DNA of 64,000 nucleotides from Planctomycetaceae bacterium (GTDB lineage Bacteria > Planctomycetota > Planctomycetia > Planctomycetales > Planctomycetaceae): assembly GCA_024742875.1 (NCBI GenBank), contig JANSXP010000001.1, positions 248,001-312,000 on the forward strand, given 5' to 3'. Every line of letters begins with the position of its first letter. Position 1 is the first letter of the stretch. The translations under genes were made by a program, and so were the position numbers. Shown piece by piece: positions 1-64,000 of the stretch. The notes beneath the pieces are model-generated. The model ran no database searches. It saw only the letters and a program-made list of their open reading frames with translations, and was not told the origin of the DNA.

Positions 1-321
1 CAGATCTCCTTGAGGTTCAAATGCCACACTGCAGCGCACGGCTGTCGGCGGGGCGTGATCAGTTCACGGATAGTGATACGCCGTCCGCCTCAGATTGTGG
101 TCAGGTGGCTGTCAGAAGGATGTCAGAGAGTTGTAAGAAGCCCCGTGCGAGCGTTGAAACTCCGGAAAATACTGCCATTTCTGCGTGCTCACGGATTTCT
201 CAATTGGCGTGTAACAGATCAGATCCCGTTTCGCTGTGGTGAGTAACACACAAGGGAACAGCGGCCGACCGGCAGACTGCTGTTTTCATTCTGACTCACC
301 CGCCGGAACTGGAGAATCGAA
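1..321. other. left-edge stretch without a supported gene
   Basis: No reading frame here looks like a protein. Two short plus-strand frames overlap each other in different registers and have no ribosome binding site. The last part (about 290-321) should hold the leader of the small secreted protein gene that starts at 322. I see no RNA gene or repeat. Confidence 0.5.
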
Positions 322-699
322 ATGTTGAAGCGAATTGTTCTGGCTCTCGTGCCAATGGCCATGCTGTCCACTGTTGTCAAAGCGGACGACGATCTGACGA
401 TTGACGTGAACACGATTGCTGACGCGGAAGTGGAAATTGTGGAAGCCGATCTGGACATCGATGTGGACGCCCTGTCGGCGGATGCCGGTGAGGACGCAGA
501 AACGGATGCCGTGGAAGCGTGTTTCCGCCGCTTTGGTTATCGCCATCGCGGCTGGGGGGGCTATCGCTGGGGTGGCTGGGGTGGCTGCTACAACACCTGC
601 TACAGCTACTGTCGACCGCTGTACAGCTACAGCTACTGTCGTCCTGTTTATCACACGATCTGCCGCCCGGTTTACTCCTACTACTGGGGCTGCCACTAA
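322..699 (+). CDS. small secreted protein, acidic N-half, Gly/Tyr/Cys-rich C-half
   Basis: 125 residues. Residues 1-21 form a signal peptide (MLKR, a hydrophobic stretch, cut near VKA/DD). The mature N-half is very acidic, with many Asp/Glu/Val/Ala; the C-half is built of short Gly-Trp, Tyr-Ser-Tyr-Cys and Cys-Arg-Pro repeats with eight or so cysteines. Such low-complexity exported proteins are common in planctomycetes, but I know no function; a wall or matrix role is only a guess. A GGAG sits about 8 bases before the ATG. A strong terminator follows at 731-768, so it is probably transcribed alone. Confidence 0.75.
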   Translation: MLKRIVLALVPMAMLSTVVKADDDLTIDVNTIADAEVEIVEADLDIDVDALSADAGEDAETDAVEACFRRFGYRHRGWGGYRWGGWGGCYNTCYSYCRPLYSYSYCRPVYHTICRPVYSYYWGCH

Positions 700-730
700 T
701 CAGTGAGCCCACCACGGGACCCACTGACCC

Positions 731-768
731 AAGCCCGACCGTTGCCTGGCAGCGTCGGGCTTTTTCTT
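731..768 (+). terminator. rho-independent terminator
   Basis: A 9-bp stem (AAGCCCGAC / GTCGGGCTT) closes a loop that can itself pair, and is followed by a T-rich run. It lies 32 bases after the stop of the 322-699 gene and ahead of the next start at 840. Confidence 0.85.
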
Positions 769-839
769 TACCCGCAGGTCAAAACATTTCGCTGACTTCT
801 GCGGACCCGCCACATCATTCTGATCCGAAAGGACCCATC

Positions 840-1706
840 ATGTTTACCAATCAACCCGTTCTGGCCCTCCTCGCGTGGGGGTCGCTCATCATGGCTGGAG
901 TTTCGGCCAGCGCGCAGGTCGTCGGTCCCGCCGGACCGGTGGCGACTCCCGGTGTTCCGCAGGTGCGACAGTTTCTGCAGCAGCAGCCGCTGTCGGATGT
1001 CCGCGCCAGTCAGCTTCTGGGCATTCCACTGTCAAACTGTCAACACGTGATCGAACTGATGATGCACAATCGAGTGCGAGGCCGCCTGGGCGTCAATGGC
1101 ACCGAGCAACTGCATCTGCCACATCTGAGCGTGGGGCTGCAGCCTGGAGATCTGCAGCTAACCGACGTGCATCTGGTATGTGACGGCGATCATCTGAAAG
1201 GTCCCATTTTTCAACTGGGGCTCAAGAACTGCAGCAACGTTCCCATCGGTAACTTTCATGTGTCTGTGGTGGGTGTGCTGTGCCAGATTCAGCCGCATTC
1301 GCCGTCGGCCACCATCTGCATTCCTCGCATGGAGGCCGGTGAACACACGCAGATTCAGGTTCAGCTGCCCGTCACCTGCATGGCGATGGGCCCGCTGCAG
1401 CAACGAGTGGCGTTTGATACGCTGGTCGTGGCGGTGGACAGTTTCGACGTCCTGCTGGAGTGCGACGAACTGAACAACGTGCAGATTCTGCGTCGCGGTG
1501 AAATTCCACTACTGGCTCCTGTGGTGGAGCAGACGGCTGTTGCACCAGCTGCGCCAGCACCCCAGGCCACACCCGTGGCCCCCGCACCGCCGGCCCCGGT
1601 CCCCGCGCCGGAGCGAAAGTCTCCGCTGGACGACATTGACCTCGATCAGCTGGACCTGGGCAGTGGTGATGGACAGCAGGCCCGCAGTCTGCGGTTTCCC
1701 GGCTGA
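840..1706 (+). CDS. secreted CARDB-like protein with Pro/Ala-rich tail
   Basis: 288 residues from the ATG at 840. I chose this start because AAGGA lies 6 bases upstream and it opens a signal peptide (residues 1-26, ending SASA/Q); the frame is open further upstream but runs through the terminator at 731-768. Residues about 60-210 hold a beta-rich domain ending in DSFDVLLECDELNN, which resembles the end of CARDB adhesion modules (VD..n.v.E.nE.NN). Residues 225-260 are a Pro/Ala linker, and the tail has an Asp-Leu motif. An exported, possibly surface-interaction protein. Substrate unknown. Confidence 0.7.
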   Translation: MFTNQPVLALLAWGSLIMAGVSASAQVVGPAGPVATPGVPQVRQFLQQQPLSDVRASQLLGIPLSNCQHVIELMMHNRVRGRLGVNGTEQLHLPHLSVGLQPGDLQLTDVHLVCDGDHLKGPIFQLGLKNCSNVPIGNFHVSVVGVLCQIQPHSPSATICIPRMEAGEHTQIQVQLPVTCMAMGPLQQRVAFDTLVVAVDSFDVLLECDELNNVQILRRGEIPLLAPVVEQTAVAPAAPAPQATPVAPAPPAPVPAPERKSPLDDIDLDQLDLGSGDGQQARSLRFPG

Positions 1707-1738
1707 GGCGAACACCTGCTGTCGGCAGCGGCTGCTGG

Positions 1739-1803
1739 AAAGACCTTCCCGATTTCTCCGTCAGGCCCTCGGGCCTGTGCGAAGGAATTGGCGAAGGTCT
1801 TTT
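1739..1803 (+). terminator. terminator with nested hairpin
   Basis: A 10-bp outer stem (AAAGACCTTC / GAAGGTCTTT) encloses an inner hairpin (CAGGCC / GGCCTG) and ends in a short T run. It separates the CARDB-like gene from the repair genes. The long interior makes it less certain than a simple terminator. Confidence 0.6.
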
Positions 1804-1865
1804 GCCGTTTGCACGGGCCGCGTTAGACTCCCCTTCTGTTAGAACTCAATGGACCGGAGTGCCGG

Positions 1866-2186
1866 GTGACCGAATCCAATGCCAGCCTGATCGAAAAGAT
1901 GGTCCGCCGGGTGCCCCGCGGACGAGTGGCCACCTATGGCCAGATCGCCGCCCTGATTGGCGCCCCACGAAACTCCCGTCAGGTGGGCAGTGTCCTGCGG
2001 AGTCTGCCTGACGATTCCCGCGTGCCATGGCACCGCATCGTCAATGCGTGCGGCAAAGTGAGCGACCGGGGTGAGTCCGTTTGTGAAGGGCTGCAGCGAC
2101 ACCTGCTGGAAGAAGAAGGTGTGGAGTTTGACGAACACAGTCGCGTGGATCTGAAAGCCTACCAGTGGAAACCGCGACGTCGCTGA
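1866..2186 (+). CDS. alkyltransferase-like protein (ATL, MGMT-related)
   Basis: 106 residues, GTG start. It has the DNA-binding helix-turn-helix of O6-methylguanine-DNA methyltransferase (V-P-x-G-x-V-x-T-Y-G-Q-I-A near residues 16-28, with the arginine-finger region RQVGSVLR at 38-45), but the active-site PCHR is PWHR at 54-57. Trp in place of Cys is the hallmark of ATL proteins: they bind O6-alkylguanine without removing the alkyl group and hand the lesion to nucleotide excision repair. Length fits stand-alone ATLs. The uracil-DNA glycosylase gene follows after 22 bases, so the two may be co-transcribed as a base-damage pair. Confidence 0.9.
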   Translation: MTESNASLIEKMVRRVPRGRVATYGQIAALIGAPRNSRQVGSVLRSLPDDSRVPWHRIVNACGKVSDRGESVCEGLQRHLLEEEGVEFDEHSRVDLKAYQWKPRRR

Positions 2187-2208
2187 TGGAGCAACCGGGA
2201 GACCATGC

Positions 2209-2922
2209 ATGAACGCCGCCGATCTGCCCCCAGACTGGCGCAATGCGCTGGCGGAAGAAACATCGCAGCCCTGGTTTGTGCAACTGTGCGAATTTGTGCA
2301 GCGTGAACGCCAGACGGGGCCCGTGTTTCCGCCGGCCGAAGACGTGTTTCAGGCGCTGGCACTCACGCCGCTGGCAAATGTCAGGGTCCTGATCCTGGGC
2401 CAGGATCCCTATCACGACGACGGGCAGGCCCACGGACTGAGTTTTTCTGTTCGGCCGGGCGTCAAAGTGCCACCATCGCTGCGCAACATTTACAAAGAGC
2501 TGCAGACAGATCTTGAGATTGCGCCGGCACCACACGGACATTTGCAAAAATGGGCTCAGCAGGGTGTGCTGCTGCTCAACACCGTACTGACCGTCCGCGC
2601 GCATCAGGCCCATTCGCACCGCAAACAGGGCTGGGAGACGCTGACCGATCGTATCATTCAGATCGTCAGTGACAGGCCGGCGGTGGCATTCGTGCTTTGG
2701 GGAAAGCCGGCAGAAGCCAAAGAAAAACTGATCGATTCGCGGCACCTGATCGTTAAGAGCCCTCATCCGTCCCCTCTGTCGGCACGGCGGGGATTTTTCG
2801 GCAGCCGACCGTTTTCTCGTGTCAATGAGTTCCTGGCCCGCAGTGGTCTGCCGCAGATTGACTGGGACGTGGGCGCTGCCGGGAACTCAGACGCGCCCGT
2901 GGAAGCAGGTCGTTTGTTTTGA
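2209..2922 (+). CDS. ung: uracil-DNA glycosylase (family 1)
   Basis: 237 residues. It removes uracil from DNA to start base-excision repair in the cytoplasm. Residues 64-70 are the water-activating motif GQDPYHD, with Asp66 catalytic; residues 186-191 are HPSPLS, the minor-groove/leucine loop motif with the catalytic His. LLNTVLTV (122-129) is the uracil-binding strand. Length is near the family norm (about 225), with a short extra C-terminal tail rich in Ala/Asp. It follows the ATL gene closely. Confidence 0.95.
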   Translation: MNAADLPPDWRNALAEETSQPWFVQLCEFVQRERQTGPVFPPAEDVFQALALTPLANVRVLILGQDPYHDDGQAHGLSFSVRPGVKVPPSLRNIYKELQTDLEIAPAPHGHLQKWAQQGVLLLNTVLTVRAHQAHSHRKQGWETLTDRIIQIVSDRPAVAFVLWGKPAEAKEKLIDSRHLIVKSPHPSPLSARRGFFGSRPFSRVNEFLARSGLPQIDWDVGAAGNSDAPVEAGRLF

Positions 2923-2943
2923 GCAGGCACGCAGCGGGTGACG

Positions 2944-2993
2944 CTTTTGTTGCAAACGACGCGTTGTTGAACACGACGCGTTGTTGAACACAA
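2944..2993. repeat. short tandem duplication downstream of ung
   Basis: A 17-base unit ending in GCGTTGTTGAAC is repeated twice head to tail, with a half-copy at each side (about 2944-2993). A second, 12-base duplication (TTCGTCATCGCA twice) lies at about 3035-3058. Both sit in the leader of the thioredoxin-like gene. They look like replication-slippage duplications; no function is evident. Confidence 0.6.
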
Positions 2994-3017
2994 CGGGCCG
3001 AAAACGATGGACGTGGC

Positions 3018-3062
3018 ATGAGTAAGAAGCCATTCGTCATCGCATTCGTCATCGCATATTGA
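3018..3062 (+). CDS. possible 14-residue leader peptide
   Basis: ATG to TGA gives MSKKPFVIAFVIAY, two Lys then a short hydrophobic repeat (FVIA FVIA). It ends 19 bases before the ATG of the thioredoxin-like selenoprotein candidate. Its central part is the 12-base duplication. It could be a translated leader or chance; there is no family match. Confidence 0.2.
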   Translation: MSKKPFVIAFVIAY

Positions 3063-3081
3063 GAATCACAGAAAGTCAAAG

Positions 3082-3480
3082 ATGGAAGTGCTGCAGAAGA
3101 TGCTGCCCGCCGTGGTACTGTTTGGTGGGGCGATCGTGGTGTGGTGGGTGCTGAGCATTCGTGGCCGAAAGTTCGCATCCACGGCAGAGTTTGAAGGCGA
3201 ACTTCAGGACGGTCGCATCAAGGTGCTCGAATTCTTCAGTAATGGATGACTGCCGTGTCTTGCCTCCGGCCCCATCGTGAATGGGATTGAATCAGACGTA
3301 AAGAGTGTGGCCGACGTGATTCGCATCGATTTGGCGAGTCGCATGGGCCGTGAGATTGGTGGGCGCTACAGCGTGACGGCTGTGCCCACCACGGTTGTCG
3401 TGGACGCTGCAGGCCAGGTCATCTACCAGCATGCCGGCATTCCGGATCGCAGTGCGGTGGTGCAGGTCGTGATGGGCTGA
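3082..3480 (+). CDS. membrane-anchored thioredoxin-like protein, candidate selenoprotein (UxxC)
   Basis: 132 residues if the in-frame TGA at 3247-3249 is read as selenocysteine. Residues 9-26 form one hydrophobic helix, probably a signal anchor placing the rest outside the membrane. Then a thioredoxin fold: strand KVLEFFSNG (47-55), active site U56-L-P-C59, helix to about 70, VIRIDLA strand (79-85), cis-proline motif V-P102-T-T, strand VVVDAAGQV and a final YQHAG. In relatives residue 56 is the nucleophilic Cys of CxxC; here its codon is TGA and every other thioredoxin landmark is intact, with no further stop or frameshift. A stem-loop at 3271-3285 lies where a bacterial SECIS should be. The alternative is a recent nonsense mutation. 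Ordinary gene callers would keep only 3277-3480. No selA/B/C/D gene is in this window. Confidence 0.7.
3271..3285 (+). promoter_or_regulatory. candidate bacterial SECIS hairpin
   Basis: CCCAT (3271-3275) pairs perfectly with ATGGG (3281-3285) around the 5-base loop CGTGA. The loop starts 26 bases after the TGA and has G as its second base; the published bacterial SECIS pattern asks for a loop about 16-37 bases downstream with a G in the first two positions. Beyond one C-A mismatch the stem can continue with G-U, G-U and C-G pairs (3267-3269 with 3287-3289). Confidence 0.5.
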
Positions 3481-3799
3481 CGAAAAAAATGGCGAACAGC
3501 GCGAACTTCTTTTTGGAACACGCGTCTTAGCCATTGACCGTCGGACGGGTGTCGGGCGGCTCAGGTCTTTACCTCTGGAACGGAACCATGTCTTCGCTCG
3601 CACTTTTGTCCCTCGCATCCGAAGCCCGACTCAGTGAGTCTCGCCTGCTGGCGAGTTCTGAGCGGTATCCATTGCGCACATGACATCAGGCAGAAGCACT
3701 CACTTCAAAGCCCGGTGTTGCTGCACCGGGCTTTTTTTGTGGCCAGTGACTGGTCATCGCAGACGGACGCCAGTCTCAGGCGCCACCGCTTAGCCATAT
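3481..3799. other. gap between selenoprotein candidate and tRNA array
   Basis: No gene is supported here. The stretch holds one strong terminator (3707-3738). Reading frames are short and lack ribosome binding sites. A promoter for the tRNA array probably lies after the terminator, but I cannot pick it out. Confidence 0.5.
3707..3738 (+). terminator. rho-independent terminator
   Basis: AAGCCCGGTG pairs with CACCGGGCTT around TTGCTG, followed by seven T residues. It ends transcription from the ung / thioredoxin-like side before the tRNA array. Confidence 0.9.
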
Positions 3800-3868
3800 C
3801 GCCGACGGTCAAGCGACCAGGAGAGCCTCATAAGCTCTCACAGTCAGGAGCGTTACCTGAGTCGGCCA
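3800..3868 (+). tRNA. tRNA-like cloverleaf, CAU anticodon, degenerate loops
   Basis: The 69 bases fold as a full cloverleaf: acceptor CGCCGAC/GTCGGCC (6 of 7 pairs), D-arm GGTC/GACC with a 4-base loop, anticodon arm AGAGC/GCTCT with loop CTCATAA (anticodon CAT), 5-base variable loop, T-arm TCAGG/CCTGA with loop AGCGTTA, then A. The stems are intact but the D-loop lacks GG and the T-loop lacks TTC, and there is no 8-9 linker, so it would not be a normal elongator tRNA. It ends one base before tRNA-Glu. It could be a decayed tRNA, an unusual one, or a chance fold. Confidence 0.35.
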
Positions 3869-3869
3869 C

Positions 3870-3944
3870 GGCACCGTAGTTTCTGTTGGCAGAAATCCCG
3901 GCCTTTCAAGTCGGTGTTCGCCGGTTCGATTCCGGTCGGTGTCA
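3870..3944 (+). tRNA. tRNA-Glu (UUC)
   Basis: Acceptor GGCACCG/CGGTGTC (one G-T pair), discriminator A, D-arm TTTC/GAAA with GG in the loop, anticodon arm CCGGC/GTCGG around CTTTCAA (anticodon TTC), T-arm GCCGG/CCGGT around TTCGATT. CCA is not encoded. First clear member of the array. Confidence 0.85.
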
Positions 3945-3989
3945 TTTCAAAACCGGATGGCGCAGTGACGTGCCACCCTGTTTCCTCCT

Positions 3990-4060
3990 GCCTGGTGAGT
4001 GTGATGGAAGCACGCGACGCTTCGAACGTCGTAGACGGGGTTCGATTCCCTGACTGGGTA
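3990..4060 (+). tRNA. tRNA-Arg (UCG)
   Basis: 71 bases. Acceptor GCCTGGT/ACTGGGT (three G-T pairs), D-arm GTGT/GCAC with 7-base loop GATGGAA, anticodon arm CGACG/CGTCG around CTTCGAA (anticodon TCG), T-arm CGGGG/CCCTG around TTCGATT, discriminator A. A20 in the D-loop fits arginine identity. The small D-loop and weak acceptor stem are atypical. CCA is not encoded. Confidence 0.7.
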
Positions 4061-4116
4061 CTGCCGCTTCGCGCTCGGGTGTTGCAGTGCGGTTGTGGCT
4101 CAATTCTGATTGTCCC

Positions 4117-4200
4117 GGCGCTGCTGCAGAGTGGGATCTGAGCGTGGCTGTAACCCACGTGCTCTTCGTGAGCCAGGCGGTTCGATTCCGTACAACGCCA
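4117..4200 (+). tRNA. tRNA-Tyr (GUA), class II
   Basis: 84 bases, usual for bacterial tRNA-Tyr. Anticodon arm CGTGG/CCACG around CTGTAAC (anticodon GTA); long variable arm with GCTC/GAGC stem; T-loop TTCGATT; acceptor GGCGCTG/CAACGCC with one C-A mismatch; discriminator A. The T-stem also has one mismatch (G-A) and the D-arm is weak. The 5' boundary is less sure: GCGGTTGTGGCTCAA at about 4089-4103 looks like the start of another tRNA, so this gene may have a rearranged 5' half. Confidence 0.65.
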
Positions 4201-4222
4201 TTTTTGAAGGGCCGTTCTTCCT

Positions 4223-4296
4223 GGCGTGATGGCCCAACTGGCAGAGGCATCCGGCTTAAGACTGGAGAGTTGTGGGTTCGAATCCCACTCACGCTA
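4223..4296 (+). tRNA. tRNA with Leu anticodon (UAA), short variable loop
   Basis: 74 bases. Acceptor GGCGTGA/TCACGCT with a G1-U72 wobble, D-arm GCC/GGC with 11-base loop containing GG, anticodon arm TCCGG/CTGGA around CTTAAGA (anticodon TAA), 5-base variable loop, T-arm GTGGG/CCCAC around TTCGAAT, discriminator A. The anticodon reads UUA/UUG, but bacterial tRNA-Leu normally carries a long variable arm; this one is class I. Nearly the same body as the gene at 4338. Confidence 0.75.
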
Positions 4297-4297
4297 T

Positions 4298-4328
4298 CGA
4301 TCATCACACCGTGCGGGCGTGGTGATCG
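4298..4328 (+). other. spacer hairpin between the two Leu-anticodon tRNAs
   Basis: CGATCATCAC (4298-4307) pairs with GTGGTGATCG (4319-4328) with one G-T pair. It fills most of the spacer. It may guide processing of the joint transcript or be a weak terminator; there is no T run. Confidence 0.4.
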
Positions 4329-4337
4329 CAGACACAT

Positions 4338-4411
4338 GGCATCGTAGCCCAACTGGCAGAGGCGCCCGGCTTAGGACCGGGAAGTTGGGAGTTCGAATCT
4401 CCCCGATGCTA
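4338..4411 (+). tRNA. tRNA with Leu anticodon (UAG), short variable loop
   Basis: 74 bases. Acceptor GGCATCG/CGATGCT with the same G1-U72 wobble, identical D-arm core (GCCCAACTGGCAGAGGC), anticodon arm CCCGG/CCGGG around CTTAGGA (anticodon TAG), 5-base variable loop, T-arm GGGAG/CTCCC around TTCGAAT, discriminator A. Clearly a duplicate of the UAA gene with a changed anticodon arm. The pair covers UUR and CUN leucine codons without the class II arm expected of bacterial tRNA-Leu. Confidence 0.75.
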
Positions 4412-4449
4412 CTGAAAACGAAACCGCCAGTGTGGTTTTGAATATCCTG

Positions 4450-4537
4450 GGGGGATAGCCGGATACTGGGTCGCCGGACTGGTCTGCTAAACCAGGTGCC
4501 ATGTTTTGGCATGAGGGTTCGATTCCCTTGTCCCCCG
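4450..4537 (+). tRNA. tRNA-Ser (GCU), class II
   Basis: 88 bases. Acceptor GGGGGAT/GTCCCCC, discriminator G as in other tRNA-Ser, anticodon arm CTGGT/ACCAG around CTGCTAA (anticodon GCT), long variable arm with GCCA/TGGC stem, T-loop TTCGATT. CCA is not encoded. The most regular member of the array and its last. Confidence 0.9.
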
Positions 4538-4593
4538 CTGTCGCGACAATCGCTGCCGTTCGGCTGCGGTTACCATCGGCACAGCCTGCACCG

Positions 4594-5784
4594 TTATCGT
4601 TCGACTTTTTCCATCGGCGGTGCGGGCGAGTCGTCGTAGATGCCAATCCACTCGGCATTCAGATCCGCATCGTGAAACAGAATCCACGATCGCCGGGGCA
4701 CATTGCCCTCCCGCATGGCCCGCTGGATGGCCATCACGCCACGGTCCACATCCGTCAGTGCCAGTTCCAGATAGCTGTACCGCAGCCCCGTGCCCCCGCC
4801 AATCAAAGCGCCTGTGTCCTGCGCTTCGAGTGCGATGCGGGCCGCTTCTTCCATGTCTTCACGATCGTGGAAACCCATGTCGCTCAGATCGCCTGCGCCG
4901 TCAATCTTGACGTAGCAGAACGTTTCCTCGCTGCGACTGTATCGTTCGGAAAAGAAGGGCGCCGGGGAAAACGTGGCGGCAATCAGATCAGGATTGCACG
5001 TGATACACGTCATCAGGTCGTAGCGTTCCGGATAGTCGCGGGCTTCTTCGGGCTCCAGTTTGAGGACGGCCCACTGGCCATCGTCCGCCACCGCGGAATA
5101 GGGTTCAGCCGGCAACTGGGCCCTCATGCTTTCCACCAGCGCTCGGAACGTGGGTTCCAGGCGATCCAGCTCAAGAAAACGCTGGCCCTGTTCCACCGGG
5201 GTGATGTCATCGACGAGATTGATCGTGCCCACCCAGCGGTCCAGGTATTTTTCTCCCAGGAGTGTTTCGGTCGCTACGAAGGCCGCATTGAAGGCCTGAT
5301 CATCGTCCTCGGGGAGTCGCTTCCAGCGATAGGAGAGATCTATTCTGTTGTTGTCTCCGGAGGCAACGGCCACCTTGACCCCCGTGACATCCAGATCGCA
5401 GCGGGCGTCTACCGTCTGCAGGGCCGCCTGCACGTCTTCCCGCAGGCGGTAGGAATAGAATTCCCAGCCGGGAATGTCGGGTGCGCGATCAATGATCGTT
5501 TCTGTCAGCGGACGCAGTTCACTTTGGATTTCGGGTGTGATGACCAGGCGGTGACCGTGTACTTTGACCGCCGGGCCGTACTCCCACATCAACTCCGGGT
5601 GAATGGACTGCAGTTCGCGGTGCATCCAGTCAGCCAGATCCCAGTTTTCCGCCTGCCGAAACAGAGCGTCCAGCCGATCCGTGTTCTTCAAAAACTCTTT
5701 CCACCAGTTGTCAATCTGACGAATGACTTTGTCGTGGCCGCGGGCCTCCGCAGGGTCATTTCGATTGTAGTAAAGCCAACGCAT
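4594..5784 (-). CDS. conserved hypothetical protein
   Basis: 396 residues, soluble, acidic, no signal peptide or membrane segment. It starts MRWLYYNRND and has a Trp-rich N-terminal helical region (residues 20-70), then mixed alpha/beta sequence, and ends in a region that mentions no known motif. A C-x-x-C near the middle (MTCITC) is the only metal- or redox-like feature. I do not recognise the family. It faces the tRNA array (tail to tail with it). The codon pattern is like that of its neighbours. Confidence 0.65.
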   Translation of the reverse strand: MRWLYYNRNDPAEARGHDKVIRQIDNWWKEFLKNTDRLDALFRQAENWDLADWMHRELQSIHPELMWEYGPAVKVHGHRLVITPEIQSELRPLTETIIDRAPDIPGWEFYSYRLREDVQAALQTVDARCDLDVTGVKVAVASGDNNRIDLSYRWKRLPEDDDQAFNAAFVATETLLGEKYLDRWVGTINLVDDITPVEQGQRFLELDRLEPTFRALVESMRAQLPAEPYSAVADDGQWAVLKLEPEEARDYPERYDLMTCITCNPDLIAATFSPAPFFSERYSRSEETFCYVKIDGAGDLSDMGFHDREDMEEAARIALEAQDTGALIGGGTGLRYSYLELALTDVDRGVMAIQRAMREGNVPRRSWILFHDADLNAEWIGIYDDSPAPPMEKVER

Positions 5785-6119
5785 GCCGTTTCCGTATTCA
5801 AGTCCGTCTCACTGCCGCCGGCCCATTCGTCATTGGTGCTCAGTCACTGCAGAAAGCGATCTCGCCCCAAAAGTATTCGCTTATCGTATAGGAACTTAGC
5901 AACTTGGGGCGGTTGCGTCACTTGAATAGTTCTCCTACTGCACGGCATTCGCAGAGCGTAACAGTATGTAACTGGAATTGTGGCGTTGCCGCTTGACACA
6001 GGTGCGTCGCGAACCTCCGCCAGTATCCGAATTTCCCCGAGCTGTGAGAACCAGCGCGCAGAGCGGCCATGTCGCCGCCTGCCTATAGGCGTTCGGCCTG
6101 ACCGTGACGGCGTTCGCTT
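5785..6119. other. intergenic, no recognised feature
   Basis: Holds the leader of the 4594-5784 gene and the 3' side of the symporter gene. A small hairpin (CGCCT/AGGCG) lies near 6071-6087 but has no T run. I see no RNA gene. Confidence 0.4.
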
Positions 6120-8045
6120 CTAGCCCAGACCTGACATCGTCCAGTACATGACGGCGATGGCCACCAGAATCAGCACGCCGGCGGGCACGGCAAATTTCCA
6201 CGGTGTGATGTCGACGTCTTCGCTGTAGGGCTGTTCCCAGGCAGATTCCCGCGGGCGAATCACGGTAATCACCAGCATCACCCCCACGATCAGCACGAAG
6301 TTCATACCGGCAATGTGCAACCAGTGAAACTCATAGCCGCCGATATGGTTTTTCGTGTAGAGACTAAAATAGCCGTAGAACACCACACCCACCAGCACGG
6401 CCGCCCAGGCGGCGATCGACGGTGTGCGACGGCTGAACATTCCCACCACAACCAGCGACAGGATGGGAATGTTGAAAATGGCGGCCAGTTGCTTCATCAG
6501 GTCAAACAAGCCGGTGCCAGCGGTGGCAATCATGGGGGCCACGCAAATGGAGCCCAGCGCCAGAATGACGCCGATGATTTTTCCGACCCGCACCATTTGG
6601 GCTTCTGTGGCTTCATGACGAAACACGGACTTGTAGATGTCCATGCTGAACAGCGTGGCCGCACTGTTCAGTCCGGAGTTGAAGGAACTCAGAATGGCTC
6701 CAAAAATCACGGCCGCGAAAAATCCGAGCAGCCATTTGGGCACCACGCGTGTTGCCAGACGACCATAGCTCTTGTCCTGACTGGACAGCGGCAGGAGTCT
6801 TTCCGGATCCCCTTCCGACAGCACCACGGCAGATCCGGCCTCGTCCCGGCTGATGACCGTGTTTTCCGCGATGACCTGAGAGATCTGATAGACCTTCTGA
6901 TCGGCCCCCTCGCCCACGGTGATCTCCTCTCCCACCTTGCCGCTCAGGTTCTTGAAGGAATCATTCAGTGCAGCAACGTTGCCATCTTCGGCCTGTTCGA
7001 ACACGAACGCCTTTTTCGTGTCTGTGTCGATCGTCTCGACCGCCATGATGGCCGGTTCTGCGGGGAGCTGATGCACGACATACTCCTGATCTCCCTCCTG
7101 ATGGATGGCGAACAGGTGAAAGGCGATGATTCCCGGCAGCACAACGTAGATCGGCGCGAGCAGTTTCATGACGGCGGCAAACAGTACGCCCTTTTGCCCA
7201 TCAGACAGTGACTTCGCGCCAAACGTCCTTTGCACAATCGCCTGATTGGTACACCAGTAATAGGTGGTGATGAACAGCATGCCCGTGAACAAAGTGGAGA
7301 ATGGCACGTTGGCCGATTCTTCCATGGCCACCGGATTCAGACGCTCGGGGCGATGCGTGGTGATATGTCGAAAGCCCTCCGCAAATCCACCATCGCCATA
7401 CAGGTTGCCGAGTTCCACCAGTCCGAAAAACGGAATAATGGCGCCGCCGATCAGCAGGCCAACGCCATTCATGGTGTCGGAAACAGCCACGGCCTTCAGA
7501 CCACCAAAAATGGCATAGATGCTGCCGATGACTCCCAGGGCAATTACGGTGACCAGCAGTGCGTTCTGTTCGGCCGATTCGCCCGAGAAGTACTGGTCTA
7601 CGGCGAACACGTCTTTCATGAAGACGGCGCCGGAGTACAGCACAAACGGCAGCAGGTTGGTCAGCAGCGACAGCAGCAGTAAGACGGAAATCAGCGTTCC
7701 TACCCGGCGGTCGTAACGTCGCGCAAGGAATTCGGAAACGGTCGCCACTCCACCTTTCAGATAGCGGGGCAGAAAGACGAGCGCCATCAGTACGATCGCG
7801 ATGGCCGACCAGACTTCCCACGCCATCAACTGCATCCCGTGTTCAAAGCCACCACCATTCATGCCGACCAACTGCTCGGTCGACAGATTGGTAAGCAACA
7901 GTGATCCTGCGATCACCACCCAGCCCAGGCTTCGTCCCGCCAGAAAATAGCCACTGGACGATTCGTGGTCGTCGTTGCGGGTTTTCTGCCAGGAGACGTA
8001 GGCGACAAGAGCGGTGAAAGCGATGAAGGACAGTGCGGTGGCCAT
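6120..8045 (-). CDS. sodium:solute symporter (SSS family)
   Basis: 641 residues with about 13-15 membrane helices. The family pattern is clear: an N-terminal SSSGYFLAGRSLGW segment (residues 30-43), GGLKAVAVSDTMNGV in the fifth helix region, and SSFNSGLNSAATLFSMDIYK, the SSS signature. It imports a small solute (sugar, inositol, sialic acid or similar) with Na+; the substrate cannot be told from sequence. Between two membrane helices, at about residues 320-425, there is an extra polar stretch of roughly 100 residues rich in Asp/Glu/Val, unusual for the family and probably exported. It stands alone, so no pathway is suggested. Confidence 0.9.
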   Translation of the reverse strand: MATALSFIAFTALVAYVSWQKTRNDDHESSSGYFLAGRSLGWVVIAGSLLLTNLSTEQLVGMNGGGFEHGMQLMAWEVWSAIAIVLMALVFLPRYLKGGVATVSEFLARRYDRRVGTLISVLLLLSLLTNLLPFVLYSGAVFMKDVFAVDQYFSGESAEQNALLVTVIALGVIGSIYAIFGGLKAVAVSDTMNGVGLLIGGAIIPFFGLVELGNLYGDGGFAEGFRHITTHRPERLNPVAMEESANVPFSTLFTGMLFITTYYWCTNQAIVQRTFGAKSLSDGQKGVLFAAVMKLLAPIYVVLPGIIAFHLFAIHQEGDQEYVVHQLPAEPAIMAVETIDTDTKKAFVFEQAEDGNVAALNDSFKNLSGKVGEEITVGEGADQKVYQISQVIAENTVISRDEAGSAVVLSEGDPERLLPLSSQDKSYGRLATRVVPKWLLGFFAAVIFGAILSSFNSGLNSAATLFSMDIYKSVFRHEATEAQMVRVGKIIGVILALGSICVAPMIATAGTGLFDLMKQLAAIFNIPILSLVVVGMFSRRTPSIAAWAAVLVGVVFYGYFSLYTKNHIGGYEFHWLHIAGMNFVLIVGVMLVITVIRPRESAWEQPYSEDVDITPWKFAVPAGVLILVAIAVMYWTMSGLG

Positions 8046-8410
8046 AGAGTTGTCGCGTTAGAGAAGTTTCCGGTGATAAAGTATCTCAGGATCGTTTCCG
8101 GCAGTGCTGTGGGTTGCGACAGGATTGTCACCCACAGACACAAGAATATCAAGCAGGAGTGCATTCTGGGGCCCAATGCCAAAATTGCCACCACTGACCG
8201 GTGATCGCAGACAACTTTTTTGCTGTCGTCTGCTCGCACTGGCCCCGATGAGCCACCCAGATTACTGCCGATTTCACTAACGGAGTCGATTTTTCAGGCG
8301 TAGAATACCGAGGCTCGCGCTCCACAACGCCTTCTGAGCGGATTGAGTTCTGACGCCATAAGTTGTTTATTGTTAATGGCTTAAGTCATATTGAGCGGCG
8401 ATTGGATCAC
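8046..8410. other. divergent intergenic region
   Basis: Lies between the symporter (minus) and the plus-strand gene at 8411, so it should hold promoters for both. I see no operator or RNA gene. The plus frame is open back to 8363, but that start has no ribosome binding site. Confidence 0.4.
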
Positions 8411-9154
8411 ATGTCGACACCTACAGCAGACCCCCCCCAGACTGAAGACGTGGCCACGAAACCAGAATCTGGCCATTCGGGCTGGGCAAGCGATTCGTAT
8501 TCTGACGATTTTGATTACACGCCCGTATCTCCGTGGGGGCCTGTGGCTCTCGCGCTGGGGCTGGCGGGATTGACCGCTTTCCTGAGCGTGTTTGGGATCG
8601 GTCTGTCCGTGGTGGGCATCCTCATTGGCATTGCCGCTTTGCTGCGAATTCGCGCCGAGCAGGGGACCGTGAAGGGGATGGGATTTGCTGTGGCGGGGTT
8701 GGTGTTGTCAGTCTGCTGCTGTGGGCTGGGAACTGCCAAGATGGTGCACCTGTACAACACGGAAGTGCCAGAGGGATTCCAGCGTGTGAATTTCCCAATG
8801 GAGATTTCTGACAAAGAGTTCGTTTACTATGGCGGCGCTCGCCGTCTGCACCCAGACGTGGCTCCATTGATTGGCACTCAGGTGTATCTGAAGGGATTCA
8901 TGTGGGAGACAAAGAGTCTCACCGGACTGACCGAGTTTGTCTTTCTCAAAGACAACGGCGAGTGCTGTTTCGGTGGGTCCCCTCAGCCGTACGACATGAT
9001 GGTCGTCTACCTGGAGCCGGACAATCCGACGGACGCCTACACGGGCATGGTCGCGGTGGCCGGAACGCTCAAAGCCAACGTCAACGCTGGCGAAGGAGAG
9101 CCCGTCTATACCGTCGAGGCTGAGATCGTGAAGGAAGCGCCGACGCCGTTTTAG
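8411..9154 (+). CDS. membrane protein with DUF4190-like helices and a DUF3299-like C-terminal domain
   Basis: 247 residues from the ATG at 8411. Residues about 45-110 hold two or three membrane helices around a G-x-x-x-G-rich core, like the DUF4190 membrane module. The C-terminal 130 residues, outside the membrane, contain FMWETKSLTGLTEFVFLKDNGECCFGG, which matches the next gene's C-terminal domain (FMYPT...TRFTLARDNGICCF). This resembles the small beta-barrel DUF3299-like family with its paired Cys. Function unknown; the CC pair may be redox or metal binding. 82 bases before the next gene on the same strand. Confidence 0.65.
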   Translation: MSTPTADPPQTEDVATKPESGHSGWASDSYSDDFDYTPVSPWGPVALALGLAGLTAFLSVFGIGLSVVGILIGIAALLRIRAEQGTVKGMGFAVAGLVLSVCCCGLGTAKMVHLYNTEVPEGFQRVNFPMEISDKEFVYYGGARRLHPDVAPLIGTQVYLKGFMWETKSLTGLTEFVFLKDNGECCFGGSPQPYDMMVVYLEPDNPTDAYTGMVAVAGTLKANVNAGEGEPVYTVEAEIVKEAPTPF

Positions 9155-9236
9155 CGTTTGCGCTGCGAGGGCCGGATGATCCCTGATCTCGTGAGCTTCC
9201 CGGAGACTGTTCAAAACGAAGGTAAGGACACGAGTG

Positions 9237-10127
9237 ATGACAAAACAACGCCCCCTTTCTGCCAGCTTGACCGGACTGTGCCTGACCCTGATGGCCTCTA
9301 TGCTCACCGGTTGTGCCGAGAATGGTCCCTCACTCGAATACAGTGCCCTGGTTGCCGAGCTGCCCGATTTCCAGGCCAACGCCAATCCCGTCTATCACTA
9401 TCCTGAGGATCAGGATCCGCCTCCGGCCGACGATCTGCGAGATCCTGTCCGCCCTGTGGTCGATCTCCCCACGGAGCCACCTGCGAAGGCCACGGATGTG
9501 GCCGATTCTCTGCCTCTGAATGCTCCGGAAGCACAAAGCGACGAAGGCACGGCAGTCGCACGGCCTGCGACGGAAAGCCCATCGACCGGAAGCAGCGCTG
9601 TGGCGGACGCCGCTTTGAATCCTCCCAGCCAACCATCGGCCGATGGAGTCGCGCAGCCGGTGATTGGTGAACCTGACGCGACCGCCGAACCGCGCGAGAT
9701 CCGTGTGCTGATTGCCGAGAAGCGTTTTCGTGATGAGAACGGCGCCTTGCGGGTCAGCTACGACGACGTGGATCTGTTGAAGGTGCTGAACATGGAGCCG
9801 GTCCCGGCGGACGCGGCCGACTATTTTCCCGCCTGGCTCAAAGACCTGGACGGCCAGCGCATTCGCATTCGTGGCTTCATGTACCCGACTTTTGAAGCGA
9901 CAGGTCTCACACGATTCACGCTGGCTCGGGATAACGGGATCTGCTGTTTCGTCCGTCAGCCACTGATTTACGACGTGATTGGCGTCGACCTGGCGGACGG
10001 GGTGACGACCGACTACATCGACAACAAGCCGTTTGATGTCGAAGGGGTTTTCCGAATCCAGCCGGAAGCAGATGACACGGAACTTTATCAACTGTACCGT
10101 ATCACGGACGCCAAAGTCGTTCAGTAA
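9237..10127 (+). CDS. lipoprotein with DUF3299-like domain
   Basis: 296 residues. The N-terminus is a lipoprotein signal (residues 1-25, lipobox MLTGC), so it is anchored to a membrane by its lipid. Residues 30-150 are a low-complexity Pro/Ala/Asp/Ser linker. The C-terminal 140 residues carry the domain shared with the preceding gene, with DNGICCF as the best-conserved piece. ATG at 9237 was chosen; a GTG just before it (9234) is equally placed, with AAGGA upstream. The two genes look like a divergently evolved pair acting on the outer face of the membrane. Function unknown. Confidence 0.65.
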   Translation: MTKQRPLSASLTGLCLTLMASMLTGCAENGPSLEYSALVAELPDFQANANPVYHYPEDQDPPPADDLRDPVRPVVDLPTEPPAKATDVADSLPLNAPEAQSDEGTAVARPATESPSTGSSAVADAALNPPSQPSADGVAQPVIGEPDATAEPREIRVLIAEKRFRDENGALRVSYDDVDLLKVLNMEPVPADAADYFPAWLKDLDGQRIRIRGFMYPTFEATGLTRFTLARDNGICCFVRQPLIYDVIGVDLADGVTTDYIDNKPFDVEGVFRIQPEADDTELYQLYRITDAKVVQ

Positions 10128-10192
10128 ACACCGTGTCGGGCAGCCGATTGCCCAAACACACGCCGCCCTCGATGAAGAGATCCGGAGACGTC

Positions 10193-11401
10193 ATGAAACT
10201 GTTTTCCGCCCTGCTGGTTCTGGTGTCTGGCTCCGTCAGTATGGCGGCCGGCTCGTCGCTGTGTCCGTTCTGTGACGCGCCCTCTCTCACGATGTCGGAG
10301 CAGGTTGGCCAGTCGGCCCATCTGTTGCTGGCTCAGTGGATTGGCGGTGAAAAACCGACCAGCGAATCGGCCGGCACGGCCGTGTTTCGCATTGTGGATG
10401 TGGCTCGCTCCGAAGACGACTTGTTCAAAGCCGAGATGGAGCTGGAACTGCCCCAGTACATCGTGGGCAAAGAAGAGCTCTTCTACGTGCTGATGGGACC
10501 GGGAACGCGACTGGTGGACTGGCACGTTCCCGCTCCGGCTACCAAATCGGCGTGGGAATATGTGGCCCAGCTGCCCCCTCTGGAAACCGAGCCGGAAAAA
10601 CAGATCGAACGACTGGCCTATTTTCTGGACTACCTGCAGCACCCGGAGCTGATGGTCTCCAACGACGCCTATGCCGAATTCGCGGCAGCTCCCTATGAGA
10701 TCATTACGCCACTGAAGGATCGCATGCCGCGTGAAGATCTTCGCAAATGGCTGCTGGATCCCTCGACCCCGGTGACTCGCATCGGTCTGTATGGTCTGCT
10801 GCTGGGTCTGTGTGGCCAGGAGGAAGACGCAAAGGCGATGGAACGCAAGATCATGCATCCTCAGTCTGAGTTCCGTCTGGGGATCGAAGGCGTGATGTCC
10901 GGATACCTGCTGATCCGTGGTGAAGCGGGTCTGGAGTTTCTGGAAGAAAACAAGATGCACGCTGAGACCTATGTGGATGCCAGCGGCGAAGAAAAGAAAG
11001 TGCCCTTCAGCGAAGTCTACGCCACCATGCAGACGCTGCGATTCATGTGGACCTATGAGCCGGATCGCATTGACAAGCAGCGCCTGAAGGAATCCATGCG
11101 AAGTCTGCTGGAGCGACCCGAACTGGCTGATCTGGTGATCGCCGATCTGGCCCGCTGGAAAGACTGGGGCGTGCAGGATCGCCTGATGGCGATGTACGAG
11201 GAAGAGGATTTTCAGATCCCCTCTATCAAGCGAGCGATCGTTCGTTACTTCTTTTACTGCAGCAAAGACGTGCCACGCAATGATGATGGCACGACGGGTG
11301 AGCCGCCCGCCTGGGCCGTCTCGGCCGCTGAACATCTGACACAGCTGGAAGAAAAAGACCCGAAGACGGTCCGCGACGCGCGGCGATATCTGGTCCGCTA
11401 G
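10193..11401 (+). CDS. secreted protein with N-terminal CPFC motif
   Basis: 402 residues from the ATG at 10193, chosen because GGAGA lies 6 bases upstream and it opens a clean signal peptide (MKLFSALLVLVSGSVSMAAG). Directly after the cut the mature protein has CPFC in SLCPFCDAPS, then an OB-like beta region (residues 30-130) and a long helical C-terminal half that may be HEAT-like repeats. It follows the two DUF3299-like genes by 65 bases, so the three may form one exported module. The function is not known. Its stop codon lies inside the first degenerate unit of the tandem repeat that follows. Confidence 0.65.
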   Translation: MKLFSALLVLVSGSVSMAAGSSLCPFCDAPSLTMSEQVGQSAHLLLAQWIGGEKPTSESAGTAVFRIVDVARSEDDLFKAEMELELPQYIVGKEELFYVLMGPGTRLVDWHVPAPATKSAWEYVAQLPPLETEPEKQIERLAYFLDYLQHPELMVSNDAYAEFAAAPYEIITPLKDRMPREDLRKWLLDPSTPVTRIGLYGLLLGLCGQEEDAKAMERKIMHPQSEFRLGIEGVMSGYLLIRGEAGLEFLEENKMHAETYVDASGEEKKVPFSEVYATMQTLRFMWTYEPDRIDKQRLKESMRSLLERPELADLVIADLARWKDWGVQDRLMAMYEEEDFQIPSIKRAIVRYFFYCSKDVPRNDDGTTGEPPAWAVSAAEHLTQLEEKDPKTVRDARRYLVR

Positions 11402-11402
11402 A

Positions 11403-11497
11403 CAGCGGCAGGTCCGCTAGCCAGCGGCAGGTCCGCCAGCCAGCGGCAGGTCCGCCAGTCAGCGGTAAGTCCACTGGTCAGCAGCCAGCCCGCGGCA
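11403..11497. repeat. 19-bp tandem repeat, about 4-5 units
   Basis: Units start CAGCGGCAGGTCCG and repeat every 19 bases at 11403, 11422, 11441 and 11460, with a decayed copy at 11479. The piece GGTCCGCTAG around the stop codon of the preceding gene (11392-11401) matches the unit, so the array may have grown from the gene's own 3' end. Units are directly joined with no spacers, so this is not a CRISPR array. Confidence 0.85.
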
Positions 11498-11682
11498 CGT
11501 TGCCGGAACCGCGTGGTGGGAGCCTGCCGCCTGGTCTGCATAACGGCGTGAACGGCCCCGCCGCATGGCATCACGGCTGCGGCGCTCTGTCTGTGCAAAG
11601 CCGAATAGCCGAGTGATTATGGCTTCGCCGCTTGCGCCCGTTTCACCCGGCGCACACAGAATGTCGAGCGCGGGATCCAGGC

Positions 11683-13914
<2,232 letters not shown>

Positions 13915-14165
13915 TCAATTGAGTGAAAGGCGGTCTACAACGTTTCGCCGCATTCGCAGACCGAAGGCGGTCGGAGTTCGTTGGCCAGCCCTGAGGTTGT
14001 AAGCCAGGAAATTCGCGAAGTCGCCACAGGACCTGGCACCCAGCGTGCCGGGAACGACTTTCCGCGACTTTATACCTCAAGCCTGTCGGCCCCACAAAGT
14101 CGTCTGCCGCGAAAACCCCCTTTTTGGCGCCGCGGCCTGCCCGATTCCGTTTTCATTCCGGCGGA

Positions 14166-15209
14166 TCACTCGCGCCGCCGGCGATCTTTGTCGGCGATTG
14201 TCGCCTTGTACATACGGCCAAACTGCCGATCTCGCTGCCGTCGTTCCTGCAGCGTGCGATCATAGTGCTGCTGCTCGGCATCCAGCTTGACAAAGCTCTG
14301 GAAGCGGCGTTCGTCAATTTCTCCCGCCGCAATGGCGGCGGGGAACGCACAGCCGGCATCCCCCTGATGGCGACAATCGTGAAATCGGCACCGCCCGCTG
14401 ATCTCAAGAACATCACCAAAGACCTCCGCCATGCCATCGTCACATCCGGGTAGCTTCAGCTCCCGCATGCCCGGGTTGTCGATCAACACGCCGCCGGAAT
14501 CCAGCAGGTGCAGGGAACGCCAGGTGGTCGTGTGCCGCCCTTTGCCGTCGTGCGTGCGGATTTCGCCAACTTCCTGAGTTTGAGTGCCGAGCGAATTGGC
14601 GATGGTCGATTTTCCCACGCCCGATGACCCCACCAGGGCCACCGTCTGTCCCGGACCACACCAGCTGGTCAGCTGACCGGCCTGAGCCGGGTCCCGCGCG
14701 TCCATCGCTTCCACCACCAGGCCAACGTGCAGCTGTTCGACTTCGCGAATCAGGGACCAGCGATCCTCCACCAGATCGGCTTTTGTCAGCACGACAACCG
14801 GCGTCGCGCCCGACTGGAGCACGAGGGCCAGATACCGTTCGGTTCGTGACAGGTTGAAGTCTTCATTGCAGGACATCACGATCAGGATCGTGTCGATGTT
14901 GGCCGCGATGTGCTGTGTGCGGACTTTCAACCCAGCCGCCACGCGGGAGATTAGTGAGCTGCGCTGCAGCGCGCGAATCACGCGGCTGGTGTTCGCATCC
15001 ACAACCAGCCAGTCGCCCACGGCCACGTCCGCAACCGTCTGAGCGAGTGCCAGAGGAATGGCAAATTCGTCGGCTTCCCCACGGACCAGCAACTGGCCGC
15101 CGTGGTGGGCACAGACACGCACCAACTGAAAGTCTTCGCGCTCACTGGCCGTCAGCTGGGCGTCGAAAAATCGCTTCCAGCCCAGGCGCTGCAGCTGTTC
15201 GTAGTTCAT
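14166..15209 (-). CDS. rsgA: small ribosomal subunit biogenesis GTPase RsgA
   Basis: 347 residues from the ATG at 15209 (the frame is open further but only this start begins at the family's N-terminus). RsgA is a circularly permuted GTPase that helps the 30S subunit mature. An OB-fold occupies residues 30-90. The G motifs come in permuted order: G4 TKAD (142-145), then G1 GSSGVGKST (194-202), then G3 DNPG (244-247). A zinc site follows with C274, C279, H281 and C287. The methyltransferase gene starts 177 bases away on the other strand, so the two share a promoter region. Confidence 0.95.
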   Translation of the reverse strand: MNYEQLQRLGWKRFFDAQLTASEREDFQLVRVCAHHGGQLLVRGEADEFAIPLALAQTVADVAVGDWLVVDANTSRVIRALQRSSLISRVAAGLKVRTQHIAANIDTILIVMSCNEDFNLSRTERYLALVLQSGATPVVVLTKADLVEDRWSLIREVEQLHVGLVVEAMDARDPAQAGQLTSWCGPGQTVALVGSSGVGKSTIANSLGTQTQEVGEIRTHDGKGRHTTTWRSLHLLDSGGVLIDNPGMRELKLPGCDDGMAEVFGDVLEISGRCRFHDCRHQGDAGCAFPAAIAAGEIDERRFQSFVKLDAEQQHYDRTLQERRQRDRQFGRMYKATIADKDRRRRE

Positions 15210-15385
15210 AGGCCAGTCTGGGGAAAAGTGTTGACGGCCTGGTTGCCAGGTCGCTGCGACGGACGACACCCCGGAGGTGTGCCAGGTTCGCGCACGCGAG
15301 CACTCGCCGGAAATCCTCGCGAAATTGTGACCACTGGCTGGCGCTGGTCGGGGCCGACCGATAGACTGCGGCAAAGGAGCAACCG

Positions 15386-16561
15386 ATGTCGCTGGCGACG
15401 GGACAAATTCATCAGGGCGATTGTATCAGCGGGATGCAGCAGCTGGCACCCGGCAGTGTGGATCTCGTGTTTGCTGATCCACCCTTTAACATCGGCTACA
15501 AGTACGATGTCTACGAAGACAGGTTGGCGGCTGACGACTACCTGAAGTGGTCCTCCGAGTGGATGCAGGCTGCCCACCGCGCCTTGAAGGACGATGGCAC
15601 GTTCTGGCTGGCCATTGGCGATGACTTTGCCGCCGAGCTGAAAATTGAAGCGCTGAAGGCCGGCTTCCACTGTCGCAGCTGGGTCATCTGGTACTACACC
15701 TTTGGCGTGAACTGCACGAACAAATTCACTCGATCGCACACCCATCTGTTCCATTTCGTGAAGGATCGCGAACGGTTTACTTTTCGTGCCGATGATCTGG
15801 ACAATCGCGTGCCTTCGGCGCGGATGCTGGTTTACAACGACAAACGCGGCAATCCCAACGGGCGGCTGCCGGATGACACGTGGATCATTCCCCCGTCGGT
15901 TCCTGACACGTTCGCTCTGCGTCCGCAGGACCTGGAAGACTGCTTTCAGCCGGGTGAAAGCGACTGGTATTTTCCACGGATCGCCGGAACGTTTAAGGAG
16001 CGTGCGGGATTTCATGGCTGTCAGATGCCCGAGCAGCTGCTGGGACGCATTATCCGCACTTGCTCTCACGAAGGAGATCTGGTGATGGATCCGTTTTCCG
16101 GTAGCGCGTCCACACTGATAGTGGCCAAAAAACTCAATCGCCGGTTTGTCGGATTCGAATTGTCTGAGGACTACGCCCAGGCGGGAACAGAACGGCTTGG
16201 GCAGACCGACATCGGCACGCCACTGACTGGATCGCCCGAACCTCGCATGTCGGCTCCCAGCACATGGCAGGGCAGGCCCAATCGTCGCACAAAGGCGCGC
16301 GCTCAGGCGGATGCCGAGTCTTCCCAGGACGTGGGCGCGTCAGTGCGGCAACAGCTGGCGGCCGCTCTGGACGCCGCCGTCTGGGAAGCGTGGAAGTCTT
16401 TGAAACTGCGGCGCACGCCGGAACGCATGCTGGCTGACGATCAGAAAGCCGAGCAGTTCTACGCCCGGTGCGTCGAGCTGGGCGTGCCTGGCTCCCGCTC
16501 GGACTGCGCAGATCGCCTGTTGTTGCTGGCCGCTGCCGGCACAAAGTCTTCGGTCCGCTGA
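15386..16561 (+). CDS. site-specific DNA methyltransferase (beta class, orphan)
   Basis: 391 residues; AAGGAG lies upstream of the ATG. It transfers methyl from S-adenosylmethionine to an amino group of A or C in DNA. Catalytic motif IV is DPPF at 31-34, close to the N-terminus, and the SAM motif I is DPFSGSAST at 235-243, so the order (IV before I) is that of the beta class. The target domain lies between. After residue 275 there is a basic linker and a helical tail that may read DNA. No restriction endonuclease or specificity gene is adjacent, so it is likely an orphan, possibly regulatory. Specificity cannot be read from sequence. Confidence 0.9.
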
Positions 16562-16601
16562 GGTCCGGTGGCGGCTCCGTTTGGCTGCAGGCGATCGATG
16601 C

Positions 16602-17123
16602 TTAGGCCGGGCCCAATCCCTGCATGCGTCGCCAGGCACTCATCTGGCCCATGTGAATCATCACGTGGCCACCCACATAGAAGTTGTGCATTGATCCCAT
16701 CGTGGGAAACTTCTCTGCCATGACGCCACCCAGCGGGTTGTCCTGCTGAAACACGGCGTCGTCTGCGTTGGCCAGTGCTGTCAGAGCGGCCTTGTAGCCG
16801 TCGAAAAAGAAGGTGGTGACGTCTTCCATCGCCGGATAGAGGGAGCCGTCCGGGTCATCGGTGCACTGGGCGTATTTGGAAAAAACGCTTTGGAATGTTT
16901 CAGGGATGGCCGGAGCATCCAGGCCCAGATCCCCCAGAATGCGTGGCGCGTACAGACTCAGGTGGCCGTACACGAAAGCGGCGTGATTGGATGCGATGGT
17001 CTGGCCACCGGGCGCGGCGAATCGCGCGAACATTTCGGGCGTGACGTCTTTGAGCAGGCGTTCGCTGTAGCCCAGGGTGAGTCGGAGGGAGTCAGCGATG
17101 GTCTGTCCGATTGATTGGCTCAT
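16602..17123 (-). CDS. DinB-like four-helix protein
   Basis: 173 residues from the ATG at 17123. The helical pattern with HAAFVYGHLS near residue 48 and HNFYVGGHVMIHMGQMSAWRR near the C-terminus fits the DinB/YfiT-like metal-binding fold, where three histidines hold a metal. Members are often thiol-dependent transferases or unknown. Convergent with the methyltransferase gene (40 bases apart), which is probably unrelated. Confidence 0.7.
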   Translation of the reverse strand: MSQSIGQTIADSLRLTLGYSERLLKDVTPEMFARFAAPGGQTIASNHAAFVYGHLSLYAPRILGDLGLDAPAIPETFQSVFSKYAQCTDDPDGSLYPAMEDVTTFFFDGYKAALTALANADDAVFQQDNPLGGVMAEKFPTMGSMHNFYVGGHVMIHMGQMSAWRRMQGLGPA

Positions 17124-17237
17124 GAGTGTCTGTCTTTGTGTTGAGTTGCCGAAATGTGGCCGCTGGATCCGGCTTGTCGAGCTGTTTATCGCAACCTTCA
17201 CTCACATGCAAGACACTGCACCGACTGGTGGTCTGTC

Positions 17238-17750
17238 TCACTTTGCAGGGCGGGCCTGATGACTCTGTCTCAGCTTTGGCCACAAAGCCAGACCCGTCAG
17301 TGTGGCCAGCGCATTGGGAACGAGCCAGATTAATGGCTCACTGGCAACCCAGGCCAGCCAGCCTGGTGTGAAGGGCAGGTCGGTGTCCCTGCCGATGAAC
17401 ATCACGCATCCCGGCGTTTGGATGACCGCACAGAACAGAAACAGCAGCAAAGTCGCCAGGCTGGGCACCCCCCGCCACGCGAGTCCGACCCACAGCACCA
17501 GCTGCAGCATAACCAAACTGAGGAACCTGAACTGACTTCCCATCGCGCAGGGGGTGTCTGTGATCCAGATGATGGCCTGGATCACGAACGACCAGCTAAG
17601 CAAAAGGCCAGCCACGATGCTGACGCCAGCGACCGGTGCAGAGATGTCCCGCTCCAGGGGAACGATGACCGCCTGATCGCTGCCGACGGCGTATGGGTCT
17701 TGTGATTCAGGCACTTGAAAATCCCTGGCGGGAAGGATGGGTTCCGGCAT
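17238..17750 (-). CDS. hypothetical membrane protein
   Basis: 170 residues from the ATG at 17750 (a TTG at 17780 is also possible). A polar N-terminus of about 38 residues is followed by four hydrophobic segments. No motif is recognised; a Cys-containing segment TPGCVMF lies in the third loop. It is on the same strand as the ZIP transporter gene, 93 bases after it, so the two could be one transcript. Confidence 0.55.
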   Translation of the reverse strand: MPEPILPARDFQVPESQDPYAVGSDQAVIVPLERDISAPVAGVSIVAGLLLSWSFVIQAIIWITDTPCAMGSQFRFLSLVMLQLVLWVGLAWRGVPSLATLLLFLFCAVIQTPGCVMFIGRDTDLPFTPGWLAWVASEPLIWLVPNALATLTGLALWPKLRQSHQARPAK

Positions 17751-17843
17751 AGTTGTCAGCCGGGCGTCGACTGCGATCAAGACAGCGACATCATTAACCC
17801 CAAGACGGAAGGTCTCCTCTGCAACAGGCGAACGGCAGGCAGG

Positions 17844-18899
17844 CTAGTGCAGGTGAGTGGGTTCCAGCAGAGTTACCGCCAGGGACAGTCCCAGTCCGAG
17901 TGCCAGAGCAACGCTGAGCTGAATTTTGTTATGAGAATGGAACTCCATCTCCGGCAGCAGGTCACTCAGTGAGATGCAGATGAAGACACCGGCCGAAAAG
18001 GCGAGCGCTGGTCCCAGGATTTCCTGGCGAAAGGCGGGAAACTGGTGCACGCCCAGCACTGTCATCGCAGCACCCAGCGGGCACATTAAGGCGAACCCTG
18101 TGTTGACCAGATTGATCCTGCGCCTCGACCATCCGCCGGCATGCATCAGTGAGGTGATCGAAACGGCATCCAGTGGCTTGTGCAGGCAGATGGCCAGAAA
18201 CGTGCCGAATCCAAACAGTGTGAATGACGTGGATGCGGATGCCTGAGAGTTGACGCTGGCGGCCAGCGCAATACCGTCGATCAGCGTGTGGATGCTCAGG
18301 CCAATTGTGATGCTCAGCCAGCTGATACCGTGGGTGTGACCATGGTTGTGACATTCGGCTGCGCTGTGGGCGTGGCTGTCATCGTGGTCGTGATTGTGCG
18401 CTGCATCGGGTTCATGATTATGAAAATGAAACAGACGCAGCATCACAAACATGAAGACAATGCCGATCATCATCCAGCGGGAGGCTGCGGTCGCACTGGG
18501 AAGTTCGTAGACGGCGTGCGGCAGCAGGTGAAAGACGCCGATGCCCAGCATCAGGCCTCCCACAAAGCTGATGACGGTCTGCATCCGTGTATGCGTCAGT
18601 CTGACGAACGCCGGAATCCAGCCACCCACCAGCGACGCGAGGATAATCAGTGCACAGTATCCGGCGGTTAGCCAGCCGGTCGCAGGGTTGCTGGTCGATT
18701 GAGCTCCCGGGCCAGATAGCGGACTGGCTGGATTCTCACGGGCCGGCCCCTGAGCGACGGCCGCATCTGCAGTTGTCGCAGCCATGACGACGACGATGAC
18801 TGCGATGAGCCCCGTCACACACAAGTGCCCCGGCATGCGCCATCCCGGCGTTCGCACGCGCGGAGGGGCAGACAGAATATTTCGAAAGCGCGAAAGCAT
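17844..18899 (-). CDS. ZIP-family metal transporter
   Basis: 351 residues from the ATG at 18899 (a TTG at 18935 is also in frame). Eight or so membrane helices. The ZIP signature lies in helices 4 and 5: HTLIDGIALAAS and ICLHKPLDA supply the metal-binding His residues. A long His-rich cytosolic loop (HFHNHEPDAAHNHDHDD and more) between helices 3 and 4 is typical and senses zinc. It imports Zn2+ or a similar divalent ion. An exported N-terminal stretch of about 45 residues precedes the first conserved helix. No zinc-uptake regulator site was identified. Confidence 0.88.
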   Translation of the reverse strand: MLSRFRNILSAPPRVRTPGWRMPGHLCVTGLIAVIVVVMAATTADAAVAQGPARENPASPLSGPGAQSTSNPATGWLTAGYCALIILASLVGGWIPAFVRLTHTRMQTVISFVGGLMLGIGVFHLLPHAVYELPSATAASRWMMIGIVFMFVMLRLFHFHNHEPDAAHNHDHDDSHAHSAAECHNHGHTHGISWLSITIGLSIHTLIDGIALAASVNSQASASTSFTLFGFGTFLAICLHKPLDAVSITSLMHAGGWSRRRINLVNTGFALMCPLGAAMTVLGVHQFPAFRQEILGPALAFSAGVFICISLSDLLPEMEFHSHNKIQLSVALALGLGLSLAVTLLEPTHLH

Positions 18900-19060
18900 C
18901 GGCGGTGCAGCAAAGTGCGAAGCGAAGGTTCGCAAAGTACTGCCGCCCTAACCAAAATTCGAGTCGCATCTGTCGCTGATTGAAAGTTCACGCGAACTAC
19001 AGGCCACGACGCCAGCGGGCACGTGCTGCCGGCCACCTTCGACTTTAGGCATCAGGCGGG

Positions 19061-20344
19061 CTACCACCGCCAGGTTGCCGTTCTGACCTTCAGCGGGACA
19101 AAATTATCGTCCCCGCTTTCACGAAAAAAGATCTCACGAGTCAGCGTGAACAGATTCACGACCTTCATGTAGACCTGATACAGCGGGTACAGGGGTAACA
19201 CGAGCGACAGTTTCAGATCGTGAAGCGGTCGATCAGAGTAGAACAGCAGGCCCAGGACCTGCAGGAATTCCACGCACAGCCCGCAGCAGTACAGCAGCAA
19301 CAGCAGGTAGATCGAGCTGGACGGATAAACGGTCAGTACCCAGATCCCGTACAGCCAGAAGGTGTAAACGCAGACCACATTGAAGAACCATCGCTCCAGC
19401 ATCAGAGCGAAATTGGACCAGCGAAAATTCGGCGCGAAGGGCACTCCCATGTCATTGTGCTTGCGACATTCGAACGTGATCACGGTCCGGTCCCAGCGAC
19501 ACCGCTGCCAGAACAGGCGAACCCACGACGTGGGGACGTTGGTGTAGCAGGTGGAGTAGGGGGCTACCGCCACCTGGTGGCCCGCCTTGCGAATCCGCAG
19601 AATCAGATCCCCGTCTTCACCAGGTCCCACATCCCAGCCTCCGAGTTGTTTGAGCACGGACGTGCGGAAAGCACCAAATGCGCCGGACACGATTCCCAGC
19701 ACGCCCAGGCGGCCGCGTGTCATGCGACTGATGAAGATGGTTTGGCGGTATTCGTAGGCCTGCAGCCATGAGCACAGAGTGTCAAAAGGGTTCCACGCCA
19801 CCACGGTGGCCGAAACGGCGGCCACCTGCGGGTCGTGCAGCGGCTGAATCAGTTCGTAGATGGAGCCGTCCTCGAGCCGCGAGTCTGCGTCGACGGTGAT
19901 CAGAATCTCACCGGTGGCCTGCTGCATGCCCAGGTTCAGCGCCGACGACTTGCCACCGCGTTCGGCCACTTTCAGAACAATGACGTCGCTGCGATTGGCG
20001 GCAAACTTCCGCGCGCGTGCCGCCATGTCGTCCGTGGAACCATCATCCACGACAATCAGTTCGATGCGGGGATAGTTGGCAATCACCGACTTCATGGTCT
20101 CGACAATGGTGTCCGCTTCGTTGTGACCGGCCACCACCACAGAAACGGTGGGCAGGTAGCCACGATCATCAGCGCCAGGTCCAGGCAGTCGTCCGCTGCG
20201 AAACATCTTGACAATGTCCCATGCGGCCATCGCCAGCACGCTGTAGGCATAGCGCGGAGCATCAACCAGAAGCAGAAACCCCATGACCAGCAGCAGTTCG
20301 TCGGGCCGCAGGCTGCAGACCCAGTAGTACCATTCAACGAGCAT
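19061..20344 (-). CDS. cellulose-synthase-like glycosyltransferase (GT2)
   Basis: 427 residues from the ATG at 20344, which overlaps the stop of the preceding GGDEF gene by 11 bases (translational coupling). One N-terminal membrane helix, a GT2 domain at about residues 65-300, and three or four C-terminal helices. The catalytic motifs of processive synthases are present: DDGS (100-103), DAD (152-154), the GED of the acceptor site (242-244) and QRCRW (280-284), the Q-x-x-R-W motif. It polymerises a polysaccharide at the inner membrane. Last gene of a four-gene operon with a c-di-GMP cyclase. No PilZ domain is visible in it. Confidence 0.9.
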   Translation of the reverse strand: MLVEWYYWVCSLRPDELLLVMGFLLLVDAPRYAYSVLAMAAWDIVKMFRSGRLPGPGADDRGYLPTVSVVVAGHNEADTIVETMKSVIANYPRIELIVVDDGSTDDMAARARKFAANRSDVIVLKVAERGGKSSALNLGMQQATGEILITVDADSRLEDGSIYELIQPLHDPQVAAVSATVVAWNPFDTLCSWLQAYEYRQTIFISRMTRGRLGVLGIVSGAFGAFRTSVLKQLGGWDVGPGEDGDLILRIRKAGHQVAVAPYSTCYTNVPTSWVRLFWQRCRWDRTVITFECRKHNDMGVPFAPNFRWSNFALMLERWFFNVVCVYTFWLYGIWVLTVYPSSSIYLLLLLYCCGLCVEFLQVLGLLFYSDRPLHDLKLSLVLPLYPLYQVYMKVVNLFTLTREIFFRESGDDNFVPLKVRTATWRW

Positions 20345-21335
20345 GAGATTCCGTTTCCATGATCCGATCTTCAGCACGGGGAGGTTGAGCGTAGCGGTCT
20401 TCCACAAACGCGCACTCACCCGCAAGACCCAGTCCAATTTCTCTTTTGAAGGCGCAGTTGCGTCCCGCTTTTTTGGCAAAGTACAGCGCTTCGTCAGCGG
20501 CCGCCACGAGGTGTTCGGCACTTGAAAGTTCGCTCGCACTATGGGCCACCGCGGCCCCCATGGAGATGCTGGGAACCGGCAGGTCGTCGTCTGCTGCCGC
20601 CCGCCGTTCCATGACCTTCTCCCGCAGACGCCGCATGACGATGTCGATTTCTCCCGTACGACAGCCCCCGCACACGACGGCAAATTCATCGCCGCCAAAA
20701 CGGGCCACCATGTCGTAGGAACGCAGCGACGAACGCAGTGTTTCGGCGACTGCGGCCAGCGCGTGATCGCCCGCCGCATGTCCCCGCTGATCGTTGATCT
20801 GCTTGAAGTAGTCCAGGTCAATCAGAATCACGCCGACGGACTGACCTGTGCGCCCCGCCCGGTTGAGTTCGGCCGCCAGATGCTGGTCAAAGGCCAGTCG
20901 GTTGGGCAGTCCTGTGACGCCGTCACCCTGAGAGGTTCTCAGCGTTTTCTGAATCGATCGCCAGCTGACGAGCACATCGTCGTCGGTAATCACTCCCAGC
21001 AGCACTCCGTCCCGTGTGACCTGAGTGTGCGCCTCGCATGTGGTGGCAGAAGGTCGTGCGGCTGGAACGTCAATGCGGCTTTGAAGCGCAGCTTCGGCCG
21101 GCATGTCCATCCACTTCATGAACTCTCCCGGATCAGGGTCCGTGACGCGTCGCAGGATGTCTTCAGCGGCCAGCAGGCCCACCGGGTTACCGGATGCGTC
21201 TTCCACAAACAGATAGGGGCTGCCGCCACTGGCCGTCTTTTGAAACACTTCAATCAGACGGGAGCTGGCCTTGACGCTCCAGTGACCGGGCGGGACTCGT
21301 TCTCCCTGGGCAAGTTGTGCGTGATGAAATTCCAT
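20334..21335 (-). CDS. CBS-pair diguanylate cyclase (GGDEF)
   Basis: 333 residues. Residues 15-125 look like a CBS pair (residues such as PYLFVEDASGNPVG and LLGVITDDDVLVSW), which binds adenosyl ligands. The GGDEF domain spans about 138-300, with an intact active loop GGDEF at 214-218 and the inhibitory site RSYD at 205-208 exactly five residues before it. It makes c-di-GMP from two GTP and should be feedback inhibited. It lies between the regulator and the synthase, which suggests it supplies the signal that activates polysaccharide synthesis. Confidence 0.9.
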   Translation of the reverse strand: MEFHHAQLAQGERVPPGHWSVKASSRLIEVFQKTASGGSPYLFVEDASGNPVGLLAAEDILRRVTDPDPGEFMKWMDMPAEAALQSRIDVPAARPSATTCEAHTQVTRDGVLLGVITDDDVLVSWRSIQKTLRTSQGDGVTGLPNRLAFDQHLAAELNRAGRTGQSVGVILIDLDYFKQINDQRGHAAGDHALAAVAETLRSSLRSYDMVARFGGDEFAVVCGGCRTGEIDIVMRRLREKVMERRAAADDDLPVPSISMGAAVAHSASELSSAEHLVAAADEALYFAKKAGRNCAFKREIGLGLAGECAFVEDRYAQPPRAEDRIMETESHAR

Positions 21336-21404
21336 GATGCTGCTGTCTGAGGTGGCTGGCCGTGTGGCACAGGTGGTCGTGGCCCGACTTTGAACCTGAC
21401 GAAA

Positions 21405-22391
21405 TCATCCGTCGTGACGCCCGGTTCGCTGGACCGTGCGGTGCGCGGAATCGCTCATGTAATTGGGCGAGGGGATGTGCGCTGAGTGCCCGGGGCCTGT
21501 CTGGTAGCCCGTCAGATCGAGCAGTTTGCCGTCTTTCATATTGAAACGATGCTGGCAGCTCAGGCAGTGTCCGATCATCTGCGGCTCGGTGAAGATGGCG
21601 TCACAGTCGGCACACGTCAGACACCCTTTTGTCTGCTCAAAATCTGAGCCGGCAATCAGGTCGCTCACGTGACATTTGGGGCACCTCAGGCCGTCTTTGG
21701 TCTGGAACTCATCGGCCGGGCCGACGTGAGCACAGGCAAAATGGTGGATCAGGACCTGCTGCTCGACAAAGGCACTGCCACACGCACCGCAGCCTGGTCG
21801 GACGGTGGGAATTGCCTCGCATTTCGGGCAGACAATGATGCGGTCCAGCGTCATGCTGTGCGTGGTCGGGTCCTGCTGCCACTGTTCGAGGCGATGCCCA
21901 TACGGGCCATAACCGAATCGCAGCGAGGCGGCGTCAAATTCGGGAATGACCATCTGTGGAGCAGACAGTGTGCCCGTCTGCTGCGCGGCGGGTGTGTGTG
22001 CCTGATCGAAACGTCGCTGCACATCATTAGGGATGATGCCGGCCCGCATCCGCAGTTCCCGCCGTTCAAACGGATCCAGCAGCAGGTCGGTGGCCCCGGC
22101 AATCAGCGCTTCGGCGCCCAGGGACAGTTCCGCTTCGGAGAGCAGAACAATAATCGACAGTTCTTCACGACTGGCAACGGTTCGCAGCTGACGACACAGC
22201 GTCAGGCCGTCGATGGCTGCACTGCGCACTCGTACCACCACACGGGTGAAGGAGTCCTGCTGAAACAGATTCCAGCCTTCTTCCGTGGTGCGGGCGATGG
22301 TGGCCGTCGTATTGGTGTCTTCCACGGTGGCGAGGATGGTGCCAATCGATTCGGTGTTGTTATCAACAACCAGCATGTGTTCGGTCGTCAT
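21405..22391 (-). CDS. pseudo-receiver plus multi zinc-ribbon (TackOD1-like) regulator
   Basis: 328 residues. Residues 5-120 have a receiver fold, but the phosphoacceptor strand reads VVVRVRS (51-57) with Arg in place of Asp, and the conserved Lys of strand 5 is Asp106 in LLLDPF, so it cannot be phosphorylated in the usual way. The C-half carries at least four Cys pairs: C188/C191, C201/C204, C237/C240, C257/C260 (with C263) and C276/C279. This tandem zinc-ribbon pattern resembles the TackOD1 output domain found with polysaccharide and c-di-GMP genes. 69 bases from the GGDEF gene on the same strand. Probably a scaffold or regulator of the operon. Confidence 0.75.
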   Translation of the reverse strand: MTTEHMLVVDNNTESIGTILATVEDTNTTATIARTTEEGWNLFQQDSFTRVVVRVRSAAIDGLTLCRQLRTVASREELSIIVLLSEAELSLGAEALIAGATDLLLDPFERRELRMRAGIIPNDVQRRFDQAHTPAAQQTGTLSAPQMVIPEFDAASLRFGYGPYGHRLEQWQQDPTTHSMTLDRIIVCPKCEAIPTVRPGCGACGSAFVEQQVLIHHFACAHVGPADEFQTKDGLRCPKCHVSDLIAGSDFEQTKGCLTCADCDAIFTEPQMIGHCLSCQHRFNMKDGKLLDLTGYQTGPGHSAHIPSPNYMSDSAHRTVQRTGRHDG

Positions 22392-22456
22392 GGACTTTTT
22401 CCGGATTGTGCGGGGAGAGTGAGGGGATCTGTCAGCGACGATCAGGTCGTGCGAGG

Positions 22457-23641
22457 CTAGTTGCGGCTGCCGAAGTGAGGCAGTTTGGCCACGGCTCCGA
22501 CGGACAGCCGGCGGTCGCCCGCGTACTTTGCCTGCGGTCGTACTTTGACGGGCAGCAGTTTGACGTCCCGGCGGTAGAACACCTCAATGTTGGATGGTGG
22601 GTGGCGATGCTGACTGCCGATCTGTGTCACTTCACAGGGAACCAGTTCCTCGAACGGCTCGATCTTCAGCTTGATCGTGTCTCCTTTGCGGAATTCGTCC
22701 GTCATCTCCTGGGGCAGAAACAGTTCGATTTCGACCGACGCGTCTTCGATGACCGAAAACAGGGGGTCACTGGATTTGACATATTCACCAGCCGGGTGAT
22801 GACGATGCAGGATGCGGCCGTTCACCGGAGCCCGCAGATCACCCTGAGAGATCCACTTGCGGATGCGTTCAGTTTCATTCAGCAGCATGTCCACTTTGGC
22901 AACCAGAGGAGCCACCTGCTCCTGGCCCAGGCGTGGCACACTGGCGGCCGTTTCGGCACGCTCTTTCAGGACGGCCAGCGCCTTCTGTACGGCCGTCAGT
23001 TTGTCTTTTTGTGCCTGCTCACGAATCGTCTGATTCACGTAGTCGACTTCACGCGCCGCGTTGCCACTGATCAGTTCCTGAGTGCGTCGCAGTTCGTTGC
23101 GAATGACGTTCAGGCTGCCCACGGTTTCGTGGACCTGTCCCACGCCTTCATGGAATTCGGCCAGAGACTTTGTCATTTCCGTGTCCTGCACCTGCGTCTG
23201 CCACTGAATGCGGGCGATCTCGGCGTGCAGGCGGGCTTCGGCGATCTTCAGTTCATCGGCCACGCGTTCCAGCTGCTGCTCCGACTGCAGGTCGGCTACG
23301 ATGGCCAGCCGAGTCTGCTCACGGATGTCGTCCCCCTCCCGCACATGGACAGACTGCAGTACGCCGTCGATCGGCGCCGAAACGTCAACAATCCGACCTG
23401 TCACCACACCGTAGGCCCGGTATCGCAGCAGAGAATCCCAGACGGTCGCAACTCCTGCGCTGCAGGCGGCAAACATGAGCCCGGCCAGCAACAGACGCCC
23501 ACTCCGTCGGGGAGGAGGCGTGCGTGGTGCGGCGGTGGCCGGTTCAGTCCGTTCCACCGCTGCTCCCGAGCCATGGTCTGAGCTCTGGAACTGAAACGTG
23601 CGTTTGATGTCAGAAAGGGATTGTGGTTTGGCGTCGCTCAT
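22457..23641 (-). CDS. HlyD-like periplasmic adaptor for polysaccharide export
   Basis: 394 residues. A polar N-tail (1-48) sits in the cytoplasm, one helix spans the membrane (49-66), and then come a split biotinyl-lipoyl domain (about 75-115 and 290-325), a long coiled coil (about 115-290) and a beta-barrel end. This is the layout of membrane-fusion proteins of the HlyD/Alg44 kind. First gene of the minus-strand operon; it likely spans the periplasm to guide the polysaccharide made by the GT2 synthase. No ATPase or outer-membrane factor gene is beside it. Confidence 0.88.
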   Translation of the reverse strand: MSDAKPQSLSDIKRTFQFQSSDHGSGAAVERTEPATAAPRTPPPRRSGRLLLAGLMFAACSAGVATVWDSLLRYRAYGVVTGRIVDVSAPIDGVLQSVHVREGDDIREQTRLAIVADLQSEQQLERVADELKIAEARLHAEIARIQWQTQVQDTEMTKSLAEFHEGVGQVHETVGSLNVIRNELRRTQELISGNAAREVDYVNQTIREQAQKDKLTAVQKALAVLKERAETAASVPRLGQEQVAPLVAKVDMLLNETERIRKWISQGDLRAPVNGRILHRHHPAGEYVKSSDPLFSVIEDASVEIELFLPQEMTDEFRKGDTIKLKIEPFEELVPCEVTQIGSQHRHPPSNIEVFYRRDVKLLPVKVRPQAKYAGDRRLSVGAVAKLPHFGSRN

Positions 23642-24084
23642 GGCTCAGCATCGTCCTGTCGGAATCTCGTACCGGCCCGTGAAAGGGGCCATGGCAATGG
23701 GTAATGACACTACCCTAGGTTGCGTTTTGGCAACGTCCGGGGTCCCGATGATGCCGAAAAGCAACTTCGGGTTATCACTGATCGTGTTTGGCGCTCAGGT
23801 AAAGTCTTCGGGTGGTAACGATGACAGGCATGGTGCGGTATGAGCTGGTTGGCAGCCCGTTCGGCTGCTGTCCGAGGGCCGCAGGACCCATACTTTCCGA
23901 ACGAGACGAGCAATGCGCCAACTCTCGCCGACAGAATTCGCTTTCGTCGTTTCTGTGACCGACCGCTTCACGAACGATCTGGTCGTGGATCGCCGTTTTC
24001 GCAACCTGAGCCGCAAGTCGTCTGGGTATGTTTCCCCTGAGTGGAAGTACCCACATCAGTCCGACTTAAGAAGGGACGGGTTTC
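23642..24084. other. divergent control region of the exopolysaccharide locus
   Basis: 443 bases between the minus-strand HlyD operon and the plus-strand envelope genes. It must contain both promoters. I see no clear -10/-35 pair, operator or riboswitch, and no c-di-GMP aptamer that I could recognise. Reading frames in it are short. Confidence 0.45.
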
Positions 24085-25224
24085 GTGAAAGCAAAGTACT
24101 ATCCTCATCTGACGGTCGCTGGAGCCGTGCTGCTCACCGCAGCTCCCTTATGCTTTGTGCTGTCGCTGAACGGAGCCAGTTCCACGGGTGAACTGGAGGC
24201 GCTGATCGCACAAACGGAAGGCGATCAGACTCACAAACAAACGTCGGCCGGCCAGGGAGAACGGGCAACGCGTGTTGAGCCGCTGTCGTTTGAACCGTCG
24301 GCCCCCTCTTTGGTTTCTGCATCACCAGAGAAGTCTGCGTCCACCCCTTCGTCGTCACCCGTCATCGCGGACATTACTCGGGCAAGTCACGAGCCACGGG
24401 TGGCCATGTCGCAGGATCGCCCGGTTCGCGCTGCTCCCGTCGATCCACCACCGCCAATGTCTGATGCGGCGGCCGTGATGGACATGGCGTTGCTGTCTGA
24501 TCCCGACGAAGGACGTCTGGACGAGCCCATTCCCTCCGTTCCCGTCCCTGATGAAGAGGGCGCCCCCGGCGTTGCGTCAGAGGAACCCACTGCCGGATCG
24601 CTGCACGTTACCCACCCGACATCTCCTGTCGTGAAGACGCTGGTCGATGCCGGCTCCCATTTTGGTGCGACAGCACATCTGGCGATGCGAGAGAGTTTTC
24701 GAGATCCTGGTCGAGACTCCCGGCAGCACCAGCGGATGACGTCTGACGCGATGGATGGCTCTCTGTCTTTGTCGGAACCAGATGGACGAATGACGGGCCT
24801 GGCGTCGGACACGCCGATGATGGGCGGCAATGTGGTTCTTCCGGAACCAGAGGGATTTGACAGGCCCGTCGAGGCTGCGCGGGAAGACGTGATTCTGCAG
24901 CAGCCGCTGGAATCCCGTCCCGTGTCTCGCGTAGAGAACATTGTGGCGGTGACCAAAGCCAAGGGCTGGCCCGTGGCGCTGGTACGTTCAGACCTGCCCG
25001 ATGATCACTGGTGGGTGCAGCAGATGGTGGGTATCCGTGGCAACGCGTTTGCCGCAAGGGCAAACTTTGGCAATGAGAATTCCATTCGCGGCAGTGTGTA
25101 TCACCTCGTGTTTGTGTTTCTGGATTCTCCCGAAGAAGTCCGCCGATTTCGCATTGCCAAACAGTTTAAGGATCTGCCGGAGGGCATTCGACGTTCCCGG
25201 GAATTCACGTTTACTCGTCGCTAA
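24085..25224 (+). CDS. exported protein with Pro/Ser/Asp-rich body, EPS-locus associated
   Basis: 379 residues, GTG start with AAGGGA about 9 bases upstream. An N-terminal hydrophobic segment (residues 8-28) should export or anchor it. Residues 35-280 are low complexity (Pro, Ser, Asp, Glu), probably unstructured. Only the last about 90 residues look folded, with DDHWWVQQMVGIRGNAF and a strand LVFVFLDSPEEV. I do not recognise this domain. The gene is divergent from the HlyD-GGDEF-GT2 operon and 39 bases before the next gene; it likely works at the cell surface with the polysaccharide. Confidence 0.65.
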   Translation: MKAKYYPHLTVAGAVLLTAAPLCFVLSLNGASSTGELEALIAQTEGDQTHKQTSAGQGERATRVEPLSFEPSAPSLVSASPEKSASTPSSSPVIADITRASHEPRVAMSQDRPVRAAPVDPPPPMSDAAAVMDMALLSDPDEGRLDEPIPSVPVPDEEGAPGVASEEPTAGSLHVTHPTSPVVKTLVDAGSHFGATAHLAMRESFRDPGRDSRQHQRMTSDAMDGSLSLSEPDGRMTGLASDTPMMGGNVVLPEPEGFDRPVEAAREDVILQQPLESRPVSRVENIVAVTKAKGWPVALVRSDLPDDHWWVQQMVGIRGNAFAARANFGNENSIRGSVYHLVFVFLDSPEEVRRFRIAKQFKDLPEGIRRSREFTFTRR

Positions 25225-25263
25225 CAAAAGCGGCTGCGGGCACTGGATCCGCAGGAGTCACAG

Positions 25264-26925
25264 ATGACCATTCGTTCAAATCCGGCCGACGCAGAATCCA
25301 CCGGGACGACCACCAGTGATGCCCACTCTGTCTGGGTGTCCAGCGTGATTCCCGGTCTGACTGTGCAGGTCATTGACCCCATGCCTCCCACTCTGGATGG
25401 CATGCAGTCCGCCAGGGATCGGGAACCGTCCAGTGACCGATCCGCCCACACTGCGGAGTCCTCCACCGGCGATCAGGCAAAGTCGACCCGGCCCAAAGGC
25501 AAGGCGCTCAGTCGCCTGACGCCCAAAAAGGATCCTCGCTCCAGGTATCGTCGTTCGCGACTGCTGCGGCTGCGTGAAACGGCTCGGTACGCGGCTGTGA
25601 TGGCCCAGGAGCCAGAAGCAGAAACAGAGAACCGTGAGCAGTCTGCTGGCCTGTCCGCAGATCCCCGGCCAGCCGGCAGCAGCGCCGCCGAGGCTACCGC
25701 CCGTGCAGAAGTGTCGGCCGATGCCGACAGACTGCAGCCAGCTGATCGTGTGTTGTCGTCCGAAGTATCGGCAGGCGTGTCAGCGGTGGGCGTGTCAGCG
25801 GTGGGCGCTGCCCCGGACGCCGATAAGAGCGGGGATGAAGGCAGGGCGTCCGCTACGGATGCCCTGTCCATGGACTGGTTTCCTGTTGACGAAGTGTCTT
25901 CGGATGAAGTCATCTCCATTTCCCGCAGTGAGCTGGGCGCGGCGATCGCACCGGTGGAAAACGCTGCACGGTCATCGGCCACTTCCAGGCCTTCGTCACG
26001 GCGTCGTCCTTTGCCTGCGCCGCTGCCCATTCGTCCGCCTCAGTCTGTGCCTGCGGATTCTCTCTGCGCCACTTCGCCACAAAGCAAACCACAGCGGAGT
26101 GCCGCGCGGACAGGGGGCACTCGCCGATCCCGGGGCGATCGCCTCGAAGCAGACACGATCAGCGACGAAAAATATGCGGATTGGTTTAAGCGTGTGGTGC
26201 TCAGAAACCGCTGGCTGAGCATATTCACCACGTTCTATATTCACTGGCTGATCCTCCTGGCGCTGGGCATGATGGTGGTACACGGCCCTGAGAACGCGGC
26301 CGCCCTGCTGCTGAACGGCGCGTTTTCTGAACCCGAGCCACCGGCGCAGGAATCGTTCAATCTGACTGTCCCCGAACCGGTTCCGCTCGATGACCCGCAA
26401 GTGACCGAACAGACGGATGACGCCCCGCAGGCGGCGCAGATGAGGGCCCCGGATATGGACGAACGTCTGCCGGAACTGGATGAATCGGTGATGCAGGGGC
26501 TGCTGGCCGGTCTGACGGAATCTGAAACGCAGATGTCTCCAGCTGTCAGCCAGCCGGCCACCACCGCCGCAGATTCCAGCCCGGCACCGCCCCGCGCCGT
26601 CAGCGAAGGCAGTTTCAGTGTGTGGACCGAACCCTCTGCTCCTGAAGCCGGTGAGCCCTATCGGATTATCGTACAGATTCGCCTGCCGCCCGGCATGGAG
26701 CAGTACGACGTCAGCGATCTGCAGGGGGTCGTCGTCGGCAGCGATGGTTATCGCAAACCGATTCCCGGGTACCTCAAAGGTCGACTGCCCGTGCAGGACG
26801 GCTATGCGCGTCTCGTGATCCCCATCGTCAGCGCAGATGAGCACGTGCGCGATACCGTGCTGATCAAATCAAAAAGTCTGAAGGAAAGTCAGAAGCTGCT
26901 GATTGCCTTCGAGCCGGGCGTCTGA
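25264..26925 (+). CDS. single-helix membrane protein with disordered flanks, EPS-locus associated
   Basis: 553 residues. The N-terminal 300 residues are low complexity and rich in Ser, Ala and Arg, with a basic patch after residue 80. One membrane helix sits near 322-345 (WLSIFTTFYIHWLILLALGMM). The outer part has an acidic linker and a final beta-rich domain of about 100 residues starting FSVWTEPSAPEAGEPYRI. Topology would put the long N-part in the cytoplasm and the small domain outside. No family recognised. Second gene of the plus-strand pair opposite the polysaccharide operon. Confidence 0.65.
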   Translation: MTIRSNPADAESTGTTTSDAHSVWVSSVIPGLTVQVIDPMPPTLDGMQSARDREPSSDRSAHTAESSTGDQAKSTRPKGKALSRLTPKKDPRSRYRRSRLLRLRETARYAAVMAQEPEAETENREQSAGLSADPRPAGSSAAEATARAEVSADADRLQPADRVLSSEVSAGVSAVGVSAVGAAPDADKSGDEGRASATDALSMDWFPVDEVSSDEVISISRSELGAAIAPVENAARSSATSRPSSRRRPLPAPLPIRPPQSVPADSLCATSPQSKPQRSAARTGGTRRSRGDRLEADTISDEKYADWFKRVVLRNRWLSIFTTFYIHWLILLALGMMVVHGPENAAALLLNGAFSEPEPPAQESFNLTVPEPVPLDDPQVTEQTDDAPQAAQMRAPDMDERLPELDESVMQGLLAGLTESETQMSPAVSQPATTAADSSPAPPRAVSEGSFSVWTEPSAPEAGEPYRIIVQIRLPPGMEQYDVSDLQGVVVGSDGYRKPIPGYLKGRLPVQDGYARLVIPIVSADEHVRDTVLIKSKSLKESQKLLIAFEPGV

Positions 26926-26966
26926 TGTCTGTCGTAACAGCCCCCGCATACGGCCAGGAGTGTCCG

Positions 26967-27021
26967 GTGTGCGCCCAGTGTGCGCCCAGTGTGCGCCCAG
27001 TGTGCGCCCAGTGTGCGCCTG
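26967..27021. repeat. 11-bp tandem repeat, 5 units
   Basis: GTGTGCGCCCA is repeated four times without error at 26967, 26978, 26989 and 27000; a fifth copy at 27011 differs in its last two bases. It lies between two convergent genes, 42 bases after the stop of the 25264 gene. No spacers, so not a CRISPR array; probably a slippage-prone minisatellite. Confidence 0.9.
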
Positions 27022-27057
27022 TTGTCATCCTGCTGCATAACGGCAGCTGTACCCGCA

Positions 27058-28044
27058 CTACTGATCATTCAGAATGCTCACCCTCAGCGTCTGATCTTCA
27101 CGCCGGGCGACAATCTGTCCACCGCTGACATCTTTGACCGTCAGCATCGCCAGTCCCACATTCTGGGGGCAATGTGGCGGGCAAACTGAGGTAAGCTGAT
27201 TGCGTGTTTCCTGTGGATCTGCCGGACCGTGCACAGAGACCGGATACAGCAGTCGGTTCACATGCCCCATGGCATCAATGCGGGCGATTGGCTCCTGACC
27301 CAGATAACAGCCTTTTGTGTAACTGATGCACTGTTCGTTGCGGCCCGCTTCCGGAGCAAGGTGATCGTCCGTCACATCGGTGCCGACATACGGATAGCCT
27401 TCTGTGATCCGCAGATACTCAAAGGCCGTTTGCCCGGCTGGCGTCCAGCCGCTGGAAATGCAGGCTGACCACAGCGGGCCAATCGCCTCATCAACACCAC
27501 ATACCAGCAGACTGTCTGTCTTCCAGTTCAGGTTCAGCCGGCTGACATTAGCGGCCAGCGTACAGGCCAGCGGGTCGAAGTCGTCCATGCCCGGCAGGTC
27601 GGGTGAGTCCAGACCGGGGCCAGTCAGCAGCAGCGCCGTGACGCTCTCCTCACTTTGCGTCAGGCGCACGTCCTCGGTGATGATGTACCGGTTGAGATGG
27701 TTGAACAGTGCGTCTTTGTCACCTGGCAGCATCCAGATTTCGTGGGAGGATTCTCCTGCCAGCACGTAACCATGTCCCAGCACGCGCGCCCGCACGTCAG
27801 TGAAGATCGCTTCACACGCCCGGCCCGCGGGCAGCTGTTTGATGTCGTTGGTGCAGAAGTTGTGCAGGAAGGCCGCCCGATCGGCGCCGTGCACCTGCAG
27901 GCGAATCAGCTGCGGCACCACACAAACGGTGGGCACGGTATCGACGCTGCATTCGGCCGTGACGTCGCCAAATTCAACGACCGTGCCGTCGCTGACCACA
28001 GGTGACAGGTCAGAAAGCTGTTTGAGAAAACGGAGTGTGGTCAT
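27058..28044 (-). CDS. ygfZ: YgfZ/GcvT-like folate-binding protein
   Basis: 328 residues. YgfZ-type proteins use tetrahydrofolate to support assembly or repair of Fe-S enzymes. The family motif K-G-C-Y-x-G-Q is at 244-250 with the reactive Cys246, followed by EPIARIDAMGHVNR. The N-terminal part (LIRLQVHGADRAAFLHNFCTNDI) matches the GcvT fold. It overlaps the stop of proC by four bases (ATGA), so the two are translated together. The window also has a DUF59 and Rieske pair nearby that points to Fe-S metabolism. Confidence 0.9.
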   Translation of the reverse strand: MTTLRFLKQLSDLSPVVSDGTVVEFGDVTAECSVDTVPTVCVVPQLIRLQVHGADRAAFLHNFCTNDIKQLPAGRACEAIFTDVRARVLGHGYVLAGESSHEIWMLPGDKDALFNHLNRYIITEDVRLTQSEESVTALLLTGPGLDSPDLPGMDDFDPLACTLAANVSRLNLNWKTDSLLVCGVDEAIGPLWSACISSGWTPAGQTAFEYLRITEGYPYVGTDVTDDHLAPEAGRNEQCISYTKGCYLGQEPIARIDAMGHVNRLLYPVSVHGPADPQETRNQLTSVCPPHCPQNVGLAMLTVKDVSGGQIVARREDQTLRVSILNDQ

Positions 28045-28868
28045 GAGGCTTCGGTGGCAAGTTCCCTGCTGCGATCTGTTGCCGCCTGAACGGCGTCAAT
28101 CAGGGCGCTGCGTAAACCCAATCGCTCCAGCTGCTGTAATCCGGCAATGGTGGTTCCGCCCGGACTCGTCACGGCGTCCTTGAGGACGCCGGGATGCTGC
28201 CCGGTCTGCAGCAGCATGTCGGCTGCGCCGGCCAGCGTCTGGGCGGCCAGTCGAGTGGCGACCGCGCGTGGCAGTCCGGCTCGCACACCACCGTCGCTGA
28301 GGGCTTCAATCATCTGGAACACATAGGCCGGGCCGCTGCCGGACAGGCCCGTGACGGCATCCAGCAGCCGCTCCGGCACCGTTTCCACAAGTCCCACTGT
28401 GGACAGCAGCTCACTCACGATCTTCAGATCGTCGGCGGTTGACGTCTCCCCACCGCTGATCCCGCAGGCGCCGCGCTGGATCAGGCACGGTGTGTTGGGC
28501 ATCACTCGAATCACCCTCTGGCCGTCCGGCAGCCAGGACTGCAGGGAACTGAGGGTGATGCCTGCGGCGATGGAAACAATCAGCTGACGGCTCTTCAGTC
28601 CCGCTGTCAGCTGGCCGAGCGCTGAGGTCATGACCTGCGGCTTGACGGCCAGAAAGATAATATCGGCGGCGTCCAGTACGCCGGCTGGTGCGTCAGCCAC
28701 GTGGCACTCACCTCCGACCGCCGCGGCGAATCGCTCACGCGATGTGGCCGACGGATCGCAGCCGCAGATCTGTGCGGCAGAGAGCAGGTCGGCCGTAAAG
28801 CCGGCCGCCAGTGCCGTGGCCATCTGCCCGGTGCCGAGAAATCCGATCTTGTGATCTTTCAGGTTCAT
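28041..28868 (-). CDS. proC: pyrroline-5-carboxylate reductase
   Basis: 275 residues. It reduces 1-pyrroline-5-carboxylate to proline with NAD(P)H, the last step of proline synthesis. The N-terminal Rossmann motif is GFLGTGQMATAL (9-20); ILFLAVKPQ-like IIFLAVKPQ follows. The C-terminal dimer domain has the family signature around ALSDGGVRAGLPRAVA and LKDAVTSPGGTT. Length is the family norm. Start overlaps nothing; stop overlaps the ygfZ start. Confidence 0.96.
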   Translation of the reverse strand: MNLKDHKIGFLGTGQMATALAAGFTADLLSAAQICGCDPSATSRERFAAAVGGECHVADAPAGVLDAADIIFLAVKPQVMTSALGQLTAGLKSRQLIVSIAAGITLSSLQSWLPDGQRVIRVMPNTPCLIQRGACGISGGETSTADDLKIVSELLSTVGLVETVPERLLDAVTGLSGSGPAYVFQMIEALSDGGVRAGLPRAVATRLAAQTLAGAADMLLQTGQHPGVLKDAVTSPGGTTIAGLQQLERLGLRSALIDAVQAATDRSRELATEAS

Positions 28869-28930
28869 GCGCGCGTTTTCCAGGCCCTGCGTTTACGATC
28901 TAAGTTGTACGTGGGCATCTGCCGGGAGAT

Positions 28931-30505
28931 CTAGAGGATGTCGGCCGTGCTCCAGGCACCGTCGACCCGTCGCCAGACGTCGCCCGGATTCTTGTCCTGC
29001 AGGATGGCGGGCAGACGATCGGGCCGCACATTGTCATAGCAGTACAGCATGCCAAATCGCGCGGATGACGTGGGCATACCGACGGCGGTAAATCCCGGAT
29101 GGCCGGTCGCAGGAAATGGGCCGCCATGATTCATCGCCGCACTGACGGCCACTCCGGTCGGCATTTTATCGTTCAGCAGTCGTCCGACTTTGGTCCGCAG
29201 GCCGCTTTCGATCACGGCGTAGTCTGCGTCGTCAGCGCCCTGGGTGTCGGAGTAAATGCAGCCGGTCAGATTGCCTTCCAGCGATTCGGCGATCGCCGCC
29301 ATCTGTGACGCGTCTTCGGCCACCACAAACAGGCTGCCATTGCCGAACGCTTCGGTCTGAAAGACGGCTGGATCCTTCAGGAATTCTGCACCGCTGACCT
29401 GCAGCAGGGTGTTTTGAAAACTCACGCCCGTGCCGCCTCCCGGCTGACCACCGGTCAGTAGAGTGGCACCAGCGGCGGCCAGTGTGGCGAAACCGTCGGT
29501 CAGGCTCTTCTGGACACCACTGCTGAGCAGGGTGCCGACGGGCGCTGCTGTGAATTTTTCCACCACAGAACTGATGAACGCCTCACCAGCCGCTCCGCCA
29601 GGGACGACCACCAGTCCCGGATTGGTGCAGAACTGACCTGTCCCCATCAGGCAGCTGCCCGTGAATTCTTCGGCAATGGCGTCCGCACGCTCTGCCAGCG
29701 CGCCGGCCAGAACGAAGACAGGGTTGATACTGGACAGCTCCAGATAGATGGGCTTGCCGGCACCATCCGCCGCCTCCTTGAGTTTCAGGCCGGTATGCCG
29801 CGCGCCCGTGTAGCCAGCGGCGCCGATGCGTGCATCAGACACCAGCTTGTAGCCGTCTTCATGGCTGGTGCGATAGATCAGCTGAACGAGGCCTTTGGGC
29901 ATACCCGTGGCTGCGATGGCCGCCACAGCCGCTTCGGCAAACAGCCGCGTTGTCTCCGGATGGCACGAATGCCCTTTGGCGATCACCGGGTTACCGGCCG
30001 CGATGGCGGCGGCAAAGTCGCCCCCCGCGATTCCATTGAAGGCGAAGGGGAAGTTGTTGGGGCCAAACACGACAACAGGACCGATGGGGCCCAGAACGGA
30101 GCGAATACCGGTGGCCGTGTCGATCGTCGGGGCTGCCCAGGAACCAGTTCGCGCGGCGGCGGCCGCCTGACGCAGCTGATTGGTCGTCCGGGGCAGTTCG
30201 CCATCTTTCAGGCGGGGAGAGACGGGCAGCCCGGTTTCCGCATGCGCGGCGGCCACCAGGTCGTCCGTGCGTTTTTCGATTTCGTCAGCATACGATTCCA
30301 GAAAAGCGGCAAACTTTTCGCCCGGCATGCCTCGCAGTTCGCGTGCCGTGTCCGCCGCCGCTGCGAGGACCGTGTCAATTTCTGACCACGGGCTGACAGG
30401 AAATTCTCCAGGCAGCAGTTCCTGAGTGGACGGATTGGCGGCTTGAAATGTGCTGGTGCCACTGGAGGCGATCCAGTCGCCATTGATCAGGACGGGGTGA
30501 ACCAT
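28931..30505 (-). CDS. 2-oxoglutarate semialdehyde (2,5-dioxovalerate) dehydrogenase
   Basis: 524 residues from the ATG at 30505 (MVHPVLINGDW); the frame is open upstream but has no family match. An aldehyde dehydrogenase with the NAD(P)-binding segment VFGPNNFPFAFNGIAGGD, the general-base region YLELSSINPVF, and the catalytic Cys in GTGQFCTNPG. The LELSSINPVF wording, where most ALDHs have ELGGK, marks the ketoglutaric semialdehyde dehydrogenase clade that completes non-phosphorylating pentose, glucarate or hydroxyproline breakdown. No other gene of such a pathway is adjacent, so the donor route is unknown. Confidence 0.88.
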   Translation of the reverse strand: MVHPVLINGDWIASSGTSTFQAANPSTQELLPGEFPVSPWSEIDTVLAAAADTARELRGMPGEKFAAFLESYADEIEKRTDDLVAAAHAETGLPVSPRLKDGELPRTTNQLRQAAAAARTGSWAAPTIDTATGIRSVLGPIGPVVVFGPNNFPFAFNGIAGGDFAAAIAAGNPVIAKGHSCHPETTRLFAEAAVAAIAATGMPKGLVQLIYRTSHEDGYKLVSDARIGAAGYTGARHTGLKLKEAADGAGKPIYLELSSINPVFVLAGALAERADAIAEEFTGSCLMGTGQFCTNPGLVVVPGGAAGEAFISSVVEKFTAAPVGTLLSSGVQKSLTDGFATLAAAGATLLTGGQPGGGTGVSFQNTLLQVSGAEFLKDPAVFQTEAFGNGSLFVVAEDASQMAAIAESLEGNLTGCIYSDTQGADDADYAVIESGLRTKVGRLLNDKMPTGVAVSAAMNHGGPFPATGHPGFTAVGMPTSSARFGMLYCYDNVRPDRLPAILQDKNPGDVWRRVDGAWSTADIL

Positions 30506-30675
30506 AAGTAGTCTCAGATTCTGTGGAGGCGGGATGTGCCAGGTTGCGGTGTACTGAGTTGAGAGATGGCGGCCCGGAAGACGTCCGCTCGAAAGAGGAC
30601 GACCGGTCAGGGGCAGGCAATTCGCCGCCGCTGGTGGTCCGGTGGCCGAAAACAGAACGCCGAGTTCGCGCTCGA

Positions 30676-31152
30676 TCAAAAGATGCCCAGCTGATCGCGG
30701 GCGTCATCCGTCATTCGTTCGGGCGACCACGGCGGAGACATCACCATGGTGATGGCCGCTTCATCAATGTCGTGCAGCCGTTCCAGCGCCATTTTGGACT
30801 GCTGAACCAGTTGCGGGCCGGCGGGGCAGGCCGGACTGGTCAGTGTCATGTCCACGTTGACTTTGCGGGGATTATCATCGTCCTGTGCGATCGAATAGAT
30901 CAGCCCCAGGTCGACGATGTTAATCATCAGTTCCGGGTCGATCACTTCTTTGAGCGCTTCCACGAAATCGGTTTCGGTGGAAGGCTCCGCGTCGCCGCTG
31001 TCGGTTTTTTCGGGGCTATTCGGGATTTCTGCCGCTTCATCTGCCGGGGAGGTTTCGCTGGCGGCCGACTCATTGGCTGCTTCGTTCGTGACTTCGGCGG
31101 CCGATGATTCGTCACTCACGGACTCTGGCGTCTCGTTTTGTTCGCTGTTCAT
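30676..31152 (-). CDS. DUF59/MIP18-family Fe-S assembly protein (SufT/PaaD-like)
   Basis: 158 residues from the ATG at 31152. The first 60 residues are acidic and low complexity (Glu, Ser, Ala). Residues 62-158 are the MIP18 domain: EALKEVIDPELMINIVDLGLIY, then TLTSPACP with the conserved Cys109, ending PPWSPERMTDDARDQLGI. Such proteins help mature Fe-S clusters. The Rieske-type ferredoxin gene lies 61 bases upstream on the same strand, an arrangement often seen with suf genes; no other suf gene is in the window. The acidic extension is unusual. Confidence 0.88.
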   Translation of the reverse strand: MNSEQNETPESVSDESSAAEVTNEAANESAASETSPADEAAEIPNSPEKTDSGDAEPSTETDFVEALKEVIDPELMINIVDLGLIYSIAQDDDNPRKVNVDMTLTSPACPAGPQLVQQSKMALERLHDIDEAAITMVMSPPWSPERMTDDARDQLGIF

Positions 31153-31213
31153 GTTCAGTGCTTCCTGATTGCAGGAGTAAGGTGTCTCACCGTGGATTGG
31201 TGGCGGCAGCCGT

Positions 31214-31519
31214 TCAGGAATTGAGTTCGGCCCAGACGCCGCCGTCTTTGACTTCTGTGCGGAACGTGCGAATGCCTTTGGTGGCTGGCATGCACTCTGC
31301 GTCACCTGTTTTCAGATTGAACTTTGCGCCGTGTCGCGGGCAGGCAATCGTGCAGTCTTCAATGGGGCCGTCGGTCAGTGGCTGCCCATCGTGCGAGCAG
31401 ACATCCTCGATGACATGGTAGTCTTCGCCCAGGCGGACAATCAGTGCCGGGATGTCGTCGACGAAAACAGACTTACGTTCACCCGACTGCAGTTCGTCGG
31501 TTCCGATCACTCGTTCCAT
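31214..31519 (-). CDS. Rieske-type [2Fe-2S] ferredoxin
   Basis: 101 residues from the ATG at 31519. It has the two Rieske boxes: C41-S-H43 and C60-P-R-H63-G, which bind one 2Fe-2S cluster through two Cys and two His. Soluble, no signal peptide, no disulfide Cys pair as in respiratory Rieske proteins, so it is the ferredoxin type (like the small subunit of NirD or dioxygenase ferredoxins). Upstream of, and probably co-transcribed with, the DUF59 gene, where it may deliver electrons for cluster assembly. Confidence 0.9.
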   Translation of the reverse strand: MERVIGTDELQSGERKSVFVDDIPALIVRLGEDYHVIEDVCSHDGQPLTDGPIEDCTIACPRHGAKFNLKTGDAECMPATKGIRTFRTEVKDGGVWAELNS

Positions 31520-31944
31520 GGTTCTGACTGATTTGTATAGCTGGTGTACTGAATAGGTTGCTGGTGCCGTGATGACGTGCGACCTGCAATTTTGGGCAGA
31601 AAGCCGGACAATGGCATCCGGACGGAGCACGCGGGACAGGCAGACTCGTTGGTGGAACGTGGCATCAGCCCTGTCGCACCTCGCCGTCTGTCTCATGATT
31701 TTTTCTGCGTGAACTCTTGTGTGGACTTTCTCGCCAACTGCCCCGTGTTAGCCGGTTCGCACGTCTGTTGCAGTTTAGACAGAAGTGCTGCCGAGGGTAG
31801 CGATTCACTGAGTTATCTGCCGGATTGCCTGCATCCCTGCGACAGTCAGGATGGCACCGCTGCCTGGTGCCTCCGCTGGCTTGACCCGACACCTGTGGAC
31901 CCCGCCAGGGGCCGTTGCGCCAGCGCTGCGGCGGGGCCGTCAGG
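31520..31944. other. intergenic, no recognised feature
   Basis: 425 bases between imuB (ends 31945, minus) and the Rieske gene start (31519, minus). A 128-codon plus-strand frame covers most of it, but it has no ribosome binding site, many rare Cys/His and no domain, so I leave it out. It should hold the Rieske/DUF59 promoter. Confidence 0.4.
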
Positions 31945-33684
31945 CTATTCAAAGATTCCGTGAAGAAACCAGGTGCCGTCTGTCAGGTTTTGAAATGCCC
32001 AGAATTCGGGACCCTGTGTGGTCAGCAGTCGGTAATAGTCTCGATGCACGCTGATTTCCTGCCACCAGTGGGTCTGCACGCGTTCCGGTCCGATCCACTC
32101 CTGCATTTCAAACGTGCGACCTTCCCAGACAAACGTGCGGGCGGCAGGTTTGAGAGATGGAACCCGCACAGGTACAGGCAGCAGAAACACGGGCCGAACG
32201 GCAAAGGCTTTGTCTGCTGCATCCGCCTCCGTTTGAACGAGTTGCTCAATGCGGCATGCTGCCGTGCGTCGGGAGGTCACAGCGGTTTCTGACATCACCG
32301 GGGTCAGCTGAATGGTGTCTTCGGGAACAGAACTGTCACTGACGGCTGCCGTCAGCACGGCATTGTTCCCCAGACGACCGTTCAGTCGGTTGATGACGGC
32401 TGTGAGTTCCTCCTGAGGTTCAAGGTGCTCGCTGGCGCTGAACAGATCTTTCTGTCGCGCGACAGGCAGCGGAGCAACTGTGGTGGTCATGCGGATCGAG
32501 AACACGGGGCGTTTGACGTGCAGTGATTCGATTCTCAGGTGCAGCACTTCCAGCAGACGGGCCGCATCCTGCAGGGGGCTGACGACCTGAGCGCTGAGTG
32601 TGTCCGTGCTGCCATCTTCATGTTTCATGACGGCCTGCAGGGCAATCGCGCCCAGGCCGCGATGACGCAGCTGGGGTTCCAGTTCCTGTGTCAGATGATC
32701 GAGCACCTGACGGATCTCGCTGCGACTGGTGGCCCCTGTTTCTGACACCCAGCTGGCGGTAATGGGGCTGGCTTCAGGAATCGAGCGGATCAGTTCTTCG
32801 TCCACCCCGGCCAATTGGCGAATGCGTTCAATGGTGGTGTTGCCCAGACGGGAGGGCAGATCTTCCACAGGCAGATCCAGCAGCTGCCGCAAAGTGTGAA
32901 TTCCCAGTTCGGCCAGAGTGCGGACATCCGTCAGCGGGATGCGACCGGCCGCCACTGGAAACGAGCCCAGATAGCCAGCGGACTGACCCGGTGGAATGAT
33001 GATTGAGTCGGCCTGCCAGCTCTGATCGAAACGGGGGTCGATTTCACCAGGGCCGGTGGACTGTGTCAGCAGGTGGCCTCCCGGATGAGCGAATGCCCAG
33101 GCGGCAGCGGCGGAGTCGCTGATCGCCACCCGACACTGCCAGCCGGACTGCTGAAACGTTTTCAGCAGCCGTTCGGCCAGCACCGTTTCTCCCTGAAACA
33201 GGACGCCGCATCCCGTGATGTCCATGATCAGAGAATCGGGAACGGGCCCGTTTTCCAGGCCGATGAGCGGGGCAAACATGCGCGCGTGCTCGGCCAGTTC
33301 CATCAGGGTGCGGCGATCACCGACCGGATCCCACGGCACGAAGTGTGTGTCCGCAGGCTGGCGACCCGCGGCAGACGGTTTGGCCACAGGCGCCGCCATA
33401 CTGCGCGCCTCACCCAGCGGCAGGCCGGGCCTGACTCCCTGATGCCATGCCGCCTGAGAACTGCAGAGGATCGTTGCACCTGAGCGGGACGAAGGAAAAA
33501 TGTCGCGCACAAAGGCCGTGTCGCGCTGCTCACTGTCACTGCGAGCAGCGGCCGCACCCGCCTGGGGGGCAGCCGTGTAAATGGCCAGCCGCGAAACCAG
33601 ACCCCCCTGCGAATCTGTTGACTGCAGGCGCTGCAGTCGCTGCACGGGCCAGTTACAAAACCTCAGACACAACACCCGTTTCAT
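31945..33684 (-). CDS. imuB: ImuB-like Y-family polymerase homolog
   Basis: 579 residues. ImuB is a Y-family polymerase relative that lacks catalytic acids and acts as the hub of the mutasome, binding the sliding clamp. Seen here: N-terminal MKRVLCLRFCNWPVQRLQ, LIMDITGCGVLF in the palm (about 150-162, where true Y polymerases have two acids close by), a helix-hairpin-helix region (LAELGIHTLRQLLDLP), and a C-terminal domain ending in the LTTQGPEFWAFQ segment of this family. It overlaps imuA by 32 bases. The usual third partner, dnaE2, is not adjacent. Confidence 0.88.
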   Translation of the reverse strand: MKRVLCLRFCNWPVQRLQRLQSTDSQGGLVSRLAIYTAAPQAGAAAARSDSEQRDTAFVRDIFPSSRSGATILCSSQAAWHQGVRPGLPLGEARSMAAPVAKPSAAGRQPADTHFVPWDPVGDRRTLMELAEHARMFAPLIGLENGPVPDSLIMDITGCGVLFQGETVLAERLLKTFQQSGWQCRVAISDSAAAAWAFAHPGGHLLTQSTGPGEIDPRFDQSWQADSIIIPPGQSAGYLGSFPVAAGRIPLTDVRTLAELGIHTLRQLLDLPVEDLPSRLGNTTIERIRQLAGVDEELIRSIPEASPITASWVSETGATSRSEIRQVLDHLTQELEPQLRHRGLGAIALQAVMKHEDGSTDTLSAQVVSPLQDAARLLEVLHLRIESLHVKRPVFSIRMTTTVAPLPVARQKDLFSASEHLEPQEELTAVINRLNGRLGNNAVLTAAVSDSSVPEDTIQLTPVMSETAVTSRRTAACRIEQLVQTEADAADKAFAVRPVFLLPVPVRVPSLKPAARTFVWEGRTFEMQEWIGPERVQTHWWQEISVHRDYYRLLTTQGPEFWAFQNLTDGTWFLHGIFE

Positions 33685-34549
33685 GTTGGCACTCCAGCCG
33701 TGTGTGTCCCTGGGAATGGACCGAATTTCGTGATCGAATCAGTTGCACGTGCCACTGGCTTGTTGGATTCGTGCTCGTGTGATGCGCACTGCTTTTCGCG
33801 CCGGTGCCTTTCACGCTGCTGCCGTTTGCACTGACCAGGAAACGCAGATCCGACCAGGTGGGCTGCTGCAGTGCGGAGGCGGGGCGAATCAAAAACACGG
33901 TGGTGCCACTGCGTTCGACCGCCAGCTGGAGTCTGCGCTGTGCAGTGGACGACAAACGGTCAATCCACGTGAGCACCACACGCACTCCCGTCGACCTGGC
34001 CAGCTGTTCCAGTGCCCACAGTGCATCAGAACGCACGGGGCCTGGCAGCCGATACTGCGAAACAAACAGCGATTCGGCAGTGGTGTGCTTTGGTCGGACC
34101 AGCAGCAGGCGTGACAGCGGAATGCCAGCCTGCGGCAGCGACGCTGCGCACAGGCAGTGCAGGGGATCGACAACAGCCAGAGCGCCCGGTTGCTGCAGCA
34201 GGCGACCGGCGGCGGCAAACGCCATGGTGGATGTGCGACTGCCCGGTCCGCTGCTGATCCATTCCACCACCGACCCGCTGCGAATTCCCTGATCAGGCAG
34301 CAGTCGATTGAGCGCGACAAAATCGGTTGGCACGACATCCTGCTGCTGTGTGTGGGCGACCGAGGTCCGCAGCTGTTGCCGCAGCCGCTCAATGGTGGCC
34401 GACTGCGACCGCCGGTTTGTCGGCGTCTGCTGAGCGGCGGAGTGACGGTTGCCTGGTCGCTGAGTGTTTGGCGGAGTGTGTGGCCGGTCTGGCTGCGTGG
34501 CGGGACTTCGGGAGGTGGCGGGCATGAGAACCTGACTGGCTGCGACCAC
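33653..34549 (-). CDS. imuA: ImuA-like RecA/SulA-related protein
   Basis: 298 residues from a GTG at 34549; an ATG at 34525 would give 290 and is equally possible. It is a RecA-core protein of the mutasome: SVVEWISSGPGSRTST stands where the P-loop should be and lacks the Lys-Thr of a working Walker A; LAVVDP and RVVLTWID are core strands. The first 50 residues are a Pro/Thr/Gln-rich tail. It is followed by imuB with overlapping frames. Expected to be DNA-damage induced. A palindrome at 34733-34755 lies in its upstream region. Confidence 0.8.
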   Translation of the reverse strand: MVAASQVLMPATSRSPATQPDRPHTPPNTQRPGNRHSAAQQTPTNRRSQSATIERLRQQLRTSVAHTQQQDVVPTDFVALNRLLPDQGIRSGSVVEWISSGPGSRTSTMAFAAAGRLLQQPGALAVVDPLHCLCAASLPQAGIPLSRLLLVRPKHTTAESLFVSQYRLPGPVRSDALWALEQLARSTGVRVVLTWIDRLSSTAQRRLQLAVERSGTTVFLIRPASALQQPTWSDLRFLVSANGSSVKGTGAKSSAHHTSTNPTSQWHVQLIRSRNSVHSQGHTRLECQHETGVVSEVL

Positions 34550-34923
34550 ATCCGGAATGTGGCATCACGGTCTGAAGGGGTTGCCGGATAAGCCGTGCCA
34601 CAGCGCTGTCCACAGCCCCGGGGTCCGGCTCGCCGATATCAACAAACTCATCAGCATCAAGCGGTTCCCTACCAGTGATGACAGGGCCGCTTCCGATCTT
34701 CTGATCGGCTGACCCCGGATGCGTTTTTAAGGAAGTTGACAGAAACAGTCAACTTTTGTTTCGTAAAAACAAAACAGTTGCCGCGCACTTATTCAGAAAA
34801 CGTGCCTTCGGCACCGCTCACCGACAAAAAACAGGTTGAGCGGGCTCTCTGACACGCACGCGGCCCGGCACACGATTGTCCTTATGGACATCTGACAGCC
34901 CGTGGCGGACCGCCCGTCGCGCA
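34550..34923. other. upstream region of imuA
   Basis: 374 bases without a gene. It turns AT-rich between 34715 and 34810, where two adjacent palindromes lie (34733-34755 and 34754-34774). The imuAB promoter is expected here. Nothing else recognised. Confidence 0.45.
34733..34755. promoter_or_regulatory. perfect 8-bp palindrome, possible operator
   Basis: AAGTTGAC and GTCAACTT flank a 7-base centre, all in an AT-rich patch 184 bases before imuA. A second palindrome (TTTTGTTT and AAACAAAA, 34754-34774) adjoins it. The first could be an operator (for example for an SOS-type repressor) or a terminator of a leftward transcript. It does not match the E. coli LexA box. Confidence 0.35.
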
Positions 34924-34960
34924 CAAAAAAACGGCTGCTGGTGTGAAACCAGCAGCCGTT
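34924..34960 (-). terminator. rho-independent terminator of the lysine-repeat gene
   Basis: On the minus strand AACGGCTGCTGG pairs with CCAGCAGCCGTT (12 bp, 7-base loop) and runs into six T. It lies 20 bases after the stop of the lysine-repeat gene. Confidence 0.92.
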
Positions 34961-34980
34961 ATGAGTCAGGCTGATGCAGC

Positions 34981-35115
34981 CTATTTCTTCTTGGCTTTTT
35001 TCTTCGCCTTTTTCTTGGCGACTTTCTTCTTGGCTACCTTCTTCTTCGGAGCGGCCTTTTTCTTGGTTGCCTTTTTCTTAGCGGCCTTTTTCTTGGTCGC
35101 TTTCTTCTTGGCCAC
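34981..35115 (-). CDS. lysine-repeat protein, histone H1-like
   Basis: 44 residues, GTG start with a perfect AGGAGG five bases upstream. The sequence is a near-pure repeat of K-K-K-A and K-K-K-x-A/T/V units: about 27 lysines, with Ala, Thr, Val and one Pro, and no acidic residue. Such tails resemble the C-terminal domain of bacterial Hc1/H1-like DNA-binding proteins and likely coat DNA or RNA. The strong start site and the terminator right after it (34924-34960) show a genuine single gene, although it is short. The repeats could expand or shrink by slippage. Confidence 0.75.
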   Translation of the reverse strand: MAKKKATKKKAAKKKATKKKAAPKKKVAKKKVAKKKAKKKAKKK

Positions 35116-35747
35116 GGTTTCCTCCTTAAACAAGATCAACGGATGGCCGTCTTACCACAGTCACCGGGCTTCGAAAATACCACGGGCAAGACCAACCAAG
35201 TCAAAACAATTCACCACGCCACCAAGGCTATGGTGACGCAGATTCTTTTATTGCCTTTCGACCGCCGAGAAGTTTGCTGTTGGGCAAAGTCCTTCGCCAC
35301 GATGCTTCAATGCAAACAACAGAATCTGCTGTCAACGTTCGGGCGGAATCGTATTTAATGTCCTGCAACATGCAAGACTGTTATCCGCTGTCAGAGCATT
35401 CGTTCGAGAACTTTTTCAAAAAAAGGATGCGCTGCTATTGACCTGAACCGCGCGATAACAGTCCTTCGTGATCACGCGTCACTGACAGTTTTCGCGCGTC
35501 GCGCAACGTTCCATCGCTGACATGTTTTCACCGTTACGGGCTGTGTTGATTGTTGATCACCGCAGCGTGTGCGCAAACACTGACACGCGTTACACCCTTG
35601 AAATAAAGGGTCAATTGCACTTCGATGCACATGCATCACAAAGCAAACTCAGCGTCGCCGTCTCATCACGCCCCGCGATCAGTGTGCCGTTACAGTCAAC
35701 CGTCACTCACTCAGCGCGCATGCAGAGCGCGACGGCGCAAGCACCTT
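35116..35747. other. long intergenic region upstream of the lysine-repeat gene
   Basis: 632 bases, AT-richer than its neighbours. It should hold the promoter of the lysine-repeat gene and the 3' side of the epimerase-like gene. One small hairpin (ACCCTT/AAGGGT at about 35594-35611) was seen. No RNA gene or reading frame could be supported. Confidence 0.45.
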
Positions 35748-36578
35748 TCATGATGCCTTCAGATCACTCAGAACCTGCTGCATGTAGTCCAAACTTTTTT
35801 TTGCAATTTTCTCTGCGCCCGGCGCGTAATCGAACACTTCAACCGAAACCCAGCCCTGGTAATCCACTTCCAGCAGCGCGCCGAGAATGGGATGAAAGTC
35901 TGTGTCGCCCATTCCTGGACCAAGCAGATTGGAATCATTCACATGGAAGTGACCGCACACATCGCGGTACCGATGGATCAGTTCTGGAATCGAATCTGAC
36001 TCCGCGCCCAGCATGGCTTTTACATCCTGATGCAGAACGAAAGCCGGATGATCGACCAGTTTCATCAGGGCCACTGCCTCTGCGCACGTGTTGACAAAGT
36101 TGGTCTCCAGTGTGGTCAAAGGCTCCATGCACAAACGCACCTGGCAGGCTTCGAACTCGGGCATCGCAGCACGGAAAATCTCCGCCGCATAGCCCATGCC
36201 CTCGGTCGTCGTGACACCATCACGCAGGTTTCTCTGCGGTGGAGACCCAAATACAAGCACCTCACCACCCAGTTCGCGACACGTGCGGGCCAGAAGACGC
36301 AGGTAATCGGCCGTGCGTTCACGCACCTGAGCGTCTGGCGAGGTCAGGTGAAACCCCTCGGTCTTCGCCAGCAGCCAGTGCAGCCCAATAATCTCCAGCC
36401 CAAATGACTGGGCCGTCGCTTTCATGGACGCCAGATCGTCATCAGAGACGGTCGTCAGATCAGACGAAATCGTAAACGGGGCCACTTCCACGCCCTGATA
36501 TCCGATCTCGGAAATCAGGCGGCATTGCTCTTCCCACGAAGTGTCTTCGAACAGCTCCTGGCAGATCGCGAACTTCAT
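35748..36578 (-). CDS. sugar phosphate isomerase/epimerase-like TIM barrel
   Basis: 276 residues from the ATG at 36578. It has the xylose-isomerase-like barrel of AP endonuclease 2 family enzymes: EIGYQGVEVAPF near 25-36, GLHWLLAKTEGF, a strand LCMEPLTT with Glu as metal ligand, LHQDVKAML, and HFHVNDSN (His and Asp metal ligands), then a closing VSVEVFDY with Glu. These fit a metal-dependent epimerase or isomerase of sugars or cyclitols. The substrate is unknown. Planctomycetes carry many such genes. It stands alone. Confidence 0.85.
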   Translation of the reverse strand: MKFAICQELFEDTSWEEQCRLISEIGYQGVEVAPFTISSDLTTVSDDDLASMKATAQSFGLEIIGLHWLLAKTEGFHLTSPDAQVRERTADYLRLLARTCRELGGEVLVFGSPPQRNLRDGVTTTEGMGYAAEIFRAAMPEFEACQVRLCMEPLTTLETNFVNTCAEAVALMKLVDHPAFVLHQDVKAMLGAESDSIPELIHRYRDVCGHFHVNDSNLLGPGMGDTDFHPILGALLEVDYQGWVSVEVFDYAPGAEKIAKKSLDYMQQVLSDLKAS

Positions 36579-36803
36579 TTCATCGCCCTTTGGTTGGGTT
36601 GTTACGTTTGCAGCGGTTTTTCTTACTGGTTTGCAGGTGCGTAATTCAACGCATCTGCTTCTTCTACCCGAAACAACCGGCTGAATCGAACTTTCCGCTT
36701 CCACGTTGCCGAAACGCCACACGCGATTTGACCACCCTGATTCCGCAACCTAGATCAGACATAGGCTTATTGCGTTGTGTCTTCGTGTGTCAGAAGGTTG
36801 GTC

Positions 36804-38234
36804 ATGACAACACCATCACAAAGTGGATCCGGCTCCCAGTCATCTGTGGGACTGGACGAACTGTTCAATCGGGTGAATCAGCTGCTGGGCGATCCTGCAC
36901 CTGTCGCGTCGTCAACAGAAGAAGCGGCCGCCGAACCTGATCTGCATGGCACTCCGGCCAACCTGAAGCCTGGAGATGCGTTCATTCCCCGGCAGCCCCA
37001 GAACATCCGGGAGACCGGTGTGTCGGCCGCGCTGCTGGAATCTCTGATCATGAAGTTCCTGTTTCAGGTGGGACGTTCGCCGATGCGGGGCATTGCCGCC
37101 CAGCTGAAACTGTCCTTCAAAGTGATCGAACCGATCCTGAAGCAGTTGCGATCCGAGAAGAACATCGATCTCTCGGGCACCACCAACACGGGTGATTCCG
37201 AATACGTCATCACCGACCTGGGACGCGAACGCGGCAAACGCTACTACGAAGAATGTACCTATTTTGGCGCCACTCCCGTCTCTTTGCAGGACTACATCGA
37301 TTCGGTCAATGCACAGTCCATTGCCGGGCAGGTGGTCACCTCGGAGCAGCTCAAGGCCGCGTTCGACGGTTTGATTATCAATCAGGCCATGCTCAACAAG
37401 CTCGGTCCGGCCGTGAACTCCGGTCGTGGTATGTTCCTGTATGGGTTCCCGGGCAATGGCAAGACGAGTATTGCCGAGCGTGTGACGGACGCTTTTGGGT
37501 CGGCCATCTGGATGCCGCGTGCCATCTTCGTCGAAGGCGAAGTCATGCGTGTCTTTGACCCGGGGGTCCATGAGGAAGTGGAAGAGGCTCAAAACAGTGG
37601 CCTGCTCGATTCCAACCAGGTCGATCGCCGCTGGGTGAAAGTGAAACGCCCCACCGTCATTGCCGGTGGTGAACTCACCATGGATGAGCTGGAAGTGACC
37701 AAAAACGAAATTTCCAAGATCTGCGAAGCGCCGCTGCAGCTGAAGAGCAACTGCGGCACGCTCGTGATTGATGACTTTGGTCGACAGACGATGCCGGTCG
37801 ACGTGCTGCTGAACCGCTGGATCGTGCCGCTGGAAAAACGCTACGACTTTATGAACCTGCCCAGCGGCAAGAAGCTGAAAGTGCCGTTCGATCAGCTGAT
37901 CGTCTTCAGCACCAACCTGGAACCACGCGATCTGGTGGACGGCGCATTTTTGCGTCGTATCCCCTACAAGATTGAAGTCCCCGATCCCTCGGTGGACGAG
38001 TTTCGTGAGCTGTTTGGCATCATGAGTCGTGTGCTCAAGTTCCCGGAAAAGCCAGAGTGCGTCGAGTACCTGATTCAGGAGCACTATTTGAAAGTGAAGC
38101 GGCCGTTTCGCCTGTGTCAGCCCCGCGACCTGCTGCTGCAGGTGCAGAACTACTGCAACTTTCATCAGAAGCCACTGGAGATTTCCAACGAGGCCTTCGA
38201 CTTTGCCGTCTCCAACTACTTCTCCATCATGTAG
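36804..38234 (+). CDS. AAA-type ATPase with N-terminal winged-helix-like region
   Basis: 476 residues from the ATG at 36804. Residues 75-150 look like a small helical, possibly winged-helix domain ([21 protein letters not shown]...). The AAA core follows: Walker A GFPGNGKT at 214-221, Walker B TLVIDDFG at 319-326, a sensor-1-like VFSTN, and an arginine in [13 protein letters not shown]-terminal lid to 470. Similar ATPases are widespread in planctomycetes, often next to type II secretion or pilus genes, but the role is not known to me. No partner is adjacent here. Confidence 0.85.
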
Positions 38235-38403
38235 CGTCTGATATCCAGTGGCAGACATCGTCCTGCGATCCCCATCACACAATTGCGCTGGGCGGCTTTG
38301 GCGATCGTGACTGAAGTTAACGCAGCTGGCTTGAGGTTCCTTTGCCGTTCTGTCAATCTGAATCGGATTGACGGCCTGCAATTTACTTTGGGGAACCAGA
38401 CCA

Positions 38404-39480
38404 ATGAAACGCTTGTTCAATTTCTGCGCAGTCGCGCTGTTGTGCTGTGCGCCGGCTGTCGGCGCTGACTGGGGGCTCAAACGCGGAACGCCGGACCTGA
38501 AGTCCGCCGGCTCTCTGGCATTTGGCCCTCAGGACATTCTGTTTGTCGGCGATACCAAATCGGCCACCGTGTTTGCCATTGCCACCGGTGATCTGGAAGG
38601 CGATCCGGCAAAGTCCAGCATCAATCTGTCGGACGTGGGCCGCATGGTCAGTGACGTGGTAGGCGGTCCGGCGACCATCAATGACCTGGTGGTGAATCCG
38701 ACAACCGGTGTGGCGTTTGCCTCAGTCACAGCAGGTGAGCAGGCGGCTTTGATCAGTATCAACGGCGCCGGGAAGATCAGTCGACTGGATCTGACGGACG
38801 TGCCTTTTGCCAGTGTCACGCTGGATAATGTGCCACCCGATGGTGCGTCCGGACAGGGGCGTCGACGTCGCAACTACCGCAGCGAGGCGATCACGGATCT
38901 GGCGTTCTTCGAAGGCAAGGTGCTGATCTCAGGACTTCGCAGCGAAGGCTCACCCTCCAGTGTGCGGGAGATCGCGTTTCCGTTTGCCAAATCTGATCAG
39001 GGTGTGGGCGTGCAGATTTTCCACGGCGCTCACGGACGAGAAGAGGACTACTCGGCGATGCGAACATTTGTTCCGCTCATGATTGACGGGGAACCGAATC
39101 TGCTGGCTGCCTATGTGTGCACGCCGCTGGTCCGCATTCCCCTGGAGCAGATCCGCGAAGCCGGTGAGAGTGTCAAAGGTGTCACGGTGGCCGAGCTGGG
39201 AAATCGCAATCGTCCACTGGATATGATCAGCTACACGAAAGGCGGTCAGGACTTTCTGCTGCTGAGCAACAGCGCCCGCGGCGTCATGAAGATCACCACG
39301 GCGGGTCTGAGCGACAACCCCGGGCTGTCAGAGCGGGTTAGCGGCACGGCCGGTCAGACCTATGACACGATCGAAAGCCTCAAAGGCACGATCCAGATGG
39401 ACAGGCTCAATGACACACACGCACTGGTGCTGCTGGCCAAAGACGGCCAGATGGATCTGGTGACCGTGGAGCTGCCGTAG
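38404..39480 (+). CDS. secreted beta-rich protein, propeller-like
   Basis: 358 residues from the ATG at 38404, which opens a signal peptide (MKRLFNFCAVALLCCAPAVGA). The mature protein has repeating strands such as LAFGPQDILFVGD, VNPTTGVAFASV and ITDLAFFEGKVLISGL, which suggest a beta-propeller of seven or so blades. No catalytic motif seen. Transcribed alone after the AAA gene (169 bases apart) and ended by the terminator at 39519-39552. Confidence 0.7.
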   Translation: MKRLFNFCAVALLCCAPAVGADWGLKRGTPDLKSAGSLAFGPQDILFVGDTKSATVFAIATGDLEGDPAKSSINLSDVGRMVSDVVGGPATINDLVVNPTTGVAFASVTAGEQAALISINGAGKISRLDLTDVPFASVTLDNVPPDGASGQGRRRRNYRSEAITDLAFFEGKVLISGLRSEGSPSSVREIAFPFAKSDQGVGVQIFHGAHGREEDYSAMRTFVPLMIDGEPNLLAAYVCTPLVRIPLEQIREAGESVKGVTVAELGNRNRPLDMISYTKGGQDFLLLSNSARGVMKITTAGLSDNPGLSERVSGTAGQTYDTIESLKGTIQMDRLNDTHALVLLAKDGQMDLVTVELP

Positions 39481-39518
39481 TCCAGCGAATCATCCTGATC
39501 GGAATCCCGCGCACAGAA

Positions 39519-39552
39519 AACGCCCGACTCTTTTGAAGAAGAGTCGGGCGTT
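39519..39552. terminator. bidirectional terminator
   Basis: AACGCCCGACTCTT pairs with AAGAGTCGGGCGTT around six bases. It lies between two convergent genes; a T run follows on the minus strand (for the phosphofructokinase) and a weaker one on the plus strand. Confidence 0.85.
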
Positions 39553-39617
39553 TGTCTTCATACCGCACGCGGTGAGCCGGATGGCGGATGCACCTGGGGC
39601 TCAGTTGTCCTTGGGCC

Positions 39618-40877
39618 TCAGTCGTTGATGCTGGCTTCGAGAAAGCGCGCCAGTTTGTGGAAGTCGCTGCCTGGTGGAATGAAGCGAACCACGGTGACCA
39701 GATTGGATGGGTCAACCAGCTGTTCAAACGGTACGTAGTGCAGGTCAAGCTGACCGGACACTGACACCATCACGCCGTTGTGCTCTTTTTCACACAGTGC
39801 GCGGTACGCGCCCACACCCAGCTGACTGCCGAGCATGACATCAAAGGCGACCGGTCGGGCACAGCGGGATTCGTATCCCAGCTGCAGGCCCGTCACTTTG
39901 CGTTTGATGCCCGTCTGACGTTCGTATTCGGCAGCCACGCGTTTGGCAAACATCTTGCCCAGGTCCACATGGGCGACACTGATGTGCCCGTGATCATCGC
40001 GCGGGATATCTTTGAGCACATCGTCGGACAGATACTCGGCCAGCCCTTCGGCCAGTACGATGACGCCGTATTCTTTGCCCTGCTTTTCGTGACGGCCTCG
40101 CATCATCCGAGTGATCTGCTGGACCACTTTGTCGATGTCCATCACTTTGCGTTCCGGCGTGGACTCGGGCATCAGCATGTCATCCGTGATGTCTTCAACG
40201 CTGATCACCATGCTGGCTTCACCGGAAATCGCCGCTCCGTAGGCCAGCCAGCCGGCGCTGCGGCCCATGCTCTCAACCATGAAGTAAGCGCGGCCTGCTT
40301 CCGCGTCCGCGTGCAGGTTGCGAATTTCAGTTGCCAGTGTTTCCACGGCGGTGAAGTAGCCAAACGTGAAATCAATGCCCATGTAGTCGTTGTCAATTGT
40401 TTTCGGAACGTGGACAACCGGCATGCGCTGGGCATCTTCAGGCAGAGTGTCCTGAAACAGCTTGAATTTGTTGGCCGTCTTCAGCGTGTCGTCACCACCG
40501 ATCGAAACCAGAGCATCCACGCCTATCGACCGCAGTGCTTCATACGTGCGACGCAGTGGGGCCACTTTTTCTTCATCGTGGATGTCTTCCGGGCTGGACA
40601 CATGCTTGCCGGGGTTGGCCCGTGCGGTGCCAATAATGATGCCCTGCTTGCTGCGTGTGCGTCGCAGCATGACTTCATTCAGCTCGATGAAGTCTTTGCC
40701 CGCCTCCAGAGGACGATCTTCCTTAAAGTCGATCAGGCTGGAATAGCCGTGCTTGATGCCGACGACCTCGACGCCGTTGTTCAGGCAGGAAATGGCACAC
40801 GTGGAAATGACAGCGTTGGCGGCCGGAGCCGGGCCGCCGGAGAACAACAGGGCGACTTTCTTGATGTTGTGGGCCAT
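39618..40877 (-). CDS. 6-phosphofructokinase, pyrophosphate-dependent type
   Basis: 419 residues. It phosphorylates fructose 6-phosphate. The nucleotide/PPi site is GGDD (127-130) where ATP enzymes have GGDG, and PKTIDND (158-164) where ATP enzymes have PGTIDND; the Asp and Lys together are the accepted signature of PPi dependence. The reaction is therefore reversible and can serve glycolysis and gluconeogenesis. The rest of the fold (FTFGYFTAVE, VESMGRSAGWLA) is intact. Alone, convergent with the 38404 gene. Confidence 0.92.
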   Translation of the reverse strand: MAHNIKKVALLFSGGPAPAANAVISTCAISCLNNGVEVVGIKHGYSSLIDFKEDRPLEAGKDFIELNEVMLRRTRSKQGIIIGTARANPGKHVSSPEDIHDEEKVAPLRRTYEALRSIGVDALVSIGGDDTLKTANKFKLFQDTLPEDAQRMPVVHVPKTIDNDYMGIDFTFGYFTAVETLATEIRNLHADAEAGRAYFMVESMGRSAGWLAYGAAISGEASMVISVEDITDDMLMPESTPERKVMDIDKVVQQITRMMRGRHEKQGKEYGVIVLAEGLAEYLSDDVLKDIPRDDHGHISVAHVDLGKMFAKRVAAEYERQTGIKRKVTGLQLGYESRCARPVAFDVMLGSQLGVGAYRALCEKEHNGVMVSVSGQLDLHYVPFEQLVDPSNLVTVVRFIPPGSDFHKLARFLEASIND

Positions 40878-41010
40878 GATTTCGAATTCCTTGTCGTGTG
40901 TGCAGTCTGAGTGACTCGCCCGTTTCTTCCGGGCGTGATTTCAGCGATGGGAAGTCGCGCGCTGGTGTCGCGTTTCCCGAAGAGCAAAATTCCGGCAGAG
41001 ACAGATGGTC

Positions 41011-42348
41011 CTACCAGGTTCGTTCCACAAACGTCGTGTCGACCGTGCCATCCACAAACGCAGAGTGGTTGAACATCTTCTTTGCGAGAGGCAGAGTGGT
41101 CTTCACACCCTCGATTGTAAACTCCCGCAGGCAGCGTCGCATGCAGGCAATCGAGTCGTCTCGTGACGTGCGGTGCACGATCAGCTTGCCCACCATGGAG
41201 TCATAGTAGGGGCTGATTGTGTAGCCTTCATGAACGTGTGAGTCGAAGCGAACACCGAGTCCGCCTGGCTGACGCAGTTTGGTGATCGTGCCGGGGCTGC
41301 CTCGAAAGTCGTTTTCCGGATCTTCCGCATTCACGCGCAGTTCAATGGCTGAGCCATTGCACGGGATTTCATCCTGCGTGAAGGGGAGTTTCTCTCCGGC
41401 GGCCACGAGGATTTGCTGCTTGATCAGGTCGATTCCCGTGACCAGTTCTGTCACCGGATGTTCCACCTGAATGCGGGCGTTCACTTCAATGAAGTAAAAG
41501 TTGTAATCCTTGTCGACAATAAACTCGACGGTGCCCGCATTCTGATAACCACACTCTTTCACGAGGCGAACCGCCGCGTTGCAGATATCATGGCGAACGT
41601 TCTCGGGCAGGTTGGGCGCCGGGCTTTCTTCAATCAGTTTCTGGTGCTTACGCTGCATGGAGCAGTCGCGTTCCCACAGATGGACCACGTTGCCGTGAGT
41701 GTCTGCCAGGATCTGCACTTCGACGTGCCGGGGACGCTCAACAAATTTCTCCAGATACACGCCCGCGTTGTTGAAAGCGGCTTCGGCTTCCGCGGCAGCA
41801 GCCTGCAGTCCGGCTCGCAGCGAGACATCGTTGCCCGCCACACGCATGCCTTTGCCGCCACCACCGGCGGTCGCCTTGATCAGCACGGGGTAGCCGATTT
41901 CGTTGGCAATGCGAACGGCTTCTTCCGGATCCGAAATCAGACCGTCGCTGCCCGGCACGCAGGGGACGTTGGCCGCCATCGCAATCCTGCGGGCGCTGAC
42001 CTTGTCACCCAGTTCCGACATCGCCTGATGTGGTGGGCCGATAAACTCAATGTTGCAGTCGCGACAGACCTGTGCGAAGTGCGCGTTTTCTGCAAGGAAC
42101 CCGTATCCGGGATGCACGGCCTGCACGTTGCCGATTTCCGCCACGCTGATCAGGCGGTTGATCAGCAGATAGCTGTCGGAGGCAGCCGCCGGGCCAATGC
42201 AGTAAGCCTCATTCGCGAGGTCCAGATAATGGGCACCGCGGTCCGCCTCACTGAACACAGCGACGGACTCAATACCCAGTTCACGACAGGCGCGGATGAT
42301 TCGCAGGGCGATCTCGCCGCGATTGGCGATCAAAATGCGTTGAAACAT
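41011..42348 (-). CDS. accC: acetyl-CoA carboxylase biotin carboxylase subunit
   Basis: 445 residues from the ATG at 42348 ([17 protein letters not shown]), the exact family N-terminus. It carboxylates biotin on AccB using ATP and bicarbonate, the first step of fatty-acid synthesis. The ATP-grasp glycine loop is [12 protein letters not shown], followed by catalytic residues in [28 protein letters not shown] and the [14 protein letters not shown] segment. Length matches AccC. It follows accB after 130 bases. Confidence 0.97.
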
Positions 42349-42478
42349 AGATGACGTCTTTTCGCCAGAGACAGCGATGGAAACGACGAGAGTTCGGCTC
42401 AGGGTTCGCGGGTCAGCCGGAATCGCCTGAGCGCGGGACTTCGTCAATTGACCGACAGCGGTCGCTGGAAGGTCGCGA

Positions 42479-42973
42479 TTAAGCGGGCTCGATGCGGAAC
42501 AGTGGCTGGCCAAACTCCACGGCATCTCCGTTCTCCACGAGAACTTCCACGATGCGTCCGGATTTTTCGGCCGGGATTTCATTGAAGACCTTCATGGCTT
42601 CAATGATGCAGACAACGGTGTCTGCCTGAACGGTGGAACCCACGGAGACAAATTGAGGGTCTTCTGGCGTGGGCGACGAGTAAAACGTGCCCACAGTGGG
42701 AGCATCAATGGTAATGCCGGCTGGAGCGGCCGCGGGCGCTGGTGCTTCTGCTGCTGCCGGAGCAGGCGCCGCAGCCGGGGCAGGCGCGGCGACGGGCGGA
42801 GCGATGGCCAGTTCCGGTGCGACGGCGACATGTTTGGGGCCGCGACGCACTTTCCAGGACTCGCCGTCCTTTTGCAGGTTGGCTTCAGTAACCCCGTACT
42901 TTTCCATCAGCTGCAGCAGCTTGCGGAAACGATCCAGGTCAAAGCTACCCTCAGAATCTGTCTGTTTACCCAT
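42479..42973 (-). CDS. accB: biotin carboxyl carrier protein of acetyl-CoA carboxylase
   Basis: 164 residues from the ATG at 42973, chosen because GGAG lies eight bases upstream; an upstream ATG at 43012 is also in frame. Residues 1-50 are the conserved N-terminal part, 51-86 a Pro/Ala hinge, and 88-164 the biotinyl domain with the EAMKV box at 125-129 (biotin on Lys128). It carries the carboxybiotin between AccC and the carboxyltransferase. Part of the pepP-accB-accC set. Confidence 0.96.
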
Positions 42974-43173
42974 GGGGTGGTCTCCGACGGAGCTTTGCTC
43001 CGGAAACATCATATTCTTTGAGAATCAATCGGGGCTGGGCAGACGAACATCACCGTCACCAGCCACCAAACTCGATGAGGCGTCAGTTGACCGCTCTTTG
43101 GGGCCTGCCAAATGCAGGCTCCCAGAACCTCGTATCTGCGCCAAAGTCGCACACTGTCCCGTAGAACAGGCGG

Positions 43174-44283
43174 TTATGCAAGGTATTCGACGATCGCATC
43201 GTCGAATTCGCGGGGAACGGAAGACAAAACCTCGTGACCGTCACGGGTTACCAAAATATCGTCCTCGATTCGAACGCCAAACTTACCCGGCAGGTAAATT
43301 CCCGGTTCGACCGTCACGACCATGCCCGGCTCAAAGACCTGATCCGACAGTGGGCTCATCCGCACCGATTCGTGGATCTCCAGGCCGAATCCGTGGCCCA
43401 GCCCATGGCCAAAGTACTTGCCGAACCCTGCATCCGCGATGATGCTGCGCGCGATTTTGTCGACCGCCCGGCAGCGAACACCCGGCTTGATCGCGGCGAT
43501 CGCCTTCTGCTGGGCTTTCAGGACCACTTCGTAAACGTTCTGCATCTGTTTGGTGATGCGCCCCGTGAAGAACACGCGCGTTAAGTCACTGCGATAGCCG
43601 GAAGGAGTTTCTGCACCCCAGTCGATCAGCAGTACGGGAGAATCGCTGACCAGCAGGTCGCCCGCGTGAGCGTGCGGCAGGGCGGCCGTGGGGCCGACTC
43701 CAACAATGGGCTCAAAACCGGGACCCGATGCGCCAAAACTCCGCATCGCGGCTTCCAGCGTGTAGCGCACATCTTTCTCTGTTTGCTGGGGCCGGAGGCT
43801 GGCCCGCACCACGCCGATCCCACGTTCGGCCATTTCCACAGCATCACGGATCTGCTGTAGCTCCCATTTGTCTTTGACTTCCCGCAGCTTCTCCGTCAGT
43901 CCACTCGTGGGGATCAGTTCAATGACGTCCATTTTGGCCTGCAGACCACCGAGAACGGCCACGCTGACGTGATCCGCTTCAAAACCCAGTCGCCCGATCT
44001 TTGCTTTCCTGACAACGGCGGCCGTGGCTTCGGCCATCGGGCAGCTGGCATCGCGAATATCGACGTCGAGATCGGGACATTCGTCTTTCAGCTGGGTGGC
44101 GTACCGCGTGTCACTGATGATGAGTGTTTTGGCCGAGCTAAGCATCAACCAGGTGGAATCGCCCGTAAAGCCGGTCAGATACCGAACATTGGCTTCGCCG
44201 GTGAGCAGCAGGCCGTCGACACCGGCCGATTTCAGAGAGCGGATCAGACGCGAGCGACGGGCAGAATAATTAGGGCCGGACAT
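43174..44283 (-). CDS. Xaa-Pro aminopeptidase (M24 family)
   Basis: 369 residues. It cleaves amino-terminal residues ahead of proline. The N-terminal domain (1-130, with GEANVRYLTGFTGD) precedes the pita-bread catalytic domain. Metal ligands lie in DWGAETPSGYRSDLTRVFF (two Asp), GHGLGHGFGLEIHE (His), TVEPGIYLP and VRIEDDILVT (Glu). It comes before accB with 200 bases between, the same order as in many bacteria where efp sits between; efp is absent here. Confidence 0.92.
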   Translation of the reverse strand: MSGPNYSARRSRLIRSLKSAGVDGLLLTGEANVRYLTGFTGDSTWLMLSSAKTLIISDTRYATQLKDECPDLDVDIRDASCPMAEATAAVVRKAKIGRLGFEADHVSVAVLGGLQAKMDVIELIPTSGLTEKLREVKDKWELQQIRDAVEMAERGIGVVRASLRPQQTEKDVRYTLEAAMRSFGASGPGFEPIVGVGPTAALPHAHAGDLLVSDSPVLLIDWGAETPSGYRSDLTRVFFTGRITKQMQNVYEVVLKAQQKAIAAIKPGVRCRAVDKIARSIIADAGFGKYFGHGLGHGFGLEIHESVRMSPLSDQVFEPGMVVTVEPGIYLPGKFGVRIEDDILVTRDGHEVLSSVPREFDDAIVEYLA

Positions 44284-44404
44284 CAGACACCTTTGCGTGC
44301 AGGAGGATGAGGACTCGCTAAAAATACGGGTCCTGCTCGCGATGTCCAGAGAGTCGGCCGGCTTCCTGGAATTCGAAGGTTGTCAGCGTCCAACAACGTC
44401 GCGC

Positions 44405-45349
44405 TTAAAACGACCGCCGCTTCGTGGACGGCGGGGCATGTGGCGAGAGAATCATTGGGACGGGCTTGCCGCAGTGGGGGCAGGGCACCTCAAACCGGCT
44501 CGTGACCCGCGTGATGGCTCGTAGGTCGGGATTAGCACTGGTCAGATTACCAAGCTCATCGAAAGTCACCGCGCAGGTGCCTTCCGGCAACGAAGCAAAC
44601 CGCTCCTGACGGTCTGCCTCTTCTGTCATGCGGAACAAGCTGTCCCGCAGCGAATCGTCCACTCCCACGCCCAGCACGCCTTCGGTCGGATGCAGGCTCA
44701 GTCGGCTACTGGACTCCGGCAGATAACCCAGATGCTGTGGTCGGTTGGCCGCGGAAAGCGACATCACTCGTCCGTCCCGGAGCAACACGAAGATTTGTCC
44801 CTGGGCGTCCGAGTTCACATCCCGAACGGCGTCCGGCAGTGAAATGGTGGTTCGCTGCCAGCGCTCATCAATACGGGCCAGACGAACGATCTCCGCACGC
44901 CGCGCATTTCCGACGTACAAATCGCCCGTGTCGCCTACTGCCAGGCCGGCGGGAGCAAAGTTCAAAGAAACGGGCTGGCTTTGAAAGCCGTTTTCCGTGA
45001 ACTGAATGACGGACCCCGCGCGTCCGGCGGAGGTCAGGCAGAAGATTCCCAGTCGATGGGCGGCCACCCGTGAAACACGGCTTAGACCTTTGGCCATGAC
45101 GTCAGCATGTCGCTGGTCGTCGATGCGAAAAATGACGCCCGTTAGGTCCGCGACGAACAGATCACCCGTGTCAGCGACCGTCACGTCGATGGGGTGAATG
45201 ACCTTCAGAGGCAGTCGCTCAATGACCGGGCGGGAATGGACCACGATCGGCTTGTGAACGTGGTCGTCTCCGTCCTTCGCAAATGCTGCCGACGACGTGC
45301 TCAGCAGCAGCATCAGGCAGGTGGCAAGATTGCGAATGACGGACTTCAA
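44405..45349 (-). CDS. secreted NHL-type beta-propeller with C-terminal zinc ribbon
   Basis: 314 residues from a TTG at 45349; GGAG lies six bases upstream and the signal peptide (MKSVIRNLATCLMLLLSTSSAAFA) starts there. The repeats VADTGDLFVADLTG, VGDTGDLYVGNARR and FDELGNLTSANP are NHL/SMP-30-like blades. The last 30 residues hold CPHCGKPVPMI, a small zinc-ribbon or redox CxxC, odd for an exported propeller. Function unknown. Divergent from the sigma factor gene. Confidence 0.7.
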   Translation of the reverse strand: MKSVIRNLATCLMLLLSTSSAAFAKDGDDHVHKPIVVHSRPVIERLPLKVIHPIDVTVADTGDLFVADLTGVIFRIDDQRHADVMAKGLSRVSRVAAHRLGIFCLTSAGRAGSVIQFTENGFQSQPVSLNFAPAGLAVGDTGDLYVGNARRAEIVRLARIDERWQRTTISLPDAVRDVNSDAQGQIFVLLRDGRVMSLSAANRPQHLGYLPESSSRLSLHPTEGVLGVGVDDSLRDSLFRMTEEADRQERFASLPEGTCAVTFDELGNLTSANPDLRAITRVTSRFEVPCPHCGKPVPMILSPHAPPSTKRRSF

Positions 45350-45688
45350 AAGGCGCTCCGAGGTGGTCGTCGACGGATCGGCGGGGGGCGACCCCGTTCG
45401 TCTGTTTAGAATACGTATTTTGGGCCGCAGAATCCGCAGGATATCAGAAAAAAGGAGGGCTGCCGGTATTTCAACGACGATTTGTCGGGCGTGTCTCGAT
45501 GTATCTTTATTGATTGCAGCGGTTTACGATCGGAGGGGCCTGAAACGCCGTGAAGGCGGATTTGGGGTGATCCGCGACCGGCAGGCAAGCGTTTTTGCCG
45601 TCATTGTCTCTGACCCTGCCAATTGACAGTGATCAAATTCCGTGAGACGATCGGGGCATCCCCACCATTCGAACACCGAAGATGACTT
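45350..45688. other. divergent intergenic region, sigma factor / propeller gene
   Basis: 339 bases with promoters expected for both flanking genes. The right end has GATCAAATTCCG before the sigma gene; no clear ECF-type -35 (GAAC) plus -10 pair could be fixed. Nothing else seen. Confidence 0.4.
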
Positions 45689-46327
45689 ATGCCTGCGAGC
45701 GAAGCCGACAAAGAACTGGTCAAACGTATTCGAGCCGCCGAGCCCGACGCGTGGCAGGAATGCATCAACCAGTACGAGGGGAGATTGATCGCGTTTGCCC
45801 GCAGTCGGCTGAACGACCAGTCCTCCGCGGAAGACGTGGTGCAGGAAACTTTTATGGGGTTCCTGAAGGCGCTGCCGAACTATGACGACAACACGCCGCT
45901 GGAATCGTGGTTGTTCTCCATTGCCGCCCACAAACTGATCGACGCGATGCGCCGGACGGGGCGCCGGCCGACTGTTCCGCTTTTGCTGCAGGATTCTCAG
46001 GGGGGCGGTCGCGAACCATCGGGCGGTGGTCGTGCGGCGTCCAGCATGATGCGCAGCCAGGAAAAATCGGTTGCCGAAGCGGTCGTTGTCGAACAGTGCA
46101 TGGCAGCACTGGTGGCCGACTTCAGGAAAAACGGCGCCTGGGAACGGCTGCAGTGTGTCGAACTGATCTTCGTGCTGGGCTGGGCGAACAAGGATGTGGC
46201 CCGACGGCTGAATATCACCGAGCAGGCGGTCGCCAATCATAAGTTCTTTGTGGTGGCCAAGCTGAAAGACGCGGCAAAAAAAGCGCGCCTGCAGAACGTG
46301 AACCTGGACGGCATGGGACTCGACTGA
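45689..46327 (+). CDS. ECF RNA polymerase sigma factor
   Basis: 212 residues. Region 2 lies at 18-85 (NQYEGRLIAFARSRLNDQSSAEDVVQETFMGFLKAL), with the core-binding DVVQETF box; a longer linker than usual (about 95-135, Gly/Ser-rich) leads to region 4 (140-200) with an HTH ending NITEQAVANHKFFVVAKLK. It directs RNA polymerase to a set of stress or envelope promoters. No anti-sigma gene is evident: the next gene is a small membrane protein that could serve but lacks a ZAS motif. Confidence 0.9.
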   Translation: MPASEADKELVKRIRAAEPDAWQECINQYEGRLIAFARSRLNDQSSAEDVVQETFMGFLKALPNYDDNTPLESWLFSIAAHKLIDAMRRTGRRPTVPLLLQDSQGGGREPSGGGRAASSMMRSQEKSVAEAVVVEQCMAALVADFRKNGAWERLQCVELIFVLGWANKDVARRLNITEQAVANHKFFVVAKLKDAAKKARLQNVNLDGMGLD

Positions 46328-46345
46328 TCGTGCGCGGGAGGAGCC

Positions 46346-46729
46346 ATGGGCCGGCAGAAAAGAAAGCCAAAGCGGATTCAGTATGAAACACTGATTAGCT
46401 GGTTTGTCCTTGTGTCTGTGCTGGACATCGTGCTGACGTTTCTGATCCTGCGGTACAGTGCCGAGGGCCGTACCCGCAGCACTTTGATTGAAGGCAATCC
46501 GATTGCCCGATGGATTCTGCAGCACGCCGGGTTTGCCGGAATGGCTGTCTTTAAGCTGCTGATCACCGGCTTCGTGTGCGTGATCGCGGAGGTGGTGGGG
46601 CAGCACCGGCCAGTTCTTGGTGCCCGCCTTTTACGAGTCGGCACGCTGATCGTCGCCGCCGTGGTGGTTTACAGTGTGCTGTTGCTGAGCGGAAACGTGA
46701 ATTTGCCGTATCTCAACGGATGGTGTTGA
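46346..46729 (+). CDS. small membrane protein (DUF5658-like)
   Basis: 127 residues with a strong GGAGGAG before the ATG. Three hydrophobic helices; the first pair follows DIVLTFLILR and a polar stretch TRSTLIEGNPIARWI, which resembles the DUF5658 family (a D...T.....N...). It starts 18 bases after the sigma factor, so co-transcribed. Function unknown; no Cys/His pair of a zinc-binding anti-sigma factor. Confidence 0.75.
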   Translation: MGRQKRKPKRIQYETLISWFVLVSVLDIVLTFLILRYSAEGRTRSTLIEGNPIARWILQHAGFAGMAVFKLLITGFVCVIAEVVGQHRPVLGARLLRVGTLIVAAVVVYSVLLLSGNVNLPYLNGWC

Positions 46730-46762
46730 TGGCAACTCGGCAGATGTGCCGGCCGGAGACCG

Positions 46763-47128
46763 TCAGCCGGACACCTGCGTGCAGCTGTCCACCATGGCAA
46801 ACAGGTCGGCCGACAGGCACGGCTTGTCGAGCGTGCAAACCTCTGTGATGCCCTCCAGCTGAGCCGACACACTCTCATCCACATTGCCACTGAGCAGAAT
46901 CACGGGCGTGGTGACGCTCTGAGAGCGCAGTTCGCGGATCAGTTCGCAGCCGCTGAGCCCCGGCAGACGAAAATCGACAATCAGGCAGTCGTAGCCACCG
47001 CGTTCTGCTGACTTGAGAAAGTCTTCCGCAGATTCAAAGCACGTGGTTGCATGATCGCGTGAACTGAGCAGCCGCGCGAACGACTCGCGGACCAGAGGTT
47101 CATCGTCGATCAATGCAAGAGCAGCCAT
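46763..47128 (-). CDS. receiver-only response regulator
   Basis: 121 residues, just a CheY-like receiver: acidic pocket D8-D9, phosphoacceptor D52, S80 and K102 (in DKP). No output domain. The sequence is closest in style to the FixJ receiver (LIVDFRLPGLSG). It starts 8 bases after the stop of the PAS kinase, so the two form one operon and a phosphorelay; the next step must be elsewhere. Confidence 0.92.
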   Translation of the reverse strand: MAALALIDDEPLVRESFARLLSSRDHATTCFESAEDFLKSAERGGYDCLIVDFRLPGLSGCELIRELRSQSVTTPVILLSGNVDESVSAQLEGITEVCTLDKPCLSADLFAMVDSCTQVSG

Positions 47129-47136
47129 GGATACTT

Positions 47137-49407
47137 TCAGCCGGAGGATTCGAAGTTCGGCAAAGGCAGGTCGATGTGAAATGTGGTGCTGTCTGTAGTT
47201 GTGTTATCGAACATGAGACGACCGTTGTGCGCTTCAACAATGGACCGGCTGATGGGAAGCCCCATCCCCATGCCGCTGGCTTTGGTTGAATGGAATGGTT
47301 CAAAAAGTCGCTTTGCGTTCTCCGCATCAATGCCACCGCCTGTATCAGTCACGGAGATTCTGATGAACCGGTCGCGGCTGTGAACGCTGACAGAAAGCTG
47401 CCGACGGCTTTCCGGCACTGCGCTCATTGCATCAATGCCGTTTTGAATCAGGTTGACCAGGACCTGCTGAATCTGAATGCGATCGACGGTCACCTGGCAG
47501 TCGGTCTGCAGCTTCGTATCGACCGCCACAAATGCGTGTCGCAGGCGCGGCGCCAGCAGGCGAATGGACTCTTCAATCACCTCCCGCAGATCAACGCGCG
47601 CTTCTGTGGGCGCTTTGTTCAGGCAGAAACCCCGCATGCGGCGAACGATGCCGCCAGCGAGCACCGCCTGACTGCTGATCGTTTGTGTCAGCGTTTTGAA
47701 GTCGTCGATGTCGTCAGCCGAATCGCCCAGCTCCAGCAGCGACGCGTTGTTCGCAATCACAGCCAGCGGCTGATTCAACTCATGAGCGATCGTGGAGGCC
47801 ATTTCTCCCATGCTGCTGATGCGGTTCATGTGAGCCAGCTGTTGATCCAGATTGCGGAGACGCTGTTCGGCTTCCTTCAGCTCCGTGATATCACGCGCTG
47901 ACGCGCAGATGTATTCCTGGCCTCGGTATTCAAACACCCGCGCTGTAATTTCCACATCAATGATCCCGCCATCCCGGCGACGATGACGTCCGATATGCAT
48001 GCGACCGCCCTGCTGTCGGGTCTCCGCCACAGACTCGTGAAAACTGGCCGATCGTTCGCTGGCAGACACGTCTGTGATTTTCATGCCCGTCAGTTCTTCG
48101 CGGGTGTACCCCAGCCGATCACAGGCCACCAGGTTGGCGTCCACAATAAACCCGTCCAGGTCGATCGTGAACATCGCTTCCGCTGCCGCGTCCACCGCGA
48201 ATCGTCGCAGCTGCAGTTCTTCTTCTGCCTGTTTGCGCAAAGTCACGTCGGCCACCACGCCCCGCATGTGTGTCACGCGGTCGTCGCTGTCGTAGACAAA
48301 CTGACCCCGGATTTCGATCCACTTTGTCCGGCCGGCGGCGTCAATGATGCGGTGCTCCAGGTGATGGTATTCACGCGATCGGCGGACCCGGGCGATGGAT
48401 CGGCGAATCATAAAGTAGTCGTCCGGATGAATGTGGCGGATGAACCACTCCACATGACTGACGCCGGCCGTCACACCGTAGCCCAGAATACGATTGGTCT
48501 GCGCCGAGTAGACAATGCGATTGTCCTGCGCGTCCCACTCAAAGGTGCCCATCTGGCTGGCGTCCAGTGCCAGTCGCAGTTCGTGCTGTCGGGCATCCAG
48601 TCGCTTTTCAGCGGACTTCTTTTCGTCGATGTCCACCATCACGCCATCGAGTCGAATGGGATCACCCGTTTCGGCGTACGCAAATCGGGCGCGAATTTCG
48701 ATCCAGTGGATCGACCCGTCCGGCCACACGATGCGTGTCTCCATGGCAATCGGGCGTCGACGCAGACGGCCGATGCCGAACACGCGCTCGATGCGGGGCA
48801 GGTCATCCGGGTAGGCCTGAGCCACGAACGACCGATAGGTGGGGGGCACGTCACCTGGCTTCTGGCCAAACAGGCGATAAAAGGAGTCCGACGCGTGTCC
48901 TTCATCCTGTGACGGGATCCACTCAAAGGTGCCCAGACGCCCGCCCTCCATCGCCAGAATGGAACGACGTTCCGTCAGCTCCAGCTCATGGATCTTATGC
49001 TGCAAAGCACGCTGGCTGGCGAACAGTTTTTCTTCGGTTTCCTTTCGCGCGGAAATATCGCGGGCGATGCCGCAAAACAGAATTTCATCACCAATCTCGT
49101 GAGCCGTCACACTCAGCTCCACGGGAAATCGAGAGCCATCACTGCGGATATTGATGGTCTCAAACACGGCAGACCCGTCGCGGAGAATCTGCTCCATGAT
49201 GGCCCGTTTTGCTTCCGGCTCCAGACCGTCATCGATCTGATCCAGGGTCATCGATTCCAGCTGTTCCCGCGTGTATCCCAAAGACCGACAGGCCTGTTCA
49301 TTGACATACACGATCTGCGGACCGCGATGCCAGAATATGGCATCGCGGCACTGATCGATGGTCAGCTGCGCGACGTCGCGACGGTGCTGGGAGTCAGGGG
49401 CATTCAT
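47137..49407 (-). CDS. multi-PAS sensor histidine kinase
   Basis: 756 residues, soluble, no membrane helix. Four PAS/PAC modules at roughly 10-125, 145-270, 280-400 and 405-520. The kinase core follows: phosphorylated His542 in AHELNQPL (HisKA of the FixL type), N656 in LIQNG (N-box), DTGGG (688-692) and GMGMGLPIS (G2-box). It senses a cytosolic cue, perhaps redox or a small ligand; the PAS domains show no heme-type His that I could fix. It phosphorylates the receiver encoded downstream. Confidence 0.92.
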   Translation of the reverse strand: MNAPDSQHRRDVAQLTIDQCRDAIFWHRGPQIVYVNEQACRSLGYTREQLESMTLDQIDDGLEPEAKRAIMEQILRDGSAVFETINIRSDGSRFPVELSVTAHEIGDEILFCGIARDISARKETEEKLFASQRALQHKIHELELTERRSILAMEGGRLGTFEWIPSQDEGHASDSFYRLFGQKPGDVPPTYRSFVAQAYPDDLPRIERVFGIGRLRRRPIAMETRIVWPDGSIHWIEIRARFAYAETGDPIRLDGVMVDIDEKKSAEKRLDARQHELRLALDASQMGTFEWDAQDNRIVYSAQTNRILGYGVTAGVSHVEWFIRHIHPDDYFMIRRSIARVRRSREYHHLEHRIIDAAGRTKWIEIRGQFVYDSDDRVTHMRGVVADVTLRKQAEEELQLRRFAVDAAAEAMFTIDLDGFIVDANLVACDRLGYTREELTGMKITDVSASERSASFHESVAETRQQGGRMHIGRHRRRDGGIIDVEITARVFEYRGQEYICASARDITELKEAEQRLRNLDQQLAHMNRISSMGEMASTIAHELNQPLAVIANNASLLELGDSADDIDDFKTLTQTISSQAVLAGGIVRRMRGFCLNKAPTEARVDLREVIEESIRLLAPRLRHAFVAVDTKLQTDCQVTVDRIQIQQVLVNLIQNGIDAMSAVPESRRQLSVSVHSRDRFIRISVTDTGGGIDAENAKRLFEPFHSTKASGMGMGLPISRSIVEAHNGRLMFDNTTTDSTTFHIDLPLPNFESSG

Positions 49408-49511
49408 GCTGTCATCCTAACACAGTTCCCGAACAACGCCTGAAAGAAAATCGGCAGGCCGCCCCAGTTGGGTGCCTGGACGCTGGTCAAAGCGTATGAC
49501 ATATTGCGGGG

Positions 49512-50114
49512 ATGAGTCGTGCTTCAGAAATCTATCGGGCGTGTCACTGCTGCGGGCAGATTCAGAAACTGCCCCCGCTTCCGACCGGCGGCCGGGCCGT
49601 GTGTGTGCGGTGTCGAGCGGGCATCTCCGTACCGGGCTGTCGCCATCGCACGGCCAGTCGCACGGCGGCAGCAGCTGTTGCCGCGTTTATCCTGTTCTGG
49701 CCGGCTGTGCTTTGTCCCATCCTGAAAATCGAAAAGCTGGGGCATCAGCAGCAGTCCAGCATCCTCAGCGGCATCATCGAACTTCTGGCCCACGGCAACC
49801 TGCTGGTGGGCGGAGTAGTGCTGCTGTTCTCGATCATTTTTCCACTGGCCAAAATCGTACTGCTGCTGGAACTGAGTCTGCTTGAGTTTCTGCATCGCCG
49901 GCACAAAGCCTTTACGCTGCGTGTCATGGAGCACGTGGGCAAGTGGAGTATGATGGACGTCATGCTGCTCGCCTTTCTGGTGATGCTGGTCAAGCTCGGC
50001 AACCTTGTGGAATTTCATTTTGGGCCGGCCGTGGTGGCATTCATTGCGTGCGTGGCGATGAGCATGGTGGCTTCACTGAGCTTTGATCCGCATGCCATCT
50101 GGGAAGACGAATGA
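49512..50114 (+). CDS. pqiA: paraquat-inducible protein A-like membrane protein
   Basis: 200 residues, half the length of E. coli PqiA, so a single module. The N-terminus has a Cys cluster C11-x-C13-C14 and C31-x-x-C34 (rubredoxin-like knuckle). Four membrane helices follow, with HGNLLVGGVVLLFSIIFPLAKI as the family core. It stands next to the MCE protein gene, overlapping it by four bases (ATGA). Such pairs are part of the PqiABC/LetAB lipid transport systems of the envelope; no PqiC gene is seen. Confidence 0.88.
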   Translation: MSRASEIYRACHCCGQIQKLPPLPTGGRAVCVRCRAGISVPGCRHRTASRTAAAAVAAFILFWPAVLCPILKIEKLGHQQQSSILSGIIELLAHGNLLVGGVVLLFSIIFPLAKIVLLLELSLLEFLHRRHKAFTLRVMEHVGKWSMMDVMLLAFLVMLVKLGNLVEFHFGPAVVAFIACVAMSMVASLSFDPHAIWEDE

Positions 50115-51646
50115 GCGAATCCGAAAAGACAAACAGCGATACTGCGGGTAATGGCACCACGGCAAAATCAGATGACACTGACGTACCCACTGCTGTGGCC
50201 GTCAGTGAGTCAACGGCCCCCGAGTTTCCGTCTGCCACAGTCAGCGAAGCAGCGCCCGGTCTGCTGTCAGCCTCCAAAATGTGGTGGGTCACGCTGGTCT
50301 GTCTGTTGCTGTCCATCGGACTGGTGTGGAGTTCGCTGCCGGAAACCGGCCAGCAGATCATCATCCATTTTCCCCAGGGGCATGGCCTGAAGGCTGGCGA
50401 TGCGGTTCGCTTCCGCGGTATTGAAGTCGGACAGGTGACACGTGTGCGACTCAATGGTGATGTCAGTGGTGTGACCGTGTCTGTCAATCTGAAATCCGGA
50501 CTGGGTGCCCTTGATCGGGAGGGGACACGGTTCTGGATTGTTCGTCCGCGTCTGAGCCTGACGGAAGTCAGCGGTCTGGAGACGGCCGTGGGGGCGAAAT
50601 ACATTGGCGTCAGTCCCGGTGATCCGGCGGGCGCGTTTCGCAGCGACTTCGAAGGTCTGGCCGCCGCGCCGCCCGATGAACTTGATCATGGCGGCCTGCA
50701 GGTCGTGCTTCGCAGTGACGATCGTCATGGCACGTCTCCTGGGGCGCCTGTCAGCTGGCGGGGGGTTACGGCTGGAAAAGTGCTGTCTGTGAATCTGTCG
50801 CCCGATGCCCGGCATGTGCACATTACGATTCGCATTGATCGGGCTTTTCGCAAGCTGGTTCGACCGTCGTCAAAATTCTGGGTCACCAGCGGGTTCGGCG
50901 TGGACATCGGCCTGACAGGTATGAAGCTCAACGCACAGTCGCTGGCCACCATTCTGGAAGGCGGAATCTCTTTTGCCACGCTGGCCGAAGGTGCGGACAA
51001 TGGCGAAATCCGGGACGGTCACGTCTTTGCGCTGGCCGAATCACCCGAAAAAGAGTGGCTCAATGGTGATGCCACCATCCCGCTGATTGACTTTGCCCTG
51101 CCGGAAACCGTGCTGGTGAAGGGCACTCGGCAATCACGCGTGCTGGGCATTTCCCGCGACACACAGTTCACGCAAACCGGCCTGCTGGTGCGTGACCGGA
51201 ATCGGACGCTGCTGCTGACCGCCGAACTGCCTCAGGTGGAAGACGCCGAAGAATTTGTCGCCGTTGAGCTTACGTCTCCGGGCATTGGCCGCATCGAACT
51301 GCCGACGACTGCCACCACGGACTGTCTGCAGCGTGCAGGCGTCGTGGGTGTGCCCGTACGGAGCGCATCGGCCGTCGTTCGTCTGCAGTCGCTGCGACGT
51401 CCCACCCAGGCCGAAGACTGCCTTGTGGTTCGCAGTGCCGTGGTGGACGGTGTGGCGATCCCCGTCATTCAAAACATCGATCTGGAGGAGATTGCCGTGC
51501 AGGAAGAGGGCTGGGTCGTCCATAGCGACTCTGTCGACTTCAGTGAGTGGCATGGTGCGCCCGTGATGGCCATGGAGGACGGGGTTGTCATCGGCATTCT
51601 GCTGACAGATTCGGGCAGTCCGCTGATTGCACTTCCCGCTGAGTGA
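50111..51646 (+). CDS. pqiB: MCE-domain protein PqiB-like with extra C-terminal domain
   Basis: 511 residues. A disordered N-tail (1-55), one membrane helix (58-75), MCE domain 1 (80-170, GLKAGDAVRFRGIEVGQV) and MCE domain 2 (193-290). This is the lipid-tunnel architecture of PqiB/LetB, but shorter (two MCE instead of three or more). From about 331 to 511 there is a different domain that ends HGAPVMAMEDGVVIGILLTD (481-500). That pattern resembles the G-[DS]-S-G-x-P-V ... G-x-V-x-G-I end of trypsin-like proteases, with the catalytic Ser replaced (His481). Coupled to pqiA. Confidence 0.85.
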   Translation: MSESEKTNSDTAGNGTTAKSDDTDVPTAVAVSESTAPEFPSATVSEAAPGLLSASKMWWVTLVCLLLSIGLVWSSLPETGQQIIIHFPQGHGLKAGDAVRFRGIEVGQVTRVRLNGDVSGVTVSVNLKSGLGALDREGTRFWIVRPRLSLTEVSGLETAVGAKYIGVSPGDPAGAFRSDFEGLAAAPPDELDHGGLQVVLRSDDRHGTSPGAPVSWRGVTAGKVLSVNLSPDARHVHITIRIDRAFRKLVRPSSKFWVTSGFGVDIGLTGMKLNAQSLATILEGGISFATLAEGADNGEIRDGHVFALAESPEKEWLNGDATIPLIDFALPETVLVKGTRQSRVLGISRDTQFTQTGLLVRDRNRTLLLTAELPQVEDAEEFVAVELTSPGIGRIELPTTATTDCLQRAGVVGVPVRSASAVVRLQSLRRPTQAEDCLVVRSAVVDGVAIPVIQNIDLEEIAVQEEGWVVHSDSVDFSEWHGAPVMAMEDGVVIGILLTDSGSPLIALPAE

Positions 51647-51772
51647 GCCTGGTACACTGTCCGTGCCTGCAATCGACGATTGGGGGCGGGCGGATGGCGG
51701 ACTGGAAACCGGTCCGGCCACGTGGTGTACTGACACCTTAGGAATCACGGATCCCTTTTTTGGTCCTGCTAT

Positions 51773-53014
51773 ATGTCATCGTCATCTTCCCCGGTTGAGC
51801 CTGTCGTTAGGCCGCCTGTCGTCAGCTCGCCTGCCAGGCGGCCGCGCGTGGATGCGATCGACGCTCTGCGTGGGCTGGTCATGGTGTTTATGTGTCTGGA
51901 CCACACGCGCGAGTATTTTGGCAACCTGGGCGATAATCCGGAAAACCTTGAGACCACCACCCCCATTCTGTTTTTCACCCGCTGGATCACGCACTACTGC
52001 GCGCCGACGTTCGTGTTTCTGGCCGGACTGGGGGCCTGGATGTATGGCCGCCGTGTGGCGGACCGCGGTCAGCTCTCGCAGTTTTTGTGGACGCGCGGCC
52101 TGTGGCTGGTGTTCCTCGAATTCACGGTGGTCTATTTTGGCTGGGCGTTTTCGGTACGCACGCTGCCTTTGATGTTTATCGTGATTGCTGTGATTGGCAC
52201 CTCCATGATTGTGCTGTCGCTGTTGATTTACCTTCCCTACCGCGTCCTGGCGGGACTGAGCCTGGCGATCATTGGTCTGCACAACATGCTCGATGCGGTC
52301 ACGCCCGATCAACTGGGTGCATTCGCTCCGCTGTGGGTGTTTCTGCACGAAGGGGGCATGGTCTACAAAGAGAGCTTTGTTGTCGGCTACCCGCTGCTGC
52401 CCTGGGTGGGCGTAATCGGGGCGGGCTATTGCTTTGGTCCGGTGATGGAACTGCGGCGGCCCCGACGTCGGGCCGTCTGCCTCGCCGTGGGGGCAGGCTG
52501 CACGCTCGCTTTTTTGCTGCTGCGTTATGCGGGCTTTTACGGCGACCCGTCGCCCCGTGTTTACACCAGCGATGACACGATCAACGTCCTGTCATTTCTT
52601 CGATGCACGAAGTATCCCCCGTCGCTGCTGTATCTGCTGATGACTCTGGGGCCCGCACTGATCACGCTCAGTCTGCTGGATCGCGAGACGTCCGACCGTC
52701 CCGTGGCCTGGTCACCGCGCGGCATTCTGCTGACGTTCGGTCGGGTGCCCCTGTTTTACTACGTGGTGCACCTGTATCTGATCCACGCGGCTTCCATGCT
52801 CACGTATCGTGTGCTCCGGGGGCTGGAGATCTCACCGTTAGTCGATTATTCCGCCACCACGATTGCCGGTGAGCAGATGCCGGACGCTTATGGGTTTTCT
52901 CTGCCGGCCGTGTATGCCGCCTGGGCGTGCATGCTGTTGATTCTGTGGCCGCTGTGTGCGTGGTATGGCAACATCAAACGCGGCAGAAGTCACTGGATCT
53001 GGAGTTATCTGTAA
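51773..53014 (+). CDS. HGSNAT/DUF1624-like membrane acyltransferase
   Basis: 413 residues, about ten membrane helices. The opening AIDALRGLVMVFMCLDHTREYF holds the family's conserved Asp and His (D-x-LRG ... DHTRE), followed by FLAGLGAWMYGRR. These fit the heparan-alpha-glucosaminide N-acetyltransferase / YeiB-like group. The substrate (a cell-surface sugar or lipid) is unknown. The start has no strong ribosome binding site. The gene runs the same way as pqiAB, 126 bases later. Confidence 0.8.
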   Translation: MSSSSSPVEPVVRPPVVSSPARRPRVDAIDALRGLVMVFMCLDHTREYFGNLGDNPENLETTTPILFFTRWITHYCAPTFVFLAGLGAWMYGRRVADRGQLSQFLWTRGLWLVFLEFTVVYFGWAFSVRTLPLMFIVIAVIGTSMIVLSLLIYLPYRVLAGLSLAIIGLHNMLDAVTPDQLGAFAPLWVFLHEGGMVYKESFVVGYPLLPWVGVIGAGYCFGPVMELRRPRRRAVCLAVGAGCTLAFLLLRYAGFYGDPSPRVYTSDDTINVLSFLRCTKYPPSLLYLLMTLGPALITLSLLDRETSDRPVAWSPRGILLTFGRVPLFYYVVHLYLIHAASMLTYRVLRGLEISPLVDYSATTIAGEQMPDAYGFSLPAVYAAWACMLLILWPLCAWYGNIKRGRSHWIWSYL

Positions 53015-53097
53015 CTGAGGTCATTGTGCCTGCGCGATGAACGCGGCAACGCGGGGCAGAACGGGTGCCGTTCTGCCAGTAGGTGTCTGGGGCGCAC

Positions 53098-53130
53098 AAA
53101 AAAGCCGTGTGTCGCACACCGACACACGGC
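53098..53130 (-). terminator. rho-independent terminator
   Basis: On the minus strand GCCGTGTGTCG and CGACACACGGC pair (11 bp, 5-base loop) and six T follow. It ends the glycosyltransferase gene transcribed from the right. Confidence 0.9.
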
Positions 53131-53154
53131 AGAAGGTGATCTGACGGGCAACGA

Positions 53155-54147
53155 TTAGTTGTGTGCGATTTCACGATCGTTCTGCTGGTGGAAACGGCGT
53201 TCGGAAACGCTGTACGAATCTTTGGAGTTGCCCGTGTAGGCGACAATCAATTCGGCCAGCAGTCCCAGACTCATGGCCTGTCCGCCCAGCAGCGTGGAAG
53301 CAATGCTGTACGCCAGCAGCGGTCGATCGCCGATCGGTTCAGCCGTCATAAACGGCGTCAGATTCATCACCCCCCACAGCAGCGACAGGTAGCCCAGGCC
53401 CGCCATACCGATGCCGAAAAAGAACAGTCCCACAGCGCCCAGCGCGTGCTGCGGACGTCGTCCAAAACTGATCAGGAAGGTGACCGTCAGCAGGTCCAGC
53501 AGTCCTCTGAGAAAACGCCGCACGCCATATTTGGATTCTCCATGCTGTCGCGAGCGATGGTGTACGGGCATTTCCGTCACCTTGAACCCGCGAGCAAAGG
53601 CCAGCACGGGAATAAAGCGGTGCAGTTCGCCGTAGATATTGATCTCCGCGGCGACCTCCGCTTTGAACATTTTCAGTCCACAGTTGTGATCGTGAAGTGT
53701 CAGTCCCGTCATGCGGCTAACCATCCAGTTGAAGACGCGACTGGGGTACACCTTGTGCCAGGGATCCAGTCGTCGCTTTTTCCAGCCGTTGACGACATCG
53801 TGGCCCTGTTCGATCAGTTTCAGCATCTCCGGGATTTCGGCCGGGTCATCCTGCAGGTCCGCGTCCATCATCAGAATCAGTTCGCCGTCCGCCGCTCTCA
53901 TGCCGGCTGTGAGCGCGGCGGCCTTGCCAAAGTTGCGGCGAAATCGAATGCCGCTGATGCGACCATCGCGTGCAATCAAATTGGAGATCACCTGCCAGGA
54001 CGCATCCGTGGAGCCGTCGTCGATGAAGATCAGTTCAAAGGAATCCACCGCCTTTTCGGCAACGGCCACGATTTCGCTCCAGAGCTGATCGAGGCTGTCT
54101 TCTTCATTCATGACGGGAACAATGATGGAGAGCGCGGGCGCAGACAT
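53155..54147 (-). CDS. dolichol-phosphate-mannose-synthase-like glycosyltransferase (GT2)
   Basis: 330 residues. Catalytic GT2 domain at 1-230: [12 protein letters not shown] near 8-19, [20 protein letters not shown], and the acceptor motif in [13 protein letters not shown]. Two membrane helices follow (about 240-262 and 275-300). This is the polyisoprenyl-phosphate glycosyltransferase (GtrB/ArnC) layout: it moves a sugar from a nucleotide to undecaprenyl phosphate. No partner flippase or GT is adjacent. Ended by the terminator at 53098-53130. Confidence 0.92.
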
Positions 54148-54327
54148 GCTGGTTCCTTTCGCGAAGGGCTGGGCGGGTGGCTCTGATCTCGTGGTGGAGA
54201 GCAGGGCTCAGTCAGCCGCCAGAGGAGGGAGGGTACGGCAGAGACGCATAATGGTGGTGGGAAGGTGGTGGCTGCGTCGGTGACGACGCCTGCCACGAGG
54301 ACCTTCATGCTACCGCAATCTGTTTGC

Positions 54328-55308
54328 TTATGTCACTTTTTTCTTACGAACAGCCGATTTTGCAGCGGCCTGGCCCTTCGCAGCGGCTTGCTGACCGGTC
54401 GCTTCCGCTCGACCGGTGGGGCGTGCGGCACCGCGTTCCCGCAGGGCCTCCCCGGAAATCAGGTGCACCAGTTCCTGGCCCAGGCGGTCCATTTCCATGA
54501 CAAGTGCGTCGATGCGACCGGCCAGATACATGTAGGTAATCAGTGCGGGAATCGCGATAAACAGCCCAATGGCGGTTGTCAGCAGAGCCATCGCAATACC
54601 GCGGGCCAGTTGTTCGGCCTGTCCCATGGCGTTGCTCTGGGCAATGTCGTTGAACGCGCGAATCATCCCGATCACCGTACCCAGCAGGCCGATCAGTGGG
54701 CTGATCGTGGCCACGCCGTTCAGCACACGCAGACGCTTTTTCAACAGACTGATCTGTCGTTCGCCACCGTCTATCACGGCCTGCTCAATTTCTACACTGG
54801 GTTTGCCCCACTTGCGAACGCCGTGCAGAAACACGTCTGACGTGGGACTGCCATCCTGCTGGCAAACGGCTATCGCACTGGCCTTGTCCATTCTTCCCGA
54901 ACGCAGGTGCTGTAGGAATCGATCCACGAATGGCCGGGGAATCACGCGCCGCCGACGCAGTAGTACCAGGCGTTCAATGCCGCACCAAAGTGCCACGATG
55001 GAGGCGAATCCAAATGCGATCGCGAACGGCCAGCCGACCGCATTGACGATTTCCTGAGGTGAACCGGGGATGGCTGAACCACCTCCCGTTCCCGATGGAC
55101 GCACATCATCACGGCGGGATTCGGGTGGCTGTGCCGAACCGGAGGACGGCAGAGTGCCGTTCGTTGACGGTTCTGTCGGTGATCCCGTTTCGTCACCATC
55201 AGTGGCCTGGGCCAGGGTGACGCCTGTCATGAATACCCAAGCGAGCAGCAGCATGCCGCAGGCTGTTACGAGACGCAGGGTGGAAACCTGGGAATGGGGC
55301 AAAAGCAT
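54328..55308 (-). CDS. MotA/TolQ/ExbB-type proton channel
   Basis: 326 residues from the ATG at 55308. An unusual N-terminal exported part (signal peptide 1-33, then a Pro/Ser linker to about 85) precedes the channel. Three membrane helices: about 92-112, 205-228 and 243-268; the conserved [18 protein letters not shown] and the final [16 protein letters not shown] belong to the TolQ/ExbB core. The C-tail is Lys/Ala-rich. It powers outer-membrane or periplasmic work through proton flow. The usual partner ExbD/TolR is not adjacent; a large TPR gene precedes it on the same strand. Confidence 0.88.
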
Positions 55309-55542
55309 GAAACTGTGTTCCACCGGTAACGAATCAGTTGGTTGGCATCGGGGTATCAGATGTCGATGACAGGGGTTGTTGCGATCGCCTGCTGGCCCGA
55401 TGGCTGACACAACAAGGTGATGGGATCGGCCGGCCGCACAAGGGGCCCGCTCACCGCATCGCTGGATCGGCCGATTGTAGCACATACCACCTCAGTGACT
55501 GATGCTCGCTGTCAGAATTGGGGCAGTTTGGCCCATCCTGCG

Positions 55543-58500
55543 CTACGCTCCGCCAGGCAGTTCTTTCAGACGGGCACGCGCCCGCTCGGCCATGGCGGAG
55601 TCGGGGAACTCCGTGATGACATCATTCAGGCTCTTTTTGGCCGCCCGCTGATTGCCCAGTTCCTCTTCGCACAGTGCGGCCTGGAACAGGGCGGGCGCCC
55701 GCCAGTCATCATATGCGTAGTTTATGTAAACTCGGAGGTATTCCCGCAGTGCCGTTTTGGTGTCCTGCTGCAGCAAATACGTTTCGGCAATCAGGAACTG
55801 GCTTTTTGCCGCAGTCTTCGTGCCGCGACTGACTTCGTCTTTAGTAACCCGCAACAGATAATCGCGCGACTTTTCAAAATTCGGGGCCGCCTGATTCTTC
55901 CACCGCAGTCCCTGCACCAGATTCAGCTGAAAGCGAAATCGAGAATCGGCACTGCGCTGCTCAAACTCCTGTTCAATGGTGTCGATGCGATCGTACTCTT
56001 TTTGCGCCAGCGCGATTTCGGCGGCCAGAATCCACACCCGATCACCCCATTTTTCGGCCGTGATGCTGCCATCCTCAATGCCGCTCTTCAATCGCGTGAC
56101 CAGTTCGGACGCCTCTTCCAAATCGTTGGTGTTGAGCAGCGCTTCGGCCCGAAACAGATCCACCTGGCGTCCCGCCGTGCTGTCCGCAAACAGCGATTGA
56201 AATCGAGAGGACAGGGTTAGCACGTCATCCCACTGCGCTCGAGCGGAAAGAATGTCGATCATGTTGGTCAGCGCAATCTCCCGCACACTGTCTGACGTGT
56301 CGCTGTCTTCATCGAGGATGCGGAACTGCTGCAGCGCCTGCTCCAGCTGCCCACCCACCATGGCACTTTCCGCCAGGGACAAACGGGCGTTGGGGGCAAA
56401 CGCACTGTCGGGAAACTGATCCACAATCTGCCGGTGAATTTCATCCGCGCGTTTGTAGTCCTGGGCCTGATAGTGAGCGGCCGCCCATTCATCCCACGTA
56501 GCATCAATCTGCTCCCGCTTTGCGAAGGCCGCTGTAATGCGGGCGTACATCCTGTCGGCCAGATCACGCTGGCCTTCGGTTACCTGCAGGCGGGCGTACG
56601 CAATGCCGGCATCAAACGCCCAGCGGGCATCAGCGATGCTGTTGTCTTTGGTGACAGCCGCCTCCAGACGATCAAACAGCGCCTTGTAGGTGTCAGCCGC
56701 GAGCTGAGTGCTGTCCGCTTCCTGGGCGCAGAAGCCCGTCATGTAGGTGGACTCAGCGGCGTGTGGGGAATCGCTGAAATCTCTGGCCAGACGACCAAAC
56801 GCATTTCCGGCCGATTCGTAGTCATTCAGTTCAAAGCGACTCCAGGCGAATCCCGCCAGACCGGACTCCTGCACTTTTTGATCCTGTTTGTACTTCGACG
56901 CCAGCACATACAGACTCGACGCCTCGGCGTACTTCTTGTGGCCCCACGCGGATTCGGCAGACAGCAAAACGGCCCGCCACGTCTGTGGGTGTTCCGGATG
57001 CTGGGTACGCAGCTCTTCAACGCACGTACGCGTGTCGTCAAATTTCTGCTGTCTCGCACAGGCGACCGCTTTGGTGGCCATCGCATCGATCCGCTCGGCC
57101 CCAGCGGCCTCCCGTGCCAGGTACTCGTTCGCCAGTGACTCGGCTTCGGCGTACTGTTTCAGTTCCAGATGACTGACGGCCGCCAGTGAGATGGCCTGTC
57201 CCACGCCGTCCGACGTCGCCTTGAGGAACGCCGCTTCGCTGTCTTTAAACGTGCGGACCACATCCTCGTACTGCTCGTCGCGGTGCAGGGCGCGAATCAA
57301 ATGATACTGACACAGTGTCTTTTGGGTGGCCGTCAGCTGGGTGGAGGCGACGGCCTGCCGCAGCACCGCGACCGCGTCCGCCGCTTTGTCTTCAATCAGC
57401 AGGATGCGACCGGTGAGCAGCTGCAGCAGCGGGCTGTCCGAATACGACGGGTAGTCGGTCTCCAGACGGGCCAGCAGCGAGCGGGCTTCTTTCAGCTGAC
57501 GCAGTTCCATCCGTGTTTCTGCCGCGTTGAGCAGGGCGTCGGCCGCCTGTTCCGAACGCGGCCAGCGATCCGCCAGATCGAGAAACATGGAGGCGGCCTG
57601 TGTTTTGTTGTTGTCCAGGCGTTCCAGCTCAGCCCGCTGGAACAGAATTCCGGCCGCCTCGGGAGAGTTGCCAGCCGCCGCAAAGGCCGTCTTCAGTTCG
57701 GTCCTTGCTTCATCCAGCTGTCCCAGTTGCCGCAGACACAGCCCGCGCAGGATGCGGACTTCATTCACTTTGGGGTGCTGGTCGGGCACCGGCTGCAGTC
57801 GGTCGATGGCCGCCTGATAGTTCTGCAGTGAGTACTGCGCGGCGGCTGACTGCAGTGTGGCGGAAATGGCAATGTTCTCTTTGGGGAATCCGGTGACGAT
57901 GCGATCGTAGTATTGGGACGCTTTGGCAAACTGACTTTTCTGGAAGTAGATTGTGCCGATGTGCGCCAGCGAGCGGGCGGAGAAAACGCCGAAATCTCCG
58001 TCGGCCAGTTTTTCGAACGCCGCGATGGCCTCGTTATCGCGGTCCTGAAGTTCCATGGTCAGCGCCAGTTCAAACCGCGCTTCGGGAACGATCTGTGGGT
58101 CTGTGGTGGAGGACAGCAGGTCCGTCAGCAGCGCTTCGGCTTTGGCATACTGTTTGACGCGAGCGTGACTTTCAGCACAGAACAGCTGGCCCCATGGTAC
58201 CAGTTTGTCAGACTTGTGACGTTCCAGGTAGGTGGTCAGTTCTGTGATGGCGGATCGGTAGTCGCGCGCGTAGAAACTGGACTCCCCGATGCGATAGCGA
58301 GCGGACGCCAGGTGCGGGCTGTTTGGATTTTCGCTGACAAAGCGGATCAGTTCTTTGTGAGCCGCCGGGTAGTTTTCGAGTGAATGCAGGCTCAAACCAA
58401 AATACAGGCGCGCCAGTGGCGCGCGGGTGTGCTGCGGATACTGCCGCAGAAAACCGGAAAACGTATCGGCCGCCTGCTCGTAACGTCCTTTGCGGTACAG

Positions 58501-58611
58501 TCCCACGCCAAGGCTGAATTCGTCCGCCGCGTCATCGGCCACCAGTGTGACCGGGGTCAATAGAAGCAGGCAGATCGTCAGGGGGACGATCTTTAAAAGT
58601 GCAGTTTGCAT
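55543..58611 (-). CDS. exported TPR-rich protein of 1022 residues
   Basis: 1022 residues. Signal peptide 1-24 (LLLLTPVTLVA/DD). The rest is tetratricopeptide repeats: ALA/LYFGLSLHS style helices repeat about every 36 residues from 30 to nearly the end (examples YRKGRYEQAADTFSGF, RAQWDDVLTLSSRF). Such proteins act as periplasmic scaffolds, similar in part to YbgF/BamD. It precedes the ExbB-like gene by 234 bases on the same strand and may couple to it. No enzymatic motif. Confidence 0.88.
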   Translation of the reverse strand: MQTALLKIVPLTICLLLLTPVTLVADDAADEFSLGVGLYRKGRYEQAADTFSGFLRQYPQHTRAPLARLYFGLSLHSLENYPAAHKELIRFVSENPNSPHLASARYRIGESSFYARDYRSAITELTTYLERHKSDKLVPWGQLFCAESHARVKQYAKAEALLTDLLSSTTDPQIVPEARFELALTMELQDRDNEAIAAFEKLADGDFGVFSARSLAHIGTIYFQKSQFAKASQYYDRIVTGFPKENIAISATLQSAAAQYSLQNYQAAIDRLQPVPDQHPKVNEVRILRGLCLRQLGQLDEARTELKTAFAAAGNSPEAAGILFQRAELERLDNNKTQAASMFLDLADRWPRSEQAADALLNAAETRMELRQLKEARSLLARLETDYPSYSDSPLLQLLTGRILLIEDKAADAVAVLRQAVASTQLTATQKTLCQYHLIRALHRDEQYEDVVRTFKDSEAAFLKATSDGVGQAISLAAVSHLELKQYAEAESLANEYLAREAAGAERIDAMATKAVACARQQKFDDTRTCVEELRTQHPEHPQTWRAVLLSAESAWGHKKYAEASSLYVLASKYKQDQKVQESGLAGFAWSRFELNDYESAGNAFGRLARDFSDSPHAAESTYMTGFCAQEADSTQLAADTYKALFDRLEAAVTKDNSIADARWAFDAGIAYARLQVTEGQRDLADRMYARITAAFAKREQIDATWDEWAAAHYQAQDYKRADEIHRQIVDQFPDSAFAPNARLSLAESAMVGGQLEQALQQFRILDEDSDTSDSVREIALTNMIDILSARAQWDDVLTLSSRFQSLFADSTAGRQVDLFRAEALLNTNDLEEASELVTRLKSGIEDGSITAEKWGDRVWILAAEIALAQKEYDRIDTIEQEFEQRSADSRFRFQLNLVQGLRWKNQAAPNFEKSRDYLLRVTKDEVSRGTKTAAKSQFLIAETYLLQQDTKTALREYLRVYINYAYDDWRAPALFQAALCEEELGNQRAAKKSLNDVITEFPDSAMAERARARLKELPGGA

Positions 58612-59195
58612 GTGGATGGCTGGCTGTGAAAGGCTTTGTGCAGACCGAGAAAGACGGACAGGAAGCGAACGCCAACGCGTCAGCGAAAGGGCGTCAGCGC
58701 GTGTCCCGGATTCACCAGAGATGTGCCATGGAGTTCTGGCCCCGTGCCGATTCTTGATGTTTCCCTGTCCTCGCGATCTGCAGTCCGTGACGATTGGCCT
58801 CCCTGCACGGTAGCGCTGATCGGCCCTGATCAGCCGCGCTGTCGCTGGCGCGATTCTTTCGTCGCCGGGACCCGCATTCTACCGTTGAGCCAGCGCGATC
58901 CGAAGTCTTTCATGAAGTTTGTCCGGCGGTTCCCTCCTCAATTCGTTCTTTCTCCCGCAAGTGATGAATTGCGATGTGGCGCAAGACGGTCACTGGCCAC
59001 CTTTTTGCCGCCGCTTTGCGGGCTTCGCTGGTGTTTTCCGGTGATTCTTGAGAACCTGCAGACACTTGGAGGAAGCCGAGTGACGCCCTTTGGAAGTTGC
59101 CTGCAGCCTCGGCCGAGTTTGTCGAATTCATCCAGAACTCCTGATTTATCCCTGGGCAACGCTGCCCCGCCCAACTGTTGCCAGGAGACTTCGTT
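58612..59195. other. divergent intergenic region, no recognised feature
   Basis: 584 bases between the TPR gene and tag, transcribed away from each other. It must hold two promoters. Frames here are short, and I see no repeat or RNA fold worth naming. Confidence 0.45.
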
Positions 59196-59822
59196 TTGCC
59201 GACGGACGGTCTGTTTGCCGATCAGTCCCGCGTGTTGCGCTGCTGGTGGTGTCAGGGGCATGACGACTACGTGGCCTACCACGATGACGAATGGGGAATT
59301 CCCGTCGATTGCGACCAGCGTCTGTTCGAGAAGGTGTGCCTGGAAGGCTTTCAGTCCGGGTTAAGCTGGCTGATCATTCTGAGAAAGCGAGACAATTTTC
59401 GCGCGGCGTTTCGGCAGTTTGACTTCCATCAGGTGGCCCGCTTTCAGCCATCAGACATCGAATGTCTGATGCAGGATGCCGGAATTGTCCGCAATCGCCG
59501 CAAGATCGAAGCCACCGTGCACAATGCCGCACGAGCCATTGAAATGCAGCGGGAGTACGGTTCGCTGGCGGGTTGGTTCTGGCGATTCGAACCTGACGAT
59601 CTGCCCCGGCTCGAATCCTGCGAGGATGCCAGACAGCGCACCACCTGTTCCCAGGCCGTCGAACTGTCAAAGGCGCTAAAGCGGCGTGGCTGGAAATTTG
59701 TGGGACCCACGACCGCCTACGCGTTCATGCAGGCGATGGGGATGGTGAATGACCATTTGACCGGCTGCAGTCGCTATGGAGTTGTGGAGAATTTCCGCCT
59801 GGCGTTTTCCCGGCCCACGTGA
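59196..59822 (+). CDS. tag: DNA-3-methyladenine glycosylase I
   Basis: 208 residues. The start is a TTG at 59196 because AGGAG lies seven bases upstream; another TTG at 59178 would precede that site. It excises 3-methyladenine from DNA. Family features: CWW near residue 16-18 (zinc Cys), YHDDEWG (28-34), GFQSGLSW (51-58), and the C-terminal FVGPTTAYAFMQAMGMVNDH with zinc His residues. With the ATL and Ung genes this window holds three base-damage repair genes, though 57 kb apart. Confidence 0.93.
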   Translation: MPTDGLFADQSRVLRCWWCQGHDDYVAYHDDEWGIPVDCDQRLFEKVCLEGFQSGLSWLIILRKRDNFRAAFRQFDFHQVARFQPSDIECLMQDAGIVRNRRKIEATVHNAARAIEMQREYGSLAGWFWRFEPDDLPRLESCEDARQRTTCSQAVELSKALKRRGWKFVGPTTAYAFMQAMGMVNDHLTGCSRYGVVENFRLAFSRPT

Positions 59823-60189
59823 CTGTGCGACCGGCCCGGCGATTCGCAGAGCCGCGATGTTCATGGTTGACGGGTCTCTTGGTACCACGGCTCTTCACAC
59901 AAACAGTCGGTTGGGTAGACACGGCAAAGTTTGCGGGTCGGGTCGTGTGGCTTCGACGCCCTGACCGCCCTGCACGTGTTACCACAAAACTGCGTCACGA
60001 ATCGTAAGTGCCAGCTGTTCGGAACACACACATTGCGCGGCGCCAGGCAGATCGCTTCACCCGATAGAAGTGATCGGCCGATTTCTCCGATGGGCAATAC
60101 CACCTAGGGATTCATTGCCGAATTACGGTTCGGCCACAGGCGCAGGAAACGCGTGTGGAAATTTCAGTGGTCTGAGTACGGAGACCCGG
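59823..60189. other. intergenic, no recognised feature
   Basis: 367 bases between tag and the outer-membrane porin gene. It should hold the porin promoter. The porin frame is open back to 60070, but without a ribosome binding site. Confidence 0.4.
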
Positions 60190-61959
60190 ATGGAAAATTC
60201 CCTCAACACACTGCGATCGCCGCCTTTTGTGCTGCGACTGTGTCTGCTGCTGCTGACGACAACTGTCAGCGCTCAGGATCGTGAACGCTATCAGCCACGC
60301 GCTCCTCTGCCGGCTCCCTGCCGCCCTGTGCTGCCAGCTGTGCCTATGCCCGTCGATCATGGCACCGATCAGGTGCTGGTGCCCGAGATCCGTGGCATCT
60401 GGGTGATTGATCATCCGTCGGCCGTTCGTGATCCGCTGGCCGCTTTCGATGGCGTCAAAATTGATCCCGCCGGTGATCTGTCACTCGCCGTGGAAAATGC
60501 CGCTTTTCCGCAGGTCCTTCAGCCCTATCTCGGCCAGCCGATCACAACGTCCCGGCTGCATCGAATGGCGACAGACATCATCCGCTTTTACCGCCGATGC
60601 GGGCACCCCGTCGTGGATGTCAGCATGCCGCCAAGTCAGGACATTACCGACGGCATGGTACAGGTGGTGGTGCGCGAAGGTGCCGTGGGTCGCGTCCGCG
60701 CGACGGGGGGATGCTGGACAGACATTCGTCGATTGCCGCAGCAGTCGTGGCTGCGGCATGGTCAGAAAATCGAGCCTCCCACCCTCTCCGACGATCTGGA
60801 GTGGCTCAATCGTAATCCTTTTCGTGACGTCCGCGCGGCATTTGCTCCGGGGGCCGAGGAGGGAACGACTGATATCGTGTTTCAGGTACGCGATCGCCGA
60901 CCGATGCGTGCGTTTGCTGGCTACGAAGACCACGGCACCCGCATCACGGGGCTGGAACGTATCAAAGCGGGATTCGTGTGGACGAACTCGGCCGATCATC
61001 TTGTGAGCTATCAGTATTCTGCCGATGCGCCACTGTCGGGACGACTCGACGTGCACTCGCTGGAGTATCGGATCCCGTTTTTTGAGACCCGCGACACGCT
61101 GTCTGTTTATGGCAGCTGGGGCCGGACCGACACGACATTTGACACCGCCGCAGGCCGCACCACACGCACGGGAGATGCGTGGCAGGTATCCGTGCGGTAT
61201 CTGCACGATCTGTTCTGTGGTGGTGGTCACAACGATGAATTTCACTTCGGCCTGGATCTCAAAGGGGCCGACACGTTTGCCGAATTCGGAATTCCGTCTC
61301 TGTCACAGACACCGGGGGCCGACATTCACATTGTGCAGCTGAATGCCGGCTGGCTGAGCGAGCAGCGGTACTGTGATGGCATCACTCGTTATGGCGTGGA
61401 TCTCTTTGGCAGTCCTGGGGGTCTGCTGAACAACAACCACGCGCGGGATTTCAAACAGGTTCGCAATCACACGCGGGCGACTTACGCCTATGCTCGCGGA
61501 TTCTGGGAAGAGTCGTATCATGTCAGTCCCCGCAGCGAACTGCTGTTTCGGCTGACCGGCCAGCTGTCCACATCGCGGCTGCTGGCAACGGAGCAACTCG
61601 GGTTGGGTGGCTACCAGAGCGTTCGCGGCTATGACAACCGCAGCATCAACGGTGACAACGGCTACGTTCTGAATCTGGAGTATCGCACGCGCCCGATTCA
61701 GGGCTGCGTGCACAATCAGCCGTCGTCGCTGACGCTGCTGGCCTTTGCGGATCTGGGCCAGCACCTGAACTGGGGCAGCAATACCACGTTGCCCTATGAC
61801 GACGGTGACCTGCTGGCCGGCGCCGGACTGGGGCTGCGCTACACGGTGGGATCCCGTGTGGATGTTCGCTGCGATTACGGGTTGCCGCTGACGGACGTGG
61901 GCGGCGTACGTCGCAACACCAGCGGGCGGCTGCATCTGGGGGCCACCGTTTCCTTTTGA
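60190..61959 (+). CDS. two-partner secretion TpsB / BamA-superfamily outer-membrane protein
   Basis: 589 residues from the ATG at 60190; GGAG is upstream and a signal peptide follows (to about residue 28). A Pro-rich linker precedes one or two POTRA domains (about 85-230). The C-terminal half is a 16-strand beta-barrel with QSVRGYDNRSINGD, the VRGY/F loop of Omp85 and TpsB proteins, and a final Phe (ATVSF), as needed for barrel insertion. It would export a partner protein across the outer membrane. No TpsA-like large exoprotein gene is in the window; it may be distant. Confidence 0.85.
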   Translation: MENSLNTLRSPPFVLRLCLLLLTTTVSAQDRERYQPRAPLPAPCRPVLPAVPMPVDHGTDQVLVPEIRGIWVIDHPSAVRDPLAAFDGVKIDPAGDLSLAVENAAFPQVLQPYLGQPITTSRLHRMATDIIRFYRRCGHPVVDVSMPPSQDITDGMVQVVVREGAVGRVRATGGCWTDIRRLPQQSWLRHGQKIEPPTLSDDLEWLNRNPFRDVRAAFAPGAEEGTTDIVFQVRDRRPMRAFAGYEDHGTRITGLERIKAGFVWTNSADHLVSYQYSADAPLSGRLDVHSLEYRIPFFETRDTLSVYGSWGRTDTTFDTAAGRTTRTGDAWQVSVRYLHDLFCGGGHNDEFHFGLDLKGADTFAEFGIPSLSQTPGADIHIVQLNAGWLSEQRYCDGITRYGVDLFGSPGGLLNNNHARDFKQVRNHTRATYAYARGFWEESYHVSPRSELLFRLTGQLSTSRLLATEQLGLGGYQSVRGYDNRSINGDNGYVLNLEYRTRPIQGCVHNQPSSLTLLAFADLGQHLNWGSNTTLPYDDGDLLAGAGLGLRYTVGSRVDVRCDYGLPLTDVGGVRRNTSGRLHLGATVSF

Positions 61960-62168
61960 TTCAGCGGATTCTCGATCAGACGTGTCTGTTGTTCGGCCAA
62001 TCCCGCAGCGACCGCTGTGCAGGCGCACATGTGAAGTCGGGAAAAACGGACGAATGGCGGTTCCCGTGCTCTTCGTTCGTTGTGACGGGCGGTGGCGTCC
62101 GCGTACCGTTTGCCATCACTCATCGCCCCGGATCGAGGGGCCCTGTCAATGCTCCTGGAATCGTCTCC

Positions 62169-62612
62169 ATGAAGAACGTGCTTTCACTGTCTCTGATTTT
62201 GCTCCTGTTCGGCTGCGGTGAGACGCAGGACATCCCGGTTGGCGATCCCGATGACCCCGTTGTGGCGGTCAGTGTGAACGATCCGGAGATGGCGGCCGCC
62301 GAAGCGGAAGCTCAGCGAACACTGGATGACTTCATCAGCGCATTAGAGACGCCCGCGCCCGGCCAGTCGCAGTTCGGTGTCAAATACTGCTTCACCGAAG
62401 GCAGCGAGGCCGAACATATGTGGATCTCGGATTTGACGTACAGCGACGGGCAGTTCTCCGGTCGCCTTGGCAACATACCGGCCGTCCTGACACAGATCAA
62501 AGAGGGCGATCCGGTCAGTGTTCCCCGCGCAGCCGTGGAAGACTGGCTTTATTTTGACGGGGAGGACCTCGTGGGAGGCTTCACCGTCAAGGTGCTGATG
62601 GGCCGCGAGTAA
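62169..62612 (+). CDS. DUF2314 lipoprotein
   Basis: 147 residues from the ATG at 62169. Lipoprotein signal with lipobox LLFGCG, then a DUF2314 domain in the last 85 residues: FGVKYCFTEGSEAEHMWISDL, FSGRLGNIP, a beta-rich core, and the closing DWLYFDGEDLVGGFTVKVLMG. DUF2314 function is not known. It follows the porin gene by 209 bases on the same strand. Confidence 0.85.
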   Translation: MKNVLSLSLILLLFGCGETQDIPVGDPDDPVVAVSVNDPEMAAAEAEAQRTLDDFISALETPAPGQSQFGVKYCFTEGSEAEHMWISDLTYSDGQFSGRLGNIPAVLTQIKEGDPVSVPRAAVEDWLYFDGEDLVGGFTVKVLMGRE

Positions 62613-62676
62613 TGGGGCCGAGTTCAGCGTTTGATCTGAGCGATGATGAACGGGCACTCGATGGCAGCCCCCATAC

Positions 62677-64000
62677 TCACTGGACGCCGGCTTCAATCAG
62701 TTCCTGCACGCGGGCGACCGCTGACTCCAGCGGCACCTTTGTGGCTTCGCTGTCGGTTCGCAGCTTGATTTCCGCGTTGCCCTCTTTCAGCCCCTTTCCG
62801 CCGACGACCACCCGCACAGGCAGGCCGATCAGGTCCGCATCTTTGAACTTGAAACCGGGACGCTGGTCGCGGTCATCCATCAGGACGTCAACGCCGGCGG
62901 CCGTCAGCTCGTTGTAAATCTTTTCGGCGGCCGCCATCACATCAGCGTCCTTCACGTTCAGAGGAATCAGCTCCACTGTGTAAGGTGCGACCGACATCGG
63001 CCAGATGATTCCGCCATCGTCGTGGCATGTTTCCACAATGGAGGCCACCACACGGCTGACGCCAATGCCATAGCACCCCATGATGATGGGGTGCTTCTTC
63101 TCTTCACTGTCCAGGAAGCTGGCGTCCAGAGACTGGCTGTACTTCGTGCCCAGCTTGAACACATGGCCAATCTCGATGCCATGCACTATTTCCAGCGAGG
63201 ACTCGCAGCGAGGGCAGGGGTCTTCGGCCGCCGCATTGCGCAGATCAAACGTCTCCGTCAGTTCAAAATGCGTGCCAGGGATCACGCCCGTCAGGTGGAC
63301 GTCTTTTTCGTTGGCGCCGGTGACCGCCGCGGCGATGGCCCCTACATCGTGGTCTGCGATGTAATCGCACGAAATCCCCACCGGCCCCGCAAAGCCGACC
63401 GGTGCGCCCGTCACTCGCTCGATGGTGGCTTCGTCTGCCAGGCTGACATCCGTTCCGTTCAACGCGCGGCGAATTTTGCCTTCGTTGGCTTCATGGTCGC
63501 CCCGCAGCAGCACGGCGACCGGCTTCTCGTCCACGATGTAGATTAGCGTCTTGATAAATATGTTGGCCGGCGCTTTGAGCATCTGACTGACGTCATCGAT
63601 ACTGCCGGCGTTCGGCGTGTCCACTTTTTGCGGTGCGTCTGCATCGGGCACAGCTGCTGGCAGCGCCTGAGATCTTCCCGTGTCCGCGCGTTCCTGATTG
63701 GCCGCGTAGCCGCAGGCGCCACAGCGAACCACATAGTCCTCACCGTTGTCGGCGGGCGCCATAAACTCGTGCGAGGCATCACCGCCGATGGGGCCGCTTT
63801 CGGCCTCCACGGGAATGTACTCCAGTCCGCAGCGTTCGAAGATGCGGCAGTAGGCGTTGTACATCGCGTCATACGCGTCGTTGAGCTGCTCCACCGAAGT
63901 GGAAAAACTGTAAGCGTCTTTCATCAGAAATTCGCTGGTACGCAGAACGCCAAACCGAGGCCGCTCTTCGTTACGGAACTTGGTTTGAATCTGGTACAGC
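62677..64000 (-). CDS. proS: prolyl-tRNA synthetase, bacterial type (partial, 5' end beyond the window)
   Basis: The C-terminal 441 residues are here; the N-terminus lies past 64000. It joins proline to tRNA-Pro. The first visible part reads [25 protein letters not shown], the class II motif 2 region. The YbaK-like editing insertion follows (about 63200-63750), which marks the bacterial prokaryote-like form that clears alanine mischarging, then motif 3 and the C-terminal anticodon domain ([14 protein letters not shown]..., [20 protein letters not shown]). A Cys pair CGACG and CPRC in the insertion are typical. Downstream of it is DUF2314 on the other strand (64 bases). Confidence 0.95.

Follow-up and report, generated by a model that had tools for sequence, protein, structure and literature searches.

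A thioredoxin-like gene of a Planctomycetaceae bacterium with a TGA at its active site very probably encodes a membrane-anchored selenoprotein

The locus and its reading frame

The window, that is, the whole stretch of 64,000 nucleotides analysed, contains a candidate selenoprotein gene (3082..3480, + strand) that, judged from its frame, domain match, orthologue, structural model and fold search, would encode a thioredoxin-like protein of 132 amino acids with one selenocysteine (Sec, U). The frame starting with the ATG at 3082 has a single in-frame TGA at 3247-3249 (codon 56, +), is otherwise open and ends with the TGA at 3478-3480; the product is 132 amino acids long if codon 56 is read as U. 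The mechanical ORF list cuts this gene into two ORFs. The earlier note had described one TGA at the first active-site position of an otherwise intact thioredoxin-like frame, and this was confirmed: the active-site stretch is FFSNG-U-L-P-C, with a Pro at residue 64, and the TGA occupies position 1 of this CxxC-type motif, where the orthologue and the relatives argue for its reading as Sec. The TGT at 3256..3258 (+), seen in the sequence and in the orthologue, encodes Cys59, which by analogy we presume to be the resolving Cys of the UxxC motif. FFSNG before the TGA as well as PIV and Pro102 after it are present as had been claimed, and Pro102 (codon at 3385..3387, +; context A-V-P-T-T) is taken by us, by analogy to thioredoxin, to be the cis-Pro of the fold. 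Downstream of the TGA the frame continues for 76 codons plus the stop, in agreement with the 77 codons given before. Of a set of 36 non-overlapping mechanical ORFs in the window with a length of at least 250 amino acids, 15 terminate with TGA, which excludes a general reassignment of this codon.

Directly upstream of the candidate gene a protein of the uracil-DNA glycosylase superfamily (PF03167; 2209..2922, +) is encoded, preceded by a gene for an MGMT/alkyltransferase-like protein with a PF01035 domain (1866..2186, +). A hairpin search found an intrinsic-terminator-like hairpin with a T run (3707..3734, +) between the candidate gene and a tRNA cluster, but two such hairpins were found in the region versus 1.2 expected by chance. 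The tRNA cluster (Glu, Arg, Tyr, Leu, Leu, Ser) lies just downstream of the gene, at 3870-4538; ARAGORN found no tRNA in 1.5 kb around the glycosylase gene of seven congeners.

Domain, fold and membrane anchor

With U entered as C, residues 33-127 of the product matched the Thioredoxin domain PF00085 with 26.0 bits (cut-off 23.5). A profile search of the own genome with PF00085 gave 20 rows, none of them with a stop, and the window gene was absent from them. Within NCBIfam the nearest models were those of thioredoxin, but the score for the TrxA equivalog TIGR01068 was 37.9 bits and the curated cut-off is 96.8 bits, so the protein falls outside canonical TrxA; for the ResA, TlpA and DsbE models it was far below the cut-off. 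AlphaFold2, run on two sequences, gave five models with mean pLDDT values from 76.5 to 49.9, and in the best one (76.5) residues 61-64 were below 50. Strands and helices of the model follow the thioredoxin order, and in a fold search against solved structures the best 50 of 1442 matches were thioredoxins or thioredoxin complexes, with E-values of about 1e-7 for the best ones, which points to a thioredoxin fold of the predicted structure.

The N-terminal anchor proposed before agrees with a hydrophobic segment at residues 8-26 (mean Kyte-Doolittle value 2.25), a transmembrane helix predicted from hydropathy and the model (3103..3159, +) and followed by the basic residues R27, R29 and K30; AlphaFold2 placed a helix at residues 2-25 with low confidence (block means of 53-69 for residues 1-30). 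The orthologue has R, K and K after the helix, and before the helix there is one Lys in each protein. According to the positive-inside rule, the basic flank of a helix marks the cytosolic side. Since the basic residues are mainly C-terminal of the helix in both orthologues, a cytosolic thioredoxin domain is favoured, probably kept by the anchor at the inner side of the membrane. The active site had been placed outside the membrane by the earlier note, and it is this part of its description that the flanking charges speak against.

Orthologue and distribution

A congener, G003, whose genome is a metagenome-assembled genome (MAG), carries an orthologue that is 47% identical. The TGAs of both genes align at the same codon, the orthologue has no other in-frame stop, and its motif is U-M-P-C instead of U-L-P-C. 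Homologues with stops at other places, named before as an argument against a selenoprotein, were not what the orthologue presented. Conservation of the UGA in at least two different sequences is used as a criterion for selenoproteins (PMC1088965, accessible text), and the UGA is conserved between the window and G003 sequences at 47% identity. The loci of the two carriers are collinear, with the MGMT-like gene (in the orthologue's locus a similar gene at the same place, by eye), the uracil-DNA glycosylase gene and the candidate gene in this order; one further upstream gene is alike in both, also judged by eye.

The gene was found in these two genomes only. Among 58 genomes (own and relatives) a strong match was found, besides the own genome, only in G003, and a search of 397 genomes of the class, again including the own, gave about 250 bits for these two and 46.7 bits for the next-best match. 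In a sample of 392 genomes of the phylum only the own genome scored at about 250 bits, G003 not being among the genomes listed. The three samples overlap, and the own genome is counted in each. Among the matches listed in these searches, an in-frame TGA occurred in the two carriers only; the weak matches listed for the phylum sample included at least one with a TAA (G365) and at least one with a TAG (G424). A scan of contigs with the alignment of the two sequences, using two peptide patterns only, yielded two loci, the G003 orthologue and a distant match with 29% identity, and no relative was found on the viral contigs scanned. The six other congeners have the glycosylase (Ung) gene, and tblastn over 1.5 kb on each side of it revealed no trace of the selenoprotein gene. 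The Ung gene of G005 (L111) has an in-frame TAG inside the match, perhaps an assembly error.

Cysteine at the TGA position and selection on both sides

In thioredoxin relatives, a Cys was found at the position of the TGA in all 60 loci read, which are 58 distinct genes because G016 and G044 each occur twice; the count covers the relatives with a fetched locus, search rows without a locus standing outside it. The proposed comparison of homologues at codon 56 therefore gave TGA in G003 and Cys in the relatives, and the view that the TGA is not placed there by chance holds: Cys stands at this position in 60/60 relative loci and TGA in the sole clear orthologue.

The in-frame UGA has homology on both sides. 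NG86 estimates of dN and dS for the window gene versus G003 were 0.51 and 2.17 before codon 56, and 0.41 and 1.51 after it, and the excess of synonymous over non-synonymous change was significant on each side (p = 3e-4 before and 2e-5 after the TGA, with rounded counts). By this comparison of sequences purifying selection acts on the frame before as well as after the TGA, which for the post-TGA part implies translation.

Selenocysteine machinery

The genome of the window (8.18 Mb, 168 contigs, 98.1% complete, 2.05% contamination) was searched for selA, selB, selD and a tRNA-Sec, as had been suggested, and all four were found. The genes selA (485.5 bits, cut-off 267.9) and selD (256.3 bits, cut-off 125) adjoin each other on contig 22, selB (334.8 bits, cut-off 242.25) is on contig 157, which has only 8.8 kb, and the tRNA-Sec (77.8 bits, cut-off 47) is on contig 46; its anticodon, read from the alignment, is UCA. 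Within the genus selA, selB and selD were each over the cut-off in 8/8 genomes and the tRNA-Sec in 7/8, the best score in G006 being 46.1 against 47. The six congeners without the candidate gene still have the Sec machinery (with the tRNA-Sec of G006 just under the cut-off). Together with the congener TGA at the identical codon, this machinery supports the selenoprotein reading put forward before.

Two observations concern the arrangement of these genes. In the window's genome, selD forms the C-terminal portion of a 725-amino-acid ORF (L138, 2588-4765), whose N-terminal portion on inspection looks like an oxidoreductase. On contig 72 of G003 (2292-9541) tRNA-Sec, selD, selA and selB lie within about 7.3 kb; the same four genes are spread over three contigs in the window's genome.

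Other redoxin genes of the genus with an active-site TGA

The PF00578 matches listed from the eight genomes of the genus include at least 19 with one in-frame TGA and at least one with a TAG. In 19 of the 19 loci fetched (L119-L137) the TGA was found by eye at the active-site position, in the motifs TGGU, UPxC, UGPC, ULPC and UFC. At least four of these 19 genes are in the window's genome and none is among those listed in G003. Judged from their sequences, these 19 peroxiredoxin- or TlpA-like genes probably encode further selenoproteins. Two of the TlpA-like ones (L122 and L130) differ in that the TGA gives U-x-C, not U-x-x-C (WASW-U-F-C).

A candidate SECIS hairpin

In a candidate bacterial SECIS hairpin, CCCAU[CGUGA]AUGGG (3271..3285, +), 26 nt separate the UGA from the start of the loop. 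The bSECIS rule given in the available text of PMC13188914 asks for a loop of 3-9 nt, a stem of 4-16 bp, a G in the first two loop positions, a distance of 16-37 nt from the UGA and an MFE <= -7.5. Under this rule the window hairpin passes with a 5-nt loop (CGUGA), 5 bp, 26 nt and a region MFE of -11.3 kcal/mol, a value that takes in two hairpins. Both orthologues and 17 of the 19 other TGA genes of the genus pass as well, and so do 26-31% of the control sequences (shuffles 77/300 and 88/300, random window positions 123/400, TGA trinucleotides 139/500); the published rule is loose. A stricter rule (loop of 3-6, stem >= 5, loop start N?G[GU]), set post hoc after the loops had been seen, was again passed by both orthologues and 17/19 other genus TGA genes but by far fewer controls (shuffles 28/500 and 15/500, TGA trinucleotides 68/1000), and it separates better than the published one. 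The 19 positive TGA genes are not independent since there are orthologue groups among them. Among the FTGGU-type genes of the genus the loop is repeatedly CGUGC or CGUGA.

The orthologue's hairpin is CCCAUC[GUG]GAUGGG, of which the sixth pair is a C-A mismatch in the window gene; between the two hairpins no compensatory change was seen. Folding z-scores were modest (+0.60 to -1.63), the region being unremarkable against shuffles. Five of the six hairpin codons are identical between the orthologues versus 24 of 54 elsewhere (p = 0.08, not significant), a conservation that is suggestive only.

Interpretation and alternative explanations

Taken together, we read the ORF at 3082-3480 with high confidence as the gene of a thioredoxin-like selenoprotein that is anchored in the membrane by a single pass; this confidence refers to its being a Sec-encoding gene and not to topology or substrate. 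It is very improbable that the TGA is an accident, i.e. a nonsense mutation or a sequencing error in a once Cys-type thioredoxin, and the gene a pseudogene. The assemblies are drafts, and the gene was not found in 6/8 congeners and so could be dispensable; but the same TGA is present in a 47% identical orthologue from a separate assembly, the part after the TGA shows purifying selection, there is no further stop or frameshift and the genome has a complete Sec machinery.

Decoding of the TGA as another amino acid, or low-level read-through without Sec, for which nothing beyond an open frame after the stop would be required, has hardly any probability left in view of the TGA ends of 15/36 long window ORFs, the Cys in all 60 loci read, the tRNA-Sec, and the in-frame stops in the listed PF00578 matches of the genus (at least 19 TGA versus at least one TAG, all 19 listed TGAs at the active site by eye). 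Just as slight is the chance that two short products are made, a membrane peptide of 55 amino acids and a protein of 67 amino acids from the GTG at 3277: the mechanical list has both ORFs, but in the second one both the active site and the domain's first strand are missing, the two pieces jointly match one thioredoxin domain and in the orthologue pair selection is seen on both sides of the TGA.

For the anchored Sec-thioredoxin we propose that SelB and Sec-tRNA-Sec would bind the hairpin 26 nt downstream of the UGA and the ribosome would insert Sec at 3247-3249. As in the exchange by a dithiol thioredoxin, the selenol of Sec56 might then attack a substrate disulfide, and Cys59 might resolve the resulting mixed selenenylsulfide, with the anchor probably keeping the thioredoxin domain at the cytosolic membrane face. 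Much more tentatively, and we regard this as rather unlikely, the gene may represent a subfamily of anchored, cytosol-facing Sec-thioredoxins that is restricted to part of one planctomycete genus, feeds electrons to a membrane-bound partner at the inner face and is without a close Cys counterpart in the class, the closest other class match being the one of 46.7 bits.

The analysis shows that two entries of a plain ORF list are one real gene and adds an anchored thioredoxin-like protein to the use of Sec by planctomycetes. Since at least 19 further redoxin genes, which fall into several orthologous groups, have a TGA that by eye is at the active site, the redox proteome of the genus may be under-annotated.

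Comparison with known systems

Membrane-anchored thioredoxin-like proteins of the TlpA, ResA and HCF164 type are Cys proteins with a CxxC motif that face away from the cytosol. The candidate protein resembles them in its single N-terminal anchor and thioredoxin-like domain; in contrast to these non-cytosolic CxxC proteins it has UxxC.

Among selenoproteins, thioredoxin was listed for bacteria in a survey of 2006 (PMC1794560, accessible part), and Sec-thioredoxin (PF00085, UxxC) is counted as experimentally verified in the available text of PMC13188914. The candidate shares with the latter the thioredoxin domain, the UxxC motif and Sec at the first active-site position, but differs from it by the N-terminal membrane anchor and by the 37.9 bits, versus 96.8, for the TrxA equivalog; its motif is U-L-P-C, that of the orthologue U-M-P-C. 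SaoT (NF040730) and the HUIPC-motif proteins (NF047660), named in the same text as thioredoxin-like selenoproteins, are also UxxC proteins; no NCBIfam hit with E <= 1 belonged to either model, the inclusion of both in the library being unconfirmed. For the planctomycetes P1 and P2, Sec machinery and selenoproteins have been published (PMC4807772), which, as far as the accessible text goes, gives the same phylum, a full Sec machinery and redox selenoproteins; unlike the window gene, those named there are fdhA and fmdB, and a similar gene may stand in the supplementary list. The available main text of PMC12013277 and PMC13188914 does not mention planctomycetes, and a literature search, with subscription journals mostly outside its coverage, found nothing on the candidate gene among the papers listed. 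Misannotated UGA genes (PMC1088965) and Sec-thioredoxins (PMC13188914) are already known from the accessible parts of these sources. Because UxxC Sec-thioredoxins are known, this is not a new kind of protein; the candidate gene is a new, anchored and narrowly distributed example of the known Sec-thioredoxin kind.
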